From Prevotellaceae bacterium (GTDB lineage Bacteria > Bacteroidota > Bacteroidia > Bacteroidales > Paludibacteraceae): 64,000 nucleotides of DNA. Positions within the stretch are counted from its first letter, which is position 1; each line of letters opens with the position of its first letter. The position numbers and the translations under genes were made by a program. This document shows, in pieces, positions 1-64,000 of the stretch. The stretch spans positions 1-64,000 of the forward strand of contig JAISVR010000011.1 of assembly GCA_031271465.1 (NCBI GenBank). Reading direction: 5' to 3'. The notes beneath the pieces are model-generated. The model searched no databases, was not told where the DNA came from, and saw nothing but the letters and a program-made list of their open reading frames with translations.

Positions 1-54
1 TGAGAGAATAGTTGAAAACAACAGGGTTAAAAAAACAAATACTTTCTTTTTCAT
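1..54 (-). CDS. Truncated exported protein (N-terminus only)
   Basis: An ATG on the minus strand at 54 opens a reading frame that runs off the left edge. The 18 visible codons read MKKKVFVFLTLLFSTILS: a lysine-rich n-region followed by a hydrophobic core, the usual start of a Sec signal peptide. The next two minus-strand genes have the same design, so this is probably another exported or T9SS cargo protein. Function cannot be told from 18 residues. Confidence 0.6.
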   Translation of the reverse strand, partial: MKKKVFVFLTLLFSTILS

Positions 55-145
55 TTTTGTAGAAGATAAAAACAGGGTTTTTTGTTTTATTGAATTATTT
101 TAATTTTAGGTATTGTTAATGATATGTTGTGCAGTCATTAAGTCT

Positions 146-171
146 GGATTGCTTCGTTCCTCGCAATGACG
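146..171. repeat. Dispersed repeat, copy 1 (GATTGCTTCGTT family)
   Basis: The core GATTGCTTCGTTCCTCGCAA followed by TGACG recurs near-identically at 4761-4785 and 6166-6191, and inverted at 4721-4740. All copies are intergenic. It looks like a dispersed intergenic repeat family of this genome. Confidence 0.6.
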
Positions 172-292
172 CTACTTAGTTTTTAAAGCGCAAAGGAAAG
201 CTATTATTTGCTTATAATCACAATTTGATTGTTAAAATATTTGATTCAAAATGGTTAAATAATGTTGATATGAAATTTGATTGGGTTTTTAA

Positions 293-338
293 GGGCAAAA
301 GATTTTTTGCCCCTACAAGGGTCGAAGATTTTCGACCC
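293..338. terminator. Paired GATT-loop hairpins downstream of the beta-helix gene
   Basis: There are two adjacent perfect 8-bp stem-loops: GGGCAAAA-GATT-TTTTGCCC (293-312) and GGGTCGAA-GATT-TTCGACCC (319-338). They share the same loop and are each followed by CCTAC. They end one base before the TAG stop (339-341) of the minus-strand gene. They could limit read-through or protect the mRNA 3' end. The duplicated design also resembles a REP-like intergenic repeat. Confidence 0.6.
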
Positions 339-1796
339 CTACGGTACGATTACCTTTCTTGCCTCGCTGCCTACGCGCACGATATATATGCCTGCTTGCG
401 ACACATTGTAGCTGCCGGCTCCGGTGCCTTGTGCTACGCATTGACCAGCGATGTTATATACTTGTATGGTTTCGGTGGTGTTTTCTATTATGATATTATG
501 GTGTTGGGGGTATATTTTTAAGGCTGTGGCAGAGGTTGGGGGTATTGCTGATGTGTTTGCCTGGTATTCGTGTGCGCCTATATCGACTGTTCCGTTGCTG
601 ATGCGCTGATTGCCGAGCAGGTCTGTTGTTATGCCAGCAATGTGTACATTGTTGCCTTTGTCAATTGCGGGGCTGTTTTTTTGCAGGCTGTAATCGTCGT
701 AGCCGGCAAAAAGCGGGTCTTCACCGATGATGTTGTTATTGCCGGTTAAATCAATATTGCTTGTGCCGATAAGACTATTTTGTAGAACTAAATTTCCCAA
801 CAGATGATGAATGTCATTTTTCGCATTATTAAATATAATACTATTATAAATAGATAATGAGTTGTTTCGACTTATATAAATGCCGTGTCCTCCGTAGTTA
901 TTTACAATAGTAGAATTTATAATAGTTGTGGCTGAAACTGTGTATGATAAACTATTTGTAATAATGCCTCGTTCCGGATTAAGACTATCGGCTACTTTAT
1001 TTTGTATAAATAAAGTATTTTTTATTGTTGTGTTTTTATTGTTGTCTATCGTTGCATTTTCGGTGCTTTTGTTTTCTCGAAATATTGAATTTATAACTTG
1101 CAAGTCGCTATAATTTGAAATAGCACTATCATATACTGCTGAATTATTACTGAATATACAATTCTCAATTACACAAGTGTTTGAGGTATAAATTGCTCCC
1201 GCATTATTTCCGTAATTTTCACTAAAAACAGCATTATTTATACTTAAATCTCCATTGTTCATAATTGCACCGCCTGATGATGGAGCATAATTTTTAGTGA
1301 AAATACAATTATTTACTTTTAAGGTACTACCGGGCATAGTATAAATTGCTCCACCATAGTCTAAAGCTCTGTTATTGCTAAAAGTACAGTTATTGAGAGT
1401 GAGTTTGCTATAATTTGTAATTGCTCCGCCGCTGCAATTTGACTTATTATCTTGCAATGTCAAATGATTGAATGTTACTTCTGCATTTGCCAAGATTTCA
1501 AAATAGCGTTTTCGTTGTGGTCGGGTATCTGTCCATATAGCAGCATTTTGACAAACGGTGTTGTTTGTTTCGTTTCCGCTAATAGTAATGTTTTTGTCAA
1601 TTGTTATTATTCCAGCAAAATGAATGCTTGTGATATTATTGTCGAAAACTATAATGTCGCCATTATTGGCACCGGTTATGGCTTGGCGTAATGTACCTGT
1701 ACCTGTGTCGGCACTACTTGTTACGGTTATGGTTTTGGCATTTATATTTATTGCAGTAAACAGTAACAATATGATAATGGATATTATTTTTCTCAT
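339..1796 (-). CDS. T9SS-secreted right-handed beta-helix protein
   Basis: This 485-aa exported protein has a signal peptide at residues 1-20 (cleavage after NINA). Residues 21 to about 370 are short repeats rich in NNC, NN and GG turns with phrases like SGGAI, typical of a right-handed parallel beta-helix. A segment with SPAIDKG and VDIGAHEY matches the choice-of-anchor Q domain that often ends such helices. The last 60 residues (IYPQHHNIII, VYNIAGQ, GIYIVRV) form a type A T9SS sorting domain, so the protein should cross the outer membrane and be surface-anchored. The ligand is unknown; beta-helix proteins of this kind may bind or cut polysaccharides, but no catalytic motif is visible. Confidence 0.85.
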   Translation of the reverse strand: MRKIISIIILLLFTAININAKTITVTSSADTGTGTLRQAITGANNGDIIVFDNNITSIHFAGIITIDKNITISGNETNNTVCQNAAIWTDTRPQRKRYFEILANAEVTFNHLTLQDNKSNCSGGAITNYSKLTLNNCTFSNNRALDYGGAIYTMPGSTLKVNNCIFTKNYAPSSGGAIMNNGDLSINNAVFSENYGNNAGAIYTSNTCVIENCIFSNNSAVYDSAISNYSDLQVINSIFRENKSTENATIDNNKNTTIKNTLFIQNKVADSLNPERGIITNSLSYTVSATTIINSTIVNNYGGHGIYISRNNSLSIYNSIIFNNAKNDIHHLLGNLVLQNSLIGTSNIDLTGNNNIIGEDPLFAGYDDYSLQKNSPAIDKGNNVHIAGITTDLLGNQRISNGTVDIGAHEYQANTSAIPPTSATALKIYPQHHNIIIENTTETIQVYNIAGQCVAQGTGAGSYNVSQAGIYIVRVGSEARKVIVP

Positions 1797-1810
1797 AATA
1801 TTTTATCAAA

Positions 1811-1858
1811 GACAAGGTTTCCTGTCCCTGCAATTAATGAGGGACAAGACACCTTGTC
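1811..1858. terminator. Long imperfect hairpin between the two T9SS genes
   Basis: Arms GACAAGGT (1811-1818) and ACCTTGTC (1851-1858) enclose a second pair, TGTCCCT (1823-1829) and AGGGACA (1840-1846), around a 10-nt loop. It starts about 10 bp after the stop of the minus-strand gene at 1868. No clear U-run follows on that strand, so it may be a terminator or a processing and stability hairpin. Confidence 0.5.
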
Positions 1859-1867
1859 AGTTAATAA

Positions 1868-4276
1868 TTAGTTTTTGATTATCACTTGTCTATATGTCTG
1901 ATTGCCTGCTACAATTAGTACAATATAACTACCTGTCACCCAAGACGACGAATCTATTTGCGTGTTTACAGTATTTGTGGTTGTTTGTGAAACAAGACTT
2001 CCTTTTGTGTCCATCACATAAATATTTGCAGGATAATTCACAGCCTCCAAAATTTCAATATTTAAACTGTTTTTTGCAGGGTTTGGGTAGATGCTGGCAA
2101 ATTCTGTTTTTGCAGAATGAAGCGTCATTAAAGATTCTTCATCATCCGAAAACATAGATTTAGCTATGCGTGACGAATTGCCATCAATATCTTCAATAGG
2201 TGCTCCTACTATTAGACGGTAATCGCAATCGCTTGTATAAACATCTACGACAAGAGTATAAATGCTACTTCCTGCTATATCTCCCATACCCGGAAGGTTT
2301 AACATTAAGTTTTCTTGGTCAAAAGGATAGGGAGCTACTCCGTTGGTTACAATATTACCATTGTTAAACAATCTGTAATTAAATGTTGCAGGTATAGAAT
2401 TATTTTTTATAAGTCTATATGCGGGTACGGAAATTAAATCAGTATTATACAATAAACCAAATCCATTTGCGTCAATGGTAATTGGTTCTTCTTTCCACGG
2501 ACTTGGGTCGCAAGCTCCTTTAGCATCTACCTGTACTTTGATAGTTCCACTAACTCCTTTTGTATCTACAGTAATAGTTCCGTCTGTTCCATCAGGACTA
2601 CCTACAGGTGTTCCAAATTCATCGGGAATAATCCAAGAATAGGTATACTTATCAGGGTCCGCATCTTGTACACTGAATATTACTTGGTCGGCAATATTAT
2701 AATTTATACAACCTTTGGTATTGATTATTGCTTTAGGAGTTTCAGGAGCAATATTCACATCTACTGCTGTACTCAAATCACTATCAATGCAACCAAGAGC
2801 TCTTACTTTAATTTGTCCAGAGGTGGTACCGTCAGTCGTAATTGTAATGGTTGGGTCTTCTGTGGTGTTGTTGATTGCATTAGAACTCCATTCGGCAGGA
2901 AATTCCCATTGATAACCTGTAGCATTATCGTCTGGCGTTACGGTAAAGGTTATTGGCGTTGTATTGTCTTTAGCATCAATACATTGATTTGATTCGTTAA
3001 TTTCTGGTGTATTTGGACTAATAGAAAAATCAGCAAAAATCGAATTGCTACAATCATCTGTTACCGTAATTCGGCAAGGACGGCTTCCTACTCTTATCAT
3101 AGGCTCTGCTATAGTTGGACTATCTTCAAAACTCCAATCACTACCACTTTCCAATGCCCAAGTCATAGGCGTACCATTGGCAGCACCATCTACCTTAAAT
3201 CTAAACGATTGACCAGCAGGCAAACAGTTTGGATTTTTTGCATTATTGGTAATTGTATTACTGCTTGCAAAGGCACTATTTATCTTCAAACTATATGTTT
3301 CATCTTCACAAGCACTTTTCACCGTCAACTTAATAGTACGAGCATTCGTAGGTGTAAATGTTAATGTATTTGGAGTTGTACTATACATCCAACCGTTTAA
3401 TGTTGCCTCGTCCCAAATATAAGTTACCTCGGAGTTGCCTAAATCGGCATTATCAATCGTAATCGTTTTCGATCCCTCGCCAGGCGATAAACACAAACCA
3501 TCCTCCCAATCTATAACGATTCCTTCCATACTAATGATGGGTTTGGCAGGCTTGATGCCTAATGTACGCTTAATGGAATCATTCCCATTGCAAGCTCCCA
3601 TAGATACAGCCAATGTTTTATGTTTTAAAAAATCTGCATTAACTGTAAATGTAATGGAACTTTCATCAGACGAATAGTAATCTTCTTTTGTATCCAAATT
3701 CCAACCATAGCTATCAAAACCAATTAAATTAGCATCTTTCATACTTACCCATGGCTTGATAGAATATGTTACTTGTTCTCCTAATGCCACACATTCGGGA
3801 CCTACAATTTTATTTTGAAGCCCTTCGTAAGGATAGGTGAAAGATTTGCATATCTTTACATCCATATCTACTTCTTTGAAAGAAGAAATTTTGTGTTTTG
3901 TAACCACACCTGTTTTACAATCAGTAACATCAATAGTAGTATCTTTTTTCAATCTACAAAATACATTTAATTTTGCAGGAGCAAATCTACTGTATTTACT
4001 GTTATAAACTGTGTCTGTTTGTGTTGCTACACTAACAGTAGTACTATTGTGTCCAGCAGTAATATCTACGCCACCGCCTATTTTTGTCCAAGAGGTAGAT
4101 TCAATTACATATCCGTCACTACCAGTATAAGAAACTGTGAAAGTTCCACTTGTTCCCATACAATGACAACCATTCGCTCCACCACCAGAAACACTTAACT
4201 GCGCATTCGTGCTCCACACTCCACAACAAAGCAGAGCCATAAGCCCTAAGGCTTTTTTAAAATATTTTTTTATCAT
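1868..4276 (-). CDS. T9SS-secreted multi-domain PKD-like surface protein
   Basis: An 802-aa exported protein with signal peptide 1-25 (ends STNA, then QLSVSGG). The middle has several repeated modules of about 85-90 residues, each beginning with a proline-rich strand (ISPNTPEIN, IAPETPKAI, IKPAKPIIS) followed by a Cys and segments such as YQWEFPAEW and YSWIIPDEF. These are the hallmarks of PKD-like or Ig-like beta-sandwich repeats of Bacteroidota adhesins. The C-terminus (FASIYPNPAKNSLNIEI, VMDTKG, GSYIVLI) is a canonical type A T9SS sorting domain. The product should be exported and attached to the cell surface. It lacks a recognisable enzyme domain; a structural or adhesive role is likely. 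Its upstream region is unusually structured. Confidence 0.85.
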   Translation of the reverse strand: MIKKYFKKALGLMALLCCGVWSTNAQLSVSGGGANGCHCMGTSGTFTVSYTGSDGYVIESTSWTKIGGGVDITAGHNSTTVSVATQTDTVYNSKYSRFAPAKLNVFCRLKKDTTIDVTDCKTGVVTKHKISSFKEVDMDVKICKSFTYPYEGLQNKIVGPECVALGEQVTYSIKPWVSMKDANLIGFDSYGWNLDTKEDYYSSDESSITFTVNADFLKHKTLAVSMGACNGNDSIKRTLGIKPAKPIISMEGIVIDWEDGLCLSPGEGSKTITIDNADLGNSEVTYIWDEATLNGWMYSTTPNTLTFTPTNARTIKLTVKSACEDETYSLKINSAFASSNTITNNAKNPNCLPAGQSFRFKVDGAANGTPMTWALESGSDWSFEDSPTIAEPMIRVGSRPCRITVTDDCSNSIFADFSISPNTPEINESNQCIDAKDNTTPITFTVTPDDNATGYQWEFPAEWSSNAINNTTEDPTITITTDGTTSGQIKVRALGCIDSDLSTAVDVNIAPETPKAIINTKGCINYNIADQVIFSVQDADPDKYTYSWIIPDEFGTPVGSPDGTDGTITVDTKGVSGTIKVQVDAKGACDPSPWKEEPITIDANGFGLLYNTDLISVPAYRLIKNNSIPATFNYRLFNNGNIVTNGVAPYPFDQENLMLNLPGMGDIAGSSIYTLVVDVYTSDCDYRLIVGAPIEDIDGNSSRIAKSMFSDDEESLMTLHSAKTEFASIYPNPAKNSLNIEILEAVNYPANIYVMDTKGSLVSQTTTNTVNTQIDSSSWVTGSYIVLIVAGNQTYRQVIIKN

Positions 4277-4305
4277 TTTATAAAATATTTATTAATTTAT
4301 TATTT

Positions 4306-4340
4306 GATAGAAGTATGTTTTTTGTATTTGTACTTCTATC
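4306..4340. promoter_or_regulatory. Perfect 10-bp inverted repeat upstream of the 802-aa gene
   Basis: GATAGAAGTA (4306-4315) and TACTTCTATC (4331-4340) are perfect inverse copies 15 bp apart. The inner edge lies 30 bp upstream of the minus-strand ATG at 4276. It may be an operator or a 5' UTR hairpin. No U-run follows it, so a terminator is unlikely. Confidence 0.5.
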
Positions 4341-4356
4341 GGTAAGATAAAAACTG

Positions 4357-4383
4357 TATGCACTTGTCGGTAAGGCGTGCATA
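4357..4383. promoter_or_regulatory. Inverted repeat TATGCAC/GTGCATA
   Basis: TATGCAC (4357-4363) pairs with GTGCATA (4377-4383). The loop contains TCGGTAAG, which also occurs at 4339-4346 directly after the neighbouring inverted repeat. The repeated arrangement suggests a structured leader or multi-site operator for the T9SS gene. Confidence 0.4.
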
Positions 4384-4405
4384 AAAAACCTTAGAGTGTG
4401 TTAAA

Positions 4406-4417
4406 CTCCTGCAGGAG
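4406..4417. promoter_or_regulatory. 12-bp perfect palindrome CTCCTGCAGGAG
   Basis: A perfect two-fold symmetric 12-mer in the leader of the minus-strand T9SS gene, about 130 bp upstream of its ATG. It is the third symmetric element within 112 bp. It could bind a dimeric regulator. Confidence 0.35.
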
Positions 4418-4443
4418 ATAAAAACAACCCGGGTGTAATGTGG

Positions 4444-4451
4444 TATATTTG
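4444..4451 (+). promoter_or_regulatory. Bacteroidota-type -7 box TATATTTG for the candidate small RNA
   Basis: TATATTTG matches TAnnTTTG on the plus strand and would start a transcript near 4457-4458. No clear -33 TTTG is present at the usual spacing. The downstream transcript would end at the U-tailed hairpin at 4538-4580. Confidence 0.45.
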
Positions 4452-4457
4452 CTTCTT

Positions 4458-4580
4458 TCCCTATTTATTCTTTACGGGGGAATAAAAAAGAGAGTCAGGC
4501 AGCGTGTAATTCGTTAATGTTTCCTCCTTTCTTTTAGAGCTTCACAAGCGGTACGAACGCCTGTGAAGCTTGTTTTTTTT
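4458..4580 (+). ncRNA. Candidate small RNA, about 120 nt
   Basis: Between a TATATTTG box (4444-4451) and a strong terminator hairpin with a T-run lies about 120 nt without an ORF. It has a 5' stem TTTATTC/GAATAAA (4464-4470 with 4480-4486). A linker follows that contains CCTCCTTTCT (4523-4532), the anti-Shine-Dalgarno tail of Bacteroidota 16S rRNA as remembered. It ends with the terminator. The strand choice rests on the T-run being on the plus strand. The alternative is that the minus-strand complement AGAAAGGAGG is a ribosome-binding site of a tiny leader frame with a non-standard start. It is not assigned to an RNA family here. Confidence 0.45.
4538..4580 (+). terminator. Rho-independent terminator
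   Basis: AGCTTCACA (4538-4546) pairs with TGTGAAGCT (4562-4570), and the stem extends inward through GCG/CGC (4548-4550 with 4558-4560). It is followed by TTGTTTTTTTT. No protein gene precedes it on the plus strand, which supports a small RNA upstream. Confidence 0.7.
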
Positions 4581-4720
4581 CGAGTTGTCATGTTTGTTTT
4601 TATCTAAGCGGGTTGATGCATTTAGTTTATTTTTTCGGAATTACTTCTTTGCGACTTGCTTTGCCATTATTATTTCCCTTCGTTCAGTGATTTTGAATCC
4701 CCGTTGTTCGTGATTGCTAA

Positions 4721-4780
4721 TTGCGAGAAACGAAGCAATCTTTAAGTAGCTCGTATTAGAGATTGCTTCGTTTCTCGCAA
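4721..4780. repeat. Perfect 20-bp inverted repeat, dispersed repeat copies 2 and 3
   Basis: The right arm GATTGCTTCGTTTCTCGCAA (4761-4780) is the exact reverse complement of 4721-4740, with a 20-bp loop. Each arm is a copy of the element at 146-171. The pairing makes this look like a complete palindromic unit of the dispersed family. Confidence 0.65.
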
Positions 4781-5052
4781 TGACGGATACTGTATTGCTT
4801 GACAAGCCTCAAGGAAATAATTCCGTATTTTTAAACATGACAAAGAAAAATAACTATTCTTTTTTTACCAAATTTTTTAACAGAAAAATACATAAAGAAA
4901 AAATTATTTATCAAAAAATTTATGATTGCAAGTTATTGCCTAATAATGAGGAAGATAAGGGCAGTAATAGTAAGGAAATTGCCACTTATTATTAAAAAAT
5001 GATTCGTTAAAGATGTTTAAAACTAATAGATTTATTTTTAAACAGGAGGGTG

Positions 5053-5865
5053 CTAAGCGGTAATTGCAGTGTGTTGTTTTGCTGTGCGGGCTACTACAAA
5101 AATGCTTAATTCGTAGAGCAAATAGATGGGCGAAAATACCAGGAAGAGGGTGAAAATATCTACCGTAGGGGTAATTACAGCAGCTATAATTAAGATTATC
5201 ACTGCTGCGTGCCGACGATAGTTGCGCATAAAAGCAGCCGAAAGCAGCCCTAATTTACCAAGCAACCACGATAATACGGGCAGTTCTGCCATAATGCCTA
5301 TCATAAGCGAAAGCAGTATGAGTGTGTTGATATACGAGCTGAGGTCTATTAAATTTACCACTTCGCTGCTTACCTGATAGGTGCCTAAAAAACGGAAGGA
5401 GAGCGGAAAAATAAGAAAATAATTGAGCAATACGCCCATATAAAATAACAGTGACGAATAGCATATAACTCCAAAGGAATATCGCCGCTCGCTGTCGCGC
5501 AATGCAGGCGATACAAAGCGAAACAATTGGTACAGAATATAGGGAAATGACAGCACCAGCGCCATGCAAAACGATACGCTGAGATGGATAAAAAACTGCG
5601 AAGCTAATTGTGTATTAATTAATTCCACGCGGAAACTTTCGGGACAAATTTCGGCAATGGAAGTCCACTCGGCAAGACGACAAAACAGACGATAGATAAT
5701 GAAATCGTCCTTTTGCGGCGCAAGTACAATATTGAAAATGAGTTCTTTGTTAACAAATATCACTATCATTACCACAATCAACACTACCAAGATGCTGAAA
5801 ATGGTTTTGCGCAAGTCTTCCAAATGTTCCCAAAACGAAAGTTCTTTTTCGTTTTTGCGATTCAT
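5053..5865 (-). CDS. tatC: Sec-independent (Tat) translocase subunit TatC
   Basis: TatC is the polytopic inner-membrane receptor of the twin-arginine system, which exports folded proteins. The 270-aa product opens with [14 protein letters not shown], the conserved cytoplasmic FxxHLxELR signature, followed by six predicted membrane segments including an [13 protein letters not shown] stretch. Length fits the family. It overlaps tatA by 4 bp (ATGA at 5862-5865), so the two are co-translated. No tatB-like gene is nearby, consistent with the minimal TatAC systems of this phylum. Confidence 0.95.
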
Positions 5866-6065
5866 TCTTTTTCTTTTGTGTCGGTATCGGAAACGGGTTT
5901 TTTTATTTCGTCTTCAACTCCGTGCATGCCTTCCTTGAAACTTTTTACGCCTTTGCCAACACCACGCATGAGTTCGGGAATTTTTTTTCCGCCAAAAAGT
6001 AATAATACCACTAAAGCTATTATAATAATTTCGGGCGCACCGAGCGCAAATAATAATGTGTTCAT
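5862..6065 (-). CDS. tatA: Twin-arginine translocase pore subunit TatA/E
   Basis: A 67-aa protein. The start is set at the ATG at 6065 ([14 protein letters not shown]), which is followed by a single hydrophobic helix ([12 protein letters not shown]), the hinge [16 protein letters not shown], a short amphipathic helix and a charged tail. This is the TatA architecture. An upstream in-frame ATG at 6101 would add 12 residues and would lie beyond the likely promoter, so it is rejected. It forms an operon with tatC. Confidence 0.95.
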
Positions 6066-6090
6066 AGTTATGTAATTTTTATTGAATTTG

Positions 6091-6098
6091 CAAATATA
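6091..6098 (-). promoter_or_regulatory. -7 box TATATTTG for tatA-tatC
   Basis: The minus-strand sequence TATATTTG matches TAnnTTTG and lies 26 bp upstream of the tatA start, leaving a short leader. Confidence 0.5.
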
Positions 6099-6122
6099 CA
6101 ATATTTATTGAGAAAAGCTATT

Positions 6123-6240
6123 TGTCTTACGAGGAGGAACGACGAAATAATCTCAGTACAGAAATGGATTGCTTCGTTCTTTGCAATGACGAAAGCAGCC
6201 TTGATTTAGTGAGATTCCTCCAATTCGGTCGGAATAACGA
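6123..6240. repeat. Degenerate cluster of the dispersed repeat family
   Basis: Between tatA and nadA lie a copy of GATTGCTTCGTT...GCAATGACG at about 6166-6191, a decayed inverted copy at about 6123-6155 (CGAGGAGGAACGACGAAA) and a related unit at about 6210-6240 (GAGATTCCTCCAATTCGGTC, then GGAATAACGA). Together they fill the gap between the genes. Confidence 0.5.
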
Positions 6241-6247
6241 GCAGTTT

Positions 6248-7204
6248 TCAACTCATTTCCAACATTTGCAGTATAGATTTTTCGGCTTTCCGGCGAAGTG
6301 TTTCGTCTATCAAAATTTCAGGTTGCTCGTTTAATAAACAATTGTAGAGCTTTTCCATCGTGTTTAGACGCATAAAATTACACTCGCTGCATCCACACGA
6401 ACTGTCTATTGGCGGAGCGGGAATAAATTCTTTTCCGGGATTTTTTTTCTTCATTTCGTGAATTACTCCGCTTTCGGTTACGATAATAAACCGCCGTTTT
6501 TCGCTTTGGGTAGCATAATTGAGCAAGGCTTGTGTGCTTCCTATAAAATCGGCTACCATCAATACCGGCTTTTTACATTCCGGATGTGCAAGTACCAAGG
6601 CATCGGGGTATTGCGCTTTTAATTCAAGAATTTTTTCGAGCGAAAATTGTTCGTGCACATGACAGGCTCCGTTCCAAAGAATCATTTTTCTGCCGGTGGT
6701 GCTGTTAATATAATCGCCGAGATTTTTATCGGGACCGAAAATTAACTTGGCATCGCTCGGAAATTGCTCAACAATTTTTCGGGCATTGGTAGAAGTTACA
6801 CATATATCGGTCAGAGCTTTTACAGCAGCCGTAGTATTTACATACGAAATAACCTTATAACCGGGGTATTGACGGATAAATTCTTCAAATTTGTCTGCCG
6901 GACAGCTGTCTGCCAATGAACAACCGGCATTTAAATCGGGTATTAATACTTTTTTGCCGGGTGAAAGAATTTTTGCCGTTTCGCCCATAAAATGTACACC
7001 GCAAACCACAATTATATCGGCATTTGTTTGCTTTGCCCATTGTGCCAACGCCAAACTGTCGCCCACAAAATGGGCAATATCCTGAATATCATTCGGCTGA
7101 TAATAATGCGCCATTATTACGGCGTTTTTTTCCTTACACAGCTTTTGTATTTTTTCTTTTAAATTGTTTTTTTCAGAAATTTCGATAGATGTATTTTTCA
7201 ACAT
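6248..7204 (-). CDS. nadA: Quinolinate synthase NadA
   Basis: NadA condenses iminoaspartate with dihydroxyacetone phosphate to quinolinate in NAD biosynthesis and carries a 4Fe-4S cluster. The 318-aa protein has AHYYQPNDIQ (32-41), GDSLALA (48-54), NAGCSLADSC (92-101), NGACHVHEQF (178-187) and the C-terminal cysteine group SSCGCSEC (268-275). Cys95, Cys181 and a cysteine of the last group are the likely cluster ligands. No nadB or nadC is adjacent, so the pathway is split in this genome. Confidence 0.95.
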   Translation of the reverse strand: MLKNTSIEISEKNNLKEKIQKLCKEKNAVIMAHYYQPNDIQDIAHFVGDSLALAQWAKQTNADIIVVCGVHFMGETAKILSPGKKVLIPDLNAGCSLADSCPADKFEEFIRQYPGYKVISYVNTTAAVKALTDICVTSTNARKIVEQFPSDAKLIFGPDKNLGDYINSTTGRKMILWNGACHVHEQFSLEKILELKAQYPDALVLAHPECKKPVLMVADFIGSTQALLNYATQSEKRRFIIVTESGVIHEMKKKNPGKEFIPAPPIDSSCGCSECNFMRLNTMEKLYNCLLNEQPEILIDETLRRKAEKSILQMLEMS

Positions 7205-7614
7205 ATTGAATATTATAATTATTCTTTTTTAAAAAATTTAAAACTTCTATTTTGATGATAATAGTCTGTTAATAATACGGATAAAATTTTACGGTTTTTC
7301 TTGTATAATTGAATTTTTCACATTTTGCTTTATTTTATAAACAATTTATTTTTTGCTAAACGGTTAAAAATAAGTTTGTTTATATTTTTATAAACATTTT
7401 ATGTTTCAGGTTTGAGTTAATAATTTCTTTTAGTTTCAAGTTTGATAAATCAGGTTTTTTTGCTTAAAAAAATCATGTAAAAATGTTCTTATTTTTTTGT
7501 TACATTAAAATTAATAATTAAGCATACCTGTTTTCAACTTTCCAACTGTAAACTTTCAGATGTTGTTAGATATAGATAACATTTTATCAACAGTTTTTTA
7601 GCTTATTATTTTAT
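7205..7614. other. 410-bp very AT-rich intergenic region
   Basis: No ORF, tRNA or clear terminator is visible. The sequence is dominated by A/T runs. TTATCAACA at 7584-7592 differs at one position from the DnaA box TTATCCACA; it is the only such site seen. The region must hold the nadA promoter at its left side. Confidence 0.5.
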
Positions 7615-8490
7615 TCAAAAATATTTTATTTCTTTTTCGTAAATACTTGATAATAAATGGTTTGAAAGTCTGCTTGCTCCTATTCTGAATAATTCGTTGT
7701 TGAGCCACTCTTTGCCAAGAATTTCTTCTACAATGCTGTAATAATAAACAGCTTCTTCGGGAGTAGCAATTCCACCGGCAGCTTTAAAACCTATTTTTTT
7801 GCCTGTTTTTTCGTAAAAATCTTTGATTGCATAACACATTGCATAAGCTGCTTCGGGTGTTGCTGCAGGTTCGGTTTTTCCGGTAGAAGTTTTTATAAAA
7901 TCGCTTTCGGCTATCATCGAAATGATGGATGCTTTGTAAATATTATCGATGCTTTGAAGTGAGCCGCTTTCGATAATTGTTTTGAGATGTGCGCCGCGAC
8001 ACGATGCTTTTATTTCCGAAATTTCTTCGGCTACGCTTTCGTAATCGCCGGATAGAAATTTGCCTATCGAAATTACAACATCTATTTCTGTTGCTCCTTC
8101 GAGAACGCACATGGCTGTTTCGGCAATTTTTACTTCGATAAAAGTTTGCGACGAAGGAAATCCTCCCGATACGGAAGCTATTCCAATATCTTCGGTCAAA
8201 GTTTCTTTCACGGTTTTTACCATGCTTGGATACACACACATGGCAGCTACCGAAGGCATTTCGGGAAATTGGTCTTCAAAATTATTTACTTTTTGTGTAA
8301 GTTTTGCAATGCTTTCTTCGCTGTCGGTATGATTGAGTGAAGTGAGGTCGATACAATTAAAACAGGTTTTATATATTTCTTTGTTTTTATTTTCTTCGCT
8401 TTTCGTTTTTATTTTTTCCAACTCGTTTTTTACTTCATTGTCTGAAAATTTACGATTGTACAATTTCATCGTTTTGTCAAAATTACTCAT
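7615..8490 (-). CDS. deoC: Deoxyribose-phosphate aldolase
   Basis: DeoC reversibly cleaves 2-deoxyribose 5-phosphate to glyceraldehyde 3-phosphate and acetaldehyde, a step in deoxynucleoside salvage. The 291-aa class I aldolase shows SDFIKTSTGK with the Schiff-base lysine, EIDVVISIGKFLSGDY, and the phosphate-binding segment GFKAAGGIATPEEA. Length is typical of the longer DeoC type. It lies 20 bp downstream of dtd on the same strand, so it is probably in the same transcript as dtd-uvrC. Confidence 0.93.
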   Translation of the reverse strand: MSNFDKTMKLYNRKFSDNEVKNELEKIKTKSEENKNKEIYKTCFNCIDLTSLNHTDSEESIAKLTQKVNNFEDQFPEMPSVAAMCVYPSMVKTVKETLTEDIGIASVSGGFPSSQTFIEVKIAETAMCVLEGATEIDVVISIGKFLSGDYESVAEEISEIKASCRGAHLKTIIESGSLQSIDNIYKASIISMIAESDFIKTSTGKTEPAATPEAAYAMCYAIKDFYEKTGKKIGFKAAGGIATPEEAVYYYSIVEEILGKEWLNNELFRIGASRLSNHLLSSIYEKEIKYF

Positions 8491-8510
8491 AGCCGTATGT
8501 TTTTTGGTTA

Positions 8511-8966
8511 TTAAAAATCTTTGTTTTTACTATCAATAATAATTGTTACAGGTCCATCGTTTAAAAGTTCTATTTTCATATCGGAACCAAATTCGCCCGT
8601 TTGTAATTTTTTACTGATTTTACTGTCGAGCATTCTACAGAATTTTTCATATATCGGTACGGCAAAATCAGATTTAGATGCTCGTATATACGACGGACGA
8701 TTACCTTTTTTTGTTTGTGCAAAAAGTGTGAATTGACTCACTACTAAAATTTCTCCATCAATTTCTGTTACCGCTTTATTCATTATTCCGTTTTCGTCGT
8801 CAAAAATCCGAAGCATTGAAATTTTGTTACACAGATATTCAATGTCTTCATCGTTGTCGGAATTTTCTATGCCAACCAAAATTAGTAAACCTTTTTTAAT
8901 TTCCGACTTAATTTCTTGATTAATTGTTACCGATGCTTTGTTTACTCGTTGAATAACTGTTCTCAT
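8511..8966 (-). CDS. dtd: D-aminoacyl-tRNA deacylase
   Basis: Dtd removes D-amino acids mischarged onto tRNA. The 151-aa product starts MRTVIQRVNKASVTI and contains SQFTLFAQTKKGNRPS and NDGPVTIII, the two conserved motifs that build the active site (the latter with the Gly-Pro element). Length matches the family. It sits between uvrC and deoC on the same strand. Confidence 0.95.
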   Translation of the reverse strand: MRTVIQRVNKASVTINQEIKSEIKKGLLILVGIENSDNDEDIEYLCNKISMLRIFDDENGIMNKAVTEIDGEILVVSQFTLFAQTKKGNRPSYIRASKSDFAVPIYEKFCRMLDSKISKKLQTGEFGSDMKIELLNDGPVTIIIDSKNKDF

Positions 8967-9035
8967 TGTTTATTTAAGTCTTTCAGATTTTATTATTCAC
9001 TTATCCGAGTGCGGATAAAATTTTTCGTGCAATTC

Positions 9036-10859
9036 TCAGCGAGTTAAATTATTGTGAAAATGATTATAAATAATTGATGCTCTGTTGTTTCCTATCAATT
9101 TTTCGAGTTCCGAAAACTCGGCATTTTTAATGCGTTTTACACTTTTGAAATGCGAAATGAGTTCTTTTTTTGTTTTTTCACCTATTCCTTTCACATCGTC
9201 GAGTTCCGATTTCACTTGCGACTTGCTTCGTTTATCTCGATGGAAAGAAATAGCAAAACGGTGAACTTCTTCCTGTATCGAAGCTAAAAATTTGAATACT
9301 TCATCGGTGGCTTTCAATCCTATCACTTTGGGAGGAAATCCGAACAAAACTTCATTCGTCTTATGCCGGCTGTTTTTGGCAAGTCCGGCGATGGGAATAT
9401 TCAATTTTAATTCGTCTTCAGCCACTTGTCGAATTACTTCCATTTGCCCTACTCCTCCGTCGGCAATAATTAAGTTGGGTAAAGAAGAACTTTCTTCAAT
9501 CATTCGGCTGTATCGTCGACGCACAACTTCGCGCATCGACGCATAATCGTCGGCACCTACTACGGTTTTTATATTGTATTTTCGATATTCTTTTTTCGCC
9601 GGTTTGGCTTTTTTAAAAACAACGCAAACTGCTACCGCATCACTACCGGAAATATTTGAATTATCGAAACACTCAATATGCATTGGTAACTCATTGATTT
9701 GTAATGATTTTTGTAAATTTGACAAAATACGGACGGCACGCTGGTCGGGATTTAATTTCTCGGCGTGTTTTAATTTCTCAAGTTTGTATTGTCGCACATT
9801 TTGAGTAGATAGTTCTACCAACTTTTTTTTAGCTCCACGGGTTGGAATACTGATTTTGGCATTTTTTAGTTCCAAATTCAATTCGAACGGTACTAATATC
9901 TCTTTCGAATTACTGTTGAAGCGTTGGCGAAGTTCTACGATAGCCATTGCGAGAAGTTCTTCTTTCGGTTCTTCCAGTTTTTTTCGATATTCGATGGTGT
10001 AACCTTGCACAATAGAACCTTTCAAAATTCGGAGAATATTAATATATGCCGAATGCTCGTCTTCATCGTATGAAAATACATCTATATTGCTTAATACATC
10101 GTTGATAACAATCGATTTCGATTTGAAATTTTCAATTGCCTCATATTTTTCTTTTATTTTTTGAGCTTCTTCAAATCGATATTCTGCAGCCAATTTTTTC
10201 ATCTTTTTTATCAAATGGTCGCTGATGTTTTGGCTGTTTCCTTTTATTATTTCGCGAATTTCGGCAATATTTTTTTTGTATTCTTCTTCGCTTTGTAAGC
10301 CTTCGCAGGGTCCGTAACAATTTTTGATGTGATATTTTAAACAAACTTTGAATTTTCCTCGTTGAATATTTTCTTTCGTTAAGGCAAGTTTGCACGAACG
10401 CGTTTTATACAATTCTGAAATTAATTCCAGCAACAAGTCAATAGTGTGAACATTGCTGTATGGTCCGTAATATTCCGAACCGTTTTTTATAATCTTACGG
10501 GTTTTAAAAACGCGAGGAAAATGTTCTTTTGCAATGCAAATGCTCGGATACGATTTGTCGTCTTTGAGCATCACATTGTAGCGAGGCAGATGTTTTTTTA
10601 TTAAATTATTTTCGAGTAATAATGCGTCTTCTTCGGTATTTACTACGATGTATTTTAGGTCGGCAATTTGTTTTACCAGTAGTTGTGTTTTGGGATAATC
10701 GCTGTGATCTTTGTAAAAATATTGATGAACCCGTTTTTTTAAATTCTTTGCTTTACCTACATAAATTATTGCTCCTTCTCGATTGAAATATTGGTATACA
10801 CCCGGGCTTTCGGGCAATCTGTCCAAAATTTGCTTGATATTGTCGGGAGGATTATACAT
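9036..10859 (-). CDS. uvrC: Excinuclease ABC subunit UvrC
   Basis: UvrC makes the dual incisions of nucleotide excision repair. The 607-aa protein has the N-terminal GIY-YIG nuclease (PGVYQYFNREGAIIYVGKAK, about 18-40), a UVR motif that contacts UvrB (about 205-240), a C-terminal RNase H-like nuclease containing IECFDNSNISGSDAV, and terminal helix-hairpin-helix motifs (LDDVKGIGEKTKKEL). All domains are intact. The apt stop lies 18 bp upstream, so apt, uvrC, dtd and deoC read as one transcription unit. Confidence 0.96.
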   Translation of the reverse strand: MYNPPDNIKQILDRLPESPGVYQYFNREGAIIYVGKAKNLKKRVHQYFYKDHSDYPKTQLLVKQIADLKYIVVNTEEDALLLENNLIKKHLPRYNVMLKDDKSYPSICIAKEHFPRVFKTRKIIKNGSEYYGPYSNVHTIDLLLELISELYKTRSCKLALTKENIQRGKFKVCLKYHIKNCYGPCEGLQSEEEYKKNIAEIREIIKGNSQNISDHLIKKMKKLAAEYRFEEAQKIKEKYEAIENFKSKSIVINDVLSNIDVFSYDEDEHSAYINILRILKGSIVQGYTIEYRKKLEEPKEELLAMAIVELRQRFNSNSKEILVPFELNLELKNAKISIPTRGAKKKLVELSTQNVRQYKLEKLKHAEKLNPDQRAVRILSNLQKSLQINELPMHIECFDNSNISGSDAVAVCVVFKKAKPAKKEYRKYNIKTVVGADDYASMREVVRRRYSRMIEESSSLPNLIIADGGVGQMEVIRQVAEDELKLNIPIAGLAKNSRHKTNEVLFGFPPKVIGLKATDEVFKFLASIQEEVHRFAISFHRDKRSKSQVKSELDDVKGIGEKTKKELISHFKSVKRIKNAEFSELEKLIGNNRASIIYNHFHNNLTR

Positions 10860-10877
10860 AATATTTTCGAGTAGGTT

Positions 10878-11402
10878 TTAATATTTTATCAACGATATAA
10901 ATTCCACATCACTTTCTATCAGTTTTCGTCCATGCAATGCTGTGAGCTCCACAATAGTATTGCAGTAAATTTTTTTCACGCCGAGTATTTTTACAAGGCT
11001 TATGGAAGCTGCCAAAGTTCCGCCTGTAGCTAAGAGGTCGTCGTGAATAAGTACCACATCGTTTTCGTCCAGCGCATCTTTGTGCATTTCAATAATTGCC
11101 GAGCCATATTCGAGTTGATATTCCATTTCGTAACTTTCGGCAGGAAGTTTGCCTTTTTTGCGCACAGGTATAAATCCGGCGTTCAGTTTTTCGGAAAGAA
11201 TGGCACCCATAATAAATCCGCGACTTTCAATGCCGATTACTTTCGTAATGCCATAATCTTTGTATTGATTGTAAAGCATGTCTGAAAGAAATTGTATGTA
11301 TTGTGCATTTTTAAAAACTGTGGTGAGGTCTTTAAACACAATTCCCTTACTCGGAAAATCCTGAATGTCTCGGATTTCTTTTTTTACATCTTCTATTGTC
11401 AT
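10878..11402 (-). CDS. apt: Adenine phosphoribosyltransferase
   Basis: Apt converts adenine and PRPP to AMP. The 174-aa enzyme shows the type I PRTase PRPP-binding loop VLIHDDLLATGGTLAA, the flexible-loop region FIPVRKKGKLPAESYEMEY and VIGIESRGFIMG. Length is standard. Its 5' side holds one of two parS-like sequences located between apt and mnmG. Confidence 0.95.
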   Translation of the reverse strand: MTIEDVKKEIRDIQDFPSKGIVFKDLTTVFKNAQYIQFLSDMLYNQYKDYGITKVIGIESRGFIMGAILSEKLNAGFIPVRKKGKLPAESYEMEYQLEYGSAIIEMHKDALDENDVVLIHDDLLATGGTLAASISLVKILGVKKIYCNTIVELTALHGRKLIESDVEFISLIKY

Positions 11403-11417
11403 TTCTTTTTTTTGTAA

Positions 11418-11433
11418 TGTTCCACGAGGAACA
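11418..11433. promoter_or_regulatory. parS-like site 1 (TGTTCCACGAGGAACA)
   Basis: This 16-mer differs at one position from the symmetric form TGTTCCACGTGGAACA of the ParB binding site parS. It lies between apt and mnmG, 53 bp from a second similar site. Confidence 0.5.
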
Positions 11434-11470
11434 ATTTATTCTGCTTGTTGAATTTAAAATAAATTATTTT

Positions 11471-11486
11471 TGTTCCACAAGGAACA
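11471..11486. promoter_or_regulatory. parS-like site 2 (TGTTCCACAAGGAACA)
   Basis: The half-sites TGTTCC and GGAACA are identical to site 1. The centre differs from the symmetric parS form at two positions. It abuts the mnmG stop codon. Confidence 0.4.
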
Positions 11487-11487
11487 T

Positions 11488-13362
11488 TTATCTTCCCAAA
11501 AGTACCAATAAAATATTAATATCGCTTGGCGAAATGCCGGGTATTCTGGCAGCTTGTCCAATTGTTTCCGGATTTATTTTGTCGAGTTTTTGTCGAGCTT
11601 CGGTAGAAAGCGATGCAATAGTTTTGTAATCGAATTTGCCGTTAATTTGTATGTTTTCCAAGCGTTGCAGTTTTTCGGCAATCGTTTTTTCGCGATTGAT
11701 ATAACCTTCGTATTTAAGCAAAATCTCTGCTGCTTCAACAATTTCTTCCCGTCTGTTCGGTATTTTTTCCACTTCTTCTTTCAATTCTGCGAAATGTTCA
11801 ATCAGCATTTCTGCATTTATTTCGGGGCGCAGAAGCAAGTCAATCATTTTTGTGCCTTGTCGAATAGGAGAGGAGCCGACTTTTTCCAACAACGAATTTG
11901 CTTCCGCCATTTTTACCGAACTTCCTTTAACAAAGGAAATCAAGCGGTCGCGATATTCCTTTTTTTCGAGTAACAAATCGTGGCGATTTTTTGTTGCCAA
12001 CCCGAGTTGATATCCCTTTTCGGTAAGGCGCATATCGGCATCATCTTGTCGGAGTAGAATTCGATATTCCGCCCGCGAAGTAAACATTCGGTAAGGTTCG
12101 TCAACGCCTTTGGTTACGAGGTCGTCTATCAGTACGCCGATGTAGGCTTCATCTCTTCCGAGAGTAAATGGAGCACCGCCATGACAATTAATGTGCGCGT
12201 TAATTCCGGCAACGAGTCCTTGTCCGGCAGCTTCTTCGTAACCGGTAGTTCCGTTTATTTGTCCGGCAAAGAAAAGGTTTTTAATCTTCTTCGTTTCCAA
12301 CGAATGTTTTAGCTGTGTCGGGTCGAAAAAATCGTATTCGATAGCATAACCCGGACGGTAAATTTTTACTTGTTCCAATCCGGCTACAGTGCGCAGAGCA
12401 TTGAGCTGAATTTCTAATGGTAACGACGATGAAAATCCATTCAGATAAAACTCTTGACTGTTTACTCCTTCGGGCTCTAGGAAGAGTTGATGCCGCTCGC
12501 GTTCAGCAAAGGTTACGATTTTTGTTTCAATGCTTGGGCAATATCTTGGACCGATGCTTGTAATTTGTCCGTTAAAAAGAGGAGAGTCTTCCAGTCCACT
12601 GCGTAAAACTTCATGTGTTTTAGAATTGGTATAACTTATCCAGCAGCTTAGTTGTGGCAGCAGGCGAGGAGGGTAGTCAAGATACGAAAACTTGTGAAAA
12701 TCATCGTCGCCTCGCTGTTCTTCCATTTTTGAAAAATCTATCGAACGCGCATCAATTCTTACAGGCGTACCTGTTTTCATGCGGTCGGTAGCGATACCCA
12801 AACTTTTTATTTGTTCGGTGAGGTGATACGAAGCAGGTTCGCTCACTCGTCCTCCTTCAATTTGTATTTTGCCGATGTGCATCAGTCCGTTAAGGAAAGT
12901 GCCTGCGGTAAGTATCACCGACTTTGCTCGAAATTCAACGCCCATACGAGTAATTACCCCGATTACTTCCCCATTTTTTATTATAAGTTCCGTGACTGTA
13001 TCTTGCCAAATGTCGAGTTTTGGAGTGTTTTCGAGTGTGCGTTTCCATTCGGTGATAAATTTTTCCCGGTCGCTTTGTGCCCTCGGACTCCACATAGCAG
13101 GACCTTTCGAGCGGTTTAGCAGTCGAAACTGAATAGCCGTTCGGTCGGTGATAATACCCATTTGTCCGCCCAATGCATCAATTTCGCGTACAATCTGACC
13201 TTTAGCAATTCCGCCCACGGCAGGATTGCAACTCATTTGCCCGATTTTATTCATGTCCATTGTGATAAGCACCGTGTGCGAACCCATGTTGGCTGCCGCA
13301 CAAGCGGCTTCGTTTCCTGCATGTCCGCCACCAATTACAATCACATCGTAGTTGAAATTCAT
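11488..13362 (-). CDS. mnmG: tRNA uridine-5-carboxymethylaminomethyl modification enzyme MnmG (GidA)
   Basis: MnmG, with MnmE, installs the cmnm5 group on wobble U34 of tRNAs using FAD and methylene-THF. The 624-aa protein opens with the FAD dinucleotide fold VIVIGGGHAGNEAA (8-21), then SCNPAVGGIAKGQIVREIDALGG, a class signature. Downstream are GLEDSPLFNGQITSIGPRYCPSIE and AGQINGTTGYEEAAGQG, and a C-terminal helical domain for MnmE and tRNA contact. No mnmE or rsmG is adjacent. Confidence 0.97.
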   Translation of the reverse strand: MNFNYDVIVIGGGHAGNEAACAAANMGSHTVLITMDMNKIGQMSCNPAVGGIAKGQIVREIDALGGQMGIITDRTAIQFRLLNRSKGPAMWSPRAQSDREKFITEWKRTLENTPKLDIWQDTVTELIIKNGEVIGVITRMGVEFRAKSVILTAGTFLNGLMHIGKIQIEGGRVSEPASYHLTEQIKSLGIATDRMKTGTPVRIDARSIDFSKMEEQRGDDDFHKFSYLDYPPRLLPQLSCWISYTNSKTHEVLRSGLEDSPLFNGQITSIGPRYCPSIETKIVTFAERERHQLFLEPEGVNSQEFYLNGFSSSLPLEIQLNALRTVAGLEQVKIYRPGYAIEYDFFDPTQLKHSLETKKIKNLFFAGQINGTTGYEEAAGQGLVAGINAHINCHGGAPFTLGRDEAYIGVLIDDLVTKGVDEPYRMFTSRAEYRILLRQDDADMRLTEKGYQLGLATKNRHDLLLEKKEYRDRLISFVKGSSVKMAEANSLLEKVGSSPIRQGTKMIDLLLRPEINAEMLIEHFAELKEEVEKIPNRREEIVEAAEILLKYEGYINREKTIAEKLQRLENIQINGKFDYKTIASLSTEARQKLDKINPETIGQAARIPGISPSDINILLVLLGR

Positions 13363-13379
13363 CCTTTTAAAATTTCCCG

Positions 13380-13387
13380 CAAAGATA
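13380..13387 (-). promoter_or_regulatory. -7 box TATCTTTG for mnmG
   Basis: TATCTTTG on the minus strand lies 17 bp before the mnmG ATG, so the leader is very short. Confidence 0.55.
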
Positions 13388-13437
13388 CAAAAATATTAAG
13401 GCTCTTCGGCAATCTTTTTTTCCCTGTAAAAAAGTCG

Positions 13438-13445
13438 TATTTTTG
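13438..13445 (+). promoter_or_regulatory. -7 box TATTTTTG for xerD
   Basis: TATTTTTG matches TAnnTTTG and ends 21 bp before the ATG at 13467. It overlaps the TTG at 13443, arguing against that codon as the start. Confidence 0.45.
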
Positions 13446-13466
13446 TTGTCTGAAAAAATCAGAAAA

Positions 13467-14378
13467 ATGTCCGACCCAATTTTAAAAAAATATCGTTCTT
13501 TCTTGTTGCTTGAAAAATCGCTTTCTAAAAATACGATTCAAGCCTACGAAAAAGATTTAGAAAAGTTGCTCGATTATTTATACGAAGCCCGTATTGATTT
13601 TCGTCATGTCGGCATTGAGCATCTACGCGATTTTCTTATCGAATTAAGTTCCCTTGGCATCAGTCCGCGTTCGCAAGCGAGGATTATTTCGGGTGTGAAA
13701 TCATTTTATCGCTTTTTGCAATACGAAGAGCATCTTGAAGAAGATCCTACCGAATTGCTCGAAATGCCAAAGCTTGGCAAGCATTTGCCCGAAGTACTCA
13801 ATTTGCCTGAAATTGAAAAAATTATCAATTCCATTGATCTTTCTTCCAATGAAGGACAACGAAATAGAGCTATTATAGAAACGCTTTATGGTTCGGGATT
13901 GCGGGTATCGGAACTTATAAACCTGAAACTATCCGAAATTTATTTTACCGAAAAGTATATGAAAGTGGAAGGTAAGGGAAGCAAGCAACGGTTGGTGCCG
14001 CTTTCCGACGAGTCGCTGAAACAAATTCGACTTTGGCTCATCGACCGCAATGAGCTTTCGATACAAAAAGGGCACGAAGATTTTCTCTTTCTTAACCGCC
14101 GCGGGGCGCGGCTCACTCGGGTGATGATTTTTACCATTATTAAGCGATTGGCAGAATTGGCGGGGATAACAAAAAATATCAGTCCGCACACTTTTCGCCA
14201 CAGTTTTGCCACGCATTTGCTCGAAGGTGGAGCTAATTTGCGTGCTATTCAGCAGTTGCTTGGGCACGAATCTATTCTTACTACTGAGATTTATACTCAT
14301 TTGGATATGGATTTTCTACGCGAAACGATTTTAAAATATCATCCTGCGAACTTAAATGTTTCACATGAAACATTGTGA
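13467..14378 (+). CDS. xerD: Tyrosine recombinase XerC/XerD
   Basis: A chromosome-dimer resolution recombinase acting at dif. From ATG 13467 the product is 303 aa; a TTG at 13443 would add eight residues but lies in the promoter. The N-terminal SAM-like core-binding domain (1-100) is followed by a catalytic domain with the full pentad: Arg146 (SGLRVSEL), Lys170 (GKGSKQR), His241 and Arg244 (HTFRHSFATH), His267 (LGHESI) and Tyr276 (EIYTHLD). These positions are offset by two to three residues from E. coli XerD as remembered. It stands alone with no phage or transposon genes, so a housekeeping role is favoured. Its last codons overlap a parS-like sequence. Confidence 0.92.
   Translation: MSDPILKKYRSFLLLEKSLSKNTIQAYEKDLEKLLDYLYEARIDFRHVGIEHLRDFLIELSSLGISPRSQARIISGVKSFYRFLQYEEHLEEDPTELLEMPKLGKHLPEVLNLPEIEKIINSIDLSSNEGQRNRAIIETLYGSGLRVSELINLKLSEIYFTEKYMKVEGKGSKQRLVPLSDESLKQIRLWLIDRNELSIQKGHEDFLFLNRRGARLTRVMIFTIIKRLAELAGITKNISPHTFRHSFATHLLEGGANLRAIQQLLGHESILTTEIYTHLDMDFLRETILKYHPANLNVSHETL
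14357..14372. promoter_or_regulatory. parS-like site 3 (TGTTTCACATGAAACA)
   Basis: It differs at one position from the broad parS consensus TGTTTCACGTGAAACA and is flanked by AA and TT, giving a nearly symmetric 20-mer. It is embedded in the last codons of xerD. Confidence 0.5.
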
Positions 14379-14399
14379 AAATATCAAAAAAATAGAACT

Positions 14400-15041
14400 A
14401 TGTCGAAAAAAAAACAAAAATTTTACACTGTGTGGAAAGGTAGGGAAACAGGCGTGTTTCCTTCTTGGGAAGAATGTAAACTTCAAGTGTCCGGTTTCGA
14501 TGGCGCGCAATACAAAAGTTTTGACAGCGAAGAGGAAGCAAAACGGGCTTCCCGTCAAAATTATTGGAGTGTAGTAGGAGAGAGGGGCGATAAAAAAAAT
14601 GCTGTTTCATCGGGAGAAAATGGAAGTTTTACACCTAAAAATATAGAAAGCCTCGCTGTTGATGCTGCATGTAGCGGTAATCCCGGTGTGATGGAATATC
14701 GTGGAGTTTATTCACGCACCGGTGAGCAGATTTTTTACCAGGGACCATTTCGACAGGGAACGAATAATATCGGCGAGTTTCTTGCTCTGGTACATGGTTT
14801 GGCGTTGTTGAAACAGCAAGGAAGTTCTATTCCGATTTATTCCGACAGTGTTAGTGCGATAAGTTGGGTAAAAGCAAAAAAATGCAAAACTAAACTCGAA
14901 GAAAATGATGAGAATCACGATCTTTTTGAGCTTATCGATCGTGCCGAAACTTGGCTTCGAGAAAATGATTACACAACTCAAATTTTAAAATGGAATACTA
15001 AGGCTTGGGGTGAAATTCCAGCCGATTTTGGGCGAAAATAA
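14400..15041 (+). CDS. rnhA: Ribonuclease HI with N-terminal viroplasmin-type domain
   Basis: RNase HI degrades the RNA of RNA-DNA hybrids. The 213-aa protein has an N-terminal caulimovirus-type (viroplasmin-like) hybrid-binding module (KFYTVWKGRETGVFPSWEEC, about 8-50). A linker and an RNase H fold follow with the four acidic residues Asp88 (AVDAACSGNPG), Glu126 (NIGEFLAL), Asp149 (IYSDS) and Asp209 (EIPADFG). The two-domain layout is common in Bacteroidota. It lies 21 bp after xerD. Confidence 0.92.
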   Translation: MSKKKQKFYTVWKGRETGVFPSWEECKLQVSGFDGAQYKSFDSEEEAKRASRQNYWSVVGERGDKKNAVSSGENGSFTPKNIESLAVDAACSGNPGVMEYRGVYSRTGEQIFYQGPFRQGTNNIGEFLALVHGLALLKQQGSSIPIYSDSVSAISWVKAKKCKTKLEENDENHDLFELIDRAETWLRENDYTTQILKWNTKAWGEIPADFGRK

Positions 15042-15075
15042 AAAAGTGCAGAATGCCAAGCATTCTACACTTTTT
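15041..15075. terminator. Bidirectional terminator between rnhA and the acyltransferase gene
   Basis: AAAAAGTGCAGAATG (15041-15055) pairs with CATTCTACACTTTTT (15061-15075) around a 5-nt loop with one mismatch, which becomes a G-U pair on the minus strand. A- and T-runs flank both sides, so it can serve both convergent genes. Confidence 0.8.
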
Positions 15076-15086
15076 CGATGAAAGCA

Positions 15087-15983
15087 TTAATTTTCGAAAT
15101 TCTTGTGCTTGAATTTCCAACGCTTGTGTGTCCACAACCAATAAGCAGGTTCTTCATTTATTTGCTTTTCAAGTTCTCGCATATACATTTCGGTAATTTC
15201 AAAATCGCTGAATTCTTCAGGGTTTTCGGCAAGTTTTACAAGCTCGGCGCTGAAATAACCCCTGCGGAGTTTTTTAATGCGATAATAAAAAAGGGGCATT
15301 CTAAGTTTTTTAGCCAATTTTTCGGGACCGATAATGGTTGGCGTATCTTGATTGAGAAAAGGCATCCAATGCTGAACACTTGTGCGATGTGGTCGCTGGT
15401 CGGCAAGGAAAATAAATATTCCGTGAATATCTTCTTGGTTCATTTTCAATACACTACGCAGCATATTTCGTTTTTCGATAAGTACACTGTTTGCTTTTTC
15501 ACGCAGATGAAGAATGATTTTTTCCACCAATTTATTGGTCGGACGGAAATACGCCGGATAAAGTTTGTAGTTCTTCTGTTCGGGATGAGCCACCGACCAT
15601 GAAAAGGCAAGCCATTCCCAATTTGCATAATGCGATAGATATAGAAAAATACTTTGCTTATTTTGGAAATATTTGTCGAGTTCATCGGGATTTTTAATCT
15701 CTATTCGGCGTTTGATTTCCGATTTGCTCATACTGAGAATTTTTATTGTTTCGAAAAAATAGTCGCAAAGATGACGATAAAATTTTCGTTCGATAGCGGA
15801 AATTTCTTCCTTTGTTTTGTTGGGAAAGGAATTGATTAGATTTTGATGTACTACTTTTTTCCTGTATTTAATGCAGTGATACATAATGAAATACAGTGCG
15901 TCGGAAAACAAATATTGTACCCTGAGTGGTATCAGTGTGAATAACCACAAAAGCGAAAAAATAATGTAATATAAAATTTTCAT
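15087..15983 (-). CDS. Lipid A biosynthesis acyltransferase (LpxL/LpxM family)
   Basis: A membrane-associated acyltransferase that adds a secondary acyl chain to lipid A. The 298-aa product has an N-terminal hydrophobic anchor (ILYYIIFSLLWLFTLIPL). It also has the catalytic H-x4-E motif LSHYANWEW (about 116-124), LADQRPHRTSVQHWMPFLN, and TIIGPEKLAKKLRMPLFY. Length is normal for the family. It is divergent from the first glycan operon, with which it shares an intergenic promoter region. The acyl position it modifies is not predictable. Confidence 0.88.
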   Translation of the reverse strand: MKILYYIIFSLLWLFTLIPLRVQYLFSDALYFIMYHCIKYRKKVVHQNLINSFPNKTKEEISAIERKFYRHLCDYFFETIKILSMSKSEIKRRIEIKNPDELDKYFQNKQSIFLYLSHYANWEWLAFSWSVAHPEQKNYKLYPAYFRPTNKLVEKIILHLREKANSVLIEKRNMLRSVLKMNQEDIHGIFIFLADQRPHRTSVQHWMPFLNQDTPTIIGPEKLAKKLRMPLFYYRIKKLRRGYFSAELVKLAENPEEFSDFEITEMYMRELEKQINEEPAYWLWTHKRWKFKHKNFEN

Positions 15984-16002
15984 GTTTTCTGAATTTTGAG
16001 GA

Positions 16003-16010
16003 CAAAGGTA
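16003..16010 (-). promoter_or_regulatory. -7 box TACCTTTG for the acyltransferase gene
   Basis: TACCTTTG on the minus strand, 20 bp before the ATG at 15983. Confidence 0.5.
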
Positions 16011-16023
16011 AAGATAAATATTG

Positions 16024-16031
16024 TAATTTTG
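16024..16031 (+). promoter_or_regulatory. -7 box TAATTTTG for glycan operon 1
   Basis: TAATTTTG matches TAnnTTTG and lies 20 bp before the first gene of the five-gene operon. It is back to back with the acyltransferase promoter. Confidence 0.5.
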
Positions 16032-16050
16032 GAGCCGAAAAAATGTCGTT

Positions 16051-16875
16051 ATGCGAAAAACATTTTCTATTGGAGTGATAATTTCTACCTACAATAATCC
16101 TGCATGGCTTGAAAAGGTGTTGTGGGGCTATTGTAATCAGACTAAAAAGCCCGATGAAATCGTGATTGCCGACGATGGTTCGCGCGAAGAAACACGCTTT
16201 CTTATCGAGAGTTTTGAGGAGAAATTGCCCATTAAACATGTTTGGCACGAAGACCGCGGATTTCAAAAATCGCAAATTTTAAACAAGGCTCTTGTTGTTG
16301 CTACTGCCGATTATCTTATTTTTACCGATCAGGATTGTATTCCGCGCGAAGATTTTGTAGAAATGCACGCTCATTTTGCTGAACAGGGTTATTTGCTTTC
16401 GGGTGGATATTTCAAATTGCCGATGGATATTAGCTTAAAAATAAATGAAAAAGATATTATTTCGGGAAATGTATTTTCACTCAAATGGCTGAAAACACAA
16501 GGTTTGAAATGTTCGTTTAAATGTACGAAGCTTTTTCGCAATCGAGCGTTTGCGGCGTTTATGAATTTTGTTACGCCAACACGAGCTACTTGGAACGGTA
16601 TGAATTCGTCGGGTTGGCGCGATGATATGTTGAAAATCAATGGATTCAACGAGCAAATGCAATATGGTGGACAAGACCGTGAGTTTGGCGAGCGGCTGTT
16701 TAACCTTGGCATTAAGCCGAAACAAATTCGCTATTCGGCAATTTGCCTGCATCTCGATCATAAGCGACCTTATAAAACTCGAGAATCTATCGAGAAAAAT
16801 ATTGCTATTCGGCGTAATACTCGTAAGAGTGGAATTGTGGAAACACTACACGGAATAAAACAACACGAGAAATGA
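16051..16875 (+). CDS. Family 2 glycosyltransferase
   Basis: A 274-aa GT-A enzyme that transfers a sugar from a nucleotide donor. It starts with IGVIISTYNNPAWLEKVL (8-25) and the donor-site IADDGSREET. The DxD-like metal motif is FTDQDCIPREDF. The C-terminal part has SSGWRDDMLKINGFNE and GGQDREFGERLF, as in the galactosyltransferase-type (Glyco_transf_7C) tail. It is the first gene of an operon of five with 4-bp overlaps. Donor and acceptor are unknown. Confidence 0.88.
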   Translation: MRKTFSIGVIISTYNNPAWLEKVLWGYCNQTKKPDEIVIADDGSREETRFLIESFEEKLPIKHVWHEDRGFQKSQILNKALVVATADYLIFTDQDCIPREDFVEMHAHFAEQGYLLSGGYFKLPMDISLKINEKDIISGNVFSLKWLKTQGLKCSFKCTKLFRNRAFAAFMNFVTPTRATWNGMNSSGWRDDMLKINGFNEQMQYGGQDREFGERLFNLGIKPKQIRYSAICLHLDHKRPYKTRESIEKNIAIRRNTRKSGIVETLHGIKQHEK

Positions 16876-18146
16876 AAAGTTTAGTTACAAAAAATTTTCT
16901 CCAACAATTAATCAACGCAGTAAATCTAATAAATTTAGCAAGTGCCTTATTTATTGTTGTGTTGGCAATTTTTGGTGAAACAAAATTGCAAAATATCACA
17001 CGATATGTGTTTTTTATTTCCTTTGGATTGGAGGTAATTTTGGAACAACGCTGGAGAAATTTTGCATGGGATAGAAAAAAATGGGTTTTTGTTGCATTTT
17101 TGTTATTTTTCGCACTCATTTACATATACTTGCCTTTTGAAGAAACAACAAAACACATCGGTAAAATAACAGAATATCGATTGCCGTTTTTGGCTTTTGG
17201 TATTATAGGTTTGCTTGGAGTGAATAAACTGTATAAATTGAAATATTTTGCTGTTACAATACTTGTAACTTGTATTGCCACAATATTTTATATTGTTTTT
17301 TATAGAATTGGTATCACCGAATTTATTTCCCGTTCAGATAGAGCCGAGTTGTTTTCGTTTGCCAGAGTACAGTTTGTTAATTCGCACATGATATTCAATT
17401 ATTATTTGAATGTAGCTTTGGTTCTTACATATTATTTGTTTTATGTAATTAAAAATAAATGGATTAAGCCATTGCTCATTTTTTTCATACTTGTCATTTA
17501 TTCTATTTTGTTGCTTTCCGAAGGCAGGGCGGGTTTTATCGCGTCGAATGTTCTTTTGTTGATAATGATAATTTACGAAATATGGAAAAGAGGGAAAACA
17601 ATTGCCGTAATTGTTGCCGTTTTGTTGCTCGGAGCCGTTGGCGGACTGATATATAACCACGACAAAATTGCCGGTCATGGAAACAATATTGGGAAAGACC
17701 CTCGTTTGGTAATTTGGAAACAAGCCGTTGAGGTAATAACCGACAAGCCGGTTTTTGGTTATGGTGCAAGCACGGGAAACGAGGTTTTTATGGATAAAAT
17801 AACCAACAATGTGGAAATTATCCAAACCGGAGATGCTACGGTGCTTCATGCCGTTGAAATACGCCGAATACTTTGTGCACACTCACATTGTCAATATTTG
17901 CACACCACAATAGAATTTGGCGTTATTGGGTTGCTTGTTTTGTTATTTTTTAATATTGCGCCTATTTTTGTTGCCGACAGAAAACGAAGACTATTCGTTT
18001 TTCTCTTCGTGCTCGTAAATATTGTACAGTTGGCTTCCGATATTTATGTCAGTGCAATCCCGCTCACAATTTTTGCGTTGTTGCTCACAGTATTTTTGTC
18101 GAAAGAAAATGACAAATCTCTGAAACAGAATCTATTAAGTTCATGA
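16872..18146 (+). CDS. O-antigen polymerase/ligase (Wzy/WaaL-like) membrane protein
   Basis: A 424-aa polytopic inner-membrane protein with about ten to twelve hydrophobic segments. Between the later ones is a periplasmic loop with GYGASTGNEVF and CAHSHCQYLHTTIEFGVIGLL, the His-containing Wzy_C signature shared by O-antigen ligases and polymerases. It overlaps both neighbours by 4 bp. Ligase (transfer to lipid A core) and polymerase cannot be told apart by sequence alone. Confidence 0.85.
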   Translation: MKSLVTKNFLQQLINAVNLINLASALFIVVLAIFGETKLQNITRYVFFISFGLEVILEQRWRNFAWDRKKWVFVAFLLFFALIYIYLPFEETTKHIGKITEYRLPFLAFGIIGLLGVNKLYKLKYFAVTILVTCIATIFYIVFYRIGITEFISRSDRAELFSFARVQFVNSHMIFNYYLNVALVLTYYLFYVIKNKWIKPLLIFFILVIYSILLLSEGRAGFIASNVLLLIMIIYEIWKRGKTIAVIVAVLLLGAVGGLIYNHDKIAGHGNNIGKDPRLVIWKQAVEVITDKPVFGYGASTGNEVFMDKITNNVEIIQTGDATVLHAVEIRRILCAHSHCQYLHTTIEFGVIGLLVLLFFNIAPIFVADRKRRLFVFLFVLVNIVQLASDIYVSAIPLTIFALLLTVFLSKENDKSLKQNLLSS

Positions 18147-19084
18147 CAACATATTATTCCAAATACAGCCACTACGAAGAAAGAATTGCTACTTTCCGAC
18201 AAAAGGGAGGAATATACAAGCATCTTTTTTCACTTCCCTATCAATGGTTGCGCAAGTATTATGAGTGTAAAATATTGTCTTTCTTCGTAGCGGAAAAAGA
18301 TTTCCCGGTATTGAAAAATAATTCGGGAATTGTAGTTTCGCTTACTTCTTTTCCGGCGCGTATCCCAACGCTGTATTTGGTAATTAAATCGTTGTTGAAG
18401 CAAACAATTTTACCCGAAAAAATAACTCTTTGGCTATCGAAAGAAGAATTTCCCGATGAAATGGCAGATTTACCGCAAGATTTGAAAAATCTTTGCAAAA
18501 ATGGTTTGGAAATATTTTTTGTGTCCGATAATCTTCGTTCGCACAAAAAATATTTTTATTCTTTTGAAAAATATCGTGATAAAAAAGTTGTAACTGTCGA
18601 TGATGACCTTATTTACGGCGAAGATACGCTGGAAAGACTGATTAAAATAAATCAGATTTTTCCAAAATCAGTTTGTGCAAATGTTATAAGAAAAATAGCC
18701 GTTAAAGAGCACGAATTTTTACCCTACAAACGCTGGAAAAAATTATTATCAAGCCCGTTGTCCGAGTCGTTGGAATATACGGCAATTGGTTACGGAGGCG
18801 TATTATATCCACCCAACTGTTTCGATGACGAAATTTTCAACATACAGGCAATTAAAACAAAAGCTTTTTTTGCCGACGATTTGTGGCTGAAAGCTAACGA
18901 GTTGCGAATGAAAATAACTATCGCAAGCGGTGGTGAATATTTTGCCCATCCCGTTATTATTCCAAATTCGCAAAAAATACGATTGCAAAAAATAAACAAC
19001 AGTAGTTCTAATCGAAACAACGACCAATGGCAGGCTTTGTGTGAATATTATGATTTAAACACTATTTATTTCGATAAAAAATGA
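18143..19084 (+). CDS. Putative glycosyltransferase (GT-A type)
   Basis: A 313-aa protein with VVSLTSFPARIPTLYLVIKS (about 65-84), LLKQTILPEKITLWLSKEEFP and an acidic DDD motif (VTVDDDLIYGEDTLERL), all resembling GT-A glycosyltransferases of surface-glycan loci. The tail includes GYGGVLYPP and FFADDLWLKANELRM, which look like acceptor-site elements. It is tightly coupled (4-bp overlaps) to the polymerase and glf genes. The sugar specificity is unknown. Confidence 0.75.
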   Translation: MTTYYSKYSHYEERIATFRQKGGIYKHLFSLPYQWLRKYYECKILSFFVAEKDFPVLKNNSGIVVSLTSFPARIPTLYLVIKSLLKQTILPEKITLWLSKEEFPDEMADLPQDLKNLCKNGLEIFFVSDNLRSHKKYFYSFEKYRDKKVVTVDDDLIYGEDTLERLIKINQIFPKSVCANVIRKIAVKEHEFLPYKRWKKLLSSPLSESLEYTAIGYGGVLYPPNCFDDEIFNIQAIKTKAFFADDLWLKANELRMKITIASGGEYFAHPVIIPNSQKIRLQKINNSSSNRNNDQWQALCEYYDLNTIYFDKK

Positions 19085-20178
19085 AACACGAATATGATTA
19101 TCTGATTGTCGGTGCAGGGCTTTTTGCTTCGGTTGTTGCGCATAAAGCTACTCAAGCGGGGAAAAAATGCCTTGTGATAGAGAAGCGACCACATGCCGGC
19201 GGTAATATTTATTGCGAAACGATTGAGGGGATAAATGTGCATAAATATGGAGCGCATATTTTTCATACATCGGACAGGATGGTGTGGGATTTTGTCAATC
19301 AATTCGTGGAATTTAACAATTATGTCAATTCACCGATAGCCAACTACAAAGGGAAACTTTACAATTTGCCTTTCAATATGAATACTTTTTACGCGCTTTG
19401 GGGCACAAAAACGCCCGAAGAAGCTCGCAAAAAAATTGAAGAACAGCGTAAGCAGGCAAATATTACCGAGCCGAAAAATTTGGAAGAACAAGCTATTTCG
19501 CTTATTGGTGAGGATATTTACCGTATTTTGGTAAAAGAATATACCGAAAAACAATGGGGTAGAAAAGCTACCGAGCTTCCTGCGTTTATAATCAAAAGGC
19601 TGCCGGTGCGTTTTTCGTTCGATAATAATTATTTCAACGACCGTTATCAAGGTATACCTATTGGAGGGTACAATGTATTGATTAACAAATTATTGGAAAA
19701 ATCGGAAATAAAGTGTAACACCGATTTTTTTGCTGATAGAAAACATTGGGAGAGCCTGGCTAAAAACATCGTTTTCACCGGGAAAATCGACGAATTTTAT
19801 GATTATAGTTTTGGGAAATTAGAATATCGAACGGTGCGTTTCGAGCACGAAATATTGGATTGTGCTAATTATCAGGGCAACGCGGTAGTTAATTATACCG
19901 ATGCCGAAACGCCCTATACGCGTATTATCGAACACAAGCATTTTGAATTTGGCGAGCAGGAAAAAACCGTTATTTCGCGCGAATATTCTTCGGAATGGAT
20001 TGCAGGCAGCGAGCCGTTTTATCCGATAAACGACGCAGGGAATGAAAATTTGTATTTGAAATACAAGGCATTAGCCGACCGGGAAACAAATGTAATTTTT
20101 GGCGGAAGGTTGGCAGAATACAAATATTACGACATGGATAAAGTGATACAAAAAGCATTAACGGTTGAAATACGATGA
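19081..20178 (+). CDS. glf: UDP-galactopyranose mutase
   Basis: Glf interconverts UDP-galactopyranose and UDP-galactofuranose using reduced FAD. The 365-aa protein has the FAD fold YDYLIVGAGLFASVVAHKAT (5-24), EKRPHAGGNIYCE, HKYGAHIFHT, YTEKQWGRKATELP and RFSFDNNYFNDRYQGIPIGGY, all diagnostic of Glf. Length is standard. With the following gene it implies a galactofuranose-containing surface glycan. Confidence 0.96.
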   Translation: MKHEYDYLIVGAGLFASVVAHKATQAGKKCLVIEKRPHAGGNIYCETIEGINVHKYGAHIFHTSDRMVWDFVNQFVEFNNYVNSPIANYKGKLYNLPFNMNTFYALWGTKTPEEARKKIEEQRKQANITEPKNLEEQAISLIGEDIYRILVKEYTEKQWGRKATELPAFIIKRLPVRFSFDNNYFNDRYQGIPIGGYNVLINKLLEKSEIKCNTDFFADRKHWESLAKNIVFTGKIDEFYDYSFGKLEYRTVRFEHEILDCANYQGNAVVNYTDAETPYTRIIEHKHFEFGEQEKTVISREYSSEWIAGSEPFYPINDAGNENLYLKYKALADRETNVIFGGRLAEYKYYDMDKVIQKALTVEIR

Positions 20179-21221
20179 AAACGCTTTATTTTTTAGATGT
20201 AGAAGAAGGTAACATTGCGCAGCGCGATTTGTTCAATGCCGCAACCAAAGCTAAATTTGATGTTCGTAAAACAATTGAAAATTTGGGGATTAAAACAATC
20301 ATCGTTCGTAAAAATACAACGCCTTATAAGTTTGTCAACACGGTAATCGATTTTTTGCGGGTTGTAGTGTTATTTGTCAAAATCCTATTTGTGGTGCGAC
20401 AAAACAGCGTGTTGTTGTTGCAACGGCGATTTTCGCATATCAAACTTTTACTTATTTCCAAGGCTTTAAAATTAAAACATAGCGAACTTTGTATTCTGAT
20501 TCATGATATTAATTGCTTGCGTTTCGACAAAAATAAAGGTACAAAACGCGAATTGTCGGAGATAAAAAATTTTAATTTAGCCGATAGCCTCATTGTTCAC
20601 ACTCCGGCAATGGGCAAAAAAATGAAGGAAATAGGTATTACGCCCAAGCAATATCCGTTATATTTATTCGATTATTATACCGATAATTCTCCTGCTAATC
20701 AAATAGTAGCAAAAAATGAAGTTGTTTTTGCCGGAAATTTAGGTAAAAGCGAATTTTTGAAACTTTTGAATAATTATCATTTTGAAAAAATAAAATTCAA
20801 TCTTTACGGATTCGAAAAACCTGCGTTTATCACCAACGAAAACTTGCGTTATTTCGGTCGTTTTCAGGCGAATCATATTTCCGATATTCAAGGTGGTTGG
20901 GGTTTGGTATGGGATGGTTCGTCAGTTGAAACTTGCGATGGTATTTTGGGAGATTATTTGCGCTATAACTCTTCGCATAAGAGTTCGCTTTACCTTGTTG
21001 CCGAATTGCCGCTTATCATTTGGTCGCAGTCCTCTTTACGCAGTTTTGTCGAAGAACGAAATATTGGGATAATTGTAGATTCCATCGAAGAAATTGAGGA
21101 AAAAATTTCTTCGATGACCGATGATGAATATCAAATTTTGAAAAATAACGCTAAAACTATCTCTGCCGAACTGAAAGCAGGTAAAATGCTTGAACGGATT
21201 TTACTTCTCCTCGTAGCTTAA
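20175..21221 (+). CDS. Putative galactofuranosyltransferase
   Basis: A 348-aa cytoplasmic GT-B-like enzyme. The C-terminal half has VFAGNLGKSEFL, GGWGLVWDGSSVETCDG and LGDYLRYNSSHKSSLYLVAELPL, which resemble the galactofuranosyltransferases encoded next to glf in other surface-glycan loci. It is placed directly after glf with a 4-bp overlap. Its last 21 bp overlap the convergent sulfatase-family gene. Assignment to galactofuranose transfer rests on both similarity and context. Confidence 0.75.
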   Translation: MKTLYFLDVEEGNIAQRDLFNAATKAKFDVRKTIENLGIKTIIVRKNTTPYKFVNTVIDFLRVVVLFVKILFVVRQNSVLLLQRRFSHIKLLLISKALKLKHSELCILIHDINCLRFDKNKGTKRELSEIKNFNLADSLIVHTPAMGKKMKEIGITPKQYPLYLFDYYTDNSPANQIVAKNEVVFAGNLGKSEFLKLLNNYHFEKIKFNLYGFEKPAFITNENLRYFGRFQANHISDIQGGWGLVWDGSSVETCDGILGDYLRYNSSHKSSLYLVAELPLIIWSQSSLRSFVEERNIGIIVDSIEEIEEKISSMTDDEYQILKNNAKTISAELKAGKMLERILLLLVA

Positions 21222-23168
21222 TCTATTTTCCAACATTCGTTCCATATACTGCTGAACGATGGCTTTGACGAGCGTTTCTATTTCGACTCTTTTCTCCGAT
21301 GAAAACGACGATTTCAAGTTGTGTTTCAGCGAAATGTCGTGTACGAAATCGTAAATCGCCTTCGTGTTTTTCCCTTCAAACTGTAGCATAGTGCTGTCGG
21401 TAAAAAACTGAAAAGTTTCGCTATTACAATTTATCGCATAACGATTCTTATAAGCATCATCGAGTAAATTATGTCCAAATGCTACAAAAGGCTTATCGTA
21501 GTTCAGGTAGCCGAGCACGGTTGGCATAATATCCACCTGCGAGGCAATATCTTTTATTCGACCGCGTAATGAACTGTCGCTCGGATGGAAAAATACAATT
21601 GGCACTTCAAAACGCCCTGCATCGTTCAAATACTCCGGACGGGAGAGCGCATTAGTATGGTCGGCAGTGATTACGAAAAGCGTGTTTTTGTACCACGATT
21701 GTTGTTTGGCATTTTCAAAAAACAGGCGCAGTGCATTGTCCGAATATTCAATAACCTTGTGCAGCGGATGTATGCCGCTTTCTTTGAAATGCTCGGTGTA
21801 GCGTGCGGGGATTTTAAACGGATGGTGCGATGAGGCAGAAAACATGGTGGTTATAAACGGTTGGTTAAATTCTCCCATTTTATTGGCAAAGAACTGAAAA
21901 AATTCTTCATCCCAAATAGCCCAAGTACCATCGTAATCGGCATTATTGTTATATTCATTTTTCCCGAAATAATCTTTGAAACCCGATACCCGTGCAAATG
22001 CTTCGAAGCCCATCGAGCCGTTTGGCGCGCCGTGAAAAAATGCGGTATAATAGTCTTTTTTACCCAATTCACCGGCAATTCCCGACACTTTATTGTTCGA
22101 ATACGAAGTGAGAAAATACGGCTCGTAAAAACGCGGGATACTCGAAAGTATCGATGGCATCGCGTCGATTGACTTATGCCCGTTGGCAAAAGTATATTCA
22201 AAAGTTAATCCCTTGCGGATAAGCGAATCGAGAAAAGGCGTATAACCTTTATATTTTCCTCCATCCAACTCTTTATTTAATTCGCCGACAAACTCTTTGC
22301 TGAAGCTTTCCATGATAAAAATCACCACATTCATCGGGCGAAATTCCCCTTTTGGTTGAGGCTTAATAATGGGTTCGTACACAGCAGCAAGTTCCTGTTC
22401 GGTTTTGAAGAAATGCGGATTTTTAAACGGTCGCTTGCCAATGGTGCGAAACATACAAAATGGGGTATTGAGCACAATTGCCGCTTCCAAAGGCTTTTCT
22501 ACATACTGATTGGCATTGCTCAGCGTGATTGGGCGTACAAAATCGCCCACACCGCCCCGTGCCCCAAATACTATAAGCATTACCGTGAGGCAGAGAGCAA
22601 TTGTATTTTTCACATAATACCGGATATTTCCCCCTTTGTTATTAACATATTGTGCAAAATTTGCGCTGCGATAAAATTTTATAAATAAAAGTATACATAG
22701 AATGAAAAACAGCGAAACGAACCAATAATTAACAATCCCATCGAGGAAAATCTTTGCCAGGTTATCTTCATTTTGAAATTCGGAAAAAACGCTCATTGTT
22801 GTCCGTCGCTGACTGAATTTGAAATACACCATGTCGATACAGTTTAGCAAAACCGCCACACTGTTGAAAACAATAAAAATCCATTTCGCAATAGTTTGGT
22901 AAATAATATTGTAGCGAAATCGGAAAGGTAAAATCATCATCGCCGCAAACACGAGATTGGTGTAAATCATTGCTGTGAGATCGAAACGCAAACCTCCTGC
23001 AAAAATACTGACAAAACCTGCTGTTGTGATATCGGGAAAAAATTCCGTATTTATCGCATAAAATACTAATCGGCAAAGCGAAAAAATTATCATTACAAGC
23101 AGCAAATTACAGACGAGAACGGTGTAAATATTATTTTTAATGTGTCGGTCGAAAAAGGATTTTATCAT
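21201..23168 (-). CDS. LTA synthase-family phosphotransferase (sulfatase fold)
   Basis: A 655-aa inner-membrane protein with five N-terminal membrane segments and a large extracytoplasmic sulfatase-like domain. Metal-site residues include Glu287 (FIMESFSKE), Asp503 and His504 (ITADHTN). The nucleophile position reads HKSIDAMPSI (Ser333), where Gram-positive LtaS has Thr. Relatives transfer phosphoglycerol or phosphoethanolamine to lipids and glycans. It is co-transcribed with the flippase (ATGA overlap at 23165-23168) and overlaps the convergent galactofuranosyltransferase gene by 21 bp. Confidence 0.85.
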   Translation of the reverse strand: MIKSFFDRHIKNNIYTVLVCNLLLVMIIFSLCRLVFYAINTEFFPDITTAGFVSIFAGGLRFDLTAMIYTNLVFAAMMILPFRFRYNIIYQTIAKWIFIVFNSVAVLLNCIDMVYFKFSQRRTTMSVFSEFQNEDNLAKIFLDGIVNYWFVSLFFILCILLFIKFYRSANFAQYVNNKGGNIRYYVKNTIALCLTVMLIVFGARGGVGDFVRPITLSNANQYVEKPLEAAIVLNTPFCMFRTIGKRPFKNPHFFKTEQELAAVYEPIIKPQPKGEFRPMNVVIFIMESFSKEFVGELNKELDGGKYKGYTPFLDSLIRKGLTFEYTFANGHKSIDAMPSILSSIPRFYEPYFLTSYSNNKVSGIAGELGKKDYYTAFFHGAPNGSMGFEAFARVSGFKDYFGKNEYNNNADYDGTWAIWDEEFFQFFANKMGEFNQPFITTMFSASSHHPFKIPARYTEHFKESGIHPLHKVIEYSDNALRLFFENAKQQSWYKNTLFVITADHTNALSRPEYLNDAGRFEVPIVFFHPSDSSLRGRIKDIASQVDIMPTVLGYLNYDKPFVAFGHNLLDDAYKNRYAINCNSETFQFFTDSTMLQFEGKNTKAIYDFVHDISLKHNLKSSFSSEKRVEIETLVKAIVQQYMERMLENRLSYEEK

Positions 23169-24655
23169 AGTCGAAAAATTTTAATTCTATTTTTTATTGC
23201 CTCCCACAGGTTTTCTTTCTTCAAAATATATGCCGCAAAAATTACTAAAATTATCGTTTTCATCAAGTAATTTAGCAACAGGTAAGGAGTTGATAAATAA
23301 TTGTTTATAAAAAATATCACCAAAGCCAAAAGGGCATAAATCCCGATGCGTTTCAATTCATATTTTATCGGCATATATTTTTGTCCGAAATAATATGACA
23401 CAAGCATAATTACAAAATAACATGTAAACGCCGCCCATGCCGATCCCATATAGCTGAATTGCGGCACTAAAAGTATATTGCCCACTACGATAATCACTGT
23501 GCCAAGCATCGAAAACCATGCGCCGTACATCGTTTTGTCCGTCAGTTTGTACCACAACGAAAGGTTGAAATAAATACCCTGAAAGATAAACGAAAACAAC
23601 ACAATCGGTACAACATTAAGCCCTACCCAGTAAGTTTCTTTGATAATAAGCTTAAAAATATCAATATAAAGCACCATGCCCAAAAAGATAATCAGCGAGA
23701 AAATAATAAAATATTTCATCGCATCGGCATACGATTTCAAACTGTCTTTATCCTTATTCTGTGCAAAAATAAACGGTTCGTAGGCATAGCGGAAAGCTTG
23801 TGTAAACATCAGCATCACCAACGCAATTTTAGATGTCGCTCCGTAAATACCGAGTTGTGAAGCGCCATATTCGCCCGGCAACAAAAATGGAAACAGGATT
23901 TTGTCCAATGTTTGATTCATAATACCCGCTATCCCTAAAATCAACAAAGGAAGCGAATACGCCAAAATTTCTTTTAAGAGTTTGCTGTTGAACGAATATT
24001 TCTTGACAGTTACAAACGGCAATAAAATAAGCGTCTGCAAAACAGTAGAAATAATGTTTGAAACAAATACATAGCCAACGCCATAATCGGGATTGTAGAA
24101 CCAGTTGACAGAAGCCGGAAAATGCTTCATCAGCCAAGGGCAGACAATCAAAAAGAAGATATTGAAAATGATATTCAATACCACATATACCATTTTGAGC
24201 GTCGCAAATTGTACCGGGCGTTTTTTAAAACGAAGGTATGCAAACGGAATAGAAGCAAAAGCGTCGATAGCAACAGCAACTGCCAGCATCGAAATATATT
24301 CGGGATGTTCGGCATAACCCATGCCGCGAGCTATCGGGTTAGAAAAAATAACCACCAACATAGCAAAAAACAATGAAGTACTTCCAACCGAAAACAACGA
24401 AGTGCTGTACACCGAATCGGCTTCGTCCAAATGCTTATTTGCAAAACGGAAATAACCAGTTTCCATTCCGTAGGTCAGGATAACAAGCAACAAAGCCGTC
24501 CACGAATACAGGTTGGTAACCACACCGTAATCTGCCGGAGAAGCCAACACATAAGTATACAACGGTACCAGCAACCAGTTGAGGAATTTGCCAACAATGC
24601 TGCTGATTCCGTAAATGGCGGTATCTTTCGCCAAAGATTTCATCCCTTTTGCCAT
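23165..24655 (-). CDS. Polysaccharide flippase (MOP/Wzx family)
   Basis: A polytopic flippase, about 496 aa with 12-14 hydrophobic segments, of the PST/Wzx type. It moves lipid-linked oligosaccharide across the inner membrane. The start is set at the ATG at 24655 (MAKGMKSLAKDTAIYGISS), because an upstream extension would run through a terminator hairpin and into the next gene. The N-terminus MKSLAKDTAIYG is typical of Bacteroidota Wzx proteins. It has its own promoter at 24676-24683 and leads into the LtaS-like gene. Confidence 0.88.
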   Translation of the reverse strand: MAKGMKSLAKDTAIYGISSIVGKFLNWLLVPLYTYVLASPADYGVVTNLYSWTALLLVILTYGMETGYFRFANKHLDEADSVYSTSLFSVGSTSLFFAMLVVIFSNPIARGMGYAEHPEYISMLAVAVAIDAFASIPFAYLRFKKRPVQFATLKMVYVVLNIIFNIFFLIVCPWLMKHFPASVNWFYNPDYGVGYVFVSNIISTVLQTLILLPFVTVKKYSFNSKLLKEILAYSLPLLILGIAGIMNQTLDKILFPFLLPGEYGASQLGIYGATSKIALVMLMFTQAFRYAYEPFIFAQNKDKDSLKSYADAMKYFIIFSLIIFLGMVLYIDIFKLIIKETYWVGLNVVPIVLFSFIFQGIYFNLSLWYKLTDKTMYGAWFSMLGTVIIVVGNILLVPQFSYMGSAWAAFTCYFVIMLVSYYFGQKYMPIKYELKRIGIYALLALVIFFINNYLSTPYLLLNYLMKTIILVIFAAYILKKENLWEAIKNRIKIFRL

Positions 24656-24675
24656 AAAAAGAAAAAATTTGCTCG

Positions 24676-24683
24676 CAAAGGTA
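24676..24683 (-). promoter_or_regulatory. -7 box TACCTTTG for the flippase gene
   Basis: TACCTTTG on the minus strand, 21 bp before the ATG at 24655 and just downstream of the terminator of the preceding gene. Confidence 0.55.
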
Positions 24684-24692
24684 TAAAAAAAT

Positions 24693-24725
24693 AAAAGCAG
24701 TAGCTCTATCGGGCTTACTGCTTTT
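24693..24725 (-). terminator. Rho-independent terminator of the OB-fold gene
   Basis: AAAAGCAGTA (24693-24702) pairs with TACTGCTTTT (24716-24725). On the minus strand it is followed by TTTTATTTTTTT. It starts 20 bp after the stop at 24745 and separates that gene from the flippase. Confidence 0.8.
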
Positions 24726-24744
24726 GTTTCCGTTCCCTTGCAAA

Positions 24745-25137
24745 TTAGTTGTTCTTGGCGTTTTTTACAACAACAACATGTTCTCTTTCTTCGTAAAAAC
24801 GGCAATATATTTGTATGTTTTGACCGTTTTTGTATTCGCTGCGTTTGTTTTTATCGGCAAGCACAGCTTTTACAAATACGCCTCCGTCTTTTTTGTCCGA
24901 AATCAACAAGTACGACGAATTGTAAATCAAACTGCTGCCTGTATCTTTCAATACGCCTGTGATTATAATTTCCTGGTTATAAGAGAATTTCAACGATTTA
25001 TTTTTCAGCCCCGTATAAAAATCCTTTGCTGAAATAACGGGAATTTTACTGTTGCCTGTTTGTGTGCATATCGGCTGTATGAAAAGAAATATACAAAATA
25101 CTGCCAAAAGCAAGCCTGTTTTTTTCGTGTTAATCAT
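24745..25137 (-). CDS. Exported OB-fold (tRNA_anti-like) protein
   Basis: A 130-aa protein with a signal peptide (hydrophobic LLLAVFCIFLFIQP, ends near CTQTG). The mature part has features of a small OB-fold domain: a strand with KFSYNQEIIITGVLKD, then SSYLLISDKKDGGVFVKAVL and NGQNIQIYCRF. Such tRNA_anti-like periplasmic proteins are common in Bacteroidota, with unknown function. It has its own promoter and terminator, so it is a single-gene unit. Confidence 0.75.
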   Translation of the reverse strand: MINTKKTGLLLAVFCIFLFIQPICTQTGNSKIPVISAKDFYTGLKNKSLKFSYNQEIIITGVLKDTGSSLIYNSSYLLISDKKDGGVFVKAVLADKNKRSEYKNGQNIQIYCRFYEEREHVVVVKNAKNN

Positions 25138-25162
25138 AAATGTGTTCGTTTTTTGATTTGTA

Positions 25163-25170
25163 CAAAGATA
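25163..25170 (-). promoter_or_regulatory. -7 box TATCTTTG for the OB-fold gene
   Basis: TATCTTTG on the minus strand, 25 bp before the ATG at 25137. Confidence 0.5.
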
Positions 25171-25249
25171 TAGTTTTTTGAGTATTAGAACCTTTTTTAA
25201 ATGCCGAATTTGTCTTGAATTAGCCTCTATTTATATTTGAAGTATTTTG

Positions 25250-25257
25250 TATCTTTG
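25250..25257 (+). promoter_or_regulatory. -7 box TATCTTTG for the DNA methyltransferase
   Basis: TATCTTTG lies 16 bp before the ATG at 25274. No clear -33 TTTG appears at 19-21 bp spacing. Confidence 0.5.
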
Positions 25258-25273
25258 CTGAAATTTTAGAAAG

Positions 25274-26143
25274 ATGAATTATTCTCTATCAAATATTGAC
25301 TGTAGAGTTGGATTAAATCAATTAAGCGATAATTCAATAGATTTCATCGTAACTGACCCACCCTATTTTTTAGATGGAATGGATGATAAATGGAACGATA
25401 CTAAATTAAAATCCAAATTAAAACAGGGTGTTATTGGCGGATTGCCTGTGGGAATGAAATTTGATAGAAAACAAGGTGAAAAGTTACAACATTTTTTAGA
25501 GCCAATATGTGATGAATTTTTTAGAGTGTTAAAACCGGGTGGATTTTGTGTTGTTTTTTCCTTAGGCAGATTATATCATAGAACTGCGATGGCATTGGAT
25601 TTGGCAGGATTTGAAATTAGAGATATGCTTGGTTGGAAATATGAAGGGCAGGCAAAAGCTTTTTCACAAAACCACTTCATCGAAAAAAACAAAACAATGT
25701 CCGAACAAGAAAAACAAACTTTAATAAAGGAACTTGACGGATTAAAAACTCCTCAACTGAAACCTCAGATAGAACCAATGACATTGGCACAGAAGCCAAA
25801 AGAGGGTACATTTATTGAAAATTGGAAAAAATACCAATTGGGCTTGATTAATACTAAAGAATCATTAGACGGAATGTTCCCTGGAACAATAATGGAAGTA
25901 TCTAAAAAAGTTCGTCAAAATGAAACGATTGAAAAAATAGACCACATGACCGTTAAACCTGTTATGTTGATTTCCCATTTAATTAAACTCTTTACTAAGG
26001 AAGGACAGACTGTATTAGACCCTTTTACAGGAAGTGGTTCGCACGGAGTTGCGGCGATAGTTTCTAAGAGAAATTTCATCGGTTTTGAAATAGAGAAAAA
26101 ATATTACGAAATTGCTTTAAAAAGGTTGCAGGAAACTACCTAA
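25274..26143 (+). CDS. Type II DNA methyltransferase (beta class, probably N6-adenine)
   Basis: A 289-aa SAM-dependent DNA methyltransferase. Catalytic motif IV is TDPPYFLDG (32-40), and SAM-binding motif I comes late as LDPFTGSGSHG (about 250-260). This gives the beta order. DPPY rather than SPPY favours N6-adenine over N4-cytosine. KPGGFCVVFS and MTVKPVMLISHLIKLF are further conserved blocks. It is convergent with and overlaps an HNH nuclease gene by 8 bp, a normal layout for a restriction-modification pair. The recognition sequence is unknown. Confidence 0.88.
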   Translation: MNYSLSNIDCRVGLNQLSDNSIDFIVTDPPYFLDGMDDKWNDTKLKSKLKQGVIGGLPVGMKFDRKQGEKLQHFLEPICDEFFRVLKPGGFCVVFSLGRLYHRTAMALDLAGFEIRDMLGWKYEGQAKAFSQNHFIEKNKTMSEQEKQTLIKELDGLKTPQLKPQIEPMTLAQKPKEGTFIENWKKYQLGLINTKESLDGMFPGTIMEVSKKVRQNETIEKIDHMTVKPVMLISHLIKLFTKEGQTVLDPFTGSGSHGVAAIVSKRNFIGFEIEKKYYEIALKRLQETT

Positions 26144-26861
26144 GAAGATTCTTTAAGAAAAGAAAAATTTCCCACTTGACTTTATTTGATGCTTTTTGCA
26201 AAAACGCTTTAACAATTCTTACTCCATCAGATGTTTCTGCTACTTCTATAACTCTCCCTGTCTTATCATAAATCCATCTGTTTCTGTCTGCACGATTGCA
26301 AATTTGACACTGTGGAATGATGTTACCGGCGACAAGTGGTTTTGATGGATTCATGTGTCCTTTTTGCAATTTGACAATTACACCCTTGCGAAAAAAATGT
26401 TCTTCGCCTTCTTTAGTGCCACATGAAACACACTTGTAGCCGTATTCTTTTTTGATTTGCTCAAAATCATCAGTATCAAAACCGACGCGTCGTTTTGGTG
26501 CAAAGGCTGGGTAGGAATTTTCTAAATCAATCAATTTATATGAGCCGCTTGGAACTTTTTCGCCATTATCTCCACGCGTTCCTGATACAATATTCCATCC
26601 CCTCTGCATTCCAAGATGTCTTGCCTGTTGAACATCGGAAACATCAGGATAATATTTTCTTACGAAAGAAGTTAATTCTTGTTTTGAAATGATTTTAGTA
26701 TTTGGATAATTTTCTGCCAATTTCACCAATACCAAAGCATCTTTTGTATATCGACCATTGTTATCTTTCAGTTTAGGCAAACGCACTCCCTTCTCTTTCA
26801 AATATTTGTTGTGGTATTTTTCAATAAGTTTGTAGGTTTCCTCTAATGTTTCGTCTGTCAT
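26136..26861 (-). CDS. HNH restriction endonuclease (predicted)
   Basis: A 241-aa protein. The C-terminal half carries a zinc-ribbon HNH fold: CVSCGTKEGEEH (about 142-153), LQKGHMNPSKP with the HNH histidine, GNIIPQCQICNRADRN with the central Asn and the second CxxC. The N-terminal half (TSFVRKYYPDVSDVQQARHLG, NIVSGTRGDNGEK) is probably the DNA recognition part. The overlap with the methyltransferase gene and the HTH gene 14 bp upstream argue for a type II restriction enzyme. I do not recognise the specificity. Confidence 0.75.
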   Translation of the reverse strand: MTDETLEETYKLIEKYHNKYLKEKGVRLPKLKDNNGRYTKDALVLVKLAENYPNTKIISKQELTSFVRKYYPDVSDVQQARHLGMQRGWNIVSGTRGDNGEKVPSGSYKLIDLENSYPAFAPKRRVGFDTDDFEQIKKEYGYKCVSCGTKEGEEHFFRKGVIVKLQKGHMNPSKPLVAGNIIPQCQICNRADRNRWIYDKTGRVIEVAETSDGVRIVKAFLQKASNKVKWEIFLFLKNLLR

Positions 26862-26875
26862 ATTTATCTATCTTG

Positions 26876-27214
26876 TTACTTCTTCATAATACTTTCATAT
26901 ACCGAAAGTTTCACTTTCAATTCATCAAGTTCTGTTTGCAAAAGAGCAATTTCTTTGCGCAATTTCGCTTCGGTTTGAGTTTCGTAATCTATATTCAACG
27001 CTTCGCCAAGTTCGGAAATAAAATTATGCCGCAAAGCCAAAGATGCACGCCACCAAATACCCATTTGAAGCGATTTTCGCGTAAAATAAACATTCACGCC
27101 CGACGGTGTAATGCCCATGGCGCGTGCCAACCCTGCTTTTACCGTGTGTTGTTCGGCAATATATTTTTCCAGCAAGCTGCCATTGTGAGGCATATCTTTC
27201 GTTGTTTGTTTCAT
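26876..27214 (-). CDS. Small HTH protein with C-terminal coiled coil
   Basis: A 112-aa product. The start is set at the ATG at 27214 (MKQTTKDMPHNGS), because the upstream in-frame ATG coincides with the promoter. A lambda-repressor-like HTH (KAGLARAMGITPSGVNVYF, about 26-44) is followed by a linker and a heptad-rich tail (LRKEIALLQTELDELKVKL) likely to dimerise. Its stop is 14 bp before the HNH nuclease start, so they are co-transcribed. It could be the controller of the restriction-modification locus. It is longer than a standard C protein, so this is an inference from context. Confidence 0.65.
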   Translation of the reverse strand: MKQTTKDMPHNGSLLEKYIAEQHTVKAGLARAMGITPSGVNVYFTRKSLQMGIWWRASLALRHNFISELGEALNIDYETQTEAKLRKEIALLQTELDELKVKLSVYESIMKK

Positions 27215-27246
27215 AAAAAATATGGTTTGTTTAAAATTAAAAACCA

Positions 27247-27277
27247 CAAATATACACTAAAAATTTATGTTTTCAAG
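27247..27277 (-). promoter_or_regulatory. Promoter of the HTH-nuclease operon
   Basis: Minus-strand -7 box TATATTTG (27247-27254) with CTTG as a partial -33 box at 27274-27277; the spacer is 19 bp. The repeat array begins 14 bp further upstream. Confidence 0.5.
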
Positions 27278-27290
27278 ATTCAAATCCGCT

Positions 27291-27390
27291 CTTTTAGAAA
27301 TATAATAATACCTTTTTAGTATATTATATTACTCTTTTAGAGTATAATATTATTTCTTAATAATACAATATTGTCTTTTTAATATAATCC
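27291..27390. repeat. Five-unit AT-rich tandem array, 19-22 bp period
   Basis: Units begin with CTT(T)TTAG-like sequence at 27291, 27312, 27334, 27356 and 27375, each followed by a TATAATA-like tract. Intervals of 21, 22, 22 and 19 bp correspond to about two DNA helical turns. The fourth unit is the most degenerate. The array sits upstream of the HTH-gene promoter and may be a multi-copy binding site. Confidence 0.6.
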
Positions 27391-27428
27391 TTCAGGATAT
27401 TTTATACAAAAAACCCTCCGCTTCGCTC

Positions 27429-27510
27429 GCCCCTTTAAAATAAGGGGACAATGTTTGTACAAAAAGATAGTTTGTGTAGACTCTCCCCTTGAGTACCCCG
27501 AAGGGGAGGA
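27429..27510. repeat. GC-rich inverted repeats of a CCCCTT/AAGGGG family
   Basis: CCCCTTTAAAATAAGGGG (about 27430-27447) and CTCCCCTTGAGTACCCCGAAGGGGAG (about 27483-27508) are two hairpin-forming units; a related sequence occurs at about 43940-43965. They resemble short dispersed intergenic repeats and could also terminate transcription. Confidence 0.4.
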
Positions 27511-27582
27511 GTTATAAAAACAACGAAAGGAAGTATAAGGACGGATGCTTAAAAAATATTTTTTAGACAGCTTCCTGTTTTT

Positions 27583-28635
27583 TTACATATCGCAGAAAAA
27601 ATCGAAGCTATCGAAGATAAGATTTTGCGACACATGCTGGTTTATTCTGATGTCGCCGATATCGCCCAGCAAGGTAAAATTTATTTCCTTACTGTCGTTC
27701 TTTTTGTCGTGCGTCATTAGTTCGAAAAGGCGGTCGTAATCCTTGCACGAGATAGCAAAACTGCCGTAGTTTTTCCCGATGAAACAGCATATTTCCTGCA
27801 ATTTTTCCTTCGGGAAATTCAATGTACGGTACGACAGGTATAACTCGCAAATCATACCCCATGCCACCGCATAGCCGTGCAGCACAGGCGTATTTTTTTC
27901 GTACGAAAAACTCTCGAAAGCATGTCCTACCGTATGCCCGAAGTTCAATGCCTTGCGAATATTCTGCTCGTACGGGTCGCGCTCCACAATATCTTTCTTA
28001 ATCTCGATACAGCGCTCCACAAACGCATCGTTAAAACCCGGTTGTCCACCTTTGGGCGGGCTTTGACGCATTTCGCTCCACAAGTTTTCGTCGGCAATAA
28101 GAGCCGTTTTTATCATTTCGGCACTGCCGTTAAGGATTTGTTCCGTGCTCAACGAGTTAAAAAACCGCGCATTGACAAGCACAAAATCAGCAGGATTGAT
28201 TACTCCTATTTCGTTTTTCAAACCGTTGAAATTGATGCCTGTTTTGCCGCCCACCGCTGCATCCACCGCGCCAAGAATGGTGGTAGGAATGTTGATGTAA
28301 CGCATTCCGCGCTTAAAAGTTGATGCCGCAAAGCCGCCGAGGTCAGTTATCATGCCGCCGCCGAGGTTTATCATCAACGAGCGACGGGTGGCACCGTTGT
28401 CGCTCAAAAACTGCCACACGGCAGTCAGGCTGTCCAAGTTTTTGTGCTCATCGCCGTTTACGATGCTGAAAATATGCGCGCCTGCAAGCTTCTCGCTCTC
28501 CAACAGCAACGGCAGACAAAATTTGCGCGTAAGTGTATCGGTGAGGATAAAAATCTGTTCGGCGGGTTGATTGCCTACAACCTGTTCAAGCTCCGAACGG
28601 AAATCTTTGCAGATAATAACTTCCTGTTTCGACAT
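27583..28635 (-). CDS. aroB: 3-dehydroquinate synthase
   Basis: AroB converts DAHP to 3-dehydroquinate in the shikimate pathway using NAD and a divalent metal. The start is set at the ATG at 28635 (MSKQEVIICKDF), giving 350 aa; a longer frame would cross the promoter. Key blocks are GGGMITDLGGFAAST, INIPTTILGAVDAAVGGKTGINF, LKNEIGVINPADFVLV and NFGHTVGHAFES with metal-binding histidines. Divergent from dut. Confidence 0.95.
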   Translation of the reverse strand: MSKQEVIICKDFRSELEQVVGNQPAEQIFILTDTLTRKFCLPLLLESEKLAGAHIFSIVNGDEHKNLDSLTAVWQFLSDNGATRRSLMINLGGGMITDLGGFAASTFKRGMRYINIPTTILGAVDAAVGGKTGINFNGLKNEIGVINPADFVLVNARFFNSLSTEQILNGSAEMIKTALIADENLWSEMRQSPPKGGQPGFNDAFVERCIEIKKDIVERDPYEQNIRKALNFGHTVGHAFESFSYEKNTPVLHGYAVAWGMICELYLSYRTLNFPKEKLQEICCFIGKNYGSFAISCKDYDRLFELMTHDKKNDSKEINFTLLGDIGDIRINQHVSQNLIFDSFDFFCDM

Positions 28636-28664
28636 GATTTTTTCTAAAAAATATTTTTGAGGCA

Positions 28665-28672
28665 CAAAGATA
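28665..28672 (-). promoter_or_regulatory. -7 box TATCTTTG for aroB
   Basis: TATCTTTG on the minus strand, 29 bp before the aroB ATG. Confidence 0.5.
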
Positions 28673-28734
28673 GAAAAATAATGACTATTTTCGCAGGTTG
28701 GAAAAGTACACTGCAAAACATTATTATTTTTTCT

Positions 28735-29166
28735 ATGAAAATCAAAATCAACAACCAATCCAAGCACGCGTTGCCCGAGTATGCCACTTCCCTATCTGCA
28801 GGTATGGATTTACGGGCAAACCTTGCCGAATCTGTTATCCTCAAACCGCTGGAACGCAAATTGATTCCTACAGGATTATTCATCGAATTGCCCGAAGGCT
28901 ACGAGGCACAAATTCGCCCGCGCAGCGGATTGGCATTGAAAAAAGGCATCACGGTGCTCAATTCTCCCGGAACGATTGATGCCGATTATCGCGGCGAAAT
29001 AGGTGTGATACTGATAAATCTTTCTGCCGACGATTTTGAAATTGCCGATGGGGAGCGCATTTGTCAGATGGTGATTGCCCAACATGCGCAGGCAGAATGG
29101 ATAGAGGTAGAAGCTCTCACCGATACCAAGCGCGGTGCGGGTGGTTTTGGACACACGGGACTGTAA
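28735..29166 (+). CDS. dut: Deoxyuridine 5'-triphosphate nucleotidohydrolase
   Basis: Dut hydrolyses dUTP to dUMP and keeps uracil out of DNA. The start is the ATG at 28735 ([18 protein letters not shown]), giving 143 aa, the normal trimeric dUTPase size. Motifs in order: [46 protein letters not shown] and the C-terminal arm [10 protein letters not shown]. It leads the block dut-TPR-DUF4292-EnvC, a frequent Bacteroidota arrangement. Confidence 0.96.
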
Positions 29167-29196
29167 ATTAAGAACTAAAAGTTAAAAACCTTTTTT

Positions 29197-30975
29197 ATGA
29201 AAAAAATATTTTTCTTGACCGTGTTGTTGTTTGCGAGTATTTTGTGTGCATTTGCCGCAAAAGTCGATAAAAAGCAAGATAACAAAGCGGCGAAAGCCAA
29301 GACCGAACTGTCGACAGAAGACCGGCGTAAATTCGACTACTATTTTTACGAAGCTATTCGCCAGCGACAGTTACGCAACTTTGATGCTTCGGTCGATTTG
29401 CTTACCGAGTGCTACTACATCAATCCGCGCAGCAGTGCGGTAGCCTACGAATTTGCGATGGTTTATACCGCCATTCAAGATGTGCCCAAAGCTCTGTCGT
29501 TTATGACAATGGCTTCGCGGCTCGACCAATCGAACAGCTGGTACAAAATGGGGCTTGCCGAGTTGTTTATCAAAAATAACGATTATCAGTCAGCCATTCT
29601 TGTGTACGAAAATATTGCCAAAAATCACCCCGAAAAAGACGATGTCGATTACATGCTTGCTTCGCTTTACAAACAAACGGGCGAAATTCAAAAAAGCATC
29701 AAATCGCTTAATGCTGTAGAAAAAAAATTTGGGATAAACGAAGCTATTTCATTCGAGAAATTCCGCTTATACAAAGTGCGTGGCGAAAATAAAAAAGCAA
29801 ATGCCGAAATTGACCGGCTTATTGCTAAATATCCCATGGAATACAAGTATCAAATTTTGCGCGGCGAAATTTATGTCGATGAAGGGCAGCCTAAAAAAGC
29901 CCTCGAATGTTTTGAACAGGTGCGAAGTGCCGACCCCAACAATGTTGCGTTGTTGATGGCAATGTATAATTTTTATATAACAACGGGCGATTCGATAGCT
30001 GCCGACAATGTGTTTGGCAGTGTTTTCCAAAATCCGCAAACGGATATTGACGATAAGTTGAGCGCGCTTACACAATATCTCTCTATTCGAGATTTAAGCG
30101 TAACAAGAGCCGAAGGGCATTTTAATGATTTATTAAATCAATATCCCGACAATGAAATTTTGCATACCTACTATGTATCTTTTCTGTTGATGCAACGCCG
30201 TTTCGACGACGCTGTGCCGGAACTGGAGTTCCTTATTGCCAACAATCCTACCAATAAAGAAGCTTGGGAAGAATTGATAAAACTCTATGCTGCACAAGAA
30301 AATGTGGAAAAACTGCTCGAAACGACGAATCGAGCCATTGCTCAATTGCCCCGCGAGCCAACATTTTATTTGCTCAAATCAATAGCTCTTGTTCAGCAGG
30401 AAAAATTCGATGAAGCTCTGCAAAACTACAAAACGGGATTGGATACTTTGGAAAACAATAGGGATACGCTTGCTTTGGAAAATTTGGAGATGGTTGCCGA
30501 ATTCAACATGCAGATTGCTGATATTTATGCCATGCAAAATAATCTGAAAGAAGCTTTTTTCTATTATGAAAAAGCATATCAACTCAATCCTAACCACGCA
30601 GGATTGCTCAACAACTATGCCTATTATCTTTCCATTGCCGACCGCGACCTCGATAAAGCCGAGTTGATGAGTGCCAAAGCCGTTCAAGCATATCCCGAAA
30701 ATGTGTCGTTTCTCGATACCTACGCATGGATTTTTTTCAAACAGGGAAACATGACTTTGGCGCGCATGTATATTATGCAGGCTATCGACAAAGGTGGCGA
30801 TAAAAATCCGGTGGTGGCAGAGCATTATGGCGATATTCTCTATCAAAACGGGCAGCCCGAAGAAGCACTGCGCTGGTGGCAAAATTCGAAAGAGTTAGGA
30901 AATACCTCATCTGTTTTAGAGCAAAAAATTGAAACTCGAAAATACATTCCCGAACATGAACCGTTTAGCGAATAA
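29197..30975 (+). CDS. Exported tetratricopeptide-repeat protein
   Basis: A 592-aa protein with a signal peptide (1-20, ends CAFA). A long series of TPR helices runs to the end, for example PRSSAVAYEFAMVYTAIQD, AILVYENIAKNHPEKDDV, NPNHAGLLNNYAYYLS and YPENVSFLDTYAWIFF. TPR arrays mediate protein contacts. The conserved neighbours suggest an envelope assembly role. Its stop overlaps the start of the DUF4292 lipoprotein gene by 20 bp. Confidence 0.85.
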   Translation: MKKIFFLTVLLFASILCAFAAKVDKKQDNKAAKAKTELSTEDRRKFDYYFYEAIRQRQLRNFDASVDLLTECYYINPRSSAVAYEFAMVYTAIQDVPKALSFMTMASRLDQSNSWYKMGLAELFIKNNDYQSAILVYENIAKNHPEKDDVDYMLASLYKQTGEIQKSIKSLNAVEKKFGINEAISFEKFRLYKVRGENKKANAEIDRLIAKYPMEYKYQILRGEIYVDEGQPKKALECFEQVRSADPNNVALLMAMYNFYITTGDSIAADNVFGSVFQNPQTDIDDKLSALTQYLSIRDLSVTRAEGHFNDLLNQYPDNEILHTYYVSFLLMQRRFDDAVPELEFLIANNPTNKEAWEELIKLYAAQENVEKLLETTNRAIAQLPREPTFYLLKSIALVQQEKFDEALQNYKTGLDTLENNRDTLALENLEMVAEFNMQIADIYAMQNNLKEAFFYYEKAYQLNPNHAGLLNNYAYYLSIADRDLDKAELMSAKAVQAYPENVSFLDTYAWIFFKQGNMTLARMYIMQAIDKGGDKNPVVAEHYGDILYQNGQPEEALRWWQNSKELGNTSSVLEQKIETRKYIPEHEPFSE

Positions 30976-31783
30976 AGGAAAAGCAACAGTTGGAACTCTG
31001 CTGTGCATTGCCGTAATACTTATATGTTCGTGTCGCACTGCGCGTCAAACAACCGGCACTGCAACCGATGTAGTATTACCTAAAGGTGGCATGCAGGTGA
31101 AACAGCCCGATGTACAAACCGCCGAATTTAACCGTGTAAGCGTAAATATCAATATTAACGGACAAAAAGTAAGCAGTCGTGCGTCGATAAAAATTATTCG
31201 CGATAGCATTATTCAAGTTTCGGTGCAACCGGTACTTGGCATCGAAATTGCACGCATCGACCTTACTCCCGAAACGGCAATATTGGTTGATAAATTCAAC
31301 GGAAAATATTTTTCTACCCGTTACGATTCGCTTCTGATAAAAAAAGGTATTGAACTGAATTTCAAACATCTGCAAGCCTTGTTGCTCAATCGTTTATTTA
31401 CAATTCCGCAGCCCGAACTTACGGAAAAAGATTTGCCCAACCTGTTTAAAGCATTGCCTTATCCGGGAGGAACAATGTTGCGTAGCGTAGGATTTGCAAA
31501 CGGTTTTTCGGTCGATTTTTTAATAAACGACGATAAACAAATTTCCATGACTGTGGTGTCGCACCCGAAAGCGATATTGCGTTGTTCGTACAGCGATTTC
31601 AATGAAAAAGATAAAATAACATTTCCTTTTCGATACAAATTCGAACTCAGCAGCGGTAATCGTAACAACGGCGCCGAGGTAATTCTTTCCGATGCTTTGT
31701 TTAACAAAACAGTGAAAATAAATCCTACGAATTTATCCAATTACCGCCGAGTAGACAATATAGAACAGTTAATACCGAATTAA
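30956..31783 (+). CDS. DUF4292-type lipoprotein
   Basis: A 275-aa predicted lipoprotein. The start at ATG 30956 (MNRLANKGKATVG) gives a signal with lipobox LICSC before RTARQ, whereas the upstream ATG at 30929 would extend the n-region. The mature part (VSVNININGQKVSSRASIKIIRD, GIEIARIDLTPETAILVDKFNGKYF) has the beta-rich pattern of DUF4292 proteins that resemble LolA/LolB-like carriers. It lies between the TPR protein and EnvC-like genes, so an envelope lipid or lipoprotein function is plausible. Confidence 0.8.
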   Translation: MNRLANKGKATVGTLLCIAVILICSCRTARQTTGTATDVVLPKGGMQVKQPDVQTAEFNRVSVNININGQKVSSRASIKIIRDSIIQVSVQPVLGIEIARIDLTPETAILVDKFNGKYFSTRYDSLLIKKGIELNFKHLQALLLNRLFTIPQPELTEKDLPNLFKALPYPGGTMLRSVGFANGFSVDFLINDDKQISMTVVSHPKAILRCSYSDFNEKDKITFPFRYKFELSSGNRNNGAEVILSDALFNKTVKINPTNLSNYRRVDNIEQLIPN

Positions 31784-31792
31784 AACAAAAGT

Positions 31793-33085
31793 ATGATGCG
31801 TTATATTTTTCTTTCTATTACATTGATATTGATGTTGCTGAGCATTGAAGCTCAAAATATCAATAGTTTACGCAAGCAGCAAAAGCAGGCAAAGCAGAAA
31901 ATTGACCTGACCAACAAATTGCTTAACGAAACGCAAAAAAATCAGAAATCGACCGTAAACAGCCTTACTGTGCTCCAACGACAAATTTCAGAACGCGAAA
32001 CGCTTATCAATGCTCTCAATTCTGAAATCGGAATACTCGACAACGATTTAAATAAGCTTTCTACGGAAATTAATGTCCTTGAAGATCGACTTTCAAGCCT
32101 GAAAAACGAATATGCAAATTTGTTGTATCATGCCTATTTTTTCAAAACAGAATACAACAAATACTTGTTTGTTTTTTCTGCTTCGTCGTTCAATCAAGCG
32201 GTTCGCCGTTGGCGATATGTAGAACAATATTCGCGTTACAGAAAAGAACAAAGCATTCGGATTCAGCAGATTACAAACGAGCTGCGCAGCAAAGAAGACG
32301 AGTTGGCATCTACTATCAATTCCAAATCAACAGTATTGAAAGGAAAAGAAGTAGAAAATCAGGCATTACAGAAATCGCGCAATAACAAGCAGCAAATGTT
32401 GTCCAAATTAGGTCAGAAAGAAAAAGAACTGCGTGCCGACCTTGCAAAACAGCAAAAGCAGGCAAAGCAACTTAACGACAAAATTCAAGAACTGATAGCC
32501 AAGGAAATAGAAAAACAACGAAAAGCCGAAGAAGCAAGAAAAGCAGCCGAAGCTAAAAAAGCTGCTGAAGCCGCTGCGCGAGCAAAAAGAGACAAGCAAG
32601 ATCAACCAATCCCAATCAAACCGGTAGAGAAAACATCTGCAGCTAAACCAAGCTCCCAAGAAGAATTGATTGCGGGCGGATTTGAAAAAAATATGGGACG
32701 CTTGCCTTTCCCTACGCGTGGGGTGATAATAGGTCGTTTCGGTTTGCAAAAGCACCCGGTACTCAGCCATGTAGAAGTCGACAACAAAGGCATTTATATT
32801 CAAGCCGAAGCAGGCGCCGAAGCTTCAGCCGTATATCAGGGCGAGGTTACCCAGATTTTTTCCATTCCGGGCAGCAACAACGCCATTATTGTCAAACACG
32901 GTACATACCGTTCTGTATACACTAATCTTACAAACATTTATGTAAAAGTAGGCGACAAGGTAACTGCCAAACAAAAATTGGGTAAAATTTTTGTCGACGA
33001 AGAAAACGATAACAAAACCGAACTCTATTTCATGATATATAAAAATTCAACACCGCAAGACCCTGAAAAATGGTTGAGCCGATAA
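31793..33085 (+). CDS. EnvC-like murein hydrolase activator with degenerate LytM domain
   Basis: A 430-aa exported protein: signal peptide (1-20, ends SIEA), a long coiled coil (about 22-270, with a KAAEAKKAAEAAARAKR stretch), and a C-terminal M23/LytM fold (about 300-430). The usual zinc ligands are missing: the G-x-D block reads VEVDNKGIYI and the H-x-H strand reads VYTNLTNIY. Like E. coli EnvC it probably activates an amidase rather than cutting peptidoglycan itself, with a role in daughter-cell separation. Confidence 0.85.
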   Translation: MMRYIFLSITLILMLLSIEAQNINSLRKQQKQAKQKIDLTNKLLNETQKNQKSTVNSLTVLQRQISERETLINALNSEIGILDNDLNKLSTEINVLEDRLSSLKNEYANLLYHAYFFKTEYNKYLFVFSASSFNQAVRRWRYVEQYSRYRKEQSIRIQQITNELRSKEDELASTINSKSTVLKGKEVENQALQKSRNNKQQMLSKLGQKEKELRADLAKQQKQAKQLNDKIQELIAKEIEKQRKAEEARKAAEAKKAAEAAARAKRDKQDQPIPIKPVEKTSAAKPSSQEELIAGGFEKNMGRLPFPTRGVIIGRFGLQKHPVLSHVEVDNKGIYIQAEAGAEASAVYQGEVTQIFSIPGSNNAIIVKHGTYRSVYTNLTNIYVKVGDKVTAKQKLGKIFVDEENDNKTELYFMIYKNSTPQDPEKWLSR

Positions 33086-33122
33086 GCCCTGTTGTCAATT
33101 TATAAAACTGTAATATTTAGTA

Positions 33123-34943
33123 ATGAAGAAAATAATTTTTCGCCTTTTCATCGGAAGTTTTATACTGCTGTTAGCGGCTTGTGCCAATCGTGGCGGTGGA
33201 CCACAGGGTGGACCAAAAGATATTGCTACGCCCCGAATACTTAAATCTACCCCCGAAAACGGTGCCGTTAATTTTAAAGGCAATAAAATTACAATCCGTT
33301 TTGATGAATTTGTCAATGTAAAGAATCCGCTCGAACAAGTTGTTGTTTCACCGCCACAAAAGGAGCCGCCCATTATCGGTGCAAGCGGACAACAGGTTCA
33401 GATTGAATTGATCGATACATTGCTCGAAAACACTACTTACACCATCGATTTTGGAAATGCTATTACCGACCTCAACGAAGAAAATGCCCTGAAAAATTAT
33501 GCTTTTTCGTTTGCTACCGATGCCGGGTTAGATTCGCTGGAAATGTCGGGAAAGTTACTCGACGCGTCCAATCTCAATCCTCTTGCCGGATTTGTTGTAG
33601 GAATTTATATTGAGTTGAACGACACTGCATTTTTTAAAACTAAGCCGCTGCGTATTGCAAAAACCGATGAAACAGGCTTTTTTTGCATAAAAAATATAAA
33701 GGCAGGCAAATATCGTATTGTTGCACTCAAAGATATGAACGGCAACCTGCTTTACGACCCTGAAACCGAACAAGCAGCCTTTGACGATAGCTGGCAAGTT
33801 CCTTCTTCGGAAATTGTAACGGTGTTTGATACCATTCGTTCAAGTACCGACAGTACAAAAATCGACAGTATAAAAACTTTGAACAAAACCCGTTTTTTGC
33901 CCGATAGTATCGTGTTAAGGGCTTTTAAACAAGATGTTTACAAACAACACTTTGTAAAAGCCGAACGCAAGGAAGCTTATCGCGTTTCCTTCTTCTTTTT
34001 GGACAAAAATGCTGAAAAACCTTCGGTAAAACCGTTAAACTTTTCTGTTTCCGAACGCGATATTGTGCAATATTCTTCTTATGCCGATACAATAAGCTAT
34101 TGGGTAGCAGATTCTGCTTCGATTGCTGCCGATACGCTCACATTTGAACTTGATTATAAAAAAACCGATTCCATCGGCAATTTAATAGCAGCTACCGATA
34201 CGGTAAAAGCATTTTTCCGTCATCCGAAAATCAATGCCAAAAAACCAGAAAAAAAGAAAGACGAAAAAATAAAATTTCTCTCACTGAAAACAAATTTGCG
34301 ACCTTTCATCGATATTTTTGACCCTATTTTGCTCTCGACTGATGTGCCTCTTTCGGAAATAGAATTGGATAAAATACACCTTTATGCTACTCCCGATTCG
34401 GTATGGGACGAAATTGCCATTGAGCCACAAAAAAATGATTCGTTGGGAATGAGCTACAAAATAATGCTGCCATGGAATCCTGAATTGGAATATCGCTTTG
34501 AGGTTGATTCTGCTGCCGCAGTAAGCCTGTATGGTTTGCATAACAACAAATTAAGCACAAAATTTCGCGTAAAAGCTCTCGACCAATACGCTGTTTTAAA
34601 AGTTAACTTGATAAATTTCAACGACAAAGCCATTATTCAATTACTTAACGATAAAGATAATGTGATTAAACAGCTGCCGGCAGAAATAAACGGAACGGTT
34701 TTTAACCATATTAATCCGGGCGATTATTATCTGCGCCTGTTTATCGACAACGACAATAACGGAAAGTGGACAACGGGCAACTATGCTGAACGCCAACAAC
34801 CGGAAGGTGTATTTTATTTCAGCAAAAAAATACATCTTCGAGCAAATTGGGATTATGAACAAGACTGGGATTATCGAGCCAATTTACTTAGCCGGCAGAA
34901 ACCTGTAGAATTGCTTCCAAAAGATAATAACAGTAAAAAATAA
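33123..34943 (+). CDS. Ig-like domain lipoprotein
   Basis: A 606-aa lipoprotein with lipobox LLLAAC followed by ANRGGGPQGGPKD. Residues about 35-130 form a bacterial Ig-like domain (PRILKSTPENGAVNFKG, ITIRFDEFVNVKN, TYTIDFGNAITDLNE). A prealbumin-like segment with GFFCIKNIKAGKYRIVALKD follows, and similar beta modules run to the end. These are surface or outer-membrane lipoproteins of unknown role, widespread in Bacteroidota. It is in line with the EnvC-like and DUF3108 genes. Confidence 0.8.
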   Translation: MKKIIFRLFIGSFILLLAACANRGGGPQGGPKDIATPRILKSTPENGAVNFKGNKITIRFDEFVNVKNPLEQVVVSPPQKEPPIIGASGQQVQIELIDTLLENTTYTIDFGNAITDLNEENALKNYAFSFATDAGLDSLEMSGKLLDASNLNPLAGFVVGIYIELNDTAFFKTKPLRIAKTDETGFFCIKNIKAGKYRIVALKDMNGNLLYDPETEQAAFDDSWQVPSSEIVTVFDTIRSSTDSTKIDSIKTLNKTRFLPDSIVLRAFKQDVYKQHFVKAERKEAYRVSFFFLDKNAEKPSVKPLNFSVSERDIVQYSSYADTISYWVADSASIAADTLTFELDYKKTDSIGNLIAATDTVKAFFRHPKINAKKPEKKKDEKIKFLSLKTNLRPFIDIFDPILLSTDVPLSEIELDKIHLYATPDSVWDEIAIEPQKNDSLGMSYKIMLPWNPELEYRFEVDSAAAVSLYGLHNNKLSTKFRVKALDQYAVLKVNLINFNDKAIIQLLNDKDNVIKQLPAEINGTVFNHINPGDYYLRLFIDNDNNGKWTTGNYAERQQPEGVFYFSKKIHLRANWDYEQDWDYRANLLSRQKPVELLPKDNNSKK

Positions 34944-34992
34944 ACCTTTTCGGTTGTTGCGACTCTAAGCTCAATACTAATCATTGAAAAAA

Positions 34993-35838
34993 ATGAAAGC
35001 CATGAGAACAAAATTTTTTGGAATATTAGTTGCAATACTTATTCTTGCAAGTGGTAAAGTTACCGGCAACGGAGCTGTAAGAAATACCATATTCAAAGGA
35101 GGAGAATCGGTAAGTTACGATTTGTTCTACAATTGGGGTTTTATCTGGATTCATGCCGGATTTGTGAATTTTTCCGTACACGATATGATGTATAAAGGCA
35201 AGCCTTCGTATCGTTTTTCCGCTACAGGTAACAGTCTCAAATCGTTCGATAAATTTTACAAAGTGCGCGACACGCTGTATAGTGTTGCCGATAAAAATAC
35301 ACTCTTGCCTTATTACTATAAACGCGCAACACACGAAGATAGTTATTGGGCGCAAGATGAATATTTTTTCACCGCAACCGGAGCAAAAACTACCCTTATC
35401 ACCGATTGTCGCCGGCGAAAAGGATATCAAGCAATAGATACCCTTTCGTTCAACAGCACTGTTACCGATCTTGTAACGGTGTTTTATCGGGTGCGTAATC
35501 TCAATTTTAACCAAATGAAAATTGATGAAAAGCACTCTTTCTCCATTGTGTACGACGACGATAAAAAACCTCTCGACCTCCATTTTAAATACATTGGTAA
35601 AGGTGAAGTAGAACTCAAAAACGGCAAACGCTACAATTGCATCAAACTGCGTCCGTTATTGGTAAAAGGCAAGGTATTTAAAGAAGAAGACGGCATGACA
35701 ATTTATCTCTCCGACGACCGGAATCGCATACCAATAATGATAGAATCGAAAATTCGCGTAGGCTCTATCAAAGCAATGCTCACCAAAACGGAAGGTACGC
35801 TTTATCCGTTCGAATCAATAATTACTACAAAGAAATAA
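34993..35838 (+). CDS. DUF3108 periplasmic protein
   Basis: A 281-aa exported protein starting at ATG 34993 (a TTG nine bases upstream and an ATG nine bases downstream are alternatives). The signal is followed by GGESVSYDLFYNWGFIWIHAG and YRFSATGNSLKSFDKFYKVRDTLYS, then GKRYNCIKLRPLLVKGKVF and MTIYLSDDRNRIPIMIES. This is the DUF3108 pattern of beta-barrel-like proteins. Function unknown. It ends 9 bp from the convergent MG2 gene with no clear terminator. Confidence 0.8.
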   Translation: MKAMRTKFFGILVAILILASGKVTGNGAVRNTIFKGGESVSYDLFYNWGFIWIHAGFVNFSVHDMMYKGKPSYRFSATGNSLKSFDKFYKVRDTLYSVADKNTLLPYYYKRATHEDSYWAQDEYFFTATGAKTTLITDCRRRKGYQAIDTLSFNSTVTDLVTVFYRVRNLNFNQMKIDEKHSFSIVYDDDKKPLDLHFKYIGKGEVELKNGKRYNCIKLRPLLVKGKVFKEEDGMTIYLSDDRNRIPIMIESKIRVGSIKAMLTKTEGTLYPFESIITTKK

Positions 35839-35847
35839 TTTCATCAA

Positions 35848-38577
35848 TTACTCATTCCCAATCTCGGGCACATAATCTTTATAAAAAAGCATCTGTCGAG
35901 TTTCGTAGCGGCAAGGTTCGCCATTTTCAGTAATCCCTTCCACTACAATACGATATACAGAAAGTTTATCTGCCATGAAAAACGAAAACATGCCACGCCC
36001 ACTACCACCGGTACGCACATCGGGATTCCAATAAATGGTACTACGCAAGTCGGGCTGGAGGCTTTCGCGTATATTAAGAAATTCATATTTTGGTTGATAA
36101 AACAACACATTTACCGCATAGCCAAGCGGCATCGTAGTAGCCACAACTTGTTTGTCGGCAGCAGCAGCCAAAGGATTATTAGCTGTAAAATGCAATTCTA
36201 TCAGCGTATTGTCGAGTTTCTCGCGCAAATCGCGACCATAAATAGGCTTGCGTACACTCAACGCTTCCAGTTGTTTGGTATCGATATTTTTTACTTCGTT
36301 GAAAGAATAAATATTACCGTCGACAACAAAACGCAAACCAACAATAGGTTCACGGTGCGGATTTTCCGCAGAAGGCTGTATATGTTCATTCCACGCAGCA
36401 AGGTCGGGAATGGTTTTGAGTAATTCGGCAAGAGTTATGCCTTTAAGCGAATCGAGCGTTTGTCCCTCGAGCACGAATATTTCATCACTACCCCGATAAT
36501 CAAGCCCGAGAGTTTCTTCTATCGGTCGCTCGGGCACAAAAGCTACTACCTGACCATTGTGCAAATAGCGAGTAATACCTCCGTTTTCGCTGTAATATTT
36601 CTCGTTAGCAGCTTGCAGATAGCTATCGGGCACAGGCGTAGCGGCAGCGTGAGGAATTTTATTATCGGGCTTAGGGAAGTTCTGTTCATCAATTCGAAAG
36701 TGCGCATTAGCAAGCGGCAATTTCGAATCCATTCGTGCCTGCAAGGTAAACTGCGTATTTTCGAGAAAAGCCAAATGTTTGAACGAAAAATAGCCTGCCG
36801 AATCTGTTTCCTGCGTATTGAAATAACCTGTTTTGGGGGCATAGGCAAGCACCTGTACCCCTGCGAGAGGTTTATCCGTCTTTCCCTCTTGGGTAAGTTG
36901 CCCGCTCACAGCTACGGTTTTCTCCTCTTCATAGTTTGGTTGAATTTTTTCTTCCGTTTCGTTTCCCATTTCAGCCAATTCGGTTTCAACCGAATATCTG
37001 CGCCAACCCTGAGTTTGCATCAACAAATCCAAGGCTTCGGGAGCATCAGGATAATCAGGGTCGAAATACAATCCGGGTTTTTCCACAAACCCCTTCAAAT
37101 CGGACGAAAGCCATAAGCCGCTAAATACATTTTCGGCAGTAGAGTCGCGTGGCACCACCGAATCGTCGGTTATTGCTACCGATATTTCGGCATTGGCAAG
37201 AGGTTTACCTTCAAAATCAGTTAATTGAAAAATACCGGTTACATGGTCGCGAGCAGCATTGACCAGGGGGATAAAATCAACCTCAAACTGAGGCACCGGT
37301 TGTGCGGGATACACAAACACAAGCCGTTCAGAAACGGGTTTATTCTTTTTGTCGAACAACAAAAAATGCGCAATGCCGGGCGTAAGTTCCGTAGTATGAA
37401 ACATTACCGCAGGAGTAGTACCGCTTATCGGCGCATCGTAGAAAACAGTGCCGCGAATATGTCCCACCAAGCGAAGCGAATCGACAAGCGACACCATACG
37501 CCCTTTTACCGATTTCACGCTTACCAAAATCCGGTCGTATTTTTGCACCGCAGCCAAGCCGAAACCTTCTTCCAACGGACGCGGCAAATTCACCCGTTTG
37601 GTTTCGCCTTTGGCAGTGCGAAACAAGGTATAATAACGGCGCGTATTGTCGGGGAAATAACAAAATTTGCCCATGCCAAGGTGCGTACTTGTAAATTCAA
37701 TTATTTTTTTATCCTCGTCGTTGTAAAGTGCGCCTTGTACATCAACACCCAATCCGTCGACTCCCACGGCTTTGAACGCCACACAGTTGGTGGTGCCCGA
37801 AATTATATTGCCGCCTTCGGGAAAAAGTTGTACATCAAAATCATTTTTCGACGGAATGGCTATTGCCCGATTGTAAAGGTTCAAAGAATCTTCGTAAAAA
37901 AGACGAATTGCAGGTTGCTTCCCTTTCAATTTTTTGGGTGAAAAAGGAATATAAATAGCCCCTTGCGAGTTGGTTTCGAGCGTGAGCCGTTTGGGTTTTT
38001 TACTGATTCCTTCAATGCTGCATCGAATTTTCTTCCCCGAAAAAGCTTTTGTTTTTTGCATAAAACGCACCGAAGCAATTCCTTTTCGGTCATTAACAAA
38101 AGCAAACTCCACATTCGTTTTCAATTGACTCGACACGCTGTTACCAATAAAAAAACAACGATGAAAGAAGAAATCGCTACCCGCATTTCGCATCCATTCG
38201 GTATAAGCTCTCACGGTATAAACACCTTCGGGCATCAGGGCATTGAGGTCGAATTTGCCCCAATATACCCCGCCGAGACTTTGCAGTTTGATACGGCGCA
38301 CTACCGAATCGCGCTCATCAATGAGTTCTACATAAACAGGAGCACCCATTGTGTCGGCACGGTGGGTGGAAGCATCGAGCAAATGCAAGCGAAACCACAT
38401 CGGCTCGCCGGCTGCATAATAAGGCTTATCGAATGTAGCGTAAATTTTTTGTTGATATTCGGGATGTAAGCGGGGCAATGAATCCCAACCGCCTACCTCA
38501 ACAGTAAGTGACTGTGAATTTGCCGTTGCTCCAACCAATAACCCAACAAAGAAGAGAATAATAATTCGTTTTGACAT
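35848..38577 (-). CDS. Large exported protein with MG2, CarboxypepD-reg-like and plug domains
   Basis: A 909-aa protein with signal peptide (1-21). The N-terminal region has an alpha-2-macroglobulin MG2-like domain (TFDKPYYAAGEPMWFRLHLL, YTVRAYTEWMRN). About residue 555 a carboxypeptidase-regulatory-like repeat starts (VSGQLTQEGKTDKPLAGVQV, SAGYFSFKHL), followed by a TonB-receptor plug-like region (TLAELLKTIPDLAAW, VVDGNIYSFNEVKNID). No barrel domain follows. This composite family is common in Bacteroidota and probably works at the outer membrane; its substrate is unknown. It is last in an operon with the GNAT and CDGSH genes. Confidence 0.8.
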   Translation of the reverse strand: MSKRIIILFFVGLLVGATANSQSLTVEVGGWDSLPRLHPEYQQKIYATFDKPYYAAGEPMWFRLHLLDASTHRADTMGAPVYVELIDERDSVVRRIKLQSLGGVYWGKFDLNALMPEGVYTVRAYTEWMRNAGSDFFFHRCFFIGNSVSSQLKTNVEFAFVNDRKGIASVRFMQKTKAFSGKKIRCSIEGISKKPKRLTLETNSQGAIYIPFSPKKLKGKQPAIRLFYEDSLNLYNRAIAIPSKNDFDVQLFPEGGNIISGTTNCVAFKAVGVDGLGVDVQGALYNDEDKKIIEFTSTHLGMGKFCYFPDNTRRYYTLFRTAKGETKRVNLPRPLEEGFGLAAVQKYDRILVSVKSVKGRMVSLVDSLRLVGHIRGTVFYDAPISGTTPAVMFHTTELTPGIAHFLLFDKKNKPVSERLVFVYPAQPVPQFEVDFIPLVNAARDHVTGIFQLTDFEGKPLANAEISVAITDDSVVPRDSTAENVFSGLWLSSDLKGFVEKPGLYFDPDYPDAPEALDLLMQTQGWRRYSVETELAEMGNETEEKIQPNYEEEKTVAVSGQLTQEGKTDKPLAGVQVLAYAPKTGYFNTQETDSAGYFSFKHLAFLENTQFTLQARMDSKLPLANAHFRIDEQNFPKPDNKIPHAAATPVPDSYLQAANEKYYSENGGITRYLHNGQVVAFVPERPIEETLGLDYRGSDEIFVLEGQTLDSLKGITLAELLKTIPDLAAWNEHIQPSAENPHREPIVGLRFVVDGNIYSFNEVKNIDTKQLEALSVRKPIYGRDLREKLDNTLIELHFTANNPLAAAADKQVVATTMPLGYAVNVLFYQPKYEFLNIRESLQPDLRSTIYWNPDVRTGGSGRGMFSFFMADKLSVYRIVVEGITENGEPCRYETRQMLFYKDYVPEIGNE

Positions 38578-38602
38578 AAATCGAACCTGATATCATTTCT
38601 CC

Positions 38603-38887
38603 TTACACTATCAAATCGGCATATTGGCTTTTACCGGTAAGTTTTTTTACGGCAAACGAACATATCGGACGAATATTTAAACCCTCGTTGCGGGCAAAAT
38701 CCACCGCTTCCTTCAAAAGCAGATCAGCCACTCCCTGTCCTCGGTATTCGGGCGATACAAAAGTATGGTCGATGGCAAATTGACGCTCGTTGAGCCACAT
38801 ATAAGTCATTCCGCCTATTTCGTTGTCATCGTCGGTATAGGCAATAAATGCCCCTCCGGTTGTTCCTTTCTCGTGTAATATTTTCAT
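38603..38887 (-). CDS. GNAT-family N-acetyltransferase (short, YjdJ-like)
   Basis: A 94-aa minimal GNAT with AIDHTFVSPEYRGQGVADLLL, where RGQGVA is the acetyl-CoA-binding motif, followed by ARNEGLNIRPICSFA. The compact form is typical of the YjdJ-like group of unknown substrate. The gap to the upstream CDGSH gene is 1 bp, so the two are translationally coupled. Confidence 0.85.
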   Translation of the reverse strand: MKILHEKGTTGGAFIAYTDDDNEIGGMTYMWLNERQFAIDHTFVSPEYRGQGVADLLLKEAVDFARNEGLNIRPICSFAVKKLTGKSQYADLIV

Positions 38888-38888
38888 G

Positions 38889-39341
38889 TTATCCTTTAAA
38901 ATTTATTTTCACATGCGAGCCGTCGCAAAACGGTTTGTTGTTTGAAGCTCCACAACGACAAAACGCCACCGATTTAAACAATTGCTGTTCGCTGCCATCG
39001 GCTTTTTTCAGTTTAATGTTTCCATGTACAATCAACGGTCCGTTTTCATGTACTTCCACTACGGTTTCTTTAGGCGTTTCCGCCGTTGATTCTGTGGTTT
39101 TTCCATCGTTTCGATACCATCGTAAAGCTCCCGACGGGCATTTGTCCACCTGCTGCGCAATGCGTTCCGAACTTGCTCCCTCCATATTTATCCATGGCTG
39201 TACATGCGGATTAAATACTTCGGGCAAATTTTTCCAACAAAGAGCCGCGTGTGCACACAAACGCGGCGTCCATTCTACGGTAATTTCACCGTTGGTATAT
39301 TTTCGCGAGGTCATTTCTGTTGTATTTTTTGTGTTCAACAT
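38889..39341 (-). CDS. CDGSH iron-sulfur protein with Fer4-like N-terminal domain
   Basis: A 150-aa protein with two iron-sulfur parts. The N-terminal Fer4_19-type domain has TPRLCAHAALC and VDKCPSGALRWY. The C-terminal CDGSH domain (VAFCRCGASNNKPFCDGSH) has the 3-Cys-1-His ligands for a 2Fe-2S cluster. Such pairs act as redox or cluster-transfer proteins, with no known partner here. It is first in a three-gene operon. Confidence 0.9.
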   Translation of the reverse strand: MLNTKNTTEMTSRKYTNGEITVEWTPRLCAHAALCWKNLPEVFNPHVQPWINMEGASSERIAQQVDKCPSGALRWYRNDGKTTESTAETPKETVVEVHENGPLIVHGNIKLKKADGSEQQLFKSVAFCRCGASNNKPFCDGSHVKINFKG

Positions 39342-39355
39342 AAATATAATGGAGA

Positions 39356-39363
39356 CAAAGATA
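39356..39363 (-). promoter_or_regulatory. -7 box TATCTTTG for the CDGSH operon
   Basis: TATCTTTG on the minus strand, 14 bp before the ATG at 39341. Confidence 0.5.
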
Positions 39364-39469
39364 GAATTAAATTACAATTAAGTTGCAACAAATAGCCTTT
39401 TTGTTGTTTGTTTCATAGAATTTAGAAAATATTATTCAAAGACAATGTAGTTGAACCATAGAAAAATAT

Positions 39470-39477
39470 TATTTTTG
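39470..39477 (+). promoter_or_regulatory. -7 box TATTTTTG for the PfkB gene
   Basis: TATTTTTG is followed two bases later by eight consecutive C (39480-39487), which would lie at the transcription start of the downstream gene. Confidence 0.45.
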
Positions 39478-39509
39478 TTCCCCCCCCGTGAAAAACTTAT
39501 GAAACAATC

Positions 39510-39535
39510 AAAAAATCGTTGTAACGGGATTTTTT
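39510..39535 (+). terminator. Candidate leader hairpin/attenuator
   Basis: AAAAAATC (39510-39517) pairs with GATTTTTT (39528-39535) around a 10-nt loop, ending in a T-run. It lies in the presumed 5' UTR of the kinase gene, 28 bp before its ATG. The stem is AT-rich, so it would be a weak attenuator. Confidence 0.4.
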
Positions 39536-39563
39536 TAATCTTAAAAAATTAAATCAAAAGCAA

Positions 39564-40544
39564 ATGAAAAAAATAGTAGGCTTGGGAAATGCCATTACCG
39601 ATGTGTTGTCGTTTATCGTCGACGACCGATTGTTGTGCGATTTGAATGTGTCAAAGGGCAGCATGCAGTTGATTGACAAACAAATGCTCGGCGACCTTAC
39701 CGACAGTTTGGTCGATTGCGAGCGATATATGATTACGGGCGGCTCTGCTTCGAACACAATTTCGGGTATGGCAAAACTCGGTATTCGTTGTGGGTTTATC
39801 GGGAAAATAGGTGACGATGAGGTAGGCGTATTTTTCAAAAACGATTCGCAGGAAAATGGTGTACGCACGCATCTCATGCAGTCCGATTTACTTTCCGGAC
39901 AATGCGTTGTGCTCGTGTCGCCCGATGGCGAGCGTACAATGTGTACCTATCTCGGCGCAGCTTGCGAACTCACTGCCGATAACCTTTCCGTACACGATTT
40001 TGGCGGCTACGATTATTTTCATATTGAAGGATATTTAGTTCAAAATCACGACCTTATTCGTTGTGCCGTACAGCTTGCCAAACAGGAAGGATTAAAGGTA
40101 TCGCTCGATATGGCGAGTTTCAATGTAGTGGAAGAGAATCGTGAATTTCTGCTCGAAATTATTCGTGATTTCGTCGATATCGTATTTGCCAACGAAGAAG
40201 AAGCGCAGGCTCTTACGGGAAAATCTGTAAGAGAATCGCTCGATGAAATAGCAGAAATATGTGAAATAGCCGTGGTGAAAACCGGCAAAAACGGTTCGTT
40301 GATAAAAACTCGAGGTGAGGTAACGGCAATCGAAGCCATCGAGGCAAACTGCGTGGACACTACCGGTGCGGGCGACCTTTATGCTTCGGGTTTCCTCTAC
40401 GGTTTGTGTCATGGTTTATCGGTGGAAAAATGTGGACAAATCGGCTCTATTCTTGCCGGGAATGTAGTTGAAGTAGTCGGTGCAAAAATGGACGACGAAC
40501 GATGGGAGGGCATTATTGACCGAGTAAATTATATTATGGCATGA
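39564..40544 (+). CDS. PfkB-family carbohydrate/nucleoside kinase (adenosine kinase-like)
   Basis: A 326-aa ribokinase-fold kinase. VGLGNAITDVLSFI and MITGGSASNTISGMAKLG form the N-terminal substrate-binding part. NCVDTTGAGDLYASGFLYGL carries the catalytic Asp and the anion hole (DTTGAGD). The closest recognisable type is adenosine kinase. The stop overlaps the next gene by 4 bp. Confidence 0.9.
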   Translation: MKKIVGLGNAITDVLSFIVDDRLLCDLNVSKGSMQLIDKQMLGDLTDSLVDCERYMITGGSASNTISGMAKLGIRCGFIGKIGDDEVGVFFKNDSQENGVRTHLMQSDLLSGQCVVLVSPDGERTMCTYLGAACELTADNLSVHDFGGYDYFHIEGYLVQNHDLIRCAVQLAKQEGLKVSLDMASFNVVEENREFLLEIIRDFVDIVFANEEEAQALTGKSVRESLDEIAEICEIAVVKTGKNGSLIKTRGEVTAIEAIEANCVDTTGAGDLYASGFLYGLCHGLSVEKCGQIGSILAGNVVEVVGAKMDDERWEGIIDRVNYIMA

Positions 40545-41071
40545 GTCGCAAGCTGCAAATCGAAGAACTGAATCGTATTTCGCCCGAAGAATTTCGCGAA
40601 GCGAAAAAGACACCTCTTGTGGTGGTGCTCGATAATGTGCGCAGCCTGCATAATATCGGTTCCGTATTTCGCAGTTCGGACGCTTTCTTGGTTGAGGCAG
40701 TATATCTTTGCGGCATTTCATCTACTCCGCCCAATGCCGAAATTCACAAAACGGCTCTCGGTGCCGAATTTACAGTACAATGGCAATATGTTGAAGAAAC
40801 GCTCGATGCCCTTGCCGAGTTGAAAACAGCAGGCTATACGCTTCTCGCTGTCGAACAGGCAGAAAACAGCATTATGTTACCCAATTTATCCGTTGAAAAA
40901 GATAAAAAATACGCCGTTGTGCTTGGCAACGAAGTGAAAGGCGTACAGCAATCGGTAGTTGACTTCTGCGATGAAACCGTAGAACTACCGCAATTCGGCA
41001 CCAAACATTCGCTCAATGTATCCGTTGCTGCGGGTATTGTAATTTGGGAAATGGCGATGCGATTGCGCTAA
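40541..41071 (+). CDS. SpoU/TrmH-family RNA 2'-O-methyltransferase
   Basis: A 176-aa SPOUT methyltransferase. Motif 1 [22 protein letters not shown], motif 2 [11 protein letters not shown] and motif 3 [21 protein letters not shown] form the knotted SAM site. It lacks the N-terminal substrate-binding extension of RlmB-type enzymes, so it may methylate tRNA, but the target base cannot be named. It shares a transcript with the upstream kinase. Confidence 0.9.
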
Positions 41072-41086
41072 TCCGTTTTTTCGTTG

Positions 41087-41094
41087 TATCTTTG
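41087..41094 (+). promoter_or_regulatory. -7 box TATCTTTG for metH
   Basis: TATCTTTG lies 23 bp before the metH ATG at 41118. metH may thus be separately transcribed from the methyltransferase gene. Confidence 0.55.
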
Positions 41095-41117
41095 CGTTTC
41101 TTATTTTTTTTCATAAA

Positions 41118-43865
41118 ATGAAATTTCCACTACAATCCGAACTCGAAAAACGAATCCTCGTACTTGACGGTGCGATGGGTACGATGATTCAACGCTACAA
41201 ACTCGATGAAAACGATTATCGCGGCGAACGATTTGCTGCGTGGCATACGCCCGTGAAAGGCAACAATGATTTGCTTTGCCTCACACGCCCCGATATTATC
41301 CGCGCCATTCACGGCGAATATCTCGAAGCGGGAGCCGATATTATCGAAACCTGTTCGTTCAATGCACAAGCGGTATCGATGGCAGATTACGGTATGGAGT
41401 CGCTCGTGCGCGAAATAAACCTTGCCGCTGCCCGCATCGCTCGCGAAATTGCCGATGAGTATCCACAAAAAACTCCCGGTAAACCGCGTTTCGTAGTAGG
41501 TTCGGTAGGTCCGACAAACAAAACTGCCTCTATGAGCGCCGATGTGAACGACCCCGCTGCTCGCGCTATTTCGTTCGATGACCTTGCGGTTTTTTATCAG
41601 GAACAAATGGAAGCCCTTATCGAAGGCGGTGTCGATGCGTTGCTTATCGAAACAATTTTCGATACGCTTAACGCCAAAGCTGCCGTTTTTGCTGCCGAAG
41701 AGGCGATGAAAGCGCAGAAAAAGCGCGTTCCCGTAATGCTTTCCGTTACGGTGGCAGATAAGAGCGGGCGTACCTTGTCGGGGCAAACCGTTCGGGCGTT
41801 TATGGCTTCGATGCTGAGCGAAAACATCCTTTCCATCGGGGTGAACTGCTCGTTTGGGGCAAAAGACCTGAAACCTTATTTGGCAGAAATGGCTGCAAAC
41901 GCGCCTTGTTTCGTAAGTGCCTATCCCAATGCGGGATTGCCCAACCAGTTTGGCGACTACGACGAAACTCCTGCCCGTATGGCAGAGCAGGTTAAGGAAT
42001 ATTTTGACGAAGGTTTAATCAATATTATCGGTGGTTGCTGTGGCACCACTCCTGCACACATTGCAGCGTATAAAACCCTTGTTGAAACGGCGAAATTTAT
42101 TCGTCGACCGGTTGAAAAAACATTTGTTACCGAACTTTCGGGATTGGATTTACTCGAAATTCGACCCGAAAATAATTTCGTCAATATCGGCGAACGATGT
42201 AATGTAGCGGGCAGCCGCAAATTTCTTCGTCTTATCAACGAAAAGAAATACGACGAGGCTCTCGCTATTGCCCGCGAACAGGTGGAAGACGGCGCACAGA
42301 TTATTGATGTGAATATGGACGATGCGATGCTTAATGCACGCGATGAAATGGTTGTGTTTCTCAACCTGTTGGCATCCGAGCCCGATATTGCCCGCTTGCC
42401 GGTGATGATTGATTCGTCGAAATGGGAAGTTATTGAAGCAGGTTTGAAATGCCTGCAAGGCAAACCGGTGGTCAATTCCATCAGTTTGAAAGAAGGAGAA
42501 GATGAATTTTTGCGGAAAGCGGAAAAAATTCGTCGTTATGGAGCTGCCGCGGTGGTGATGGCTTTCGACGAAAAGGGACAGGCAGACAGCTTTGAGCGTA
42601 AAATAGAAATTTGCGGAAGGGCATACAAACTGCTTGTTGAAAAACTAAACTTCCCGCCGCAAGACATCATTTTCGACCCCAATATCCTTGCCATTGCAAC
42701 GGGTATTGAAGAGCATAATAACTACGCCGTAGATTTTATTCGCTCGGTGGAATGGATAAAGGCGCATTTGCCGCATGCCAAAGTGAGCGGCGGGGTGAGC
42801 AACCTGTCCTTCTCGTTTCGAGGCAACAATACGGTGCGCGAAGCGTTACAGTCGGTTTTCCTTTATCACGCCGTGCGGGCAGGTATGGATATGGGCATTG
42901 TAAACGCGGGTATGATGCAGGTGTACGAAGATATTCCTGCCGATTTGCTGGCTCTTTGCGAGGCGGTTGTGCTCAACACGCAGCCCGACGCCACCGAGCG
43001 GCTTATTGAAAAAGCGCAGGAAATTAAAGCGAATGCTTCCGGCGAAGTCAAAGAAATCCGTAAGGACGAATGGCGCATGCGCTCGCTCGACGAACGCTTG
43101 TCGTACAGCCTTGTAAAAGGCATTTCGGATTATTTGGAAGAAGATTTGAAAGAGGCTCTCGAAAAATATCCTACGGCTCTCGAAATAATTGAAAAGCCGC
43201 TGATGAACGGTATGAATACGGTGGGCGCGCTTTTTGGCGAAGGGAAAATGTTTCTCCCGCAGGTGGTAAAAACTGCCCGAACGATGAAACAGGCGGTAGC
43301 CATTCTACAACCTGTTATCGAGGCGCAAAATGCACAGGGCGGCAGCACCAAAGCGGGCAAAATGCTTTTAGCTACCGTGAAAGGCGATGTGCACGACATC
43401 GGGAAAAATATTGTGAGCGTGATTATGGCATGCAACAACTACGAAGTAATAGACCTCGGCGTGATGGTGCCTACCGAGCAGATTGTGCAAACCGCTCTCG
43501 ACGAAAAGGTAGATGCCGTGGGTTTGAGCGGACTTATTACTCCTTCGCTCGAAGAGATGAGCATCGTTGCTGCCGAAATGCAACGCGCAGGGCTTTCTGT
43601 GCCACTGCTTATCGGCGGGGCAACGACTTCGAAAATACACACGGCGGTAAAAATTGCGCCAAACTATGCTCAACCGGTGGTGTATGTAAAAGATGCGTCG
43701 CAAAATGTTACCGTGCTGTCAAAACTGTTGAATCCTGCCACGCACGACGGCTTTGTTGCCGACCTGCAAAGCGAATACCAAGCCTTGCGCCGGCAACGCA
43801 ACGAAACACAAAGCAATCTTGTTTCGCTTGAAGAAGCGCGCAGTAAAAAAGCGAATTTGTTTTAA
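41118..43865 (+). CDS. metH: Cobalamin-dependent methionine synthase without the AdoMet activation domain
   Basis: MetH transfers a methyl group from methyl-THF via cobalamin to homocysteine. The 915-aa protein has the homocysteine domain ([16 protein letters not shown]; zinc ligands in NCSFG and GGCCGTTP), the methyl-THF domain ([17 protein letters not shown]), the cap and the B12 domain with GDVHDIGKN, in which His759 is the lower cobalt ligand. It ends after the B12 domain ([11 protein letters not shown]). The roughly 330-residue C-terminal activation domain of full-length MetH is absent, with no frameshift remnant downstream, so reactivation must come from elsewhere. Its own promoter is at 41087-41094. 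Confidence 0.93.
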
Positions 43866-44100
43866 TTAAAAAATAGAGACGGGGCGTGCTCTTTGGAGTG
43901 CGGTACTAACTATTAACCCATCCCTCCTTTGTGCAACAGCTCTCCCTCATTTTAAGGGGAGGGGTTAAAAAAAATAAACAGGCAAAAATGGGATAATCAT
44001 ACTATTTTTTTATGCGTAGGGGCGTATGTCTGCTTTGTCTGCCGGAGAATATACGCTACGCGTGGTTACGCATTTTACACAAGGCAAACGGGAAATAAAA

Positions 44101-44131
44101 AAGCCCTTCGTTTTTCACGAAGGGCTTTTTT
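44101..44131. terminator. Bidirectional rho-independent terminator
   Basis: AAGCCCTTCG (44101-44110) pairs perfectly with CGAAGGGCTT (44118-44127), loop TTTTTCA, with A-run before and T-run after. It closes the metH transcript about 235 bp past its stop. Confidence 0.8.
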
Positions 44132-44213
44132 ATTTGGTGTTTATTATGCTGCATAATAAAAAACATTTTCGACATTTTATTTGTTAAAAACCTTAGCACA
44201 CAAAATATTTTGC

Positions 44214-44221
44214 TACTTTTG
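44214..44221 (+). promoter_or_regulatory. -7 box TACTTTTG for DUF3098-uppP-truB-queA
   Basis: TACTTTTG lies 39 bp before the ATG at 44261. The four genes that follow are closely spaced on the same strand. Confidence 0.45.
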
Positions 44222-44260
44222 CGTAATTTTTCCGCTAAAACTGTCTTTAAAGAAAAAAAT

Positions 44261-44497
44261 ATGACTTCAAAAGAAAAAACAAAAGGCTTTGTGTTGGGCA
44301 AAACGAACTTTGCCCTGATGGCAATTTCGCTGTTAATTATTATCCTCGGTTTCGTATTGATGCTGGGCGAGCCTTCGGGTGAAACATTCAACCCCGATAT
44401 TTTCAGCACGCGCCGCATTACGGTAGGTCCAATGATTTCCCTTTTCGGGTTTGCGGCAATGGTGTTTGCCATTATGTGGAAACCGAAAGAAAAATAA
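44261..44497 (+). CDS. DUF3098 membrane protein
   Basis: A 78-aa protein starting at ATG 44261 (MTSKEKTKGFVLGKTNF). Two hydrophobic helices (ALMAISLLIIILGFVLML and ITVGPMISLFGFAAMVFAI) flank a loop with FNPDIFSTRR. This matches DUF3098, commonly encoded between ftsX and uppP in Bacteroidota. Here no ftsX precedes it. Function unknown. Confidence 0.85.
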   Translation: MTSKEKTKGFVLGKTNFALMAISLLIIILGFVLMLGEPSGETFNPDIFSTRRITVGPMISLFGFAAMVFAIMWKPKEK

Positions 44498-44585
44498 TTT
44501 ACAATTTGACGATTGACTATTTCCTATTTTCCTGTCGGATAACGAAAAAACAGTAAATAGTCATTTTCTGATAGTTAATAAAAGT

Positions 44586-45386
44586 ATGAATATATTTGAA
44601 ACCATCATCATTGCCATTGTCGAGGGCTTAACGGAATTTTTGCCCGTTTCATCGACCGGGCACATGATTCTTGCGCAGGCATTGCTTGGAATAGAAAGCA
44701 CCGGTTTTGTAAAAATGTTTACCGTAAGCATTCAATTCGGAGCCATTCTATCGGTCATTATTTTGTATTGGAAACGGTTTTTTCAGGTAGAAAAATTCGT
44801 TGATTTCTACGGGAAACTGCTGATAGCATTTCTTCCCGCTGCCGTTCTCGGTTTTGTTTTCGGTGATTATGTAGATGTGCTGCTCGAAAGTGTTGCGGTG
44901 GTTGCCGTGATGCTGGTTGTGGGCGGCATTTTTATGCTTTTTGTCGATGCAATCTTCAACAAACCGAGCGAAGATCAACGCATGGATTGGAAACGCGCGT
45001 TGAAAATCGGTTTTTGTCAATGCATTGCCATGATACCGGGTGTTTCGCGCTCGATGGCAACCATTGTGGGCGGTATGAGCACGAAACTCACACGCAAAAA
45101 TGCGGCTGAATTTTCGTTCTTCCTCGCTGTGCCCACGATGGCAGCAGCAGCAGGCTATTCGATGATGAAATTTATCAAAGGCAACGGCATGCAGGTTTTT
45201 GCCGAACATTGGGATAAATTCCTTATAGGCAATATTGTAGCCTTCGTGGTGGCGATGCTGGCAATTAAATTTTTTATTGATTTCCTCACAAAATACGGCT
45301 TCAAAGCCTTTGGCTGGTATCGTATTGTAGTGGGCGGAGTGATTATCGTGTTGTTGTTGTGTGATGTTAGTTTGAGTATTGTGTAA
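44586..45386 (+). CDS. uppP: Undecaprenyl-diphosphatase
   Basis: UppP (BacA) dephosphorylates undecaprenyl diphosphate so the lipid carrier of peptidoglycan and O-antigen can be reused. The 266-aa polytopic protein shows EGLTEFLPVSSTGHMIL (14-30) with the (E/Q)-rich motif, and PGVSRSMATIVGG, the Arg-containing active-site motif. Length fits. It serves both glycan clusters in this window indirectly. Confidence 0.96.
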   Translation: MNIFETIIIAIVEGLTEFLPVSSTGHMILAQALLGIESTGFVKMFTVSIQFGAILSVIILYWKRFFQVEKFVDFYGKLLIAFLPAAVLGFVFGDYVDVLLESVAVVAVMLVVGGIFMLFVDAIFNKPSEDQRMDWKRALKIGFCQCIAMIPGVSRSMATIVGGMSTKLTRKNAAEFSFFLAVPTMAAAAGYSMMKFIKGNGMQVFAEHWDKFLIGNIVAFVVAMLAIKFFIDFLTKYGFKAFGWYRIVVGGVIIVLLLCDVSLSIV

Positions 45387-45389
45387 AAA

Positions 45390-46076
45390 ATGAATTTTAT
45401 CGAAGGCGAAATACTTTTTTTTGATAAACCATTGTATTGGACATCGTTTCAATTAGTCAATAAGGTGAAATACGCCATTACAAAAAGTCAAAAAATAAAA
45501 AAGCTCAAAGTAGGACATGCCGGCACGCTCGACCCGCTGGCAACGGGCGTAATGATAGTTTGTACCGGACGGGCAACAAAACGGATTGAAGAATTTCAAT
45601 ATCAAACAAAAGAATATATTGCTACTTTGCAACTTGGCGCAACAACGCCTTCGTTTGATTTGGAACACGAAATAGACGCGCGCTACCCAAGCGAACACAT
45701 TACAAGAGCGCTTGTTGATGAAACATTGCCGAAATTCGTGGGCGAAATAATGCAAATACCGCCTGTTTATTCGGCAGTGCGGGTGCAGGGCAAGCGAGCC
45801 TACAATTATGCCCGCGACGGCGAAGAAGTAGAACTGAAAGCAAAGCCGCTGGTTATTGACGAAATCGAAGTGCTGGATTTCGACAACGAAAACAAGATAT
45901 TGAAAATCCGCGTAGTGTGCAGCAAAGGTACTTACATTCGCGCGCTGGCTCGCGATATCGGTGAAGCACTTGGTTCGGGGGCGCATTTAATAGCTTTAGT
46001 CAGAACTCGGATTGGCGAAGTTACGCCGGAAAAATGTCAAACGGTAGAACATTTTATAGAAAAAATCAAAAATTAA
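45390..46076 (+). CDS. truB: tRNA pseudouridine-55 synthase
   Basis: TruB makes pseudouridine 55 in the T-loop of tRNAs. The 228-aa protein has KVGHAGTLDPLATGVMIVCTG with the catalytic Asp, GATTPSFDLE, YSAVRVQGKRAYNYARDG and SKGTYIRALARDIG. The C-terminal PUA extension is missing, as is common in Bacteroidota. Start 4 bp after uppP. Confidence 0.95.
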   Translation: MNFIEGEILFFDKPLYWTSFQLVNKVKYAITKSQKIKKLKVGHAGTLDPLATGVMIVCTGRATKRIEEFQYQTKEYIATLQLGATTPSFDLEHEIDARYPSEHITRALVDETLPKFVGEIMQIPPVYSAVRVQGKRAYNYARDGEEVELKAKPLVIDEIEVLDFDNENKILKIRVVCSKGTYIRALARDIGEALGSGAHLIALVRTRIGEVTPEKCQTVEHFIEKIKN

Positions 46077-46082
46077 AATATT

Positions 46083-47132
46083 ATGAAACTTTCAAAATTT
46101 AAATTCAATTTACCCGAAGAAAAAATAGCGTTGCACCCTGTGGAAAATCGCGACGAATCGCGCCTGATGGTGGTAAACCGCAAAACGGGCGAAATTGAAC
46201 ATAAGATATTCCGCGATGTACTTGATTATTTCAACGATGATGATGTTTTTATACTCAACGATACAAAGGTTTTTCCTGCCCGCTTGTATGGCAACAAGGA
46301 AAAAACCGGAGCGCGCATCGAAGTTTTTCTCCTGCGCGAATTAAATCAAGAAAACCGTTTGTGGGATGTATTGGTTGACCCTGCACGCAAAATCCGTATT
46401 GGCAACAAGCTTTATTTCGGTGAGGACGATTCGCTCGTAGCTGAGGTGATTGACAACACGACTTCGCGTGGACGCACATTGCGCTTCCTGTTCGACGGCG
46501 ACCACGACGAGTTTATAAAGACTCTTTATCAGTTTGGCGAAACGCCGCTTCCCCGCTTTATCAAGCGCGAAGTAATACCCGAAGATGCCGAACGCTATCA
46601 AACCATTTTTGCCCGCAACGAAGGTGCTGTAGTTGCTCCTACGGCAGGTTTCCATTTCAGTCGGGAATTGATAAAGCGCGCCGAGATAAAAGGTATCAAT
46701 TTTGCATTCATTACTCTGCATGCAGGTTTGGGCAACTTCCGCGAAATTGATGTGGAAGATCTCACAAAACACAAAATGGATTCCGAGCAAATGATAATTA
46801 CCGATGAAACGGCAGAAATTGTCAATCGAGCAAAAGAAAACAGGCATAATGTTTGTGCTGTAGGCACCACCACCATGCGTGCTATTGAGAGCAGTACAGG
46901 CAGTATGGGTTTCTTGAAACCATACGAAGGTTGGACAAACAAGTTTATTTTCCCGCCCTACGAATTCTCTGTAGCCAATTCTATGATAACCAATTTTCAC
47001 CTGCCATACTCTACCATGTTGATGATGGTAAGTGCTTTTGGCGATTACGACCATATCATGCATGCCTACTCGGTGGCACTCAAAGAAGATTATCGTTTTG
47101 GCACCTACGGCGATGCGATGCTGATAATTTAG
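46083..47132 (+). CDS. queA: S-adenosylmethionine:tRNA ribosyltransferase-isomerase
   Basis: QueA makes epoxyqueuosine from preQ1 in tRNA anticodon position 34. The 349-aa protein has [71 protein letters not shown] and a C-terminal [12 protein letters not shown]. All blocks are typical and length is standard. Follows truB by 6 bp. Confidence 0.96.
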
Positions 47133-47147
47133 TTCGTAAAGAAAAAG

Positions 47148-47753
47148 ATGAATAAAAAAATCCTTTTCATACTCGCTGCAATTTGTTTGTTTGGATGTAA
47201 TAAAAATAATCCAACGCAACAAAGTTCTTCTTCTGTTTTTTCGGAAGAAGAAGAAAATATACCTAACGAAAAAGCAAAGCAATTGTATTACGAAGCGATA
47301 GAATTCGCAAAAAAAGAAAATCCCCAAAAAGAATTTGAATTATTGCTTAAAGCAGACAGCATTTCGCCCAATACGCCTGCGATATTGACTAATATCGGAA
47401 CGACTTATGCTGAAAGTGGTGATATGGCAAAAGCTGTTGAATATTACAAAAAATCTTTAGCCATTGATTCCGGCTATTCAAAAACTTATGTCAATTACAC
47501 CAAATTGCTCATTATGCAAAATAAATTTGAAGAAGCTGTAATTTGGGGACAAAAAGGTTTAGCGATAGATTCGTTGCCCGAATTGAATAAAAAGATGCTG
47601 TTATTGAATTTAGCAAATTCATATTATGGGTTAAAAGATTATCCTTTAGCCTTGAAAACAATTGAAGAAGCCAAAAAATATAAAAAGGGATACGCCGAAG
47701 ACCGTATTGCCAATGCTGAAAATCAATTAAAAAATAAAATGAATAATGAATAA
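47148..47753 (+). CDS. TPR lipoprotein
   Basis: A 201-aa lipoprotein with signal MNKKILFILAAICLFGC and lipobox LFGC, then TPR helices (TPAILTNIGTTYAESGDMAKAVEYY, SLAIDSGYSKTYVNYTKLL). The signal region is closely similar at DNA level to that of the next gene, which it overlaps by 8 bp. This suggests a duplicated signal segment. Function unknown; possibly an adapter of the S41 protease. Confidence 0.8.
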   Translation: MNKKILFILAAICLFGCNKNNPTQQSSSSVFSEEEENIPNEKAKQLYYEAIEFAKKENPQKEFELLLKADSISPNTPAILTNIGTTYAESGDMAKAVEYYKKSLAIDSGYSKTYVNYTKLLIMQNKFEEAVIWGQKGLAIDSLPELNKKMLLLNLANSYYGLKDYPLALKTIEEAKKYKKGYAEDRIANAENQLKNKMNNE

Positions 47754-49407
47754 AAAAATGATCCTTTCCATACTCGCTGTATGTTGCTTGTTTGGAAATG
47801 TTTTTGCCCAAAAACAACCGTCCGACCGGAGTTTTGAAATCAGTAAAAACCTCGATATTTATAATTCGGTATTTCGCGAGCTGGATTTGTTCTATGTAGA
47901 CAGCATTAATCCAAAAAAACTCATTACCGAGAGCATAAACGACATGCTCGAAAGTCTTGACCCCTACACCAATTATATTCCCGAGGAAGAAACCAAAGAC
48001 CTGAAATTTATGACTACGGGCGAATATGCCGGTATCGGGTCGATAATTTCGCAAAACAAAAATAAGGACATCTACATTGCCGAGCCTTACGAAGGTATGC
48101 CTGCCGACAAAGCGGGATTGCGTGCGGGCGACATTATCCGCGAAGTGGACGGAGTGAAAACAAAAGATAAGTCGGTAAGCGATGTGAGCGACCTGCTCAA
48201 AGGCACACAAGGTACAAGCGTAAAGGTAACGCTTGAACGCCCGTACGAAAAAAATCCTGTACAGAAAACCATCGTGCGCGACAAAATCCAAATAAATCCT
48301 GTGAGCTATTACGGTGTGATGGATAATAATGTGGGCTACATATTGCTCAACCAGTTTACCGACAAAGCTACCGACGAAGTGAAAGCCGCTATTTTGGATT
48401 TGAAGAATAAACATCAAATCACTTCGCTGGTACTCGACTTGCGCAGTAATCCGGGTGGATTGCTCGACCAGGCGGTGAGTATCACCAACCTGTTTATTCC
48501 TTCGGGACTTGAAATTCTTACCACGCGTGGCAAGGTAAAACAATGGGATGCTTCGTACAAAACCACAGAAAAACCCCTCTTGCCCGATATGCCGCTGGTA
48601 GTGTTGATAAACGGTATGTCGGCATCGGCATCCGAAATCGTTTCGGGAGCCTTGCAAGACCTCGACCGCGCTGTAATTGTAGGAGCTCGCAGCTATGGTA
48701 AAGGCTTGGTGCAAGCCACGCGCGAAGTAAGTTACAACGGGCATCTTAAAGTTACAACTGCCAAATATTATACTCCCAGCGGTCGCTGTATTCAAGCTAT
48801 TGATTATGCGCATCGAGACGATAGCGGAAATATTACCCGCATCCCCGACAGTTTGACCAACGAATTTAAAACCCGTGCAGGACGGAGCGTGAAAGATGGC
48901 GGAGGCATTACTCCCGATGTGGAAGTAAAAAACGAACAGAAGATGAATGTGTCGTACTATTTGTACAATCAAAATATGATTTTCGATTATGCCACAAAAT
49001 ATACCGCTGCGAATAAAAAAATTGCATCGCCCGAAGAATTTTCGGTAAGCGATGCCGATTATGCCGATTTCAAGGCTTTTTTGAAAGAAAAAGATTTTAC
49101 CTATACGCTTAAAAGCGCAGAGTTTTTGAAAAGGCTCAAAGAAATGGCAGAATACGAAGGATACGGTGAAATGGCGAAAGATGAATTTGAAGCTTTGAAT
49201 AAAAAACTTACCGCAGATACCGACCGCGATTTGGAACTGTTTAAAAAAGACATCGAAGATTTGCTCAATTCGGAGATAATCAAGCGATATTATTATCAGA
49301 AAGGAGCTATTCGATACAATTTGAAAAATGACCCGGAATTAACAAAAGCCATCGAAATATTGGGCGACAAAACGCAATACGACGAAATTCTCAAGCCAAA
49401 AAAATAA
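47746..49407 (+). CDS. S41 family C-terminal processing peptidase
   Basis: A 553-aa periplasmic serine protease of the CtpA/Prc group. It has a signal peptide (MNKKMILSILAVCCLFGNVFA), a helical cap with LESLDPYTNYI, a PDZ domain (GMPADKAGLRAGDIIREVDG, about 122-141) and a catalytic core with the Ser in NGMSASASEIVSGALQD and the Lys in SYGKGLVQ. The C-terminal 140 residues form a DUF3340-like helical tail. It probably cleaves envelope proteins near their C-termini. Confidence 0.94.
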   Translation: MNKKMILSILAVCCLFGNVFAQKQPSDRSFEISKNLDIYNSVFRELDLFYVDSINPKKLITESINDMLESLDPYTNYIPEEETKDLKFMTTGEYAGIGSIISQNKNKDIYIAEPYEGMPADKAGLRAGDIIREVDGVKTKDKSVSDVSDLLKGTQGTSVKVTLERPYEKNPVQKTIVRDKIQINPVSYYGVMDNNVGYILLNQFTDKATDEVKAAILDLKNKHQITSLVLDLRSNPGGLLDQAVSITNLFIPSGLEILTTRGKVKQWDASYKTTEKPLLPDMPLVVLINGMSASASEIVSGALQDLDRAVIVGARSYGKGLVQATREVSYNGHLKVTTAKYYTPSGRCIQAIDYAHRDDSGNITRIPDSLTNEFKTRAGRSVKDGGGITPDVEVKNEQKMNVSYYLYNQNMIFDYATKYTAANKKIASPEEFSVSDADYADFKAFLKEKDFTYTLKSAEFLKRLKEMAEYEGYGEMAKDEFEALNKKLTADTDRDLELFKKDIEDLLNSEIIKRYYYQKGAIRYNLKNDPELTKAIEILGDKTQYDEILKPKK

Positions 49408-49425
49408 CATTACTCGCACACGCAC

Positions 49426-50871
49426 ATGGCGGAAAAAACACTGAAAAGCCAAACGGCTTCGGCTCTTGTGTGGAGTGCTATCGACAAGATAGGACTGCAG
49501 ATAGTATTATTGATTGTAGGCATAATCAATGTGCGTTTGCTCAGTCCGCGCGATTTCGGATTAATAGGCGCATTAGCTATTTTCACCCTCTTAAGTTCGG
49601 TATTGATAGAGAGCGGGTTTTCGGTAGCCATGATTCGCCGCAAAGGCAATACCGATGCCGAATATTCGGCTGTATTTTTTTTCAATCTCGGCATTAGTAT
49701 TCTATTGTATCTTATGCTGTTTTTTTCGGCTCCCGCCATTGCCGAATTTTTCCGAATGCCCGAATTATGCAGTTTGTCGCGCTTTTTATTCCTGTCTATT
49801 ATTCTCAACTCGCTGGGCATTGTTCAAAATATTATTTTGAGCATCAAATTATCATTCAAATTGATGAGTATTGCCAACATCGTTTCGGCAATCGTAGCTT
49901 GCGCAGTTTCGGTAACCATGGCATGTACAGGCTGGGGTTATTGGGCATTGGCATGGCAAATGGTATTGTTGCCGGCAGTGAAGGTGGCAATTTTATGGAG
50001 TTTCAACTCGTGGCGACTTTCGTTCAACTGCGATTTCCGAGTTATTCGCGAATTGTTTTCATTCAGCAGTTTTCTATTGCTCAACAGTATTTTTTCTTCC
50101 ATTGTACAAAATTCTTACAATATTCTTATCGGTCGGTTTTATCGTGCCGATGATTTGGGTTTTTATTCGCAGGCAAAAAAATACCAGCAAGTACCAAGTG
50201 CTGTTATTTCCGAAATACTGAGCGGAGTGAGTTATCCCGTGCTATCAAAATTAAACGCCGAATCAAATCGACAACAACTTTATTTGCGGAAAATAATACG
50301 CATCAATGCTTTTTTAATTTTTCCGCTTATGCTGGGCATGGCATCAATTATTGAGCCGTTGGTAAGTATTGTGATGACAGATAAATGGTTGCCCGCCGTG
50401 CCCTATTTCCTGTGCTTGGTACCGGTGTCTATCCTTACACCGCTCGTTGCTATAAATTACCGTTTTTTAATTTTAAAAGGACATCCGCGCCTTATGTCGA
50501 TGCTCGAAATAGCGAAAAATGCAACCATACTGCTTTCGCTCTTTGCATGCAAACACAGCATTTTGCTGATGTTGATAGTATTTTCGGCAATCAATTTGCT
50601 ATCGTACGGGAGCTATTTGTTTTTTGTTGAAAAGAAGACCGACTATTCTGCCTTGCAGCAACTCAAAGATATTATGCCTTACGCTGCCGTGGCGGGAGTG
50701 ATGTTTTTATTGGCAAAAGGAATAGGGCTTGTATCGCCATTCGGATTGTATAGTACCACCGCTCTACAGATTGTGTTATCGATAGCATTCTATTTTGGCG
50801 TATTGAAGCTGCTCGGTTCACAGGTGCTTGCCGACACGCAGGAAATGCTGCGAAAAATTCTGCCTTTTTAA
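49426..50871 (+). CDS. Polysaccharide flippase (Wzx-like), glycan cluster 2
   Basis: A 481-aa polytopic MOP flippase with about 12-14 segments, starting TLKSQTASALVWSAIDKIGLQIVLL and containing VRLLSPRDFGLIGALAIFTLL. This lipopolysaccharide O-unit exporter-like type (Polysacc_synt) is distinct from the one at 24655. Its stop overlaps the convergent GT2 gene by 4 bp. It opens the second glycan region and would move the lipid-linked repeat made by the minus-strand genes to its right. Confidence 0.88.
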   Translation: MAEKTLKSQTASALVWSAIDKIGLQIVLLIVGIINVRLLSPRDFGLIGALAIFTLLSSVLIESGFSVAMIRRKGNTDAEYSAVFFFNLGISILLYLMLFFSAPAIAEFFRMPELCSLSRFLFLSIILNSLGIVQNIILSIKLSFKLMSIANIVSAIVACAVSVTMACTGWGYWALAWQMVLLPAVKVAILWSFNSWRLSFNCDFRVIRELFSFSSFLLLNSIFSSIVQNSYNILIGRFYRADDLGFYSQAKKYQQVPSAVISEILSGVSYPVLSKLNAESNRQQLYLRKIIRINAFLIFPLMLGMASIIEPLVSIVMTDKWLPAVPYFLCLVPVSILTPLVAINYRFLILKGHPRLMSMLEIAKNATILLSLFACKHSILLMLIVFSAINLLSYGSYLFFVEKKTDYSALQQLKDIMPYAAVAGVMFLLAKGIGLVSPFGLYSTTALQIVLSIAFYFGVLKLLGSQVLADTQEMLRKILPF

Positions 50872-51788
50872 ATTGCCTTTTTCCGGCTAAGCAATCCGCG
50901 GGTAACAAACCATCGGAAATAAATCAACTTGCTGCCTTTTTCGGGTTGAAGTTTGAACAGAAATCGAACGAACAATACGAGTGTCCCCACCCATTTTATT
51001 TTTTCGAGAAAAAGGCGTTTGAAGTATGCCCATGTTGAAATGTTTAGCGTGCGCATTCGTTCGCTGATACCTACGCCGAAAGCCATTTTCCTAATGTAGT
51101 TGGTAGTAGTGCGGCTTTCGGGAATAACATGTTCTACCTCAATATCGGGGAAATAATAAATTTTTCCGCCTAAATCTTTTATCCGATTAAAAATATCTTT
51201 CTCTTCACCTCCCATCAAGTTTTTGGCTGTGCGTCCGAGTTGCGTATTAAACAATCCCACACGGTCGATACAGCGTTTTGTCAACCCCATATTGGCTCCT
51301 ATCGGGAAAGAATTGTCGGGGAACAAGCGAACCTCGTTACCCAAATCGATAGCCGAAACCCACGAATACGACCAACGGGAAATCCATTTCGGCGCGATGC
51401 CCGATTCGTAACGCGGAGTGATTTTCCCTCCGAAAGCATTGACATCGGGATATTTCTTCAAATTTTCGGATAGTCGGCGTAAATAGTTGGGACGGACGAA
51501 TGAATCGTCATCGAGAAAAACGAGAATTTCGCCCCGCGCTTCGGCAATTCCACGATTGCGGGCATACGACAAGCCTTGTTTTTTTTCCATAAAATAGCGA
51601 AAATCAACTTGCGGAAAATCCTGCTCAAAGCACGCAGATTCGGCTTCGGTGTTGTCGGTACTGTTGTTGTTTATCAGCACAATTTCATAGTCGGATACAG
51701 GAAAATCGTTCTCAGCAATATGTTTCAACGCATCGTAGAGATATTTGTCGCGATTATAGGTGCAAATGATAAGACTTAACATAAGCAT
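50868..51788 (-). CDS. Family 2 glycosyltransferase
   Basis: A 306-aa GT-A enzyme with LSLIICTYNRDKYLYDAL, NNNSTDNTEAE and the DxD motif VFLDDDSFV (about 92-100). The C-terminal part has GANMGLTKRCIDRVGLFN and GGEEKDIFNRIKD. An alternative ATG at 51782 is equally possible. It follows the next GT gene by only 6 bp and would transfer one sugar of the cluster 2 repeat unit. Confidence 0.88.
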   Translation of the reverse strand: MLMLSLIICTYNRDKYLYDALKHIAENDFPVSDYEIVLINNNSTDNTEAESACFEQDFPQVDFRYFMEKKQGLSYARNRGIAEARGEILVFLDDDSFVRPNYLRRLSENLKKYPDVNAFGGKITPRYESGIAPKWISRWSYSWVSAIDLGNEVRLFPDNSFPIGANMGLTKRCIDRVGLFNTQLGRTAKNLMGGEEKDIFNRIKDLGGKIYYFPDIEVEHVIPESRTTTNYIRKMAFGVGISERMRTLNISTWAYFKRLFLEKIKWVGTLVLFVRFLFKLQPEKGSKLIYFRWFVTRGLLSRKKAI

Positions 51789-51794
51789 TAGATA

Positions 51795-52796
51795 TTAGGT
51801 AGAACTAATTTTCTTACGAGGAACTAATTTTAGAATTAACAAAAAAACAAAAACTTTTAGTTCTTTGATATTTGATAAAATGTTTCGATACGAAACGGAA
51901 TTAATATGTTTCATTATTGCTTCATTGCTTTTTACCAATTGCAACTCGGAGTAAGTTCGTTTGAGTAATAATAGCCGAAGAGAGCGGCTGAATGCGGAAT
52001 AAAGGGCGTAGGCATCTTCAAACGAACGGGCTTGCTTTGTTTTTTCATCGAGCACGATGTTGTTCTTTTGTAAAAATTGATTTACAAATCCACAATAAGC
52101 AACGATGTTTTTTGTAGAAAGATATTCTATATTATTACACAAAGAGTCTTTATGATTTACGGAGTAATATAGAATATCGGGAATAATTTCGATTTGTTTT
52201 GCATAAAAAAATGCCTGTAAAAGAAACGCCGAATCTTCGGGAGCTACAGCTCTGGTATCGGGGAAAAGAATACGATTTTCCTGTACAAATTTTGTTTTGA
52301 AAATGTAATTCCAAATCGAACCGGACATTTTTTTTGTAATAATGCTATGAAACAATTGCTTAGGGATATTTTCACCGGCATTAAGTGCGGGGTATTTGTG
52401 TTCCGTATTGCACCCATTTACTGTACTCATGGCGTTGCATCGCACAATATCGCAATCGTGATGCTTCGCTGTTTGATATAACTTTTCATACATAACAGGG
52501 TCGGTGTAATCATCGTGGTCGCAAAAAGCTATATATTCTCCGGCTGCCTGTTGCATGCCTTTATTTCTGCTCAAACCTGTATGAAGATTCGTTTCGTTGT
52601 AAATCAGTTTAAATCGCTCATCTTTTGTCGCAAGATTTTTTGCCACGATATCGCTGCCGTCTGTAGGACAATCTAACACAAGCAGTATTTCAATTTCTTT
52701 GAGTGTTTGCTTGGCAAGCGAAGTTAAACAATCTTCAAAATGTTTTCCGGCATTGTAAACAGGCACAATGACGCTGATTTTAGGTTGTTGTTTCAT
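51795..52796 (-). CDS. Family 2 glycosyltransferase
   Basis: A 333-aa GT-A enzyme: KISVIVPVYNAGKHFEDCL, EILLVLDCPTDGSDIV, and a DHDD-type metal motif in AFCDHDDYTDPVMYEKLY. The long C-terminal region with PDTRAVAPEDSAFLLQAFFY is typical of surface-glycan GT2. It lies 10 bp after the FkbM gene. Sugar unknown. Confidence 0.88.
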   Translation of the reverse strand: MKQQPKISVIVPVYNAGKHFEDCLTSLAKQTLKEIEILLVLDCPTDGSDIVAKNLATKDERFKLIYNETNLHTGLSRNKGMQQAAGEYIAFCDHDDYTDPVMYEKLYQTAKHHDCDIVRCNAMSTVNGCNTEHKYPALNAGENIPKQLFHSIITKKMSGSIWNYIFKTKFVQENRILFPDTRAVAPEDSAFLLQAFFYAKQIEIIPDILYYSVNHKDSLCNNIEYLSTKNIVAYCGFVNQFLQKNNIVLDEKTKQARSFEDAYALYSAFSRSLRLLLLKRTYSELQLVKSNEAIMKHINSVSYRNILSNIKELKVFVFLLILKLVPRKKISST

Positions 52797-52806
52797 AGCA
52801 GTTTCC

Positions 52807-53715
52807 TTATCGCGAAGCGTGAATTAATCCCTTGCGAAATTCAAATGGAGCCGTCAACGAGTAGTTGGGTTTTTCCCACATAAAAAACATGTAACCCGGC
52901 GAAAACTTCGTATTATAATTTCTTTGTTGAAGCAATTCCGATATTTTTTTATCGTCTCCGTTTTTGTGGTAAGTACATATTAAAATATCGTCGACCGTAT
53001 TTTCAATAATATGATTTGCTCCGTCCAATATTGCGCTTTCGGCACCTTCAACATCAATTTTCAGAAGAGTTGGTTGCTCAAGATTTTTGAAAAAATAATC
53101 GAGCGATACAAATTTATCGTTGTTGTCGTTACCAACATATTTGTTGATAATCACTACTTTATCTTTCCAAGGATGAAATGTAGCTTCCAAGGCTTCTATC
53201 CAATCGTGATTAGCTTCGAACAAATACAGTTGTTTTATTTCATCGACAAATTTAAGTCCAAAAATCCCTTCGGCAGCACCAATGTCGGCAAAAATAGATT
53301 GGTTAGAAGCTTCGAAGTATTCAAAACAATAGTTGTGCGGCGATAAATTATCTTGTTCTGCGCACAAATTATTATATGCCACACGGATGTTTTTCCGCGT
53401 CATACCTCTTTTAAAATACAGGCGATGTTTTTCGGGCGTATATACATAGTGTAACCCGTTTATCTTGTCGGTTCTAACTTTAACGCATCGATGAATGTAT
53501 TTTGAAATAAAGGGATAATTAAAAATTTCAATTAAATGATGTTGTAAAAACTTGGCAAATATTTTTTGCTCTCTTGGAGGTAAAGCCGGATTGGGCGAAA
53601 GGGAAGTTTGCTGTATAAATTCCCTCACACGCTTTGTTAATTGATATCTGGGTGTGTTTTGCAAGCGTTGCTTTTGATATTTAGCGCGGCTTATTATTTC
53701 AAAAAGTAAATTCAT
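52807..53715 (-). CDS. FkbM-family methyltransferase
   Basis: A 302-aa protein whose C-terminal 180 residues are a SAM methyltransferase. Motif I is FADIGAAEGIFGLKFVD, motif II QLYLFEAN, and the FkbM signature is LLKIDVEGAESAILDGA. The N-terminal 110 residues are of unknown nature. In glycan clusters these enzymes O-methylate sugars, which is the likely role here. Confidence 0.85.
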   Translation of the reverse strand: MNLLFEIISRAKYQKQRLQNTPRYQLTKRVREFIQQTSLSPNPALPPREQKIFAKFLQHHLIEIFNYPFISKYIHRCVKVRTDKINGLHYVYTPEKHRLYFKRGMTRKNIRVAYNNLCAEQDNLSPHNYCFEYFEASNQSIFADIGAAEGIFGLKFVDEIKQLYLFEANHDWIEALEATFHPWKDKVVIINKYVGNDNNDKFVSLDYFFKNLEQPTLLKIDVEGAESAILDGANHIIENTVDDILICTYHKNGDDKKISELLQQRNYNTKFSPGYMFFMWEKPNYSLTAPFEFRKGLIHASR

Positions 53716-53726
53716 CTATTTCAAAT

Positions 53727-54632
53727 TTATTTGATAACAACATCGTAAAAAGTATCTTTTATTTCAAAATTTTCGGACGGGAATTTAAACGAAAGCTTGT
53801 GGATAAACGACAAATGTTTAATTTGCTCGAATCGTTCCTGTGCATAATTGTCGAAAAGTTCAAACTGCAACAAATGCGGATTGGCATTGGGAAACACAGG
53901 TATATTTTTCCACATCAATCGGTTTTTTTCGTTGGCATCAATCACAACAGCAAGACTTAAATGGAAGAGAAAATAGTGTTTCAAAAAGTTTTCGCGCCGC
54001 CAATATTCGTAAAGCATATCGCGCGTTTGACAAATTATCGAATTGTGCGGTTGTGCAGCAATAAACCAACTTGAGGCTTTTCCACGCGAAACAGACAGGA
54101 ATGTTTTAAAACAAAAAACAGGCGCATTGATGATAAAGTCGGGAATTTTATCTGTAAGCAAGCAGCTTGCATCTATCCAAATTCCGCCATATTGAGCCAA
54201 CAAAGAAATGCGCAATAAATCGGACAAATGAGTATTGGAAATGCGTTTCTTCCGGTATTTCTGCCAAATATATTCGGGGAAATCAACATATTGTTGCATG
54301 TTTTCTTCGGTAATAAGAATGATTTCCTTGCCTCGGGAATAACGCTGCACCGACTCGTAGCAACGCTGTACGATATGTGGCGCATTGTCCATTCCCTGCA
54401 ACCAGCAAATCCAAATTTTACCGGGATATGGATTTTCACTATTTGCTGTTCCTTGTTCCGTATCCTTGTAGTATTTTTTCAAATAGCGATACATTTTATC
54501 CTCTTCGTCAGCTTCAACCACGCTCATGCTGCACAGCCAGCGCAGGCGACAAATCTGTTTCCGCGCTTCGTTGAAACAAAAGTACCAGCCTTTTTTTTCG
54601 AGAATTTGTTTGTAGGTTTCGAGAGTTCTCAT
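53727..54632 (-). CDS. Capsular polysaccharide synthesis glycosyltransferase, copy 1
   Basis: A 301-aa protein of the Caps_synth/GT32-like family. The region PGKIWICWLQGMDNAPHIVQRC is followed by LLRISLLAQYGGIWIDASCLLTDKIP, the usual donor and metal site with a DAS-type motif. The tail has LSFIHKLSFKFPSE. It has the same layout as the adjacent gene at 54655-55551, a likely tandem duplicate. Substrate unknown. Confidence 0.82.
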   Translation of the reverse strand: MRTLETYKQILEKKGWYFCFNEARKQICRLRWLCSMSVVEADEEDKMYRYLKKYYKDTEQGTANSENPYPGKIWICWLQGMDNAPHIVQRCYESVQRYSRGKEIILITEENMQQYVDFPEYIWQKYRKKRISNTHLSDLLRISLLAQYGGIWIDASCLLTDKIPDFIINAPVFCFKTFLSVSRGKASSWFIAAQPHNSIICQTRDMLYEYWRRENFLKHYFLFHLSLAVVIDANEKNRLMWKNIPVFPNANPHLLQFELFDNYAQERFEQIKHLSFIHKLSFKFPSENFEIKDTFYDVVIK

Positions 54633-54654
54633 CCTGTTGGTAAATGTTGGCAGT

Positions 54655-55551
54655 TTATACTATTGTTGGTTTTATCAGTCTATCATAAAAACTTCCCGGT
54701 TTATCATATTCTTTTTTGGGGAATTTCCACGAAAGCTGCTGAATGACAGATAATTGCTTCATCACTTCAATGTGTGTTTCATCGTATTTGTCGAAAAGTT
54801 TTCGCAACAACAAACCTTTATTTGCAACGGGAACATACGGTATTGAATTCCACAGGTTTTTCATTTCGGCACTGCTGTTTATTGCCATTTCGAGCGACAG
54901 CGTAGTAATTGTATATGACATCAACCGTTTTTCGTTTTTCCAATATTCCAACATCACTGCAATTGCTTTTTGGATAAGCAGATTATGCGGTTTTGCTGCA
55001 ATTACTCCGATGCTGCTTAGGGTTTTATTTTCGGCTTTGTAAAAGAAAATATCGGCAAAACGAATATAATCGGGGATTTTGCCCAGCAAAAAAGTTGTGC
55101 CGTCTAACCACAAACCGCCGTATTTTTCGATTATCAAAAAACGAATTATATCCGAATAAAATGTGTTGGAGATTATTCCTTTTTTATGCTTTTGGGCAAC
55201 AAAATACGGAATATCCACAAACTGTGAAATATTTTCGTTGGTAAGCACTATCACTTCATCGCCATACTGTTTTTTAACGGAAGCAATACATTTTTGAATT
55301 ATTTCGGGAGCATTTTCAACTCCTTGCAGCCACATGGTCCATATTTTGTTGGGATATAAATTATCTGTGCTTATGGCTACGGGTTCGGCAACAGGACGCT
55401 TTACGGCATACTTATATTTTTGCATATAATCGTATGCGCCAAGAATAGAAATATCGCTAAGCACCGATTTGTCGTTGATAAAAATCCGCCTTTTTATTTT
55501 GTAAAAAGCGGGTAAGAAACCTATTTTTTTTATCAGAGAAATTGGATTCAT
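54655..55551 (-). CDS. Capsular polysaccharide synthesis glycosyltransferase, copy 2
   Basis: A 298-aa relative of the neighbouring gene, with NKIWTMWLQGVENAPEIIQKC, SNTFYSDIIRFLIIEKYGG, LWLDGTTFLLGKIP and LSVIQQLSWKFPKKEYD. The D-x-T variant replaces D-x-S of copy 1. The two proteins align over their length but differ in many positions, so they probably act on different steps of one glycan. Confidence 0.82.
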   Translation of the reverse strand: MNPISLIKKIGFLPAFYKIKRRIFINDKSVLSDISILGAYDYMQKYKYAVKRPVAEPVAISTDNLYPNKIWTMWLQGVENAPEIIQKCIASVKKQYGDEVIVLTNENISQFVDIPYFVAQKHKKGIISNTFYSDIIRFLIIEKYGGLWLDGTTFLLGKIPDYIRFADIFFYKAENKTLSSIGVIAAKPHNLLIQKAIAVMLEYWKNEKRLMSYTITTLSLEMAINSSAEMKNLWNSIPYVPVANKGLLLRKLFDKYDETHIEVMKQLSVIQQLSWKFPKKEYDKPGSFYDRLIKPTIV

Positions 55552-55567
55552 AATTGCCGGTATAATG

Positions 55568-56776
55568 TTATTGTCTATTCGCTGATTTTTGACACATCGT
55601 TACAGCATCAAGTATTTTCTTGCAAAAGGAGTTATTTTCGTTTTTATCCCAAAATTTTTCACGAATAAAATTCCGTTTTTTCGCATCAATCTTGTAGTCG
55701 TTATTTTTGATACATTCTGCCAATTCATCGAACGAATACAACTCTTTTCCAACCACGCTTTCGTGAAAAGGATAATTGAAATCGCGGTTATTCACATATT
55801 CGTTTATATCGTACAAATAAAGAATGACATCTTTATTTTCCATCAAAATATAATCGTACAAAACCGACGAATAATCGGTAATCAACACATCGGTATAAGG
55901 CAACACCGCGTAAGAATCGACACGGCGGTCGAGCAGCAGGATATTGCTGTACTGCGACAATTTTTCGACATCGACCATTGTGTTTGGATGTGGTTTCAAA
56001 ATGAGCAGTTCGTTTTTTTCCTGCATCAAACCGTTTAGCACATCGAGATTGAAATTGCCCGAAAATATGTCTTTTTGCGACTCGCGCCATGTGGGCATAT
56101 AAATAAATGTTCGATGAAACGACGAAATTTTATTGATTACACCAAGAATAATCGATGGTTCGTACTTAGCAATAAACCGGCGGCGGCTTGTTTCATCTGT
56201 CAATAAAATCTCATTACGCGGATAACCGCCATTTATACACTGTGTTATATGTATTCGAAACGATTTGGCAAGGGTAACCGCTTGAAATGCCGACGATGAA
56301 AGAAGATAATCGGGACGACGATAAACTTGCGGATAATAAAATCGTTCTTTCAAGGTTTTCCGCACAAAACGATCGGCTAACGGTCCGTTTTGAATACAAA
56401 ATTCTATCCTTTTGAGCGCGACGCCATGCCAGAGATTAACACAAGTAGCTCCACCCGAAGCAAAAAATAAAATATCGGAAGTATAGGCATTGAAAAACCA
56501 GTATTTTGCCCGCAAGGCAAAGCAAATTCCTTGAAAACTTCCGATGAAATATGCCTTTAAACCCAAACTGCGGACAAGTTTTACGGTTTCTTTGCTTGCG
56601 CTTATCCAAGCTGCATCGATGTCTTTTCTATTTTCGGAACAATAAATAAAAAGATATTTTGAGTTGTCGCTAAAAGCATTGCGAAAACTGCCAAAAGCCC
56701 ACTTTTTCTTGTTTCTTGGAACAAGAAATGAAAAAGGATACATGAGAAATCCGATAAGAGAAACAAGAAATTTCAT
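55568..56776 (-). CDS. CDP-glycerol glycerophosphotransferase family protein (TagB/TagF-like)
   Basis: A 402-aa GT-B enzyme that transfers a polyol phosphate from a CDP donor. The signatures are NLWHGVALKRIEF, YMPTWRES, LLILKPHPN and TDVLITDYSSVLYDYILM, all conserved in the Glyphos_transf family. Wall teichoic acid enzymes of Gram-positives are the prototypes. The gene is 11 bp from an SDR-cytidylyltransferase gene that could make its donor. The polyol need not be glycerol. Confidence 0.88.
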   Translation of the reverse strand: MKFLVSLIGFLMYPFSFLVPRNKKKWAFGSFRNAFSDNSKYLFIYCSENRKDIDAAWISASKETVKLVRSLGLKAYFIGSFQGICFALRAKYWFFNAYTSDILFFASGGATCVNLWHGVALKRIEFCIQNGPLADRFVRKTLKERFYYPQVYRRPDYLLSSSAFQAVTLAKSFRIHITQCINGGYPRNEILLTDETSRRRFIAKYEPSIILGVINKISSFHRTFIYMPTWRESQKDIFSGNFNLDVLNGLMQEKNELLILKPHPNTMVDVEKLSQYSNILLLDRRVDSYAVLPYTDVLITDYSSVLYDYILMENKDVILYLYDINEYVNNRDFNYPFHESVVGKELYSFDELAECIKNNDYKIDAKKRNFIREKFWDKNENNSFCKKILDAVTMCQKSANRQ

Positions 56777-56787
56777 ACAATCAATAA

Positions 56788-57930
56788 TTAGCGAACTTTT
56801 TCTATTACATTGCGCAGTTGTGTACTGCTTGTACCCTGCGTATATGGAAAATATACGATTTCAACATCTTTATCTTTGAAATATTCTTCATACCGAAGAA
56901 AACGGGGTGTATTTTTATAATCGCTGCCAACAAAAAGATAGTTGTAAGGAATTTCGGCGTAGGCGTCCATATCTTCTTCGTACGATTGAATAACCTTGTC
57001 TACATATTTGATGTTTTTGACAATTTCAAAGCGTTCGTCAAACGAAATAAAAGTTTCTTTCCCCTTATGCAGCGCATTTCGGTGAATGCCAACTACGAGA
57101 TAATCGCAATAATCCTTGGCTCGCCTCAGCAAATTAAGATGCCCAATATGAAACAAATCGAAAGTGCCGCTTAAATAGCCGATTTTAATTTGAGGTGTTG
57201 TATTTTTCCTTCCCGAGTTATTTTTATAATCAAAACTTTGCAGCCCGAATAAGTGCGGGTTTTCATTATAATGTTGTAATACTTGCTTGTAAGTTTCTTC
57301 AAACCGGGGAATAAACAAATCCCGCTTCCGAAACATGTTGTCAAGAATATCGTTTGCCAATTGGCTTGTTTGCGATAAATCGTTTTCGCCACCATTAAAT
57401 TTGGTACCGCTAATGGAACCCGGAGCAACATTTAAAATCCTGTTAGAAAAGCCTTGTTTTTCCAGCTCAATGTTTATGCTTTCAATAAAACTGCAAACCG
57501 CAGCCTTTGTTGCACCGTATAATGCAAACATGGGAGAAGAAACCAATCCGGTAATACTCCCCATCACTGCGCAGTAGAAATCGGTCGCAGACAAACATTT
57601 GGCGTAAAAGAATTTGATAATTCGGCAAACAGCAATGGCATTTACCTTGTAGCTGTTAGTAATTTCAATATCCAATATATTGTCAAATGTATCAACTCGC
57701 CCAAAGCCGGCTGTAATTATAAGCGTGTCGATATCTACAAACTGTTCCAACACAGTATAGTCGTCATTCAACAAGTTAAACCTGACGAAAACAACTCGAT
57801 TGCCAAAATCTACCGACGGTTCAAACCTGTCGAGTATATATATTTTCCGATAGCCTCTTTCTATTAATTGTTGAGCAATGGATAAACCTATTCCATTGCT
57901 TCCTCCTACAACTAAAGCTATTTTATTCAT
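56788..57930 (-). CDS. Fused SDR reductase and TagD-like cytidylyltransferase
   Basis: A 380-aa two-domain protein; start at ATG 57930 ([15 protein letters not shown]), since the longer frame crosses the metG promoter. Residues 1-235 form an NAD(P)-binding short-chain dehydrogenase with VGGSNGIG (8-15), Ser125, Tyr138 and Lys142 (YGATK). Residues 246-380 are a nucleotidyltransferase of the TagD/CTP type with [15 protein letters not shown] (254-268) and TSSTQLR (367-373). It may reduce a sugar phosphate and load the resulting polyol phosphate onto CMP. Followed by the TagB/TagF-like gene. Confidence 0.85.
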
Positions 57931-57975
57931 AACGATATGGAACTTTAAATTTCGAACGAAATTAATTATAGCGCA

Positions 57976-57983
57976 CAAATATA
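57976..57983 (-). promoter_or_regulatory. -7 box TATATTTG for glycan cluster 2
   Basis: Minus-strand TATATTTG lies 46 bp before the ATG at 57930. Seven closely spaced minus-strand genes follow. Confidence 0.5.
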
Positions 57984-58056
57984 CTACTTTTCGAAGCATA
58001 ATCCCAAAGACAGGATTTTTTCTGTTTTTGAGAATTAGAACATTAAAATTTACCAC

Positions 58057-58064
58057 TATCTTTG
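58057..58064 (+). promoter_or_regulatory. -7 box TATCTTTG for metG
   Basis: TATCTTTG lies 26 bp before the metG ATG at 58091, back to back with the cluster 2 promoter. Confidence 0.55.
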
Positions 58065-58090
58065 CGCTTCCAAAAAATTTCAAACAAATT

Positions 58091-60133
58091 ATGACTAAAA
58101 ATTTCAAACGAACCACAGTAACTTCCGCTCTTCCGTATGCCAATGGTCCTGTACACATCGGACATTTGGCTGGGGTATATATTCCTGCCGATATTTATGT
58201 GCGCTATCTCCGTTTAAAAGGTGAAGATGTACTTTTTGTCGGTGGTTCGGACGAACATGGTGTTCCTATCACCATTAAAGCCCGAAATGAAGGAATTACG
58301 CCCCAAGATGTGGTAAACAGATACCATACCATGATAAAGAAATCGTTTGAAGAATTCGGTATTTCGTTCGATATATATTCCCGTACAAGTTCGGAAACGC
58401 ATAAAAAAACGGCTTCCGACTTTTTTAAAACGCTTTATGATAAGAAAGAGTTTATTGAGCAGACTTCGGAACAATATTACGACGAAGAAGCCAAACAGTT
58501 TCTTGCCGACCGCTATATTATCGGTACCTGCCCGCATTGTGGAAATGAACGGGCTTACGGCGACCAGTGTGAGGCTTGTGGTACTTCGCTCAGCCCGTTG
58601 GATTTGATTAACCCGAAATCGACCATCAGTGGCAGTACGCCTGTTTTAAAAGAAACCAAACATTGGTACTTGCCTTTAGATAAGCATGAAAACTGGTTGC
58701 GCAAATGGATTCTCGAAGACCACAAGGAATGGAAACCCAATGTGTACGGACAGTGTAAAAGCTGGCTCGACATGGGCTTGCAACCGCGCGCCGTAACTCG
58801 CGATTTGGACTGGGGTGTACCTGTGCCTGTCGAAGGAGCTGAAGGCAAAGTACTGTATGTGTGGTTCGATGCGCCTATCGGATATATTTCCAATACCATA
58901 GAACTACTTCCCGACAGTTGGGAAAAGTGGTGGAAAGACCCTGAGACACGCCTTTTACATTTTATCGGGAAAGATAACATTGTGTTCCATTGCATTGTAT
59001 TTCCTGCCATGTTGAAAGCCGAAGGCAGTTTTATTTTGCCCGATAATGTACCTGCCAACGAGTTTTTAAATCTCGAAGGCGATAAAATTTCCACTTCACG
59101 CAATTGGGCGGTTTGGCTACACGAGTATTTGGTGGATTTTCCCGAAAAACAAGATATTCTGCGCTATGTGCTTACTGCCAATGCTCCCGAAACAAAGGAT
59201 AATGATTTTACTTGGAAAGATTTTCAGGCAAGAAATAACAACGAATTGGTAGCGATTTTCGGGAACTTTGTTAATCGTGCACTGGTGCTTACGCATAAAT
59301 ATTTTGACGGCAAAGTGCCTGCTCGCGGAGAAATGACCGACTATGAGAAAGAAATTGTATCTCAAATTTCAAATTCAAAATTTCAAATTCAAAATTTACT
59401 GGATAATTTCCGCTTCCGCGATGCACAAAAGGAGGCAATGAATTTGGCGCGTATCGGAAACAAGTATTTGGCAGATACCGAGCCTTGGAAATTGGCTAAG
59501 AATGATATGGCTCGCGTGGCTACGATTATGAATATCAGTTTGCAGATTACCGCCAATTTGTCCATCGCTTTTGAACCGTTTTTACCGTTTTCATCGGCTC
59601 GATTGAGAGAAATGTTGCATTTGCCTGCATTTAATTGGGCAGATTTAGGCAGCATCCAATTTTTGCCGGAAGGACACCGGCTTGGCGAAGCAAAATTATT
59701 ATTCGAAAAAATAGAAGATGAGGCTATCGAAGCGCAAGTATTGAAATTGCAAAAAACAAAAGAAGAAAATGCTGTAACTTCCGTAACTTCTGTAACCCCT
59801 GTAAAAGAAAACATTGCTTTTGATGATTTCACTAAATTGGATATTCGAGTGGGAACTGTGCTCGATTGCCAAAAAGTACCCAAAGCCGATAAATTATTAC
59901 AATTTAAAATTGACGATGGATTGGGCGGACGCACTATCGTTTCGGGTATTGCACAGTATTATGCACCTGAGGATTTAATAGGGAAGCAAGTATGTTTCAT
60001 TGCCAATCTTGCTCCACGCAAACTAAAAGGAATTGATTCTGAAGGAATGATACTCTCTGCCGAAGATGCTGACGGGAAATTGGTGGTAATAAGTCCAAGC
60101 GGAACTGTAAAGCCGGGTTCGGAAGTAGGATAA
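58091..60133 (+). CDS. metG: Methionyl-tRNA synthetase with C-terminal tRNA-binding domain
   Basis: MetRS charges tRNA-Met. The start at ATG 58091 ([16 protein letters not shown]) gives 680 aa. HIGH is in [11 protein letters not shown], the zinc knuckle is [18 protein letters not shown], and the KMSKS site reads [12 protein letters not shown]. The C-terminal 110 residues ([20 protein letters not shown]) form a dimerising EMAPII-type tRNA-binding domain. The DNA at 59367-59394 holds a perfect 14-bp tandem repeat within the coding frame. Confidence 0.97.
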
Positions 60134-60137
60134 CCGT

Positions 60138-60944
60138 CTACTCAACTAAAGAAGTATTGTACAGCGAGTCAAAAACCCGTATACCATCAACTAACGGTTT
60201 CACATCGTGAGTACGGATATAATCCGCACCTTTTTTATACGCAAAAAGTTCGGCAACGAGAGTTGCAGCAAGACGGTCGGTAACATCGGAAGCTGTCATT
60301 TTTCCCAAAAACGATTTGCGCGAAACGCCTATCATCACCGGTAAATCGAAACGCTGTTTTATTTCATCAAACCGCCTTAATGCTATCATGGAACTTTCGG
60401 GGTTCGAACCGAGAAAAAAACCCATGCCCGGGTCGAGAATAAGTCGCTCGCGGGCAATGCCTGCATCGGTAAGCGCGGTAATGCGCTCGTCAAAAAAACT
60501 CATCATGGAGTGAAAAACCTCTTCAGGTTCGGTTTCTACCACAGTAGCCATACCGATGCGCTGTACAGAATGCATCACCACCAGTTTACACGAGGCGCGA
60601 GCAAGCTCGGGATATAGCTCGGAGAAAGGAAAACCTTGAATATCATTGATAAAATCCACCCGTTGTTCCATACAAAACCGCTGTACCTCAGGTTTAAAAG
60701 TGTCTACCGAAACAGCAATATCCTGCGCTTTCAAGGCAGCAATCACAGGTCGCAGACGGGAAATTTCTTCTTCCGCAGAGATAGTTGCCGAATTAGGGTT
60801 GCTCGATGCAGCACCGAGGTCAATCACATCGGCTCCGCCTACAGCAAGCTCGAAAGCATGCGCAATGGCACGGTTGATATCAAGATACAATCCGCCGTCG
60901 GAAAAACTGTCTTCCGTAATATTTACTATTCCGAAAATACTCAT
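60138..60944 (-). CDS. folP: Dihydropteroate synthase, Sul-like subtype
   Basis: DHPS joins pABA and dihydropterin pyrophosphate in folate synthesis. The 268-aa TIM-barrel protein starts FGIVNITEDSFSDGG and has NDIQGF (100-105), MHSVQRIG (124-131), DPGMGFFLG (171-179), VSRKSFLG (207-214) and DYIRTH (241-246). These forms, especially NDIQGFP, MHSxQR and DPGMGFFL, match the mobile Sul enzymes as remembered and differ from the usual FolP motifs (NDVSGG, MHMRG, DPGFGFGK). It is a single gene on the minus strand, with metG convergent on its 3' side and its own promoter, and no integron or mobile signs nearby. Confidence 0.9.
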   Translation of the reverse strand: MSIFGIVNITEDSFSDGGLYLDINRAIAHAFELAVGGADVIDLGAASSNPNSATISAEEEISRLRPVIAALKAQDIAVSVDTFKPEVQRFCMEQRVDFINDIQGFPFSELYPELARASCKLVVMHSVQRIGMATVVETEPEEVFHSMMSFFDERITALTDAGIARERLILDPGMGFFLGSNPESSMIALRRFDEIKQRFDLPVMIGVSRKSFLGKMTASDVTDRLAATLVAELFAYKKGADYIRTHDVKPLVDGIRVFDSLYNTSLVE

Positions 60945-60990
60945 TCAAAAATTATTTAAACAGGTTAAAAACTTTGTTTCCAAAAGCCTG

Positions 60991-60998
60991 CAAAGATA
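60991..60998 (-). promoter_or_regulatory. -7 box TATCTTTG for the dihydropteroate synthase gene
   Basis: TATCTTTG on the minus strand, 46 bp before the ATG at 60944. A TTTG lies 17 bp upstream of it, close to a -33 box. Confidence 0.55.
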
Positions 60999-61063
60999 AA
61001 ACAATCTGCACAAAACAAAGCAAGAAAAACTCTGCAAGTTGGGCGAGCATAGTTCTTTTCCAT

Positions 61064-63157
61064 TCAACTTATCACGCTCCAATTCATCGAGTTTTTATTT
61101 TTTTTATTGAGCTGTTGCACGAGAATCGCATTCTCGGGTTTTTCCAATTTAGGATCTCGGTCGAGAATTTCTAACGCAACTTGGCGGGCAAACGATAACA
61201 GATGACTGTCCGTAGACAAATTGGCAATTTTCAGTTCGAAAGGCATGCCGCTTTGCATAGTGCCGTCCATGTCGCCCGGTCCACGCATTTGCAAGTCGGC
61301 TTCGGCAATCTCAAAACCATCGTTGCTGCGAGTCATTATTTCCAATCGCTTGCGGGTATCAGTCGTAATTTTGTACGACGACAGCAGGATACAAAACGAT
61401 TGCTCAGCCCCGCGCCCTACGCGTCCGCGCAATTGGTGCAGTTGCGACAATCCGAATCGTTCTGCGCTTTCAATCACCATTACCGAAGCGTTGGGCACAT
61501 TTACGCCTACTTCGATTACCGTTGTAGCAACCATTATCTGTGTTTCCCCCGATGCAAATTTTCTCATTTCATCGTCCTTTTCCTTCGCTTTCATTCGTCC
61601 GTGCACCATGCTGATATGATATTGCGGCAAATGGTTTTTAAAAAATTCATAGCCTGCTTCAAGATTTTGCAAATCCATTTTTTCGCTCTCTTGAATAAGC
61701 GGATAAACCACATACACCTGCCGTCCCGCGTCAATTTGTTTTTTCAAAAAATCGAGCATTGCAATCCGTTTACTGTCGTAATAATGATAAGTTTGAATAG
61801 GCTTTCGTCCGGGTGGAAGTTCGTCGATAACCGACACCTCGAGGTCGCCATACACGGTCATTGCCAGCGTGCGGGGAATAGGCGTGGCAGTCATCACCAA
61901 AATGTGTGGCGGCTGCAAGTTTTTATTCCATAACCGTGCGCGTTGTGCCACGCCGAAACGATGCTGTTCGTCGATAATTACCAATCCAAGATTGGCAAAT
62001 TGCACCGAATCTTCGATAAGAGCATGCGTCCCTATCAAAATTTTCAATTCCCCCGAGCGAAGTTGTTCATGCAGTTGTTCGCGCGCTTTTTTTGTGGTCG
62101 AGCCGGTAAGCAAAGCTATATTTATACCCATTCCATCGAGCATGTTAGCTATTGTTTCGAAATGCTGTGTAGCCAAAATTTCAGTCGGAGCCATTATGCA
62201 AGCTTGAAATCCGTTGTCAAGAGCCATAAGCATCGACATAAGCGCGACAAGCGTTTTTCCACTGCCAACATCGCCTTGCAACAAACGGTTCATTTGCCGT
62301 CCCGAGCCGACATGTTGACGAATTTCGCGTAACACCCGTTTTTGCGCTCCCGTCAGTTCAAAAGGCAAATTCTTTTCGTAAAAAGTATTAAACAAAGTCC
62401 CGATTTTATCGAACAAAAAACCCTGATACTTCAACTCCCGAAATTTCGACTGTCGTAAAATATCAAGTTGAATGTAAAACAATTCCTCAAGTTTCAAACG
62501 ATGTTGTGCGCGATGCAACACTTCCGCTTGTTGTGGAAAATGCACTGCAACTACCGCTTCGTGGCGCGACATCAGGTTGTATTGTTCGATGAGGTAAGAA
62601 GGAAGCGTTTCGGGCAATTTCATCGGAAGATTTTGCAGAGCGGTATGCATAATTTTCCGAATGGCGGCAGAGTTAAGAAAATGCTTTTTCATCTTCTCGC
62701 TCGTGTTGTAATGTGCCTGCCAACCAAGAGCCTGTCGCTGATTTTCCTCAGTAGCAAATTCAATTTCGGGATGAGCAATACTGAATCGTCCGTTAAAAAC
62801 AGAAGGTTTGCCAAAAACAATATATTGCGCCTGCGGTTTCAGTTTGTCCTCCGCATAGCGAATCCCCTTAAACCAAACAAGGTCAATTACTCCGGTTTCA
62901 TCGAAAAAAACGGCATTTAACCGTTGGTTTTTCCCCGTACCCGATTTTTGCACATTGCGTATCCGTCCCCGCAACTGAATATAAGGCAAATTCTCGGCGA
63001 TTTCGCTCGCAAAATAAAAACGGCTTCGGTCAATATATTTATAAGGATAGTACGAAAATAAATCCTCCACCGAGTTGATATTCAGCTCAGTGCGCAATAA
63101 TTCGGCGCGTTTTGGTCCCACGCCGGGCAGGTACATAATGTCGGTCAATAAATCCAA
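61064..63157 (-). CDS. recG: ATP-dependent DNA helicase RecG
   Basis: RecG remodels stalled forks and Holliday junctions. The 697-aa protein has an N-terminal wedge domain with LPGVGPKRAELL (10-21), Walker A GDVGSGKT (295-302), DEQH box (396-399), GRMKAKEKDDEM and QLRGRVGRG. The start is taken as the TTG at 63157 (LLTDIMYLPG); an ATG at 63136 is the alternative, and an in-frame stop lies just upstream of the TTG. Confidence 0.96.
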   Translation of the reverse strand: MDLLTDIMYLPGVGPKRAELLRTELNINSVEDLFSYYPYKYIDRSRFYFASEIAENLPYIQLRGRIRNVQKSGTGKNQRLNAVFFDETGVIDLVWFKGIRYAEDKLKPQAQYIVFGKPSVFNGRFSIAHPEIEFATEENQRQALGWQAHYNTSEKMKKHFLNSAAIRKIMHTALQNLPMKLPETLPSYLIEQYNLMSRHEAVVAVHFPQQAEVLHRAQHRLKLEELFYIQLDILRQSKFRELKYQGFLFDKIGTLFNTFYEKNLPFELTGAQKRVLREIRQHVGSGRQMNRLLQGDVGSGKTLVALMSMLMALDNGFQACIMAPTEILATQHFETIANMLDGMGINIALLTGSTTKKAREQLHEQLRSGELKILIGTHALIEDSVQFANLGLVIIDEQHRFGVAQRARLWNKNLQPPHILVMTATPIPRTLAMTVYGDLEVSVIDELPPGRKPIQTYHYYDSKRIAMLDFLKKQIDAGRQVYVVYPLIQESEKMDLQNLEAGYEFFKNHLPQYHISMVHGRMKAKEKDDEMRKFASGETQIMVATTVIEVGVNVPNASVMVIESAERFGLSQLHQLRGRVGRGAEQSFCILLSSYKITTDTRKRLEIMTRSNDGFEIAEADLQMRGPGDMDGTMQSGMPFELKIANLSTDSHLLSFARQVALEILDRDPKLEKPENAILVQQLNKKNKNSMNWSVIS

Positions 63158-63181
63158 TATAAGCTAATATAAATTGCTCGA

Positions 63182-63189
63182 CAAAGATA
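63182..63189 (-). promoter_or_regulatory. -7 box TATCTTTG for recG
   Basis: TATCTTTG on the minus strand, 24 bp before the TTG start. Confidence 0.5.
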
Positions 63190-63213
63190 AAAATAAAGCA
63201 AATACAATGCCTT

Positions 63214-63243
63214 TTTGTATATAAAATAAATATTGTACCTTTG
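63214..63243 (+). promoter_or_regulatory. Promoter of argH (TTTG -33, TACCTTTG -7)
   Basis: TTTG at 63214-63217 and TACCTTTG at 63236-63243 with an 18-bp spacer; this is the best-formed promoter pair of the window. The ATG follows 37 bp later. Confidence 0.6.
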
Positions 63244-63280
63244 TTGCTCTAAATTAAAAAATCATTCTTATCATTAGCAA

Positions 63281-64000
63281 ATGAAACTTTGGGATAAAGG
63301 AAATACCACCGATGAAAGCGTAGAAAAATTTACCGTAGGGCGCGACCGTGAAATGGATTTATATCTCGCCCAAGCTGACATACTTGGTTCTATGGCGCAT
63401 ATCACGATGCTCGAATCGGTAGGATTGCTCGAAAAACAAGAATTAACTATGTTGTTGCACGAGCTCAAAAATATTTACATTGCTGCCGAGAAGGGCAATT
63501 TTACCATAGAAAACGGAGTAGAAGATGTACATTCGCAGGTAGAATTAATGCTTACGCGCAAGGTAGGCGATGTAGGAAAAAAAATACATAGTGGTCGTTC
63601 GCGAAACGATCAGGTACTGGTAGATTTAAAGCTATTTACCCGCCACAAAATTTACGAACTTGTGCAAGCTGCCGAAGAGCTTTTCTCCGTTCTCATCGAA
63701 CAAAGTGAACGATATAAACGCATTTTACTGCCCGGCTACACGCACCTGCAAATTGCCATGCCTTCATCGTTCGGTTTGTGGTTTGGCGCATACGCCGAGA
63801 GCCTTACGGACGATATGCAAATGTTACTCGCGGCATGGCAAGTGTGCAACCGCAATCCGCTCGGTTCGGCAGCGGGCTATGGCTCATCTTTTCCGCTCAA
63901 CCGCCAAATGACAACTGATTTGCTTGGATTCGACGGACTGAATTATAATGTGGTGTATGCTCAAATGGGGCGTGGAAAAATGGAGCGTACGGTAGCTTAC
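63281..64000 (+). CDS. argH: Argininosuccinate lyase (5' part, cut by window end)
   Basis: ArgH cleaves argininosuccinate to arginine and fumarate. The first 240 codons are present and run off the right edge. The ATG at 63281 opens MKLWDKGNTTDESVEKFTVG. Conserved blocks are VEDVHSQVELMLTRKVGD, KIHSGRSRNDQV, PGYTHLQIAMPSSFGLWF and NPLGSAAGYGSSFPLNR. No other arginine gene is visible in the window. Confidence 0.93.
   Translation, partial: MKLWDKGNTTDESVEKFTVGRDREMDLYLAQADILGSMAHITMLESVGLLEKQELTMLLHELKNIYIAAEKGNFTIENGVEDVHSQVELMLTRKVGDVGKKIHSGRSRNDQVLVDLKLFTRHKIYELVQAAEELFSVLIEQSERYKRILLPGYTHLQIAMPSSFGLWFGAYAESLTDDMQMLLAAWQVCNRNPLGSAAGYGSSFPLNRQMTTDLLGFDGLNYNVVYAQMGRGKMERTVAY

Follow-up and report, generated by a model that had tools for sequence, protein, structure and literature searches.

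A Sul-type dihydropteroate synthase that has displaced the vertical folP in a Paludibacteraceae genome, and its apparent kinship with the mobile resistance gene sul3

The 64,000-nucleotide stretch analysed here, hereafter the window, carries a gene (folP*, 60138..60944, minus strand; ATG start) for a 268-aa dihydropteroate synthase (DHPS), identified as Sul type from its open reading frame and profile scores. We are confident that it represents a working Sul-type DHPS which arrived by horizontal transfer, displaced the vertical folP and shares a small clade with the mobile sul3, its catalysis, its insensitivity to sulfonamides and a phase of coexistence with the ordinary gene being predicted from sequence. 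In folate synthesis the enzyme would join pABA to dihydropterin pyrophosphate. Its alpha-6 region, extended and bearing an extra phenylalanine (F176) and leucine (L178), is predicted to exclude N-substituted sulfonamides and admit pABA. The gene would have reached Paludibacteraceae by horizontal transfer and probably have been kept alongside ordinary folP for a time, until loss of the vertical folP next to cdaA left it as the sole DHPS. The kind (FolP*/Sul) is already known; a member in Bacteroidota, its displacement of folP and its place next to sul3 are new in that none of them was found in the open-access literature. According to Venkatesan et al. 2023 (PMC10328974), hundreds of the DHPS sequences on deposit contain the Gly-Phe-Phe motif, so further chromosomal members are no surprise in themselves.

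All five motifs named in the sequence-only reading (NDIQGFP, MHSVQRIG, DPGMGFFLG, VSRKSFLG and DYIRTH) are present in the protein. It passed the DHPS model TIGR01496 (266.6 bits, cut-off 162.6) and scored 417.7 bits against the NCBIfam Sul3 model NF000296, under the strict cut-off of 475, and was thus assigned to Sul-type DHPS and not to Sul3 as named. Against solved structures, phmmer gave 394.6 bits for Sul3, 288.7 for Sul2, 237.4 for Sul1 and about 160 or less for ordinary DHPS. Identities from tblastn against plasmids followed the same order with ~69% (68.7%) to Sul3, 54.5% to Sul2 and 45.4% to Sul1, and identity to ordinary Bacteroidales FolP was about 25-37%. Judged by these scores the window gene is of the Sul type. 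The sequence-only reading had proposed this subtype on the likeness of the motifs to Sul1-type enzymes; the subtype was called correctly, as the insertion, the profile scores and the tree branch with Sul1-3 all agree, but the nearest mobile partner is Sul3 (69%) instead of Sul1 (45%).

In the protein tree a 100/100 branch set Sul1-3 and the window protein apart from ordinary FolP, and grouping of the window protein with ordinary Bacteroidales FolP was rejected (AU p ~1e-9, 1.1e-9), the groups in this and the later AU tests having been chosen after the trees had been seen, with p-values serving as a guide. The phylogeny that had been put forward as a check therefore placed the protein outside ordinary Bacteroidales FolP, relative to which the gene is foreign by its position in the tree. 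That an ordinary Bacteroidota FolP gained the motif by convergence could be imagined, as E. coli folP can acquire a Phe-Gly insertion under laboratory conditions (PMC10328974). This reading was refuted by the tree tests: the 69% identity to Sul3 extends over the whole protein and the placement holds without the motif columns, and its probability is negligible.

The core of the Sul motif, M174-G175-F176-F177-L178-G179, was located by alignment at 60408..60425 (minus strand) and includes a two-residue insertion in the alpha-6 region. The insertion, for which an alignment check had been advised, was present in the window protein and in 0/34 ordinary DHPS compared. F176 aligns to Phe177 of Sul3 and L178 to Leu179, and all catalytic, pterin and pABA residues checked are kept (N8, D81, N100, D171, K210, R244 and H246). 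The AlphaFold model of the protein (pLDDT 89.6) had its best PDB match in 8scd, which is Sul3 complexed with a reaction intermediate (TM-score 0.95, rmsd 0.9). Deletion of the phenylalanine from Sul2 or Sul3, or its replacement by glycine in Sul1-3, abolishes resistance but leaves growth intact (Venkatesan et al. 2023, PMC10328974), and the leucine (Leu179 in Sul3) contributes to resistance as well (PMC10328974). Homologues from Leptospiraceae and Rhodobiaceae that bear the Sul motif have also been reported to confer resistance (PMC6335563). As both the Phe and the Leu that matter in Sul3 are found, sulfonamide insensitivity of the window enzyme is a well-founded prediction, on firmer ground than when it was first proposed. 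The Sul-type DHPS of the sister genus g16 (L004, L142, L143, L144, L146) and of Sporomusa (L045, L066) have Asn or His at the position of the resistance Phe and may be sulfonamide sensitive; the g16 sequences indicate that the clade does not keep the key Phe everywhere.

The cdaA site was compared among relatives. In G001 and G002, which share genus g1 with the window genome, and in G004, G031 and G025 of the family, an ordinary folP is next to cdaA, with a SUMF-type lipoprotein gene after it, and the block is followed by asnS and korA in most relatives. In the window genome (G000), G003 and G018 this block lacks folP, and the gaps measure 222, 321 and 248 bp, respectively. A second, canonical folP was looked for across the window genome (2.32 Mb, 99.78% complete, 0.66% contaminated) and was not found; folP* is its only DHPS, in agreement with the single chromosomal copy first described, and folK is there too. 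The cdaA gene lies on contig C12 and folP* on contig C35. With the cdaA site devoid of folP and folP* elsewhere, it follows that the Sul-type gene came in at another site and the vertical folP was lost, and the Sul-type enzyme has thus displaced the vertical folP in this genome. Two DHPS genes each, one of them of the Sul type, were found in genomes of Propionispora (L044/L149) and Treponema (L046/L147); these make a coexistence phase of both genes plausible and are possible intermediates of displacement. The assembly consists of 46 contigs and the gene has a scattered distribution in the family, as might be expected if the contig were a contaminant or misbinned and the organism kept an ordinary folP. 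However, the contig measures 73 kb and its metG contributes to the concatenated genes by which the genome falls with genus g1, the type is also present in a second species of the genus and in five genomes of the sister genus, and a 99.8% complete genome with a closed cdaA site holds no other DHPS, all of which make this explanation very improbable.

The position of the Sul-type gene differs among its carriers. In G003 it is flanked by gene F9 and metG, two genes that directly adjoin each other in G001 and G002 (the empty site); the latter two genomes have no folP beside metG and no Sul-type copy. In the window genome folP* is on the opposite side of metG from the copy of G003 and is convergent with metG, and in g16 the gene sits beside a DEAD-box helicase gene. 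With respect to the F6-F9 gene cluster, it is close in G003 and G762, 24 kb off in G018 and on another contig in the window genome. As the window gene and that of G003 share neither a side of metG nor a relative orientation, there may have been more than one acquisition.

In the window, metG (58091..60133, plus strand; TIGR00398, 554.8 bits) ends 4 bp from the folP* stop, and a recG-like helicase gene (61064..63157, minus strand; an ORF assigned to recG by reading its sequence) lies upstream. No IS, integron or resistance gene was seen among the neighbours from metG to recG, which bears out the chromosomal context beside metG that had been described, and no attC-like cassette flank was seen by eye at the gene, the two stops being 4 bp apart. 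The codon use of folP* is the 8th poorest of 49 genes (GC3 0.43), inside the spread of the genome and no outlier, so recent insertion was rejected and the acquisition is not recent. Elsewhere in the window, an ORF at 56788-58158 reads as a fusion of a short-chain dehydrogenase and a glycerol-3-phosphate cytidylyltransferase-like domain, and its adjoining genes look like glycosyltransferases, both as read from sequence.

Within Paludibacteraceae, 8/358 genomes gave a match at E <= 1e-55, namely the window genome, G003, five g16 genomes and G575. The Sul type proper is present in seven of the 358, the eighth match being the known sul2; G575 was therefore rejected as a further chromosomal acquisition. 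Its contig (L200, a Paludibacteraceae MAG) carries sul2 in the vicinity of tet(Q), together with a glmM-like fragment, and the genome has kept the ordinary folP at the cdaA site. In a phylum sample (n=396) the Sul type was found only in the window genome and three others, and those three hold the group A cassette described below. A scan of bacterial and archaeal genomes with Sul-specific peptide patterns returned 486 stretches encoding relatives, the best 80 of which came mostly from Alphaproteobacteria and also from Bacteroidota, Negativicutes, Spirochaetes, Actinomycetes and others. The motif set is accordingly not universal in Bacteroidota FolP (7/358 in the family, 4/396 in the phylum sample), and in this phylum the Sul type is a rare, patchy, minority and horizontally distributed enzyme. 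The sequence-only reading had suggested an ancestral or sister lineage of the mobile sul genes within Bacteroidota. Ancestry is wrong for the phylum, where a minority, horizontally spread gene has displaced the vertical folP; sisterhood is upheld for sul3, next to which and L042 the gene falls in the tree, and fails for Sul1.

The tree resolved these genes as (g16,(G003,(window,(Sul3,L042)))) with supports of 95/86, 95/82, 98/95 and 99/93. When the motif columns were left out the topology was unchanged at 85-100 bootstrap, with lower values at the outer two forks (85/88 and 87/84), and the window protein stayed with Sul3 and L042 at 98-99/95 in both analyses. A species tree built on metG, cdaA, asnS and the lipoprotein gene was (g16,(G000,(G003,(G001,G002)))), with inner forks at 97/98, 81/82 and 100/100. 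Identity to Sul3 reached 80% in L042, 71% in G003, 68% in the window protein and 57% in the best Leptospirales sequence. By these measures the window enzyme is among the closest chromosomal relatives of sul3 found; as no single-copy chromosomal gene found exceeds 71%, the direct donor is unsampled. The origin of sul3 has been published as Leptospiraceae (Sanchez-Osuna 2019, PMC6335563) in a text that names no motif-bearing Bacteroidota sequence, and no earlier report of a Bacteroidota origin was found in the open-access literature. Our trees and AU tests conflict with the published origin: the grouping of Sul3 with Leptospirales was rejected in every form tried (AU p 0.0003-0.02).

Two directions of transfer may account for this placement. 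The Sul-type folP of the present Paludibacteraceae lineage, rather than a Leptospiraceae gene, may have been the source from which sul3 was mobilised together with a Bacteroidota promoter, a reading to which we would give a little less than an even chance. It is favoured by the nesting of Sul3 among the Sul-type genes of Paludibacteraceae, whether or not the motif columns are included, by the rejection of Sul3 with Leptospirales (p 0.0003 to 0.018), by the identities given above and by an upstream block, TGCAAAGATAGGG...TAnnTTTG, that sul3 and L042 have in common. Set against it, Leptospirales alone as a group was not rejected (p 0.22), nor was monophyly of the Paludibacteraceae genes without Sul3 (p 0.09), the chromosomal single-copy genes found reach <= 71% to Sul3, and the promoter box by itself is weak. 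The TAnnTTTG sequence is the Bacteroidota -7 element. A promoter-like TTTG-N17-TATCTTTG of the Bacteroidota type was located upstream of folP* by pattern scan (60991..61019, minus strand). The distance from TAnnTTTG to the start is 26 bp in sul3, 27 bp in L042 and 54 bp in the window gene (which has TTTG also at -75); in G003 it lies 34 bp ahead of the first conserved codon used. The element was found upstream of 8/24 window genes against 1.3 expected, with a weaker enrichment in E. coli (3/29 genes against 1.4 expected). That sul3 keeps a Bacteroidota-like promoter box is a suggestive prediction only, since the box of sul3 gave P of about 0.06 by shuffling. A Paludibacteraceae chromosome, in the lineage of the DHPS displacement, as the source of both sul3 and the second sul3-like gene on viral contigs, Bacteroidota promoter included, is likewise held tentatively, close to evenly balanced.

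Alternatively, Paludibacteraceae may repeatedly have taken genes from a mobile sul3-like pool whose chromosomal source lies elsewhere, unsampled; this is a serious possibility that we lean against. The differing positions (metG/recG in the window, F9/metG in G003, the DEAD-box helicase in g16), the lack of a copy in the congeneric G001 and G002 and the mobility of close relatives all agree with it, whereas the fit of the window gene to the codon use of its genome argues for an acquisition that is not recent, and the gene-tree order, g16 then g1, agrees with the species tree. With monophyly of the Paludibacteraceae genes without Sul3 at p 0.09, the donor and the recipient readings both stand.

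Of the mobile relatives, the L042 gene (L042:1688-2827) on a rumen MAG contig is 100% identical over 1140 bp to L202:4903-6042 and to L203, two IMG/VR contigs of 55% GC, and is evidently a mobile sul3 relative on virus-like contigs. Further mobile genes of the type were observed. Group A is a 1303-bp unit with a Sul-type DHPS 59% identical to Sul3 (L047:4812-6114, L049, L050, L051 (=L036), L053, L060 (=L035), L105 and L037), the DNA of which is about 99-100% identical across Flavobacteriales, Chitinophagales, Chlorobi and Ignavibacteria records and thus between phyla. Its sharp ends, GTTGGGC...CCGTTA, and unrelated flanks resemble those of an integron gene cassette; in L047 it lies near tet(X) and erm(F), and it was absent from the plasmid collection searched. 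Group B, a second cassette-like Sul-type gene (L055, L056, L057; 100% identical gene DNA in 3/3), was seen, with catB, in Lewinella, Phaeodactylibacter and a Bacteroidia MAG; tet(X) is present in L055 and L057, and ere(D) in L057.

The displacement of folP means that an essential enzyme has, in nature, given way to its predicted resistant form, and it raises the question of why a Sul-type DHPS persists with no known selection by a sulfonamide drug. Loss of the key Phe in genus g16 provides a natural experiment on what that residue costs or confers. As sul3 is common as a resistance gene in clinics and on farms, and a Bacteroidota family is now placed beside it, the tree points sampling at gut and rumen anaerobes.

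Among known systems, the window enzyme is most like the mobile Sul3 (NF000296; PDB 7s2l, 7s2m, 8scd) in identity (69%), motif, key Phe and Leu and modelled fold (TM-score 0.95). It differs in scoring under the Sul3 family cut-off and in being chromosomal, single and the sole DHPS, while sul3 resides on plasmids or phage-plasmids with IS elements and other resistance genes. The sul3-like unit of L042 shares 67% identity with the window protein and 80% with Sul3, but is a 33% GC gene in 46-55% GC surroundings, present in addition to another DHPS of its genome. The ordinary Bacteroidales FolP has the reaction and catalytic residues in common with the window protein, yet it is only about 25-37% identical, is without the insertion and is encoded at the cdaA site that is vacant in the window genome. 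The FolP* of Leptospiraceae and Rhodobiaceae (PMC6335563) are likewise chromosomal DHPS bearing the Sul motif, but belong to another phylum and clade, the Leptospirales sequences found here being <= 57% identical to Sul3; the relatives of Sul2 lie in Alphaproteobacteria, in contrast to the Bacteroidota of the window gene.
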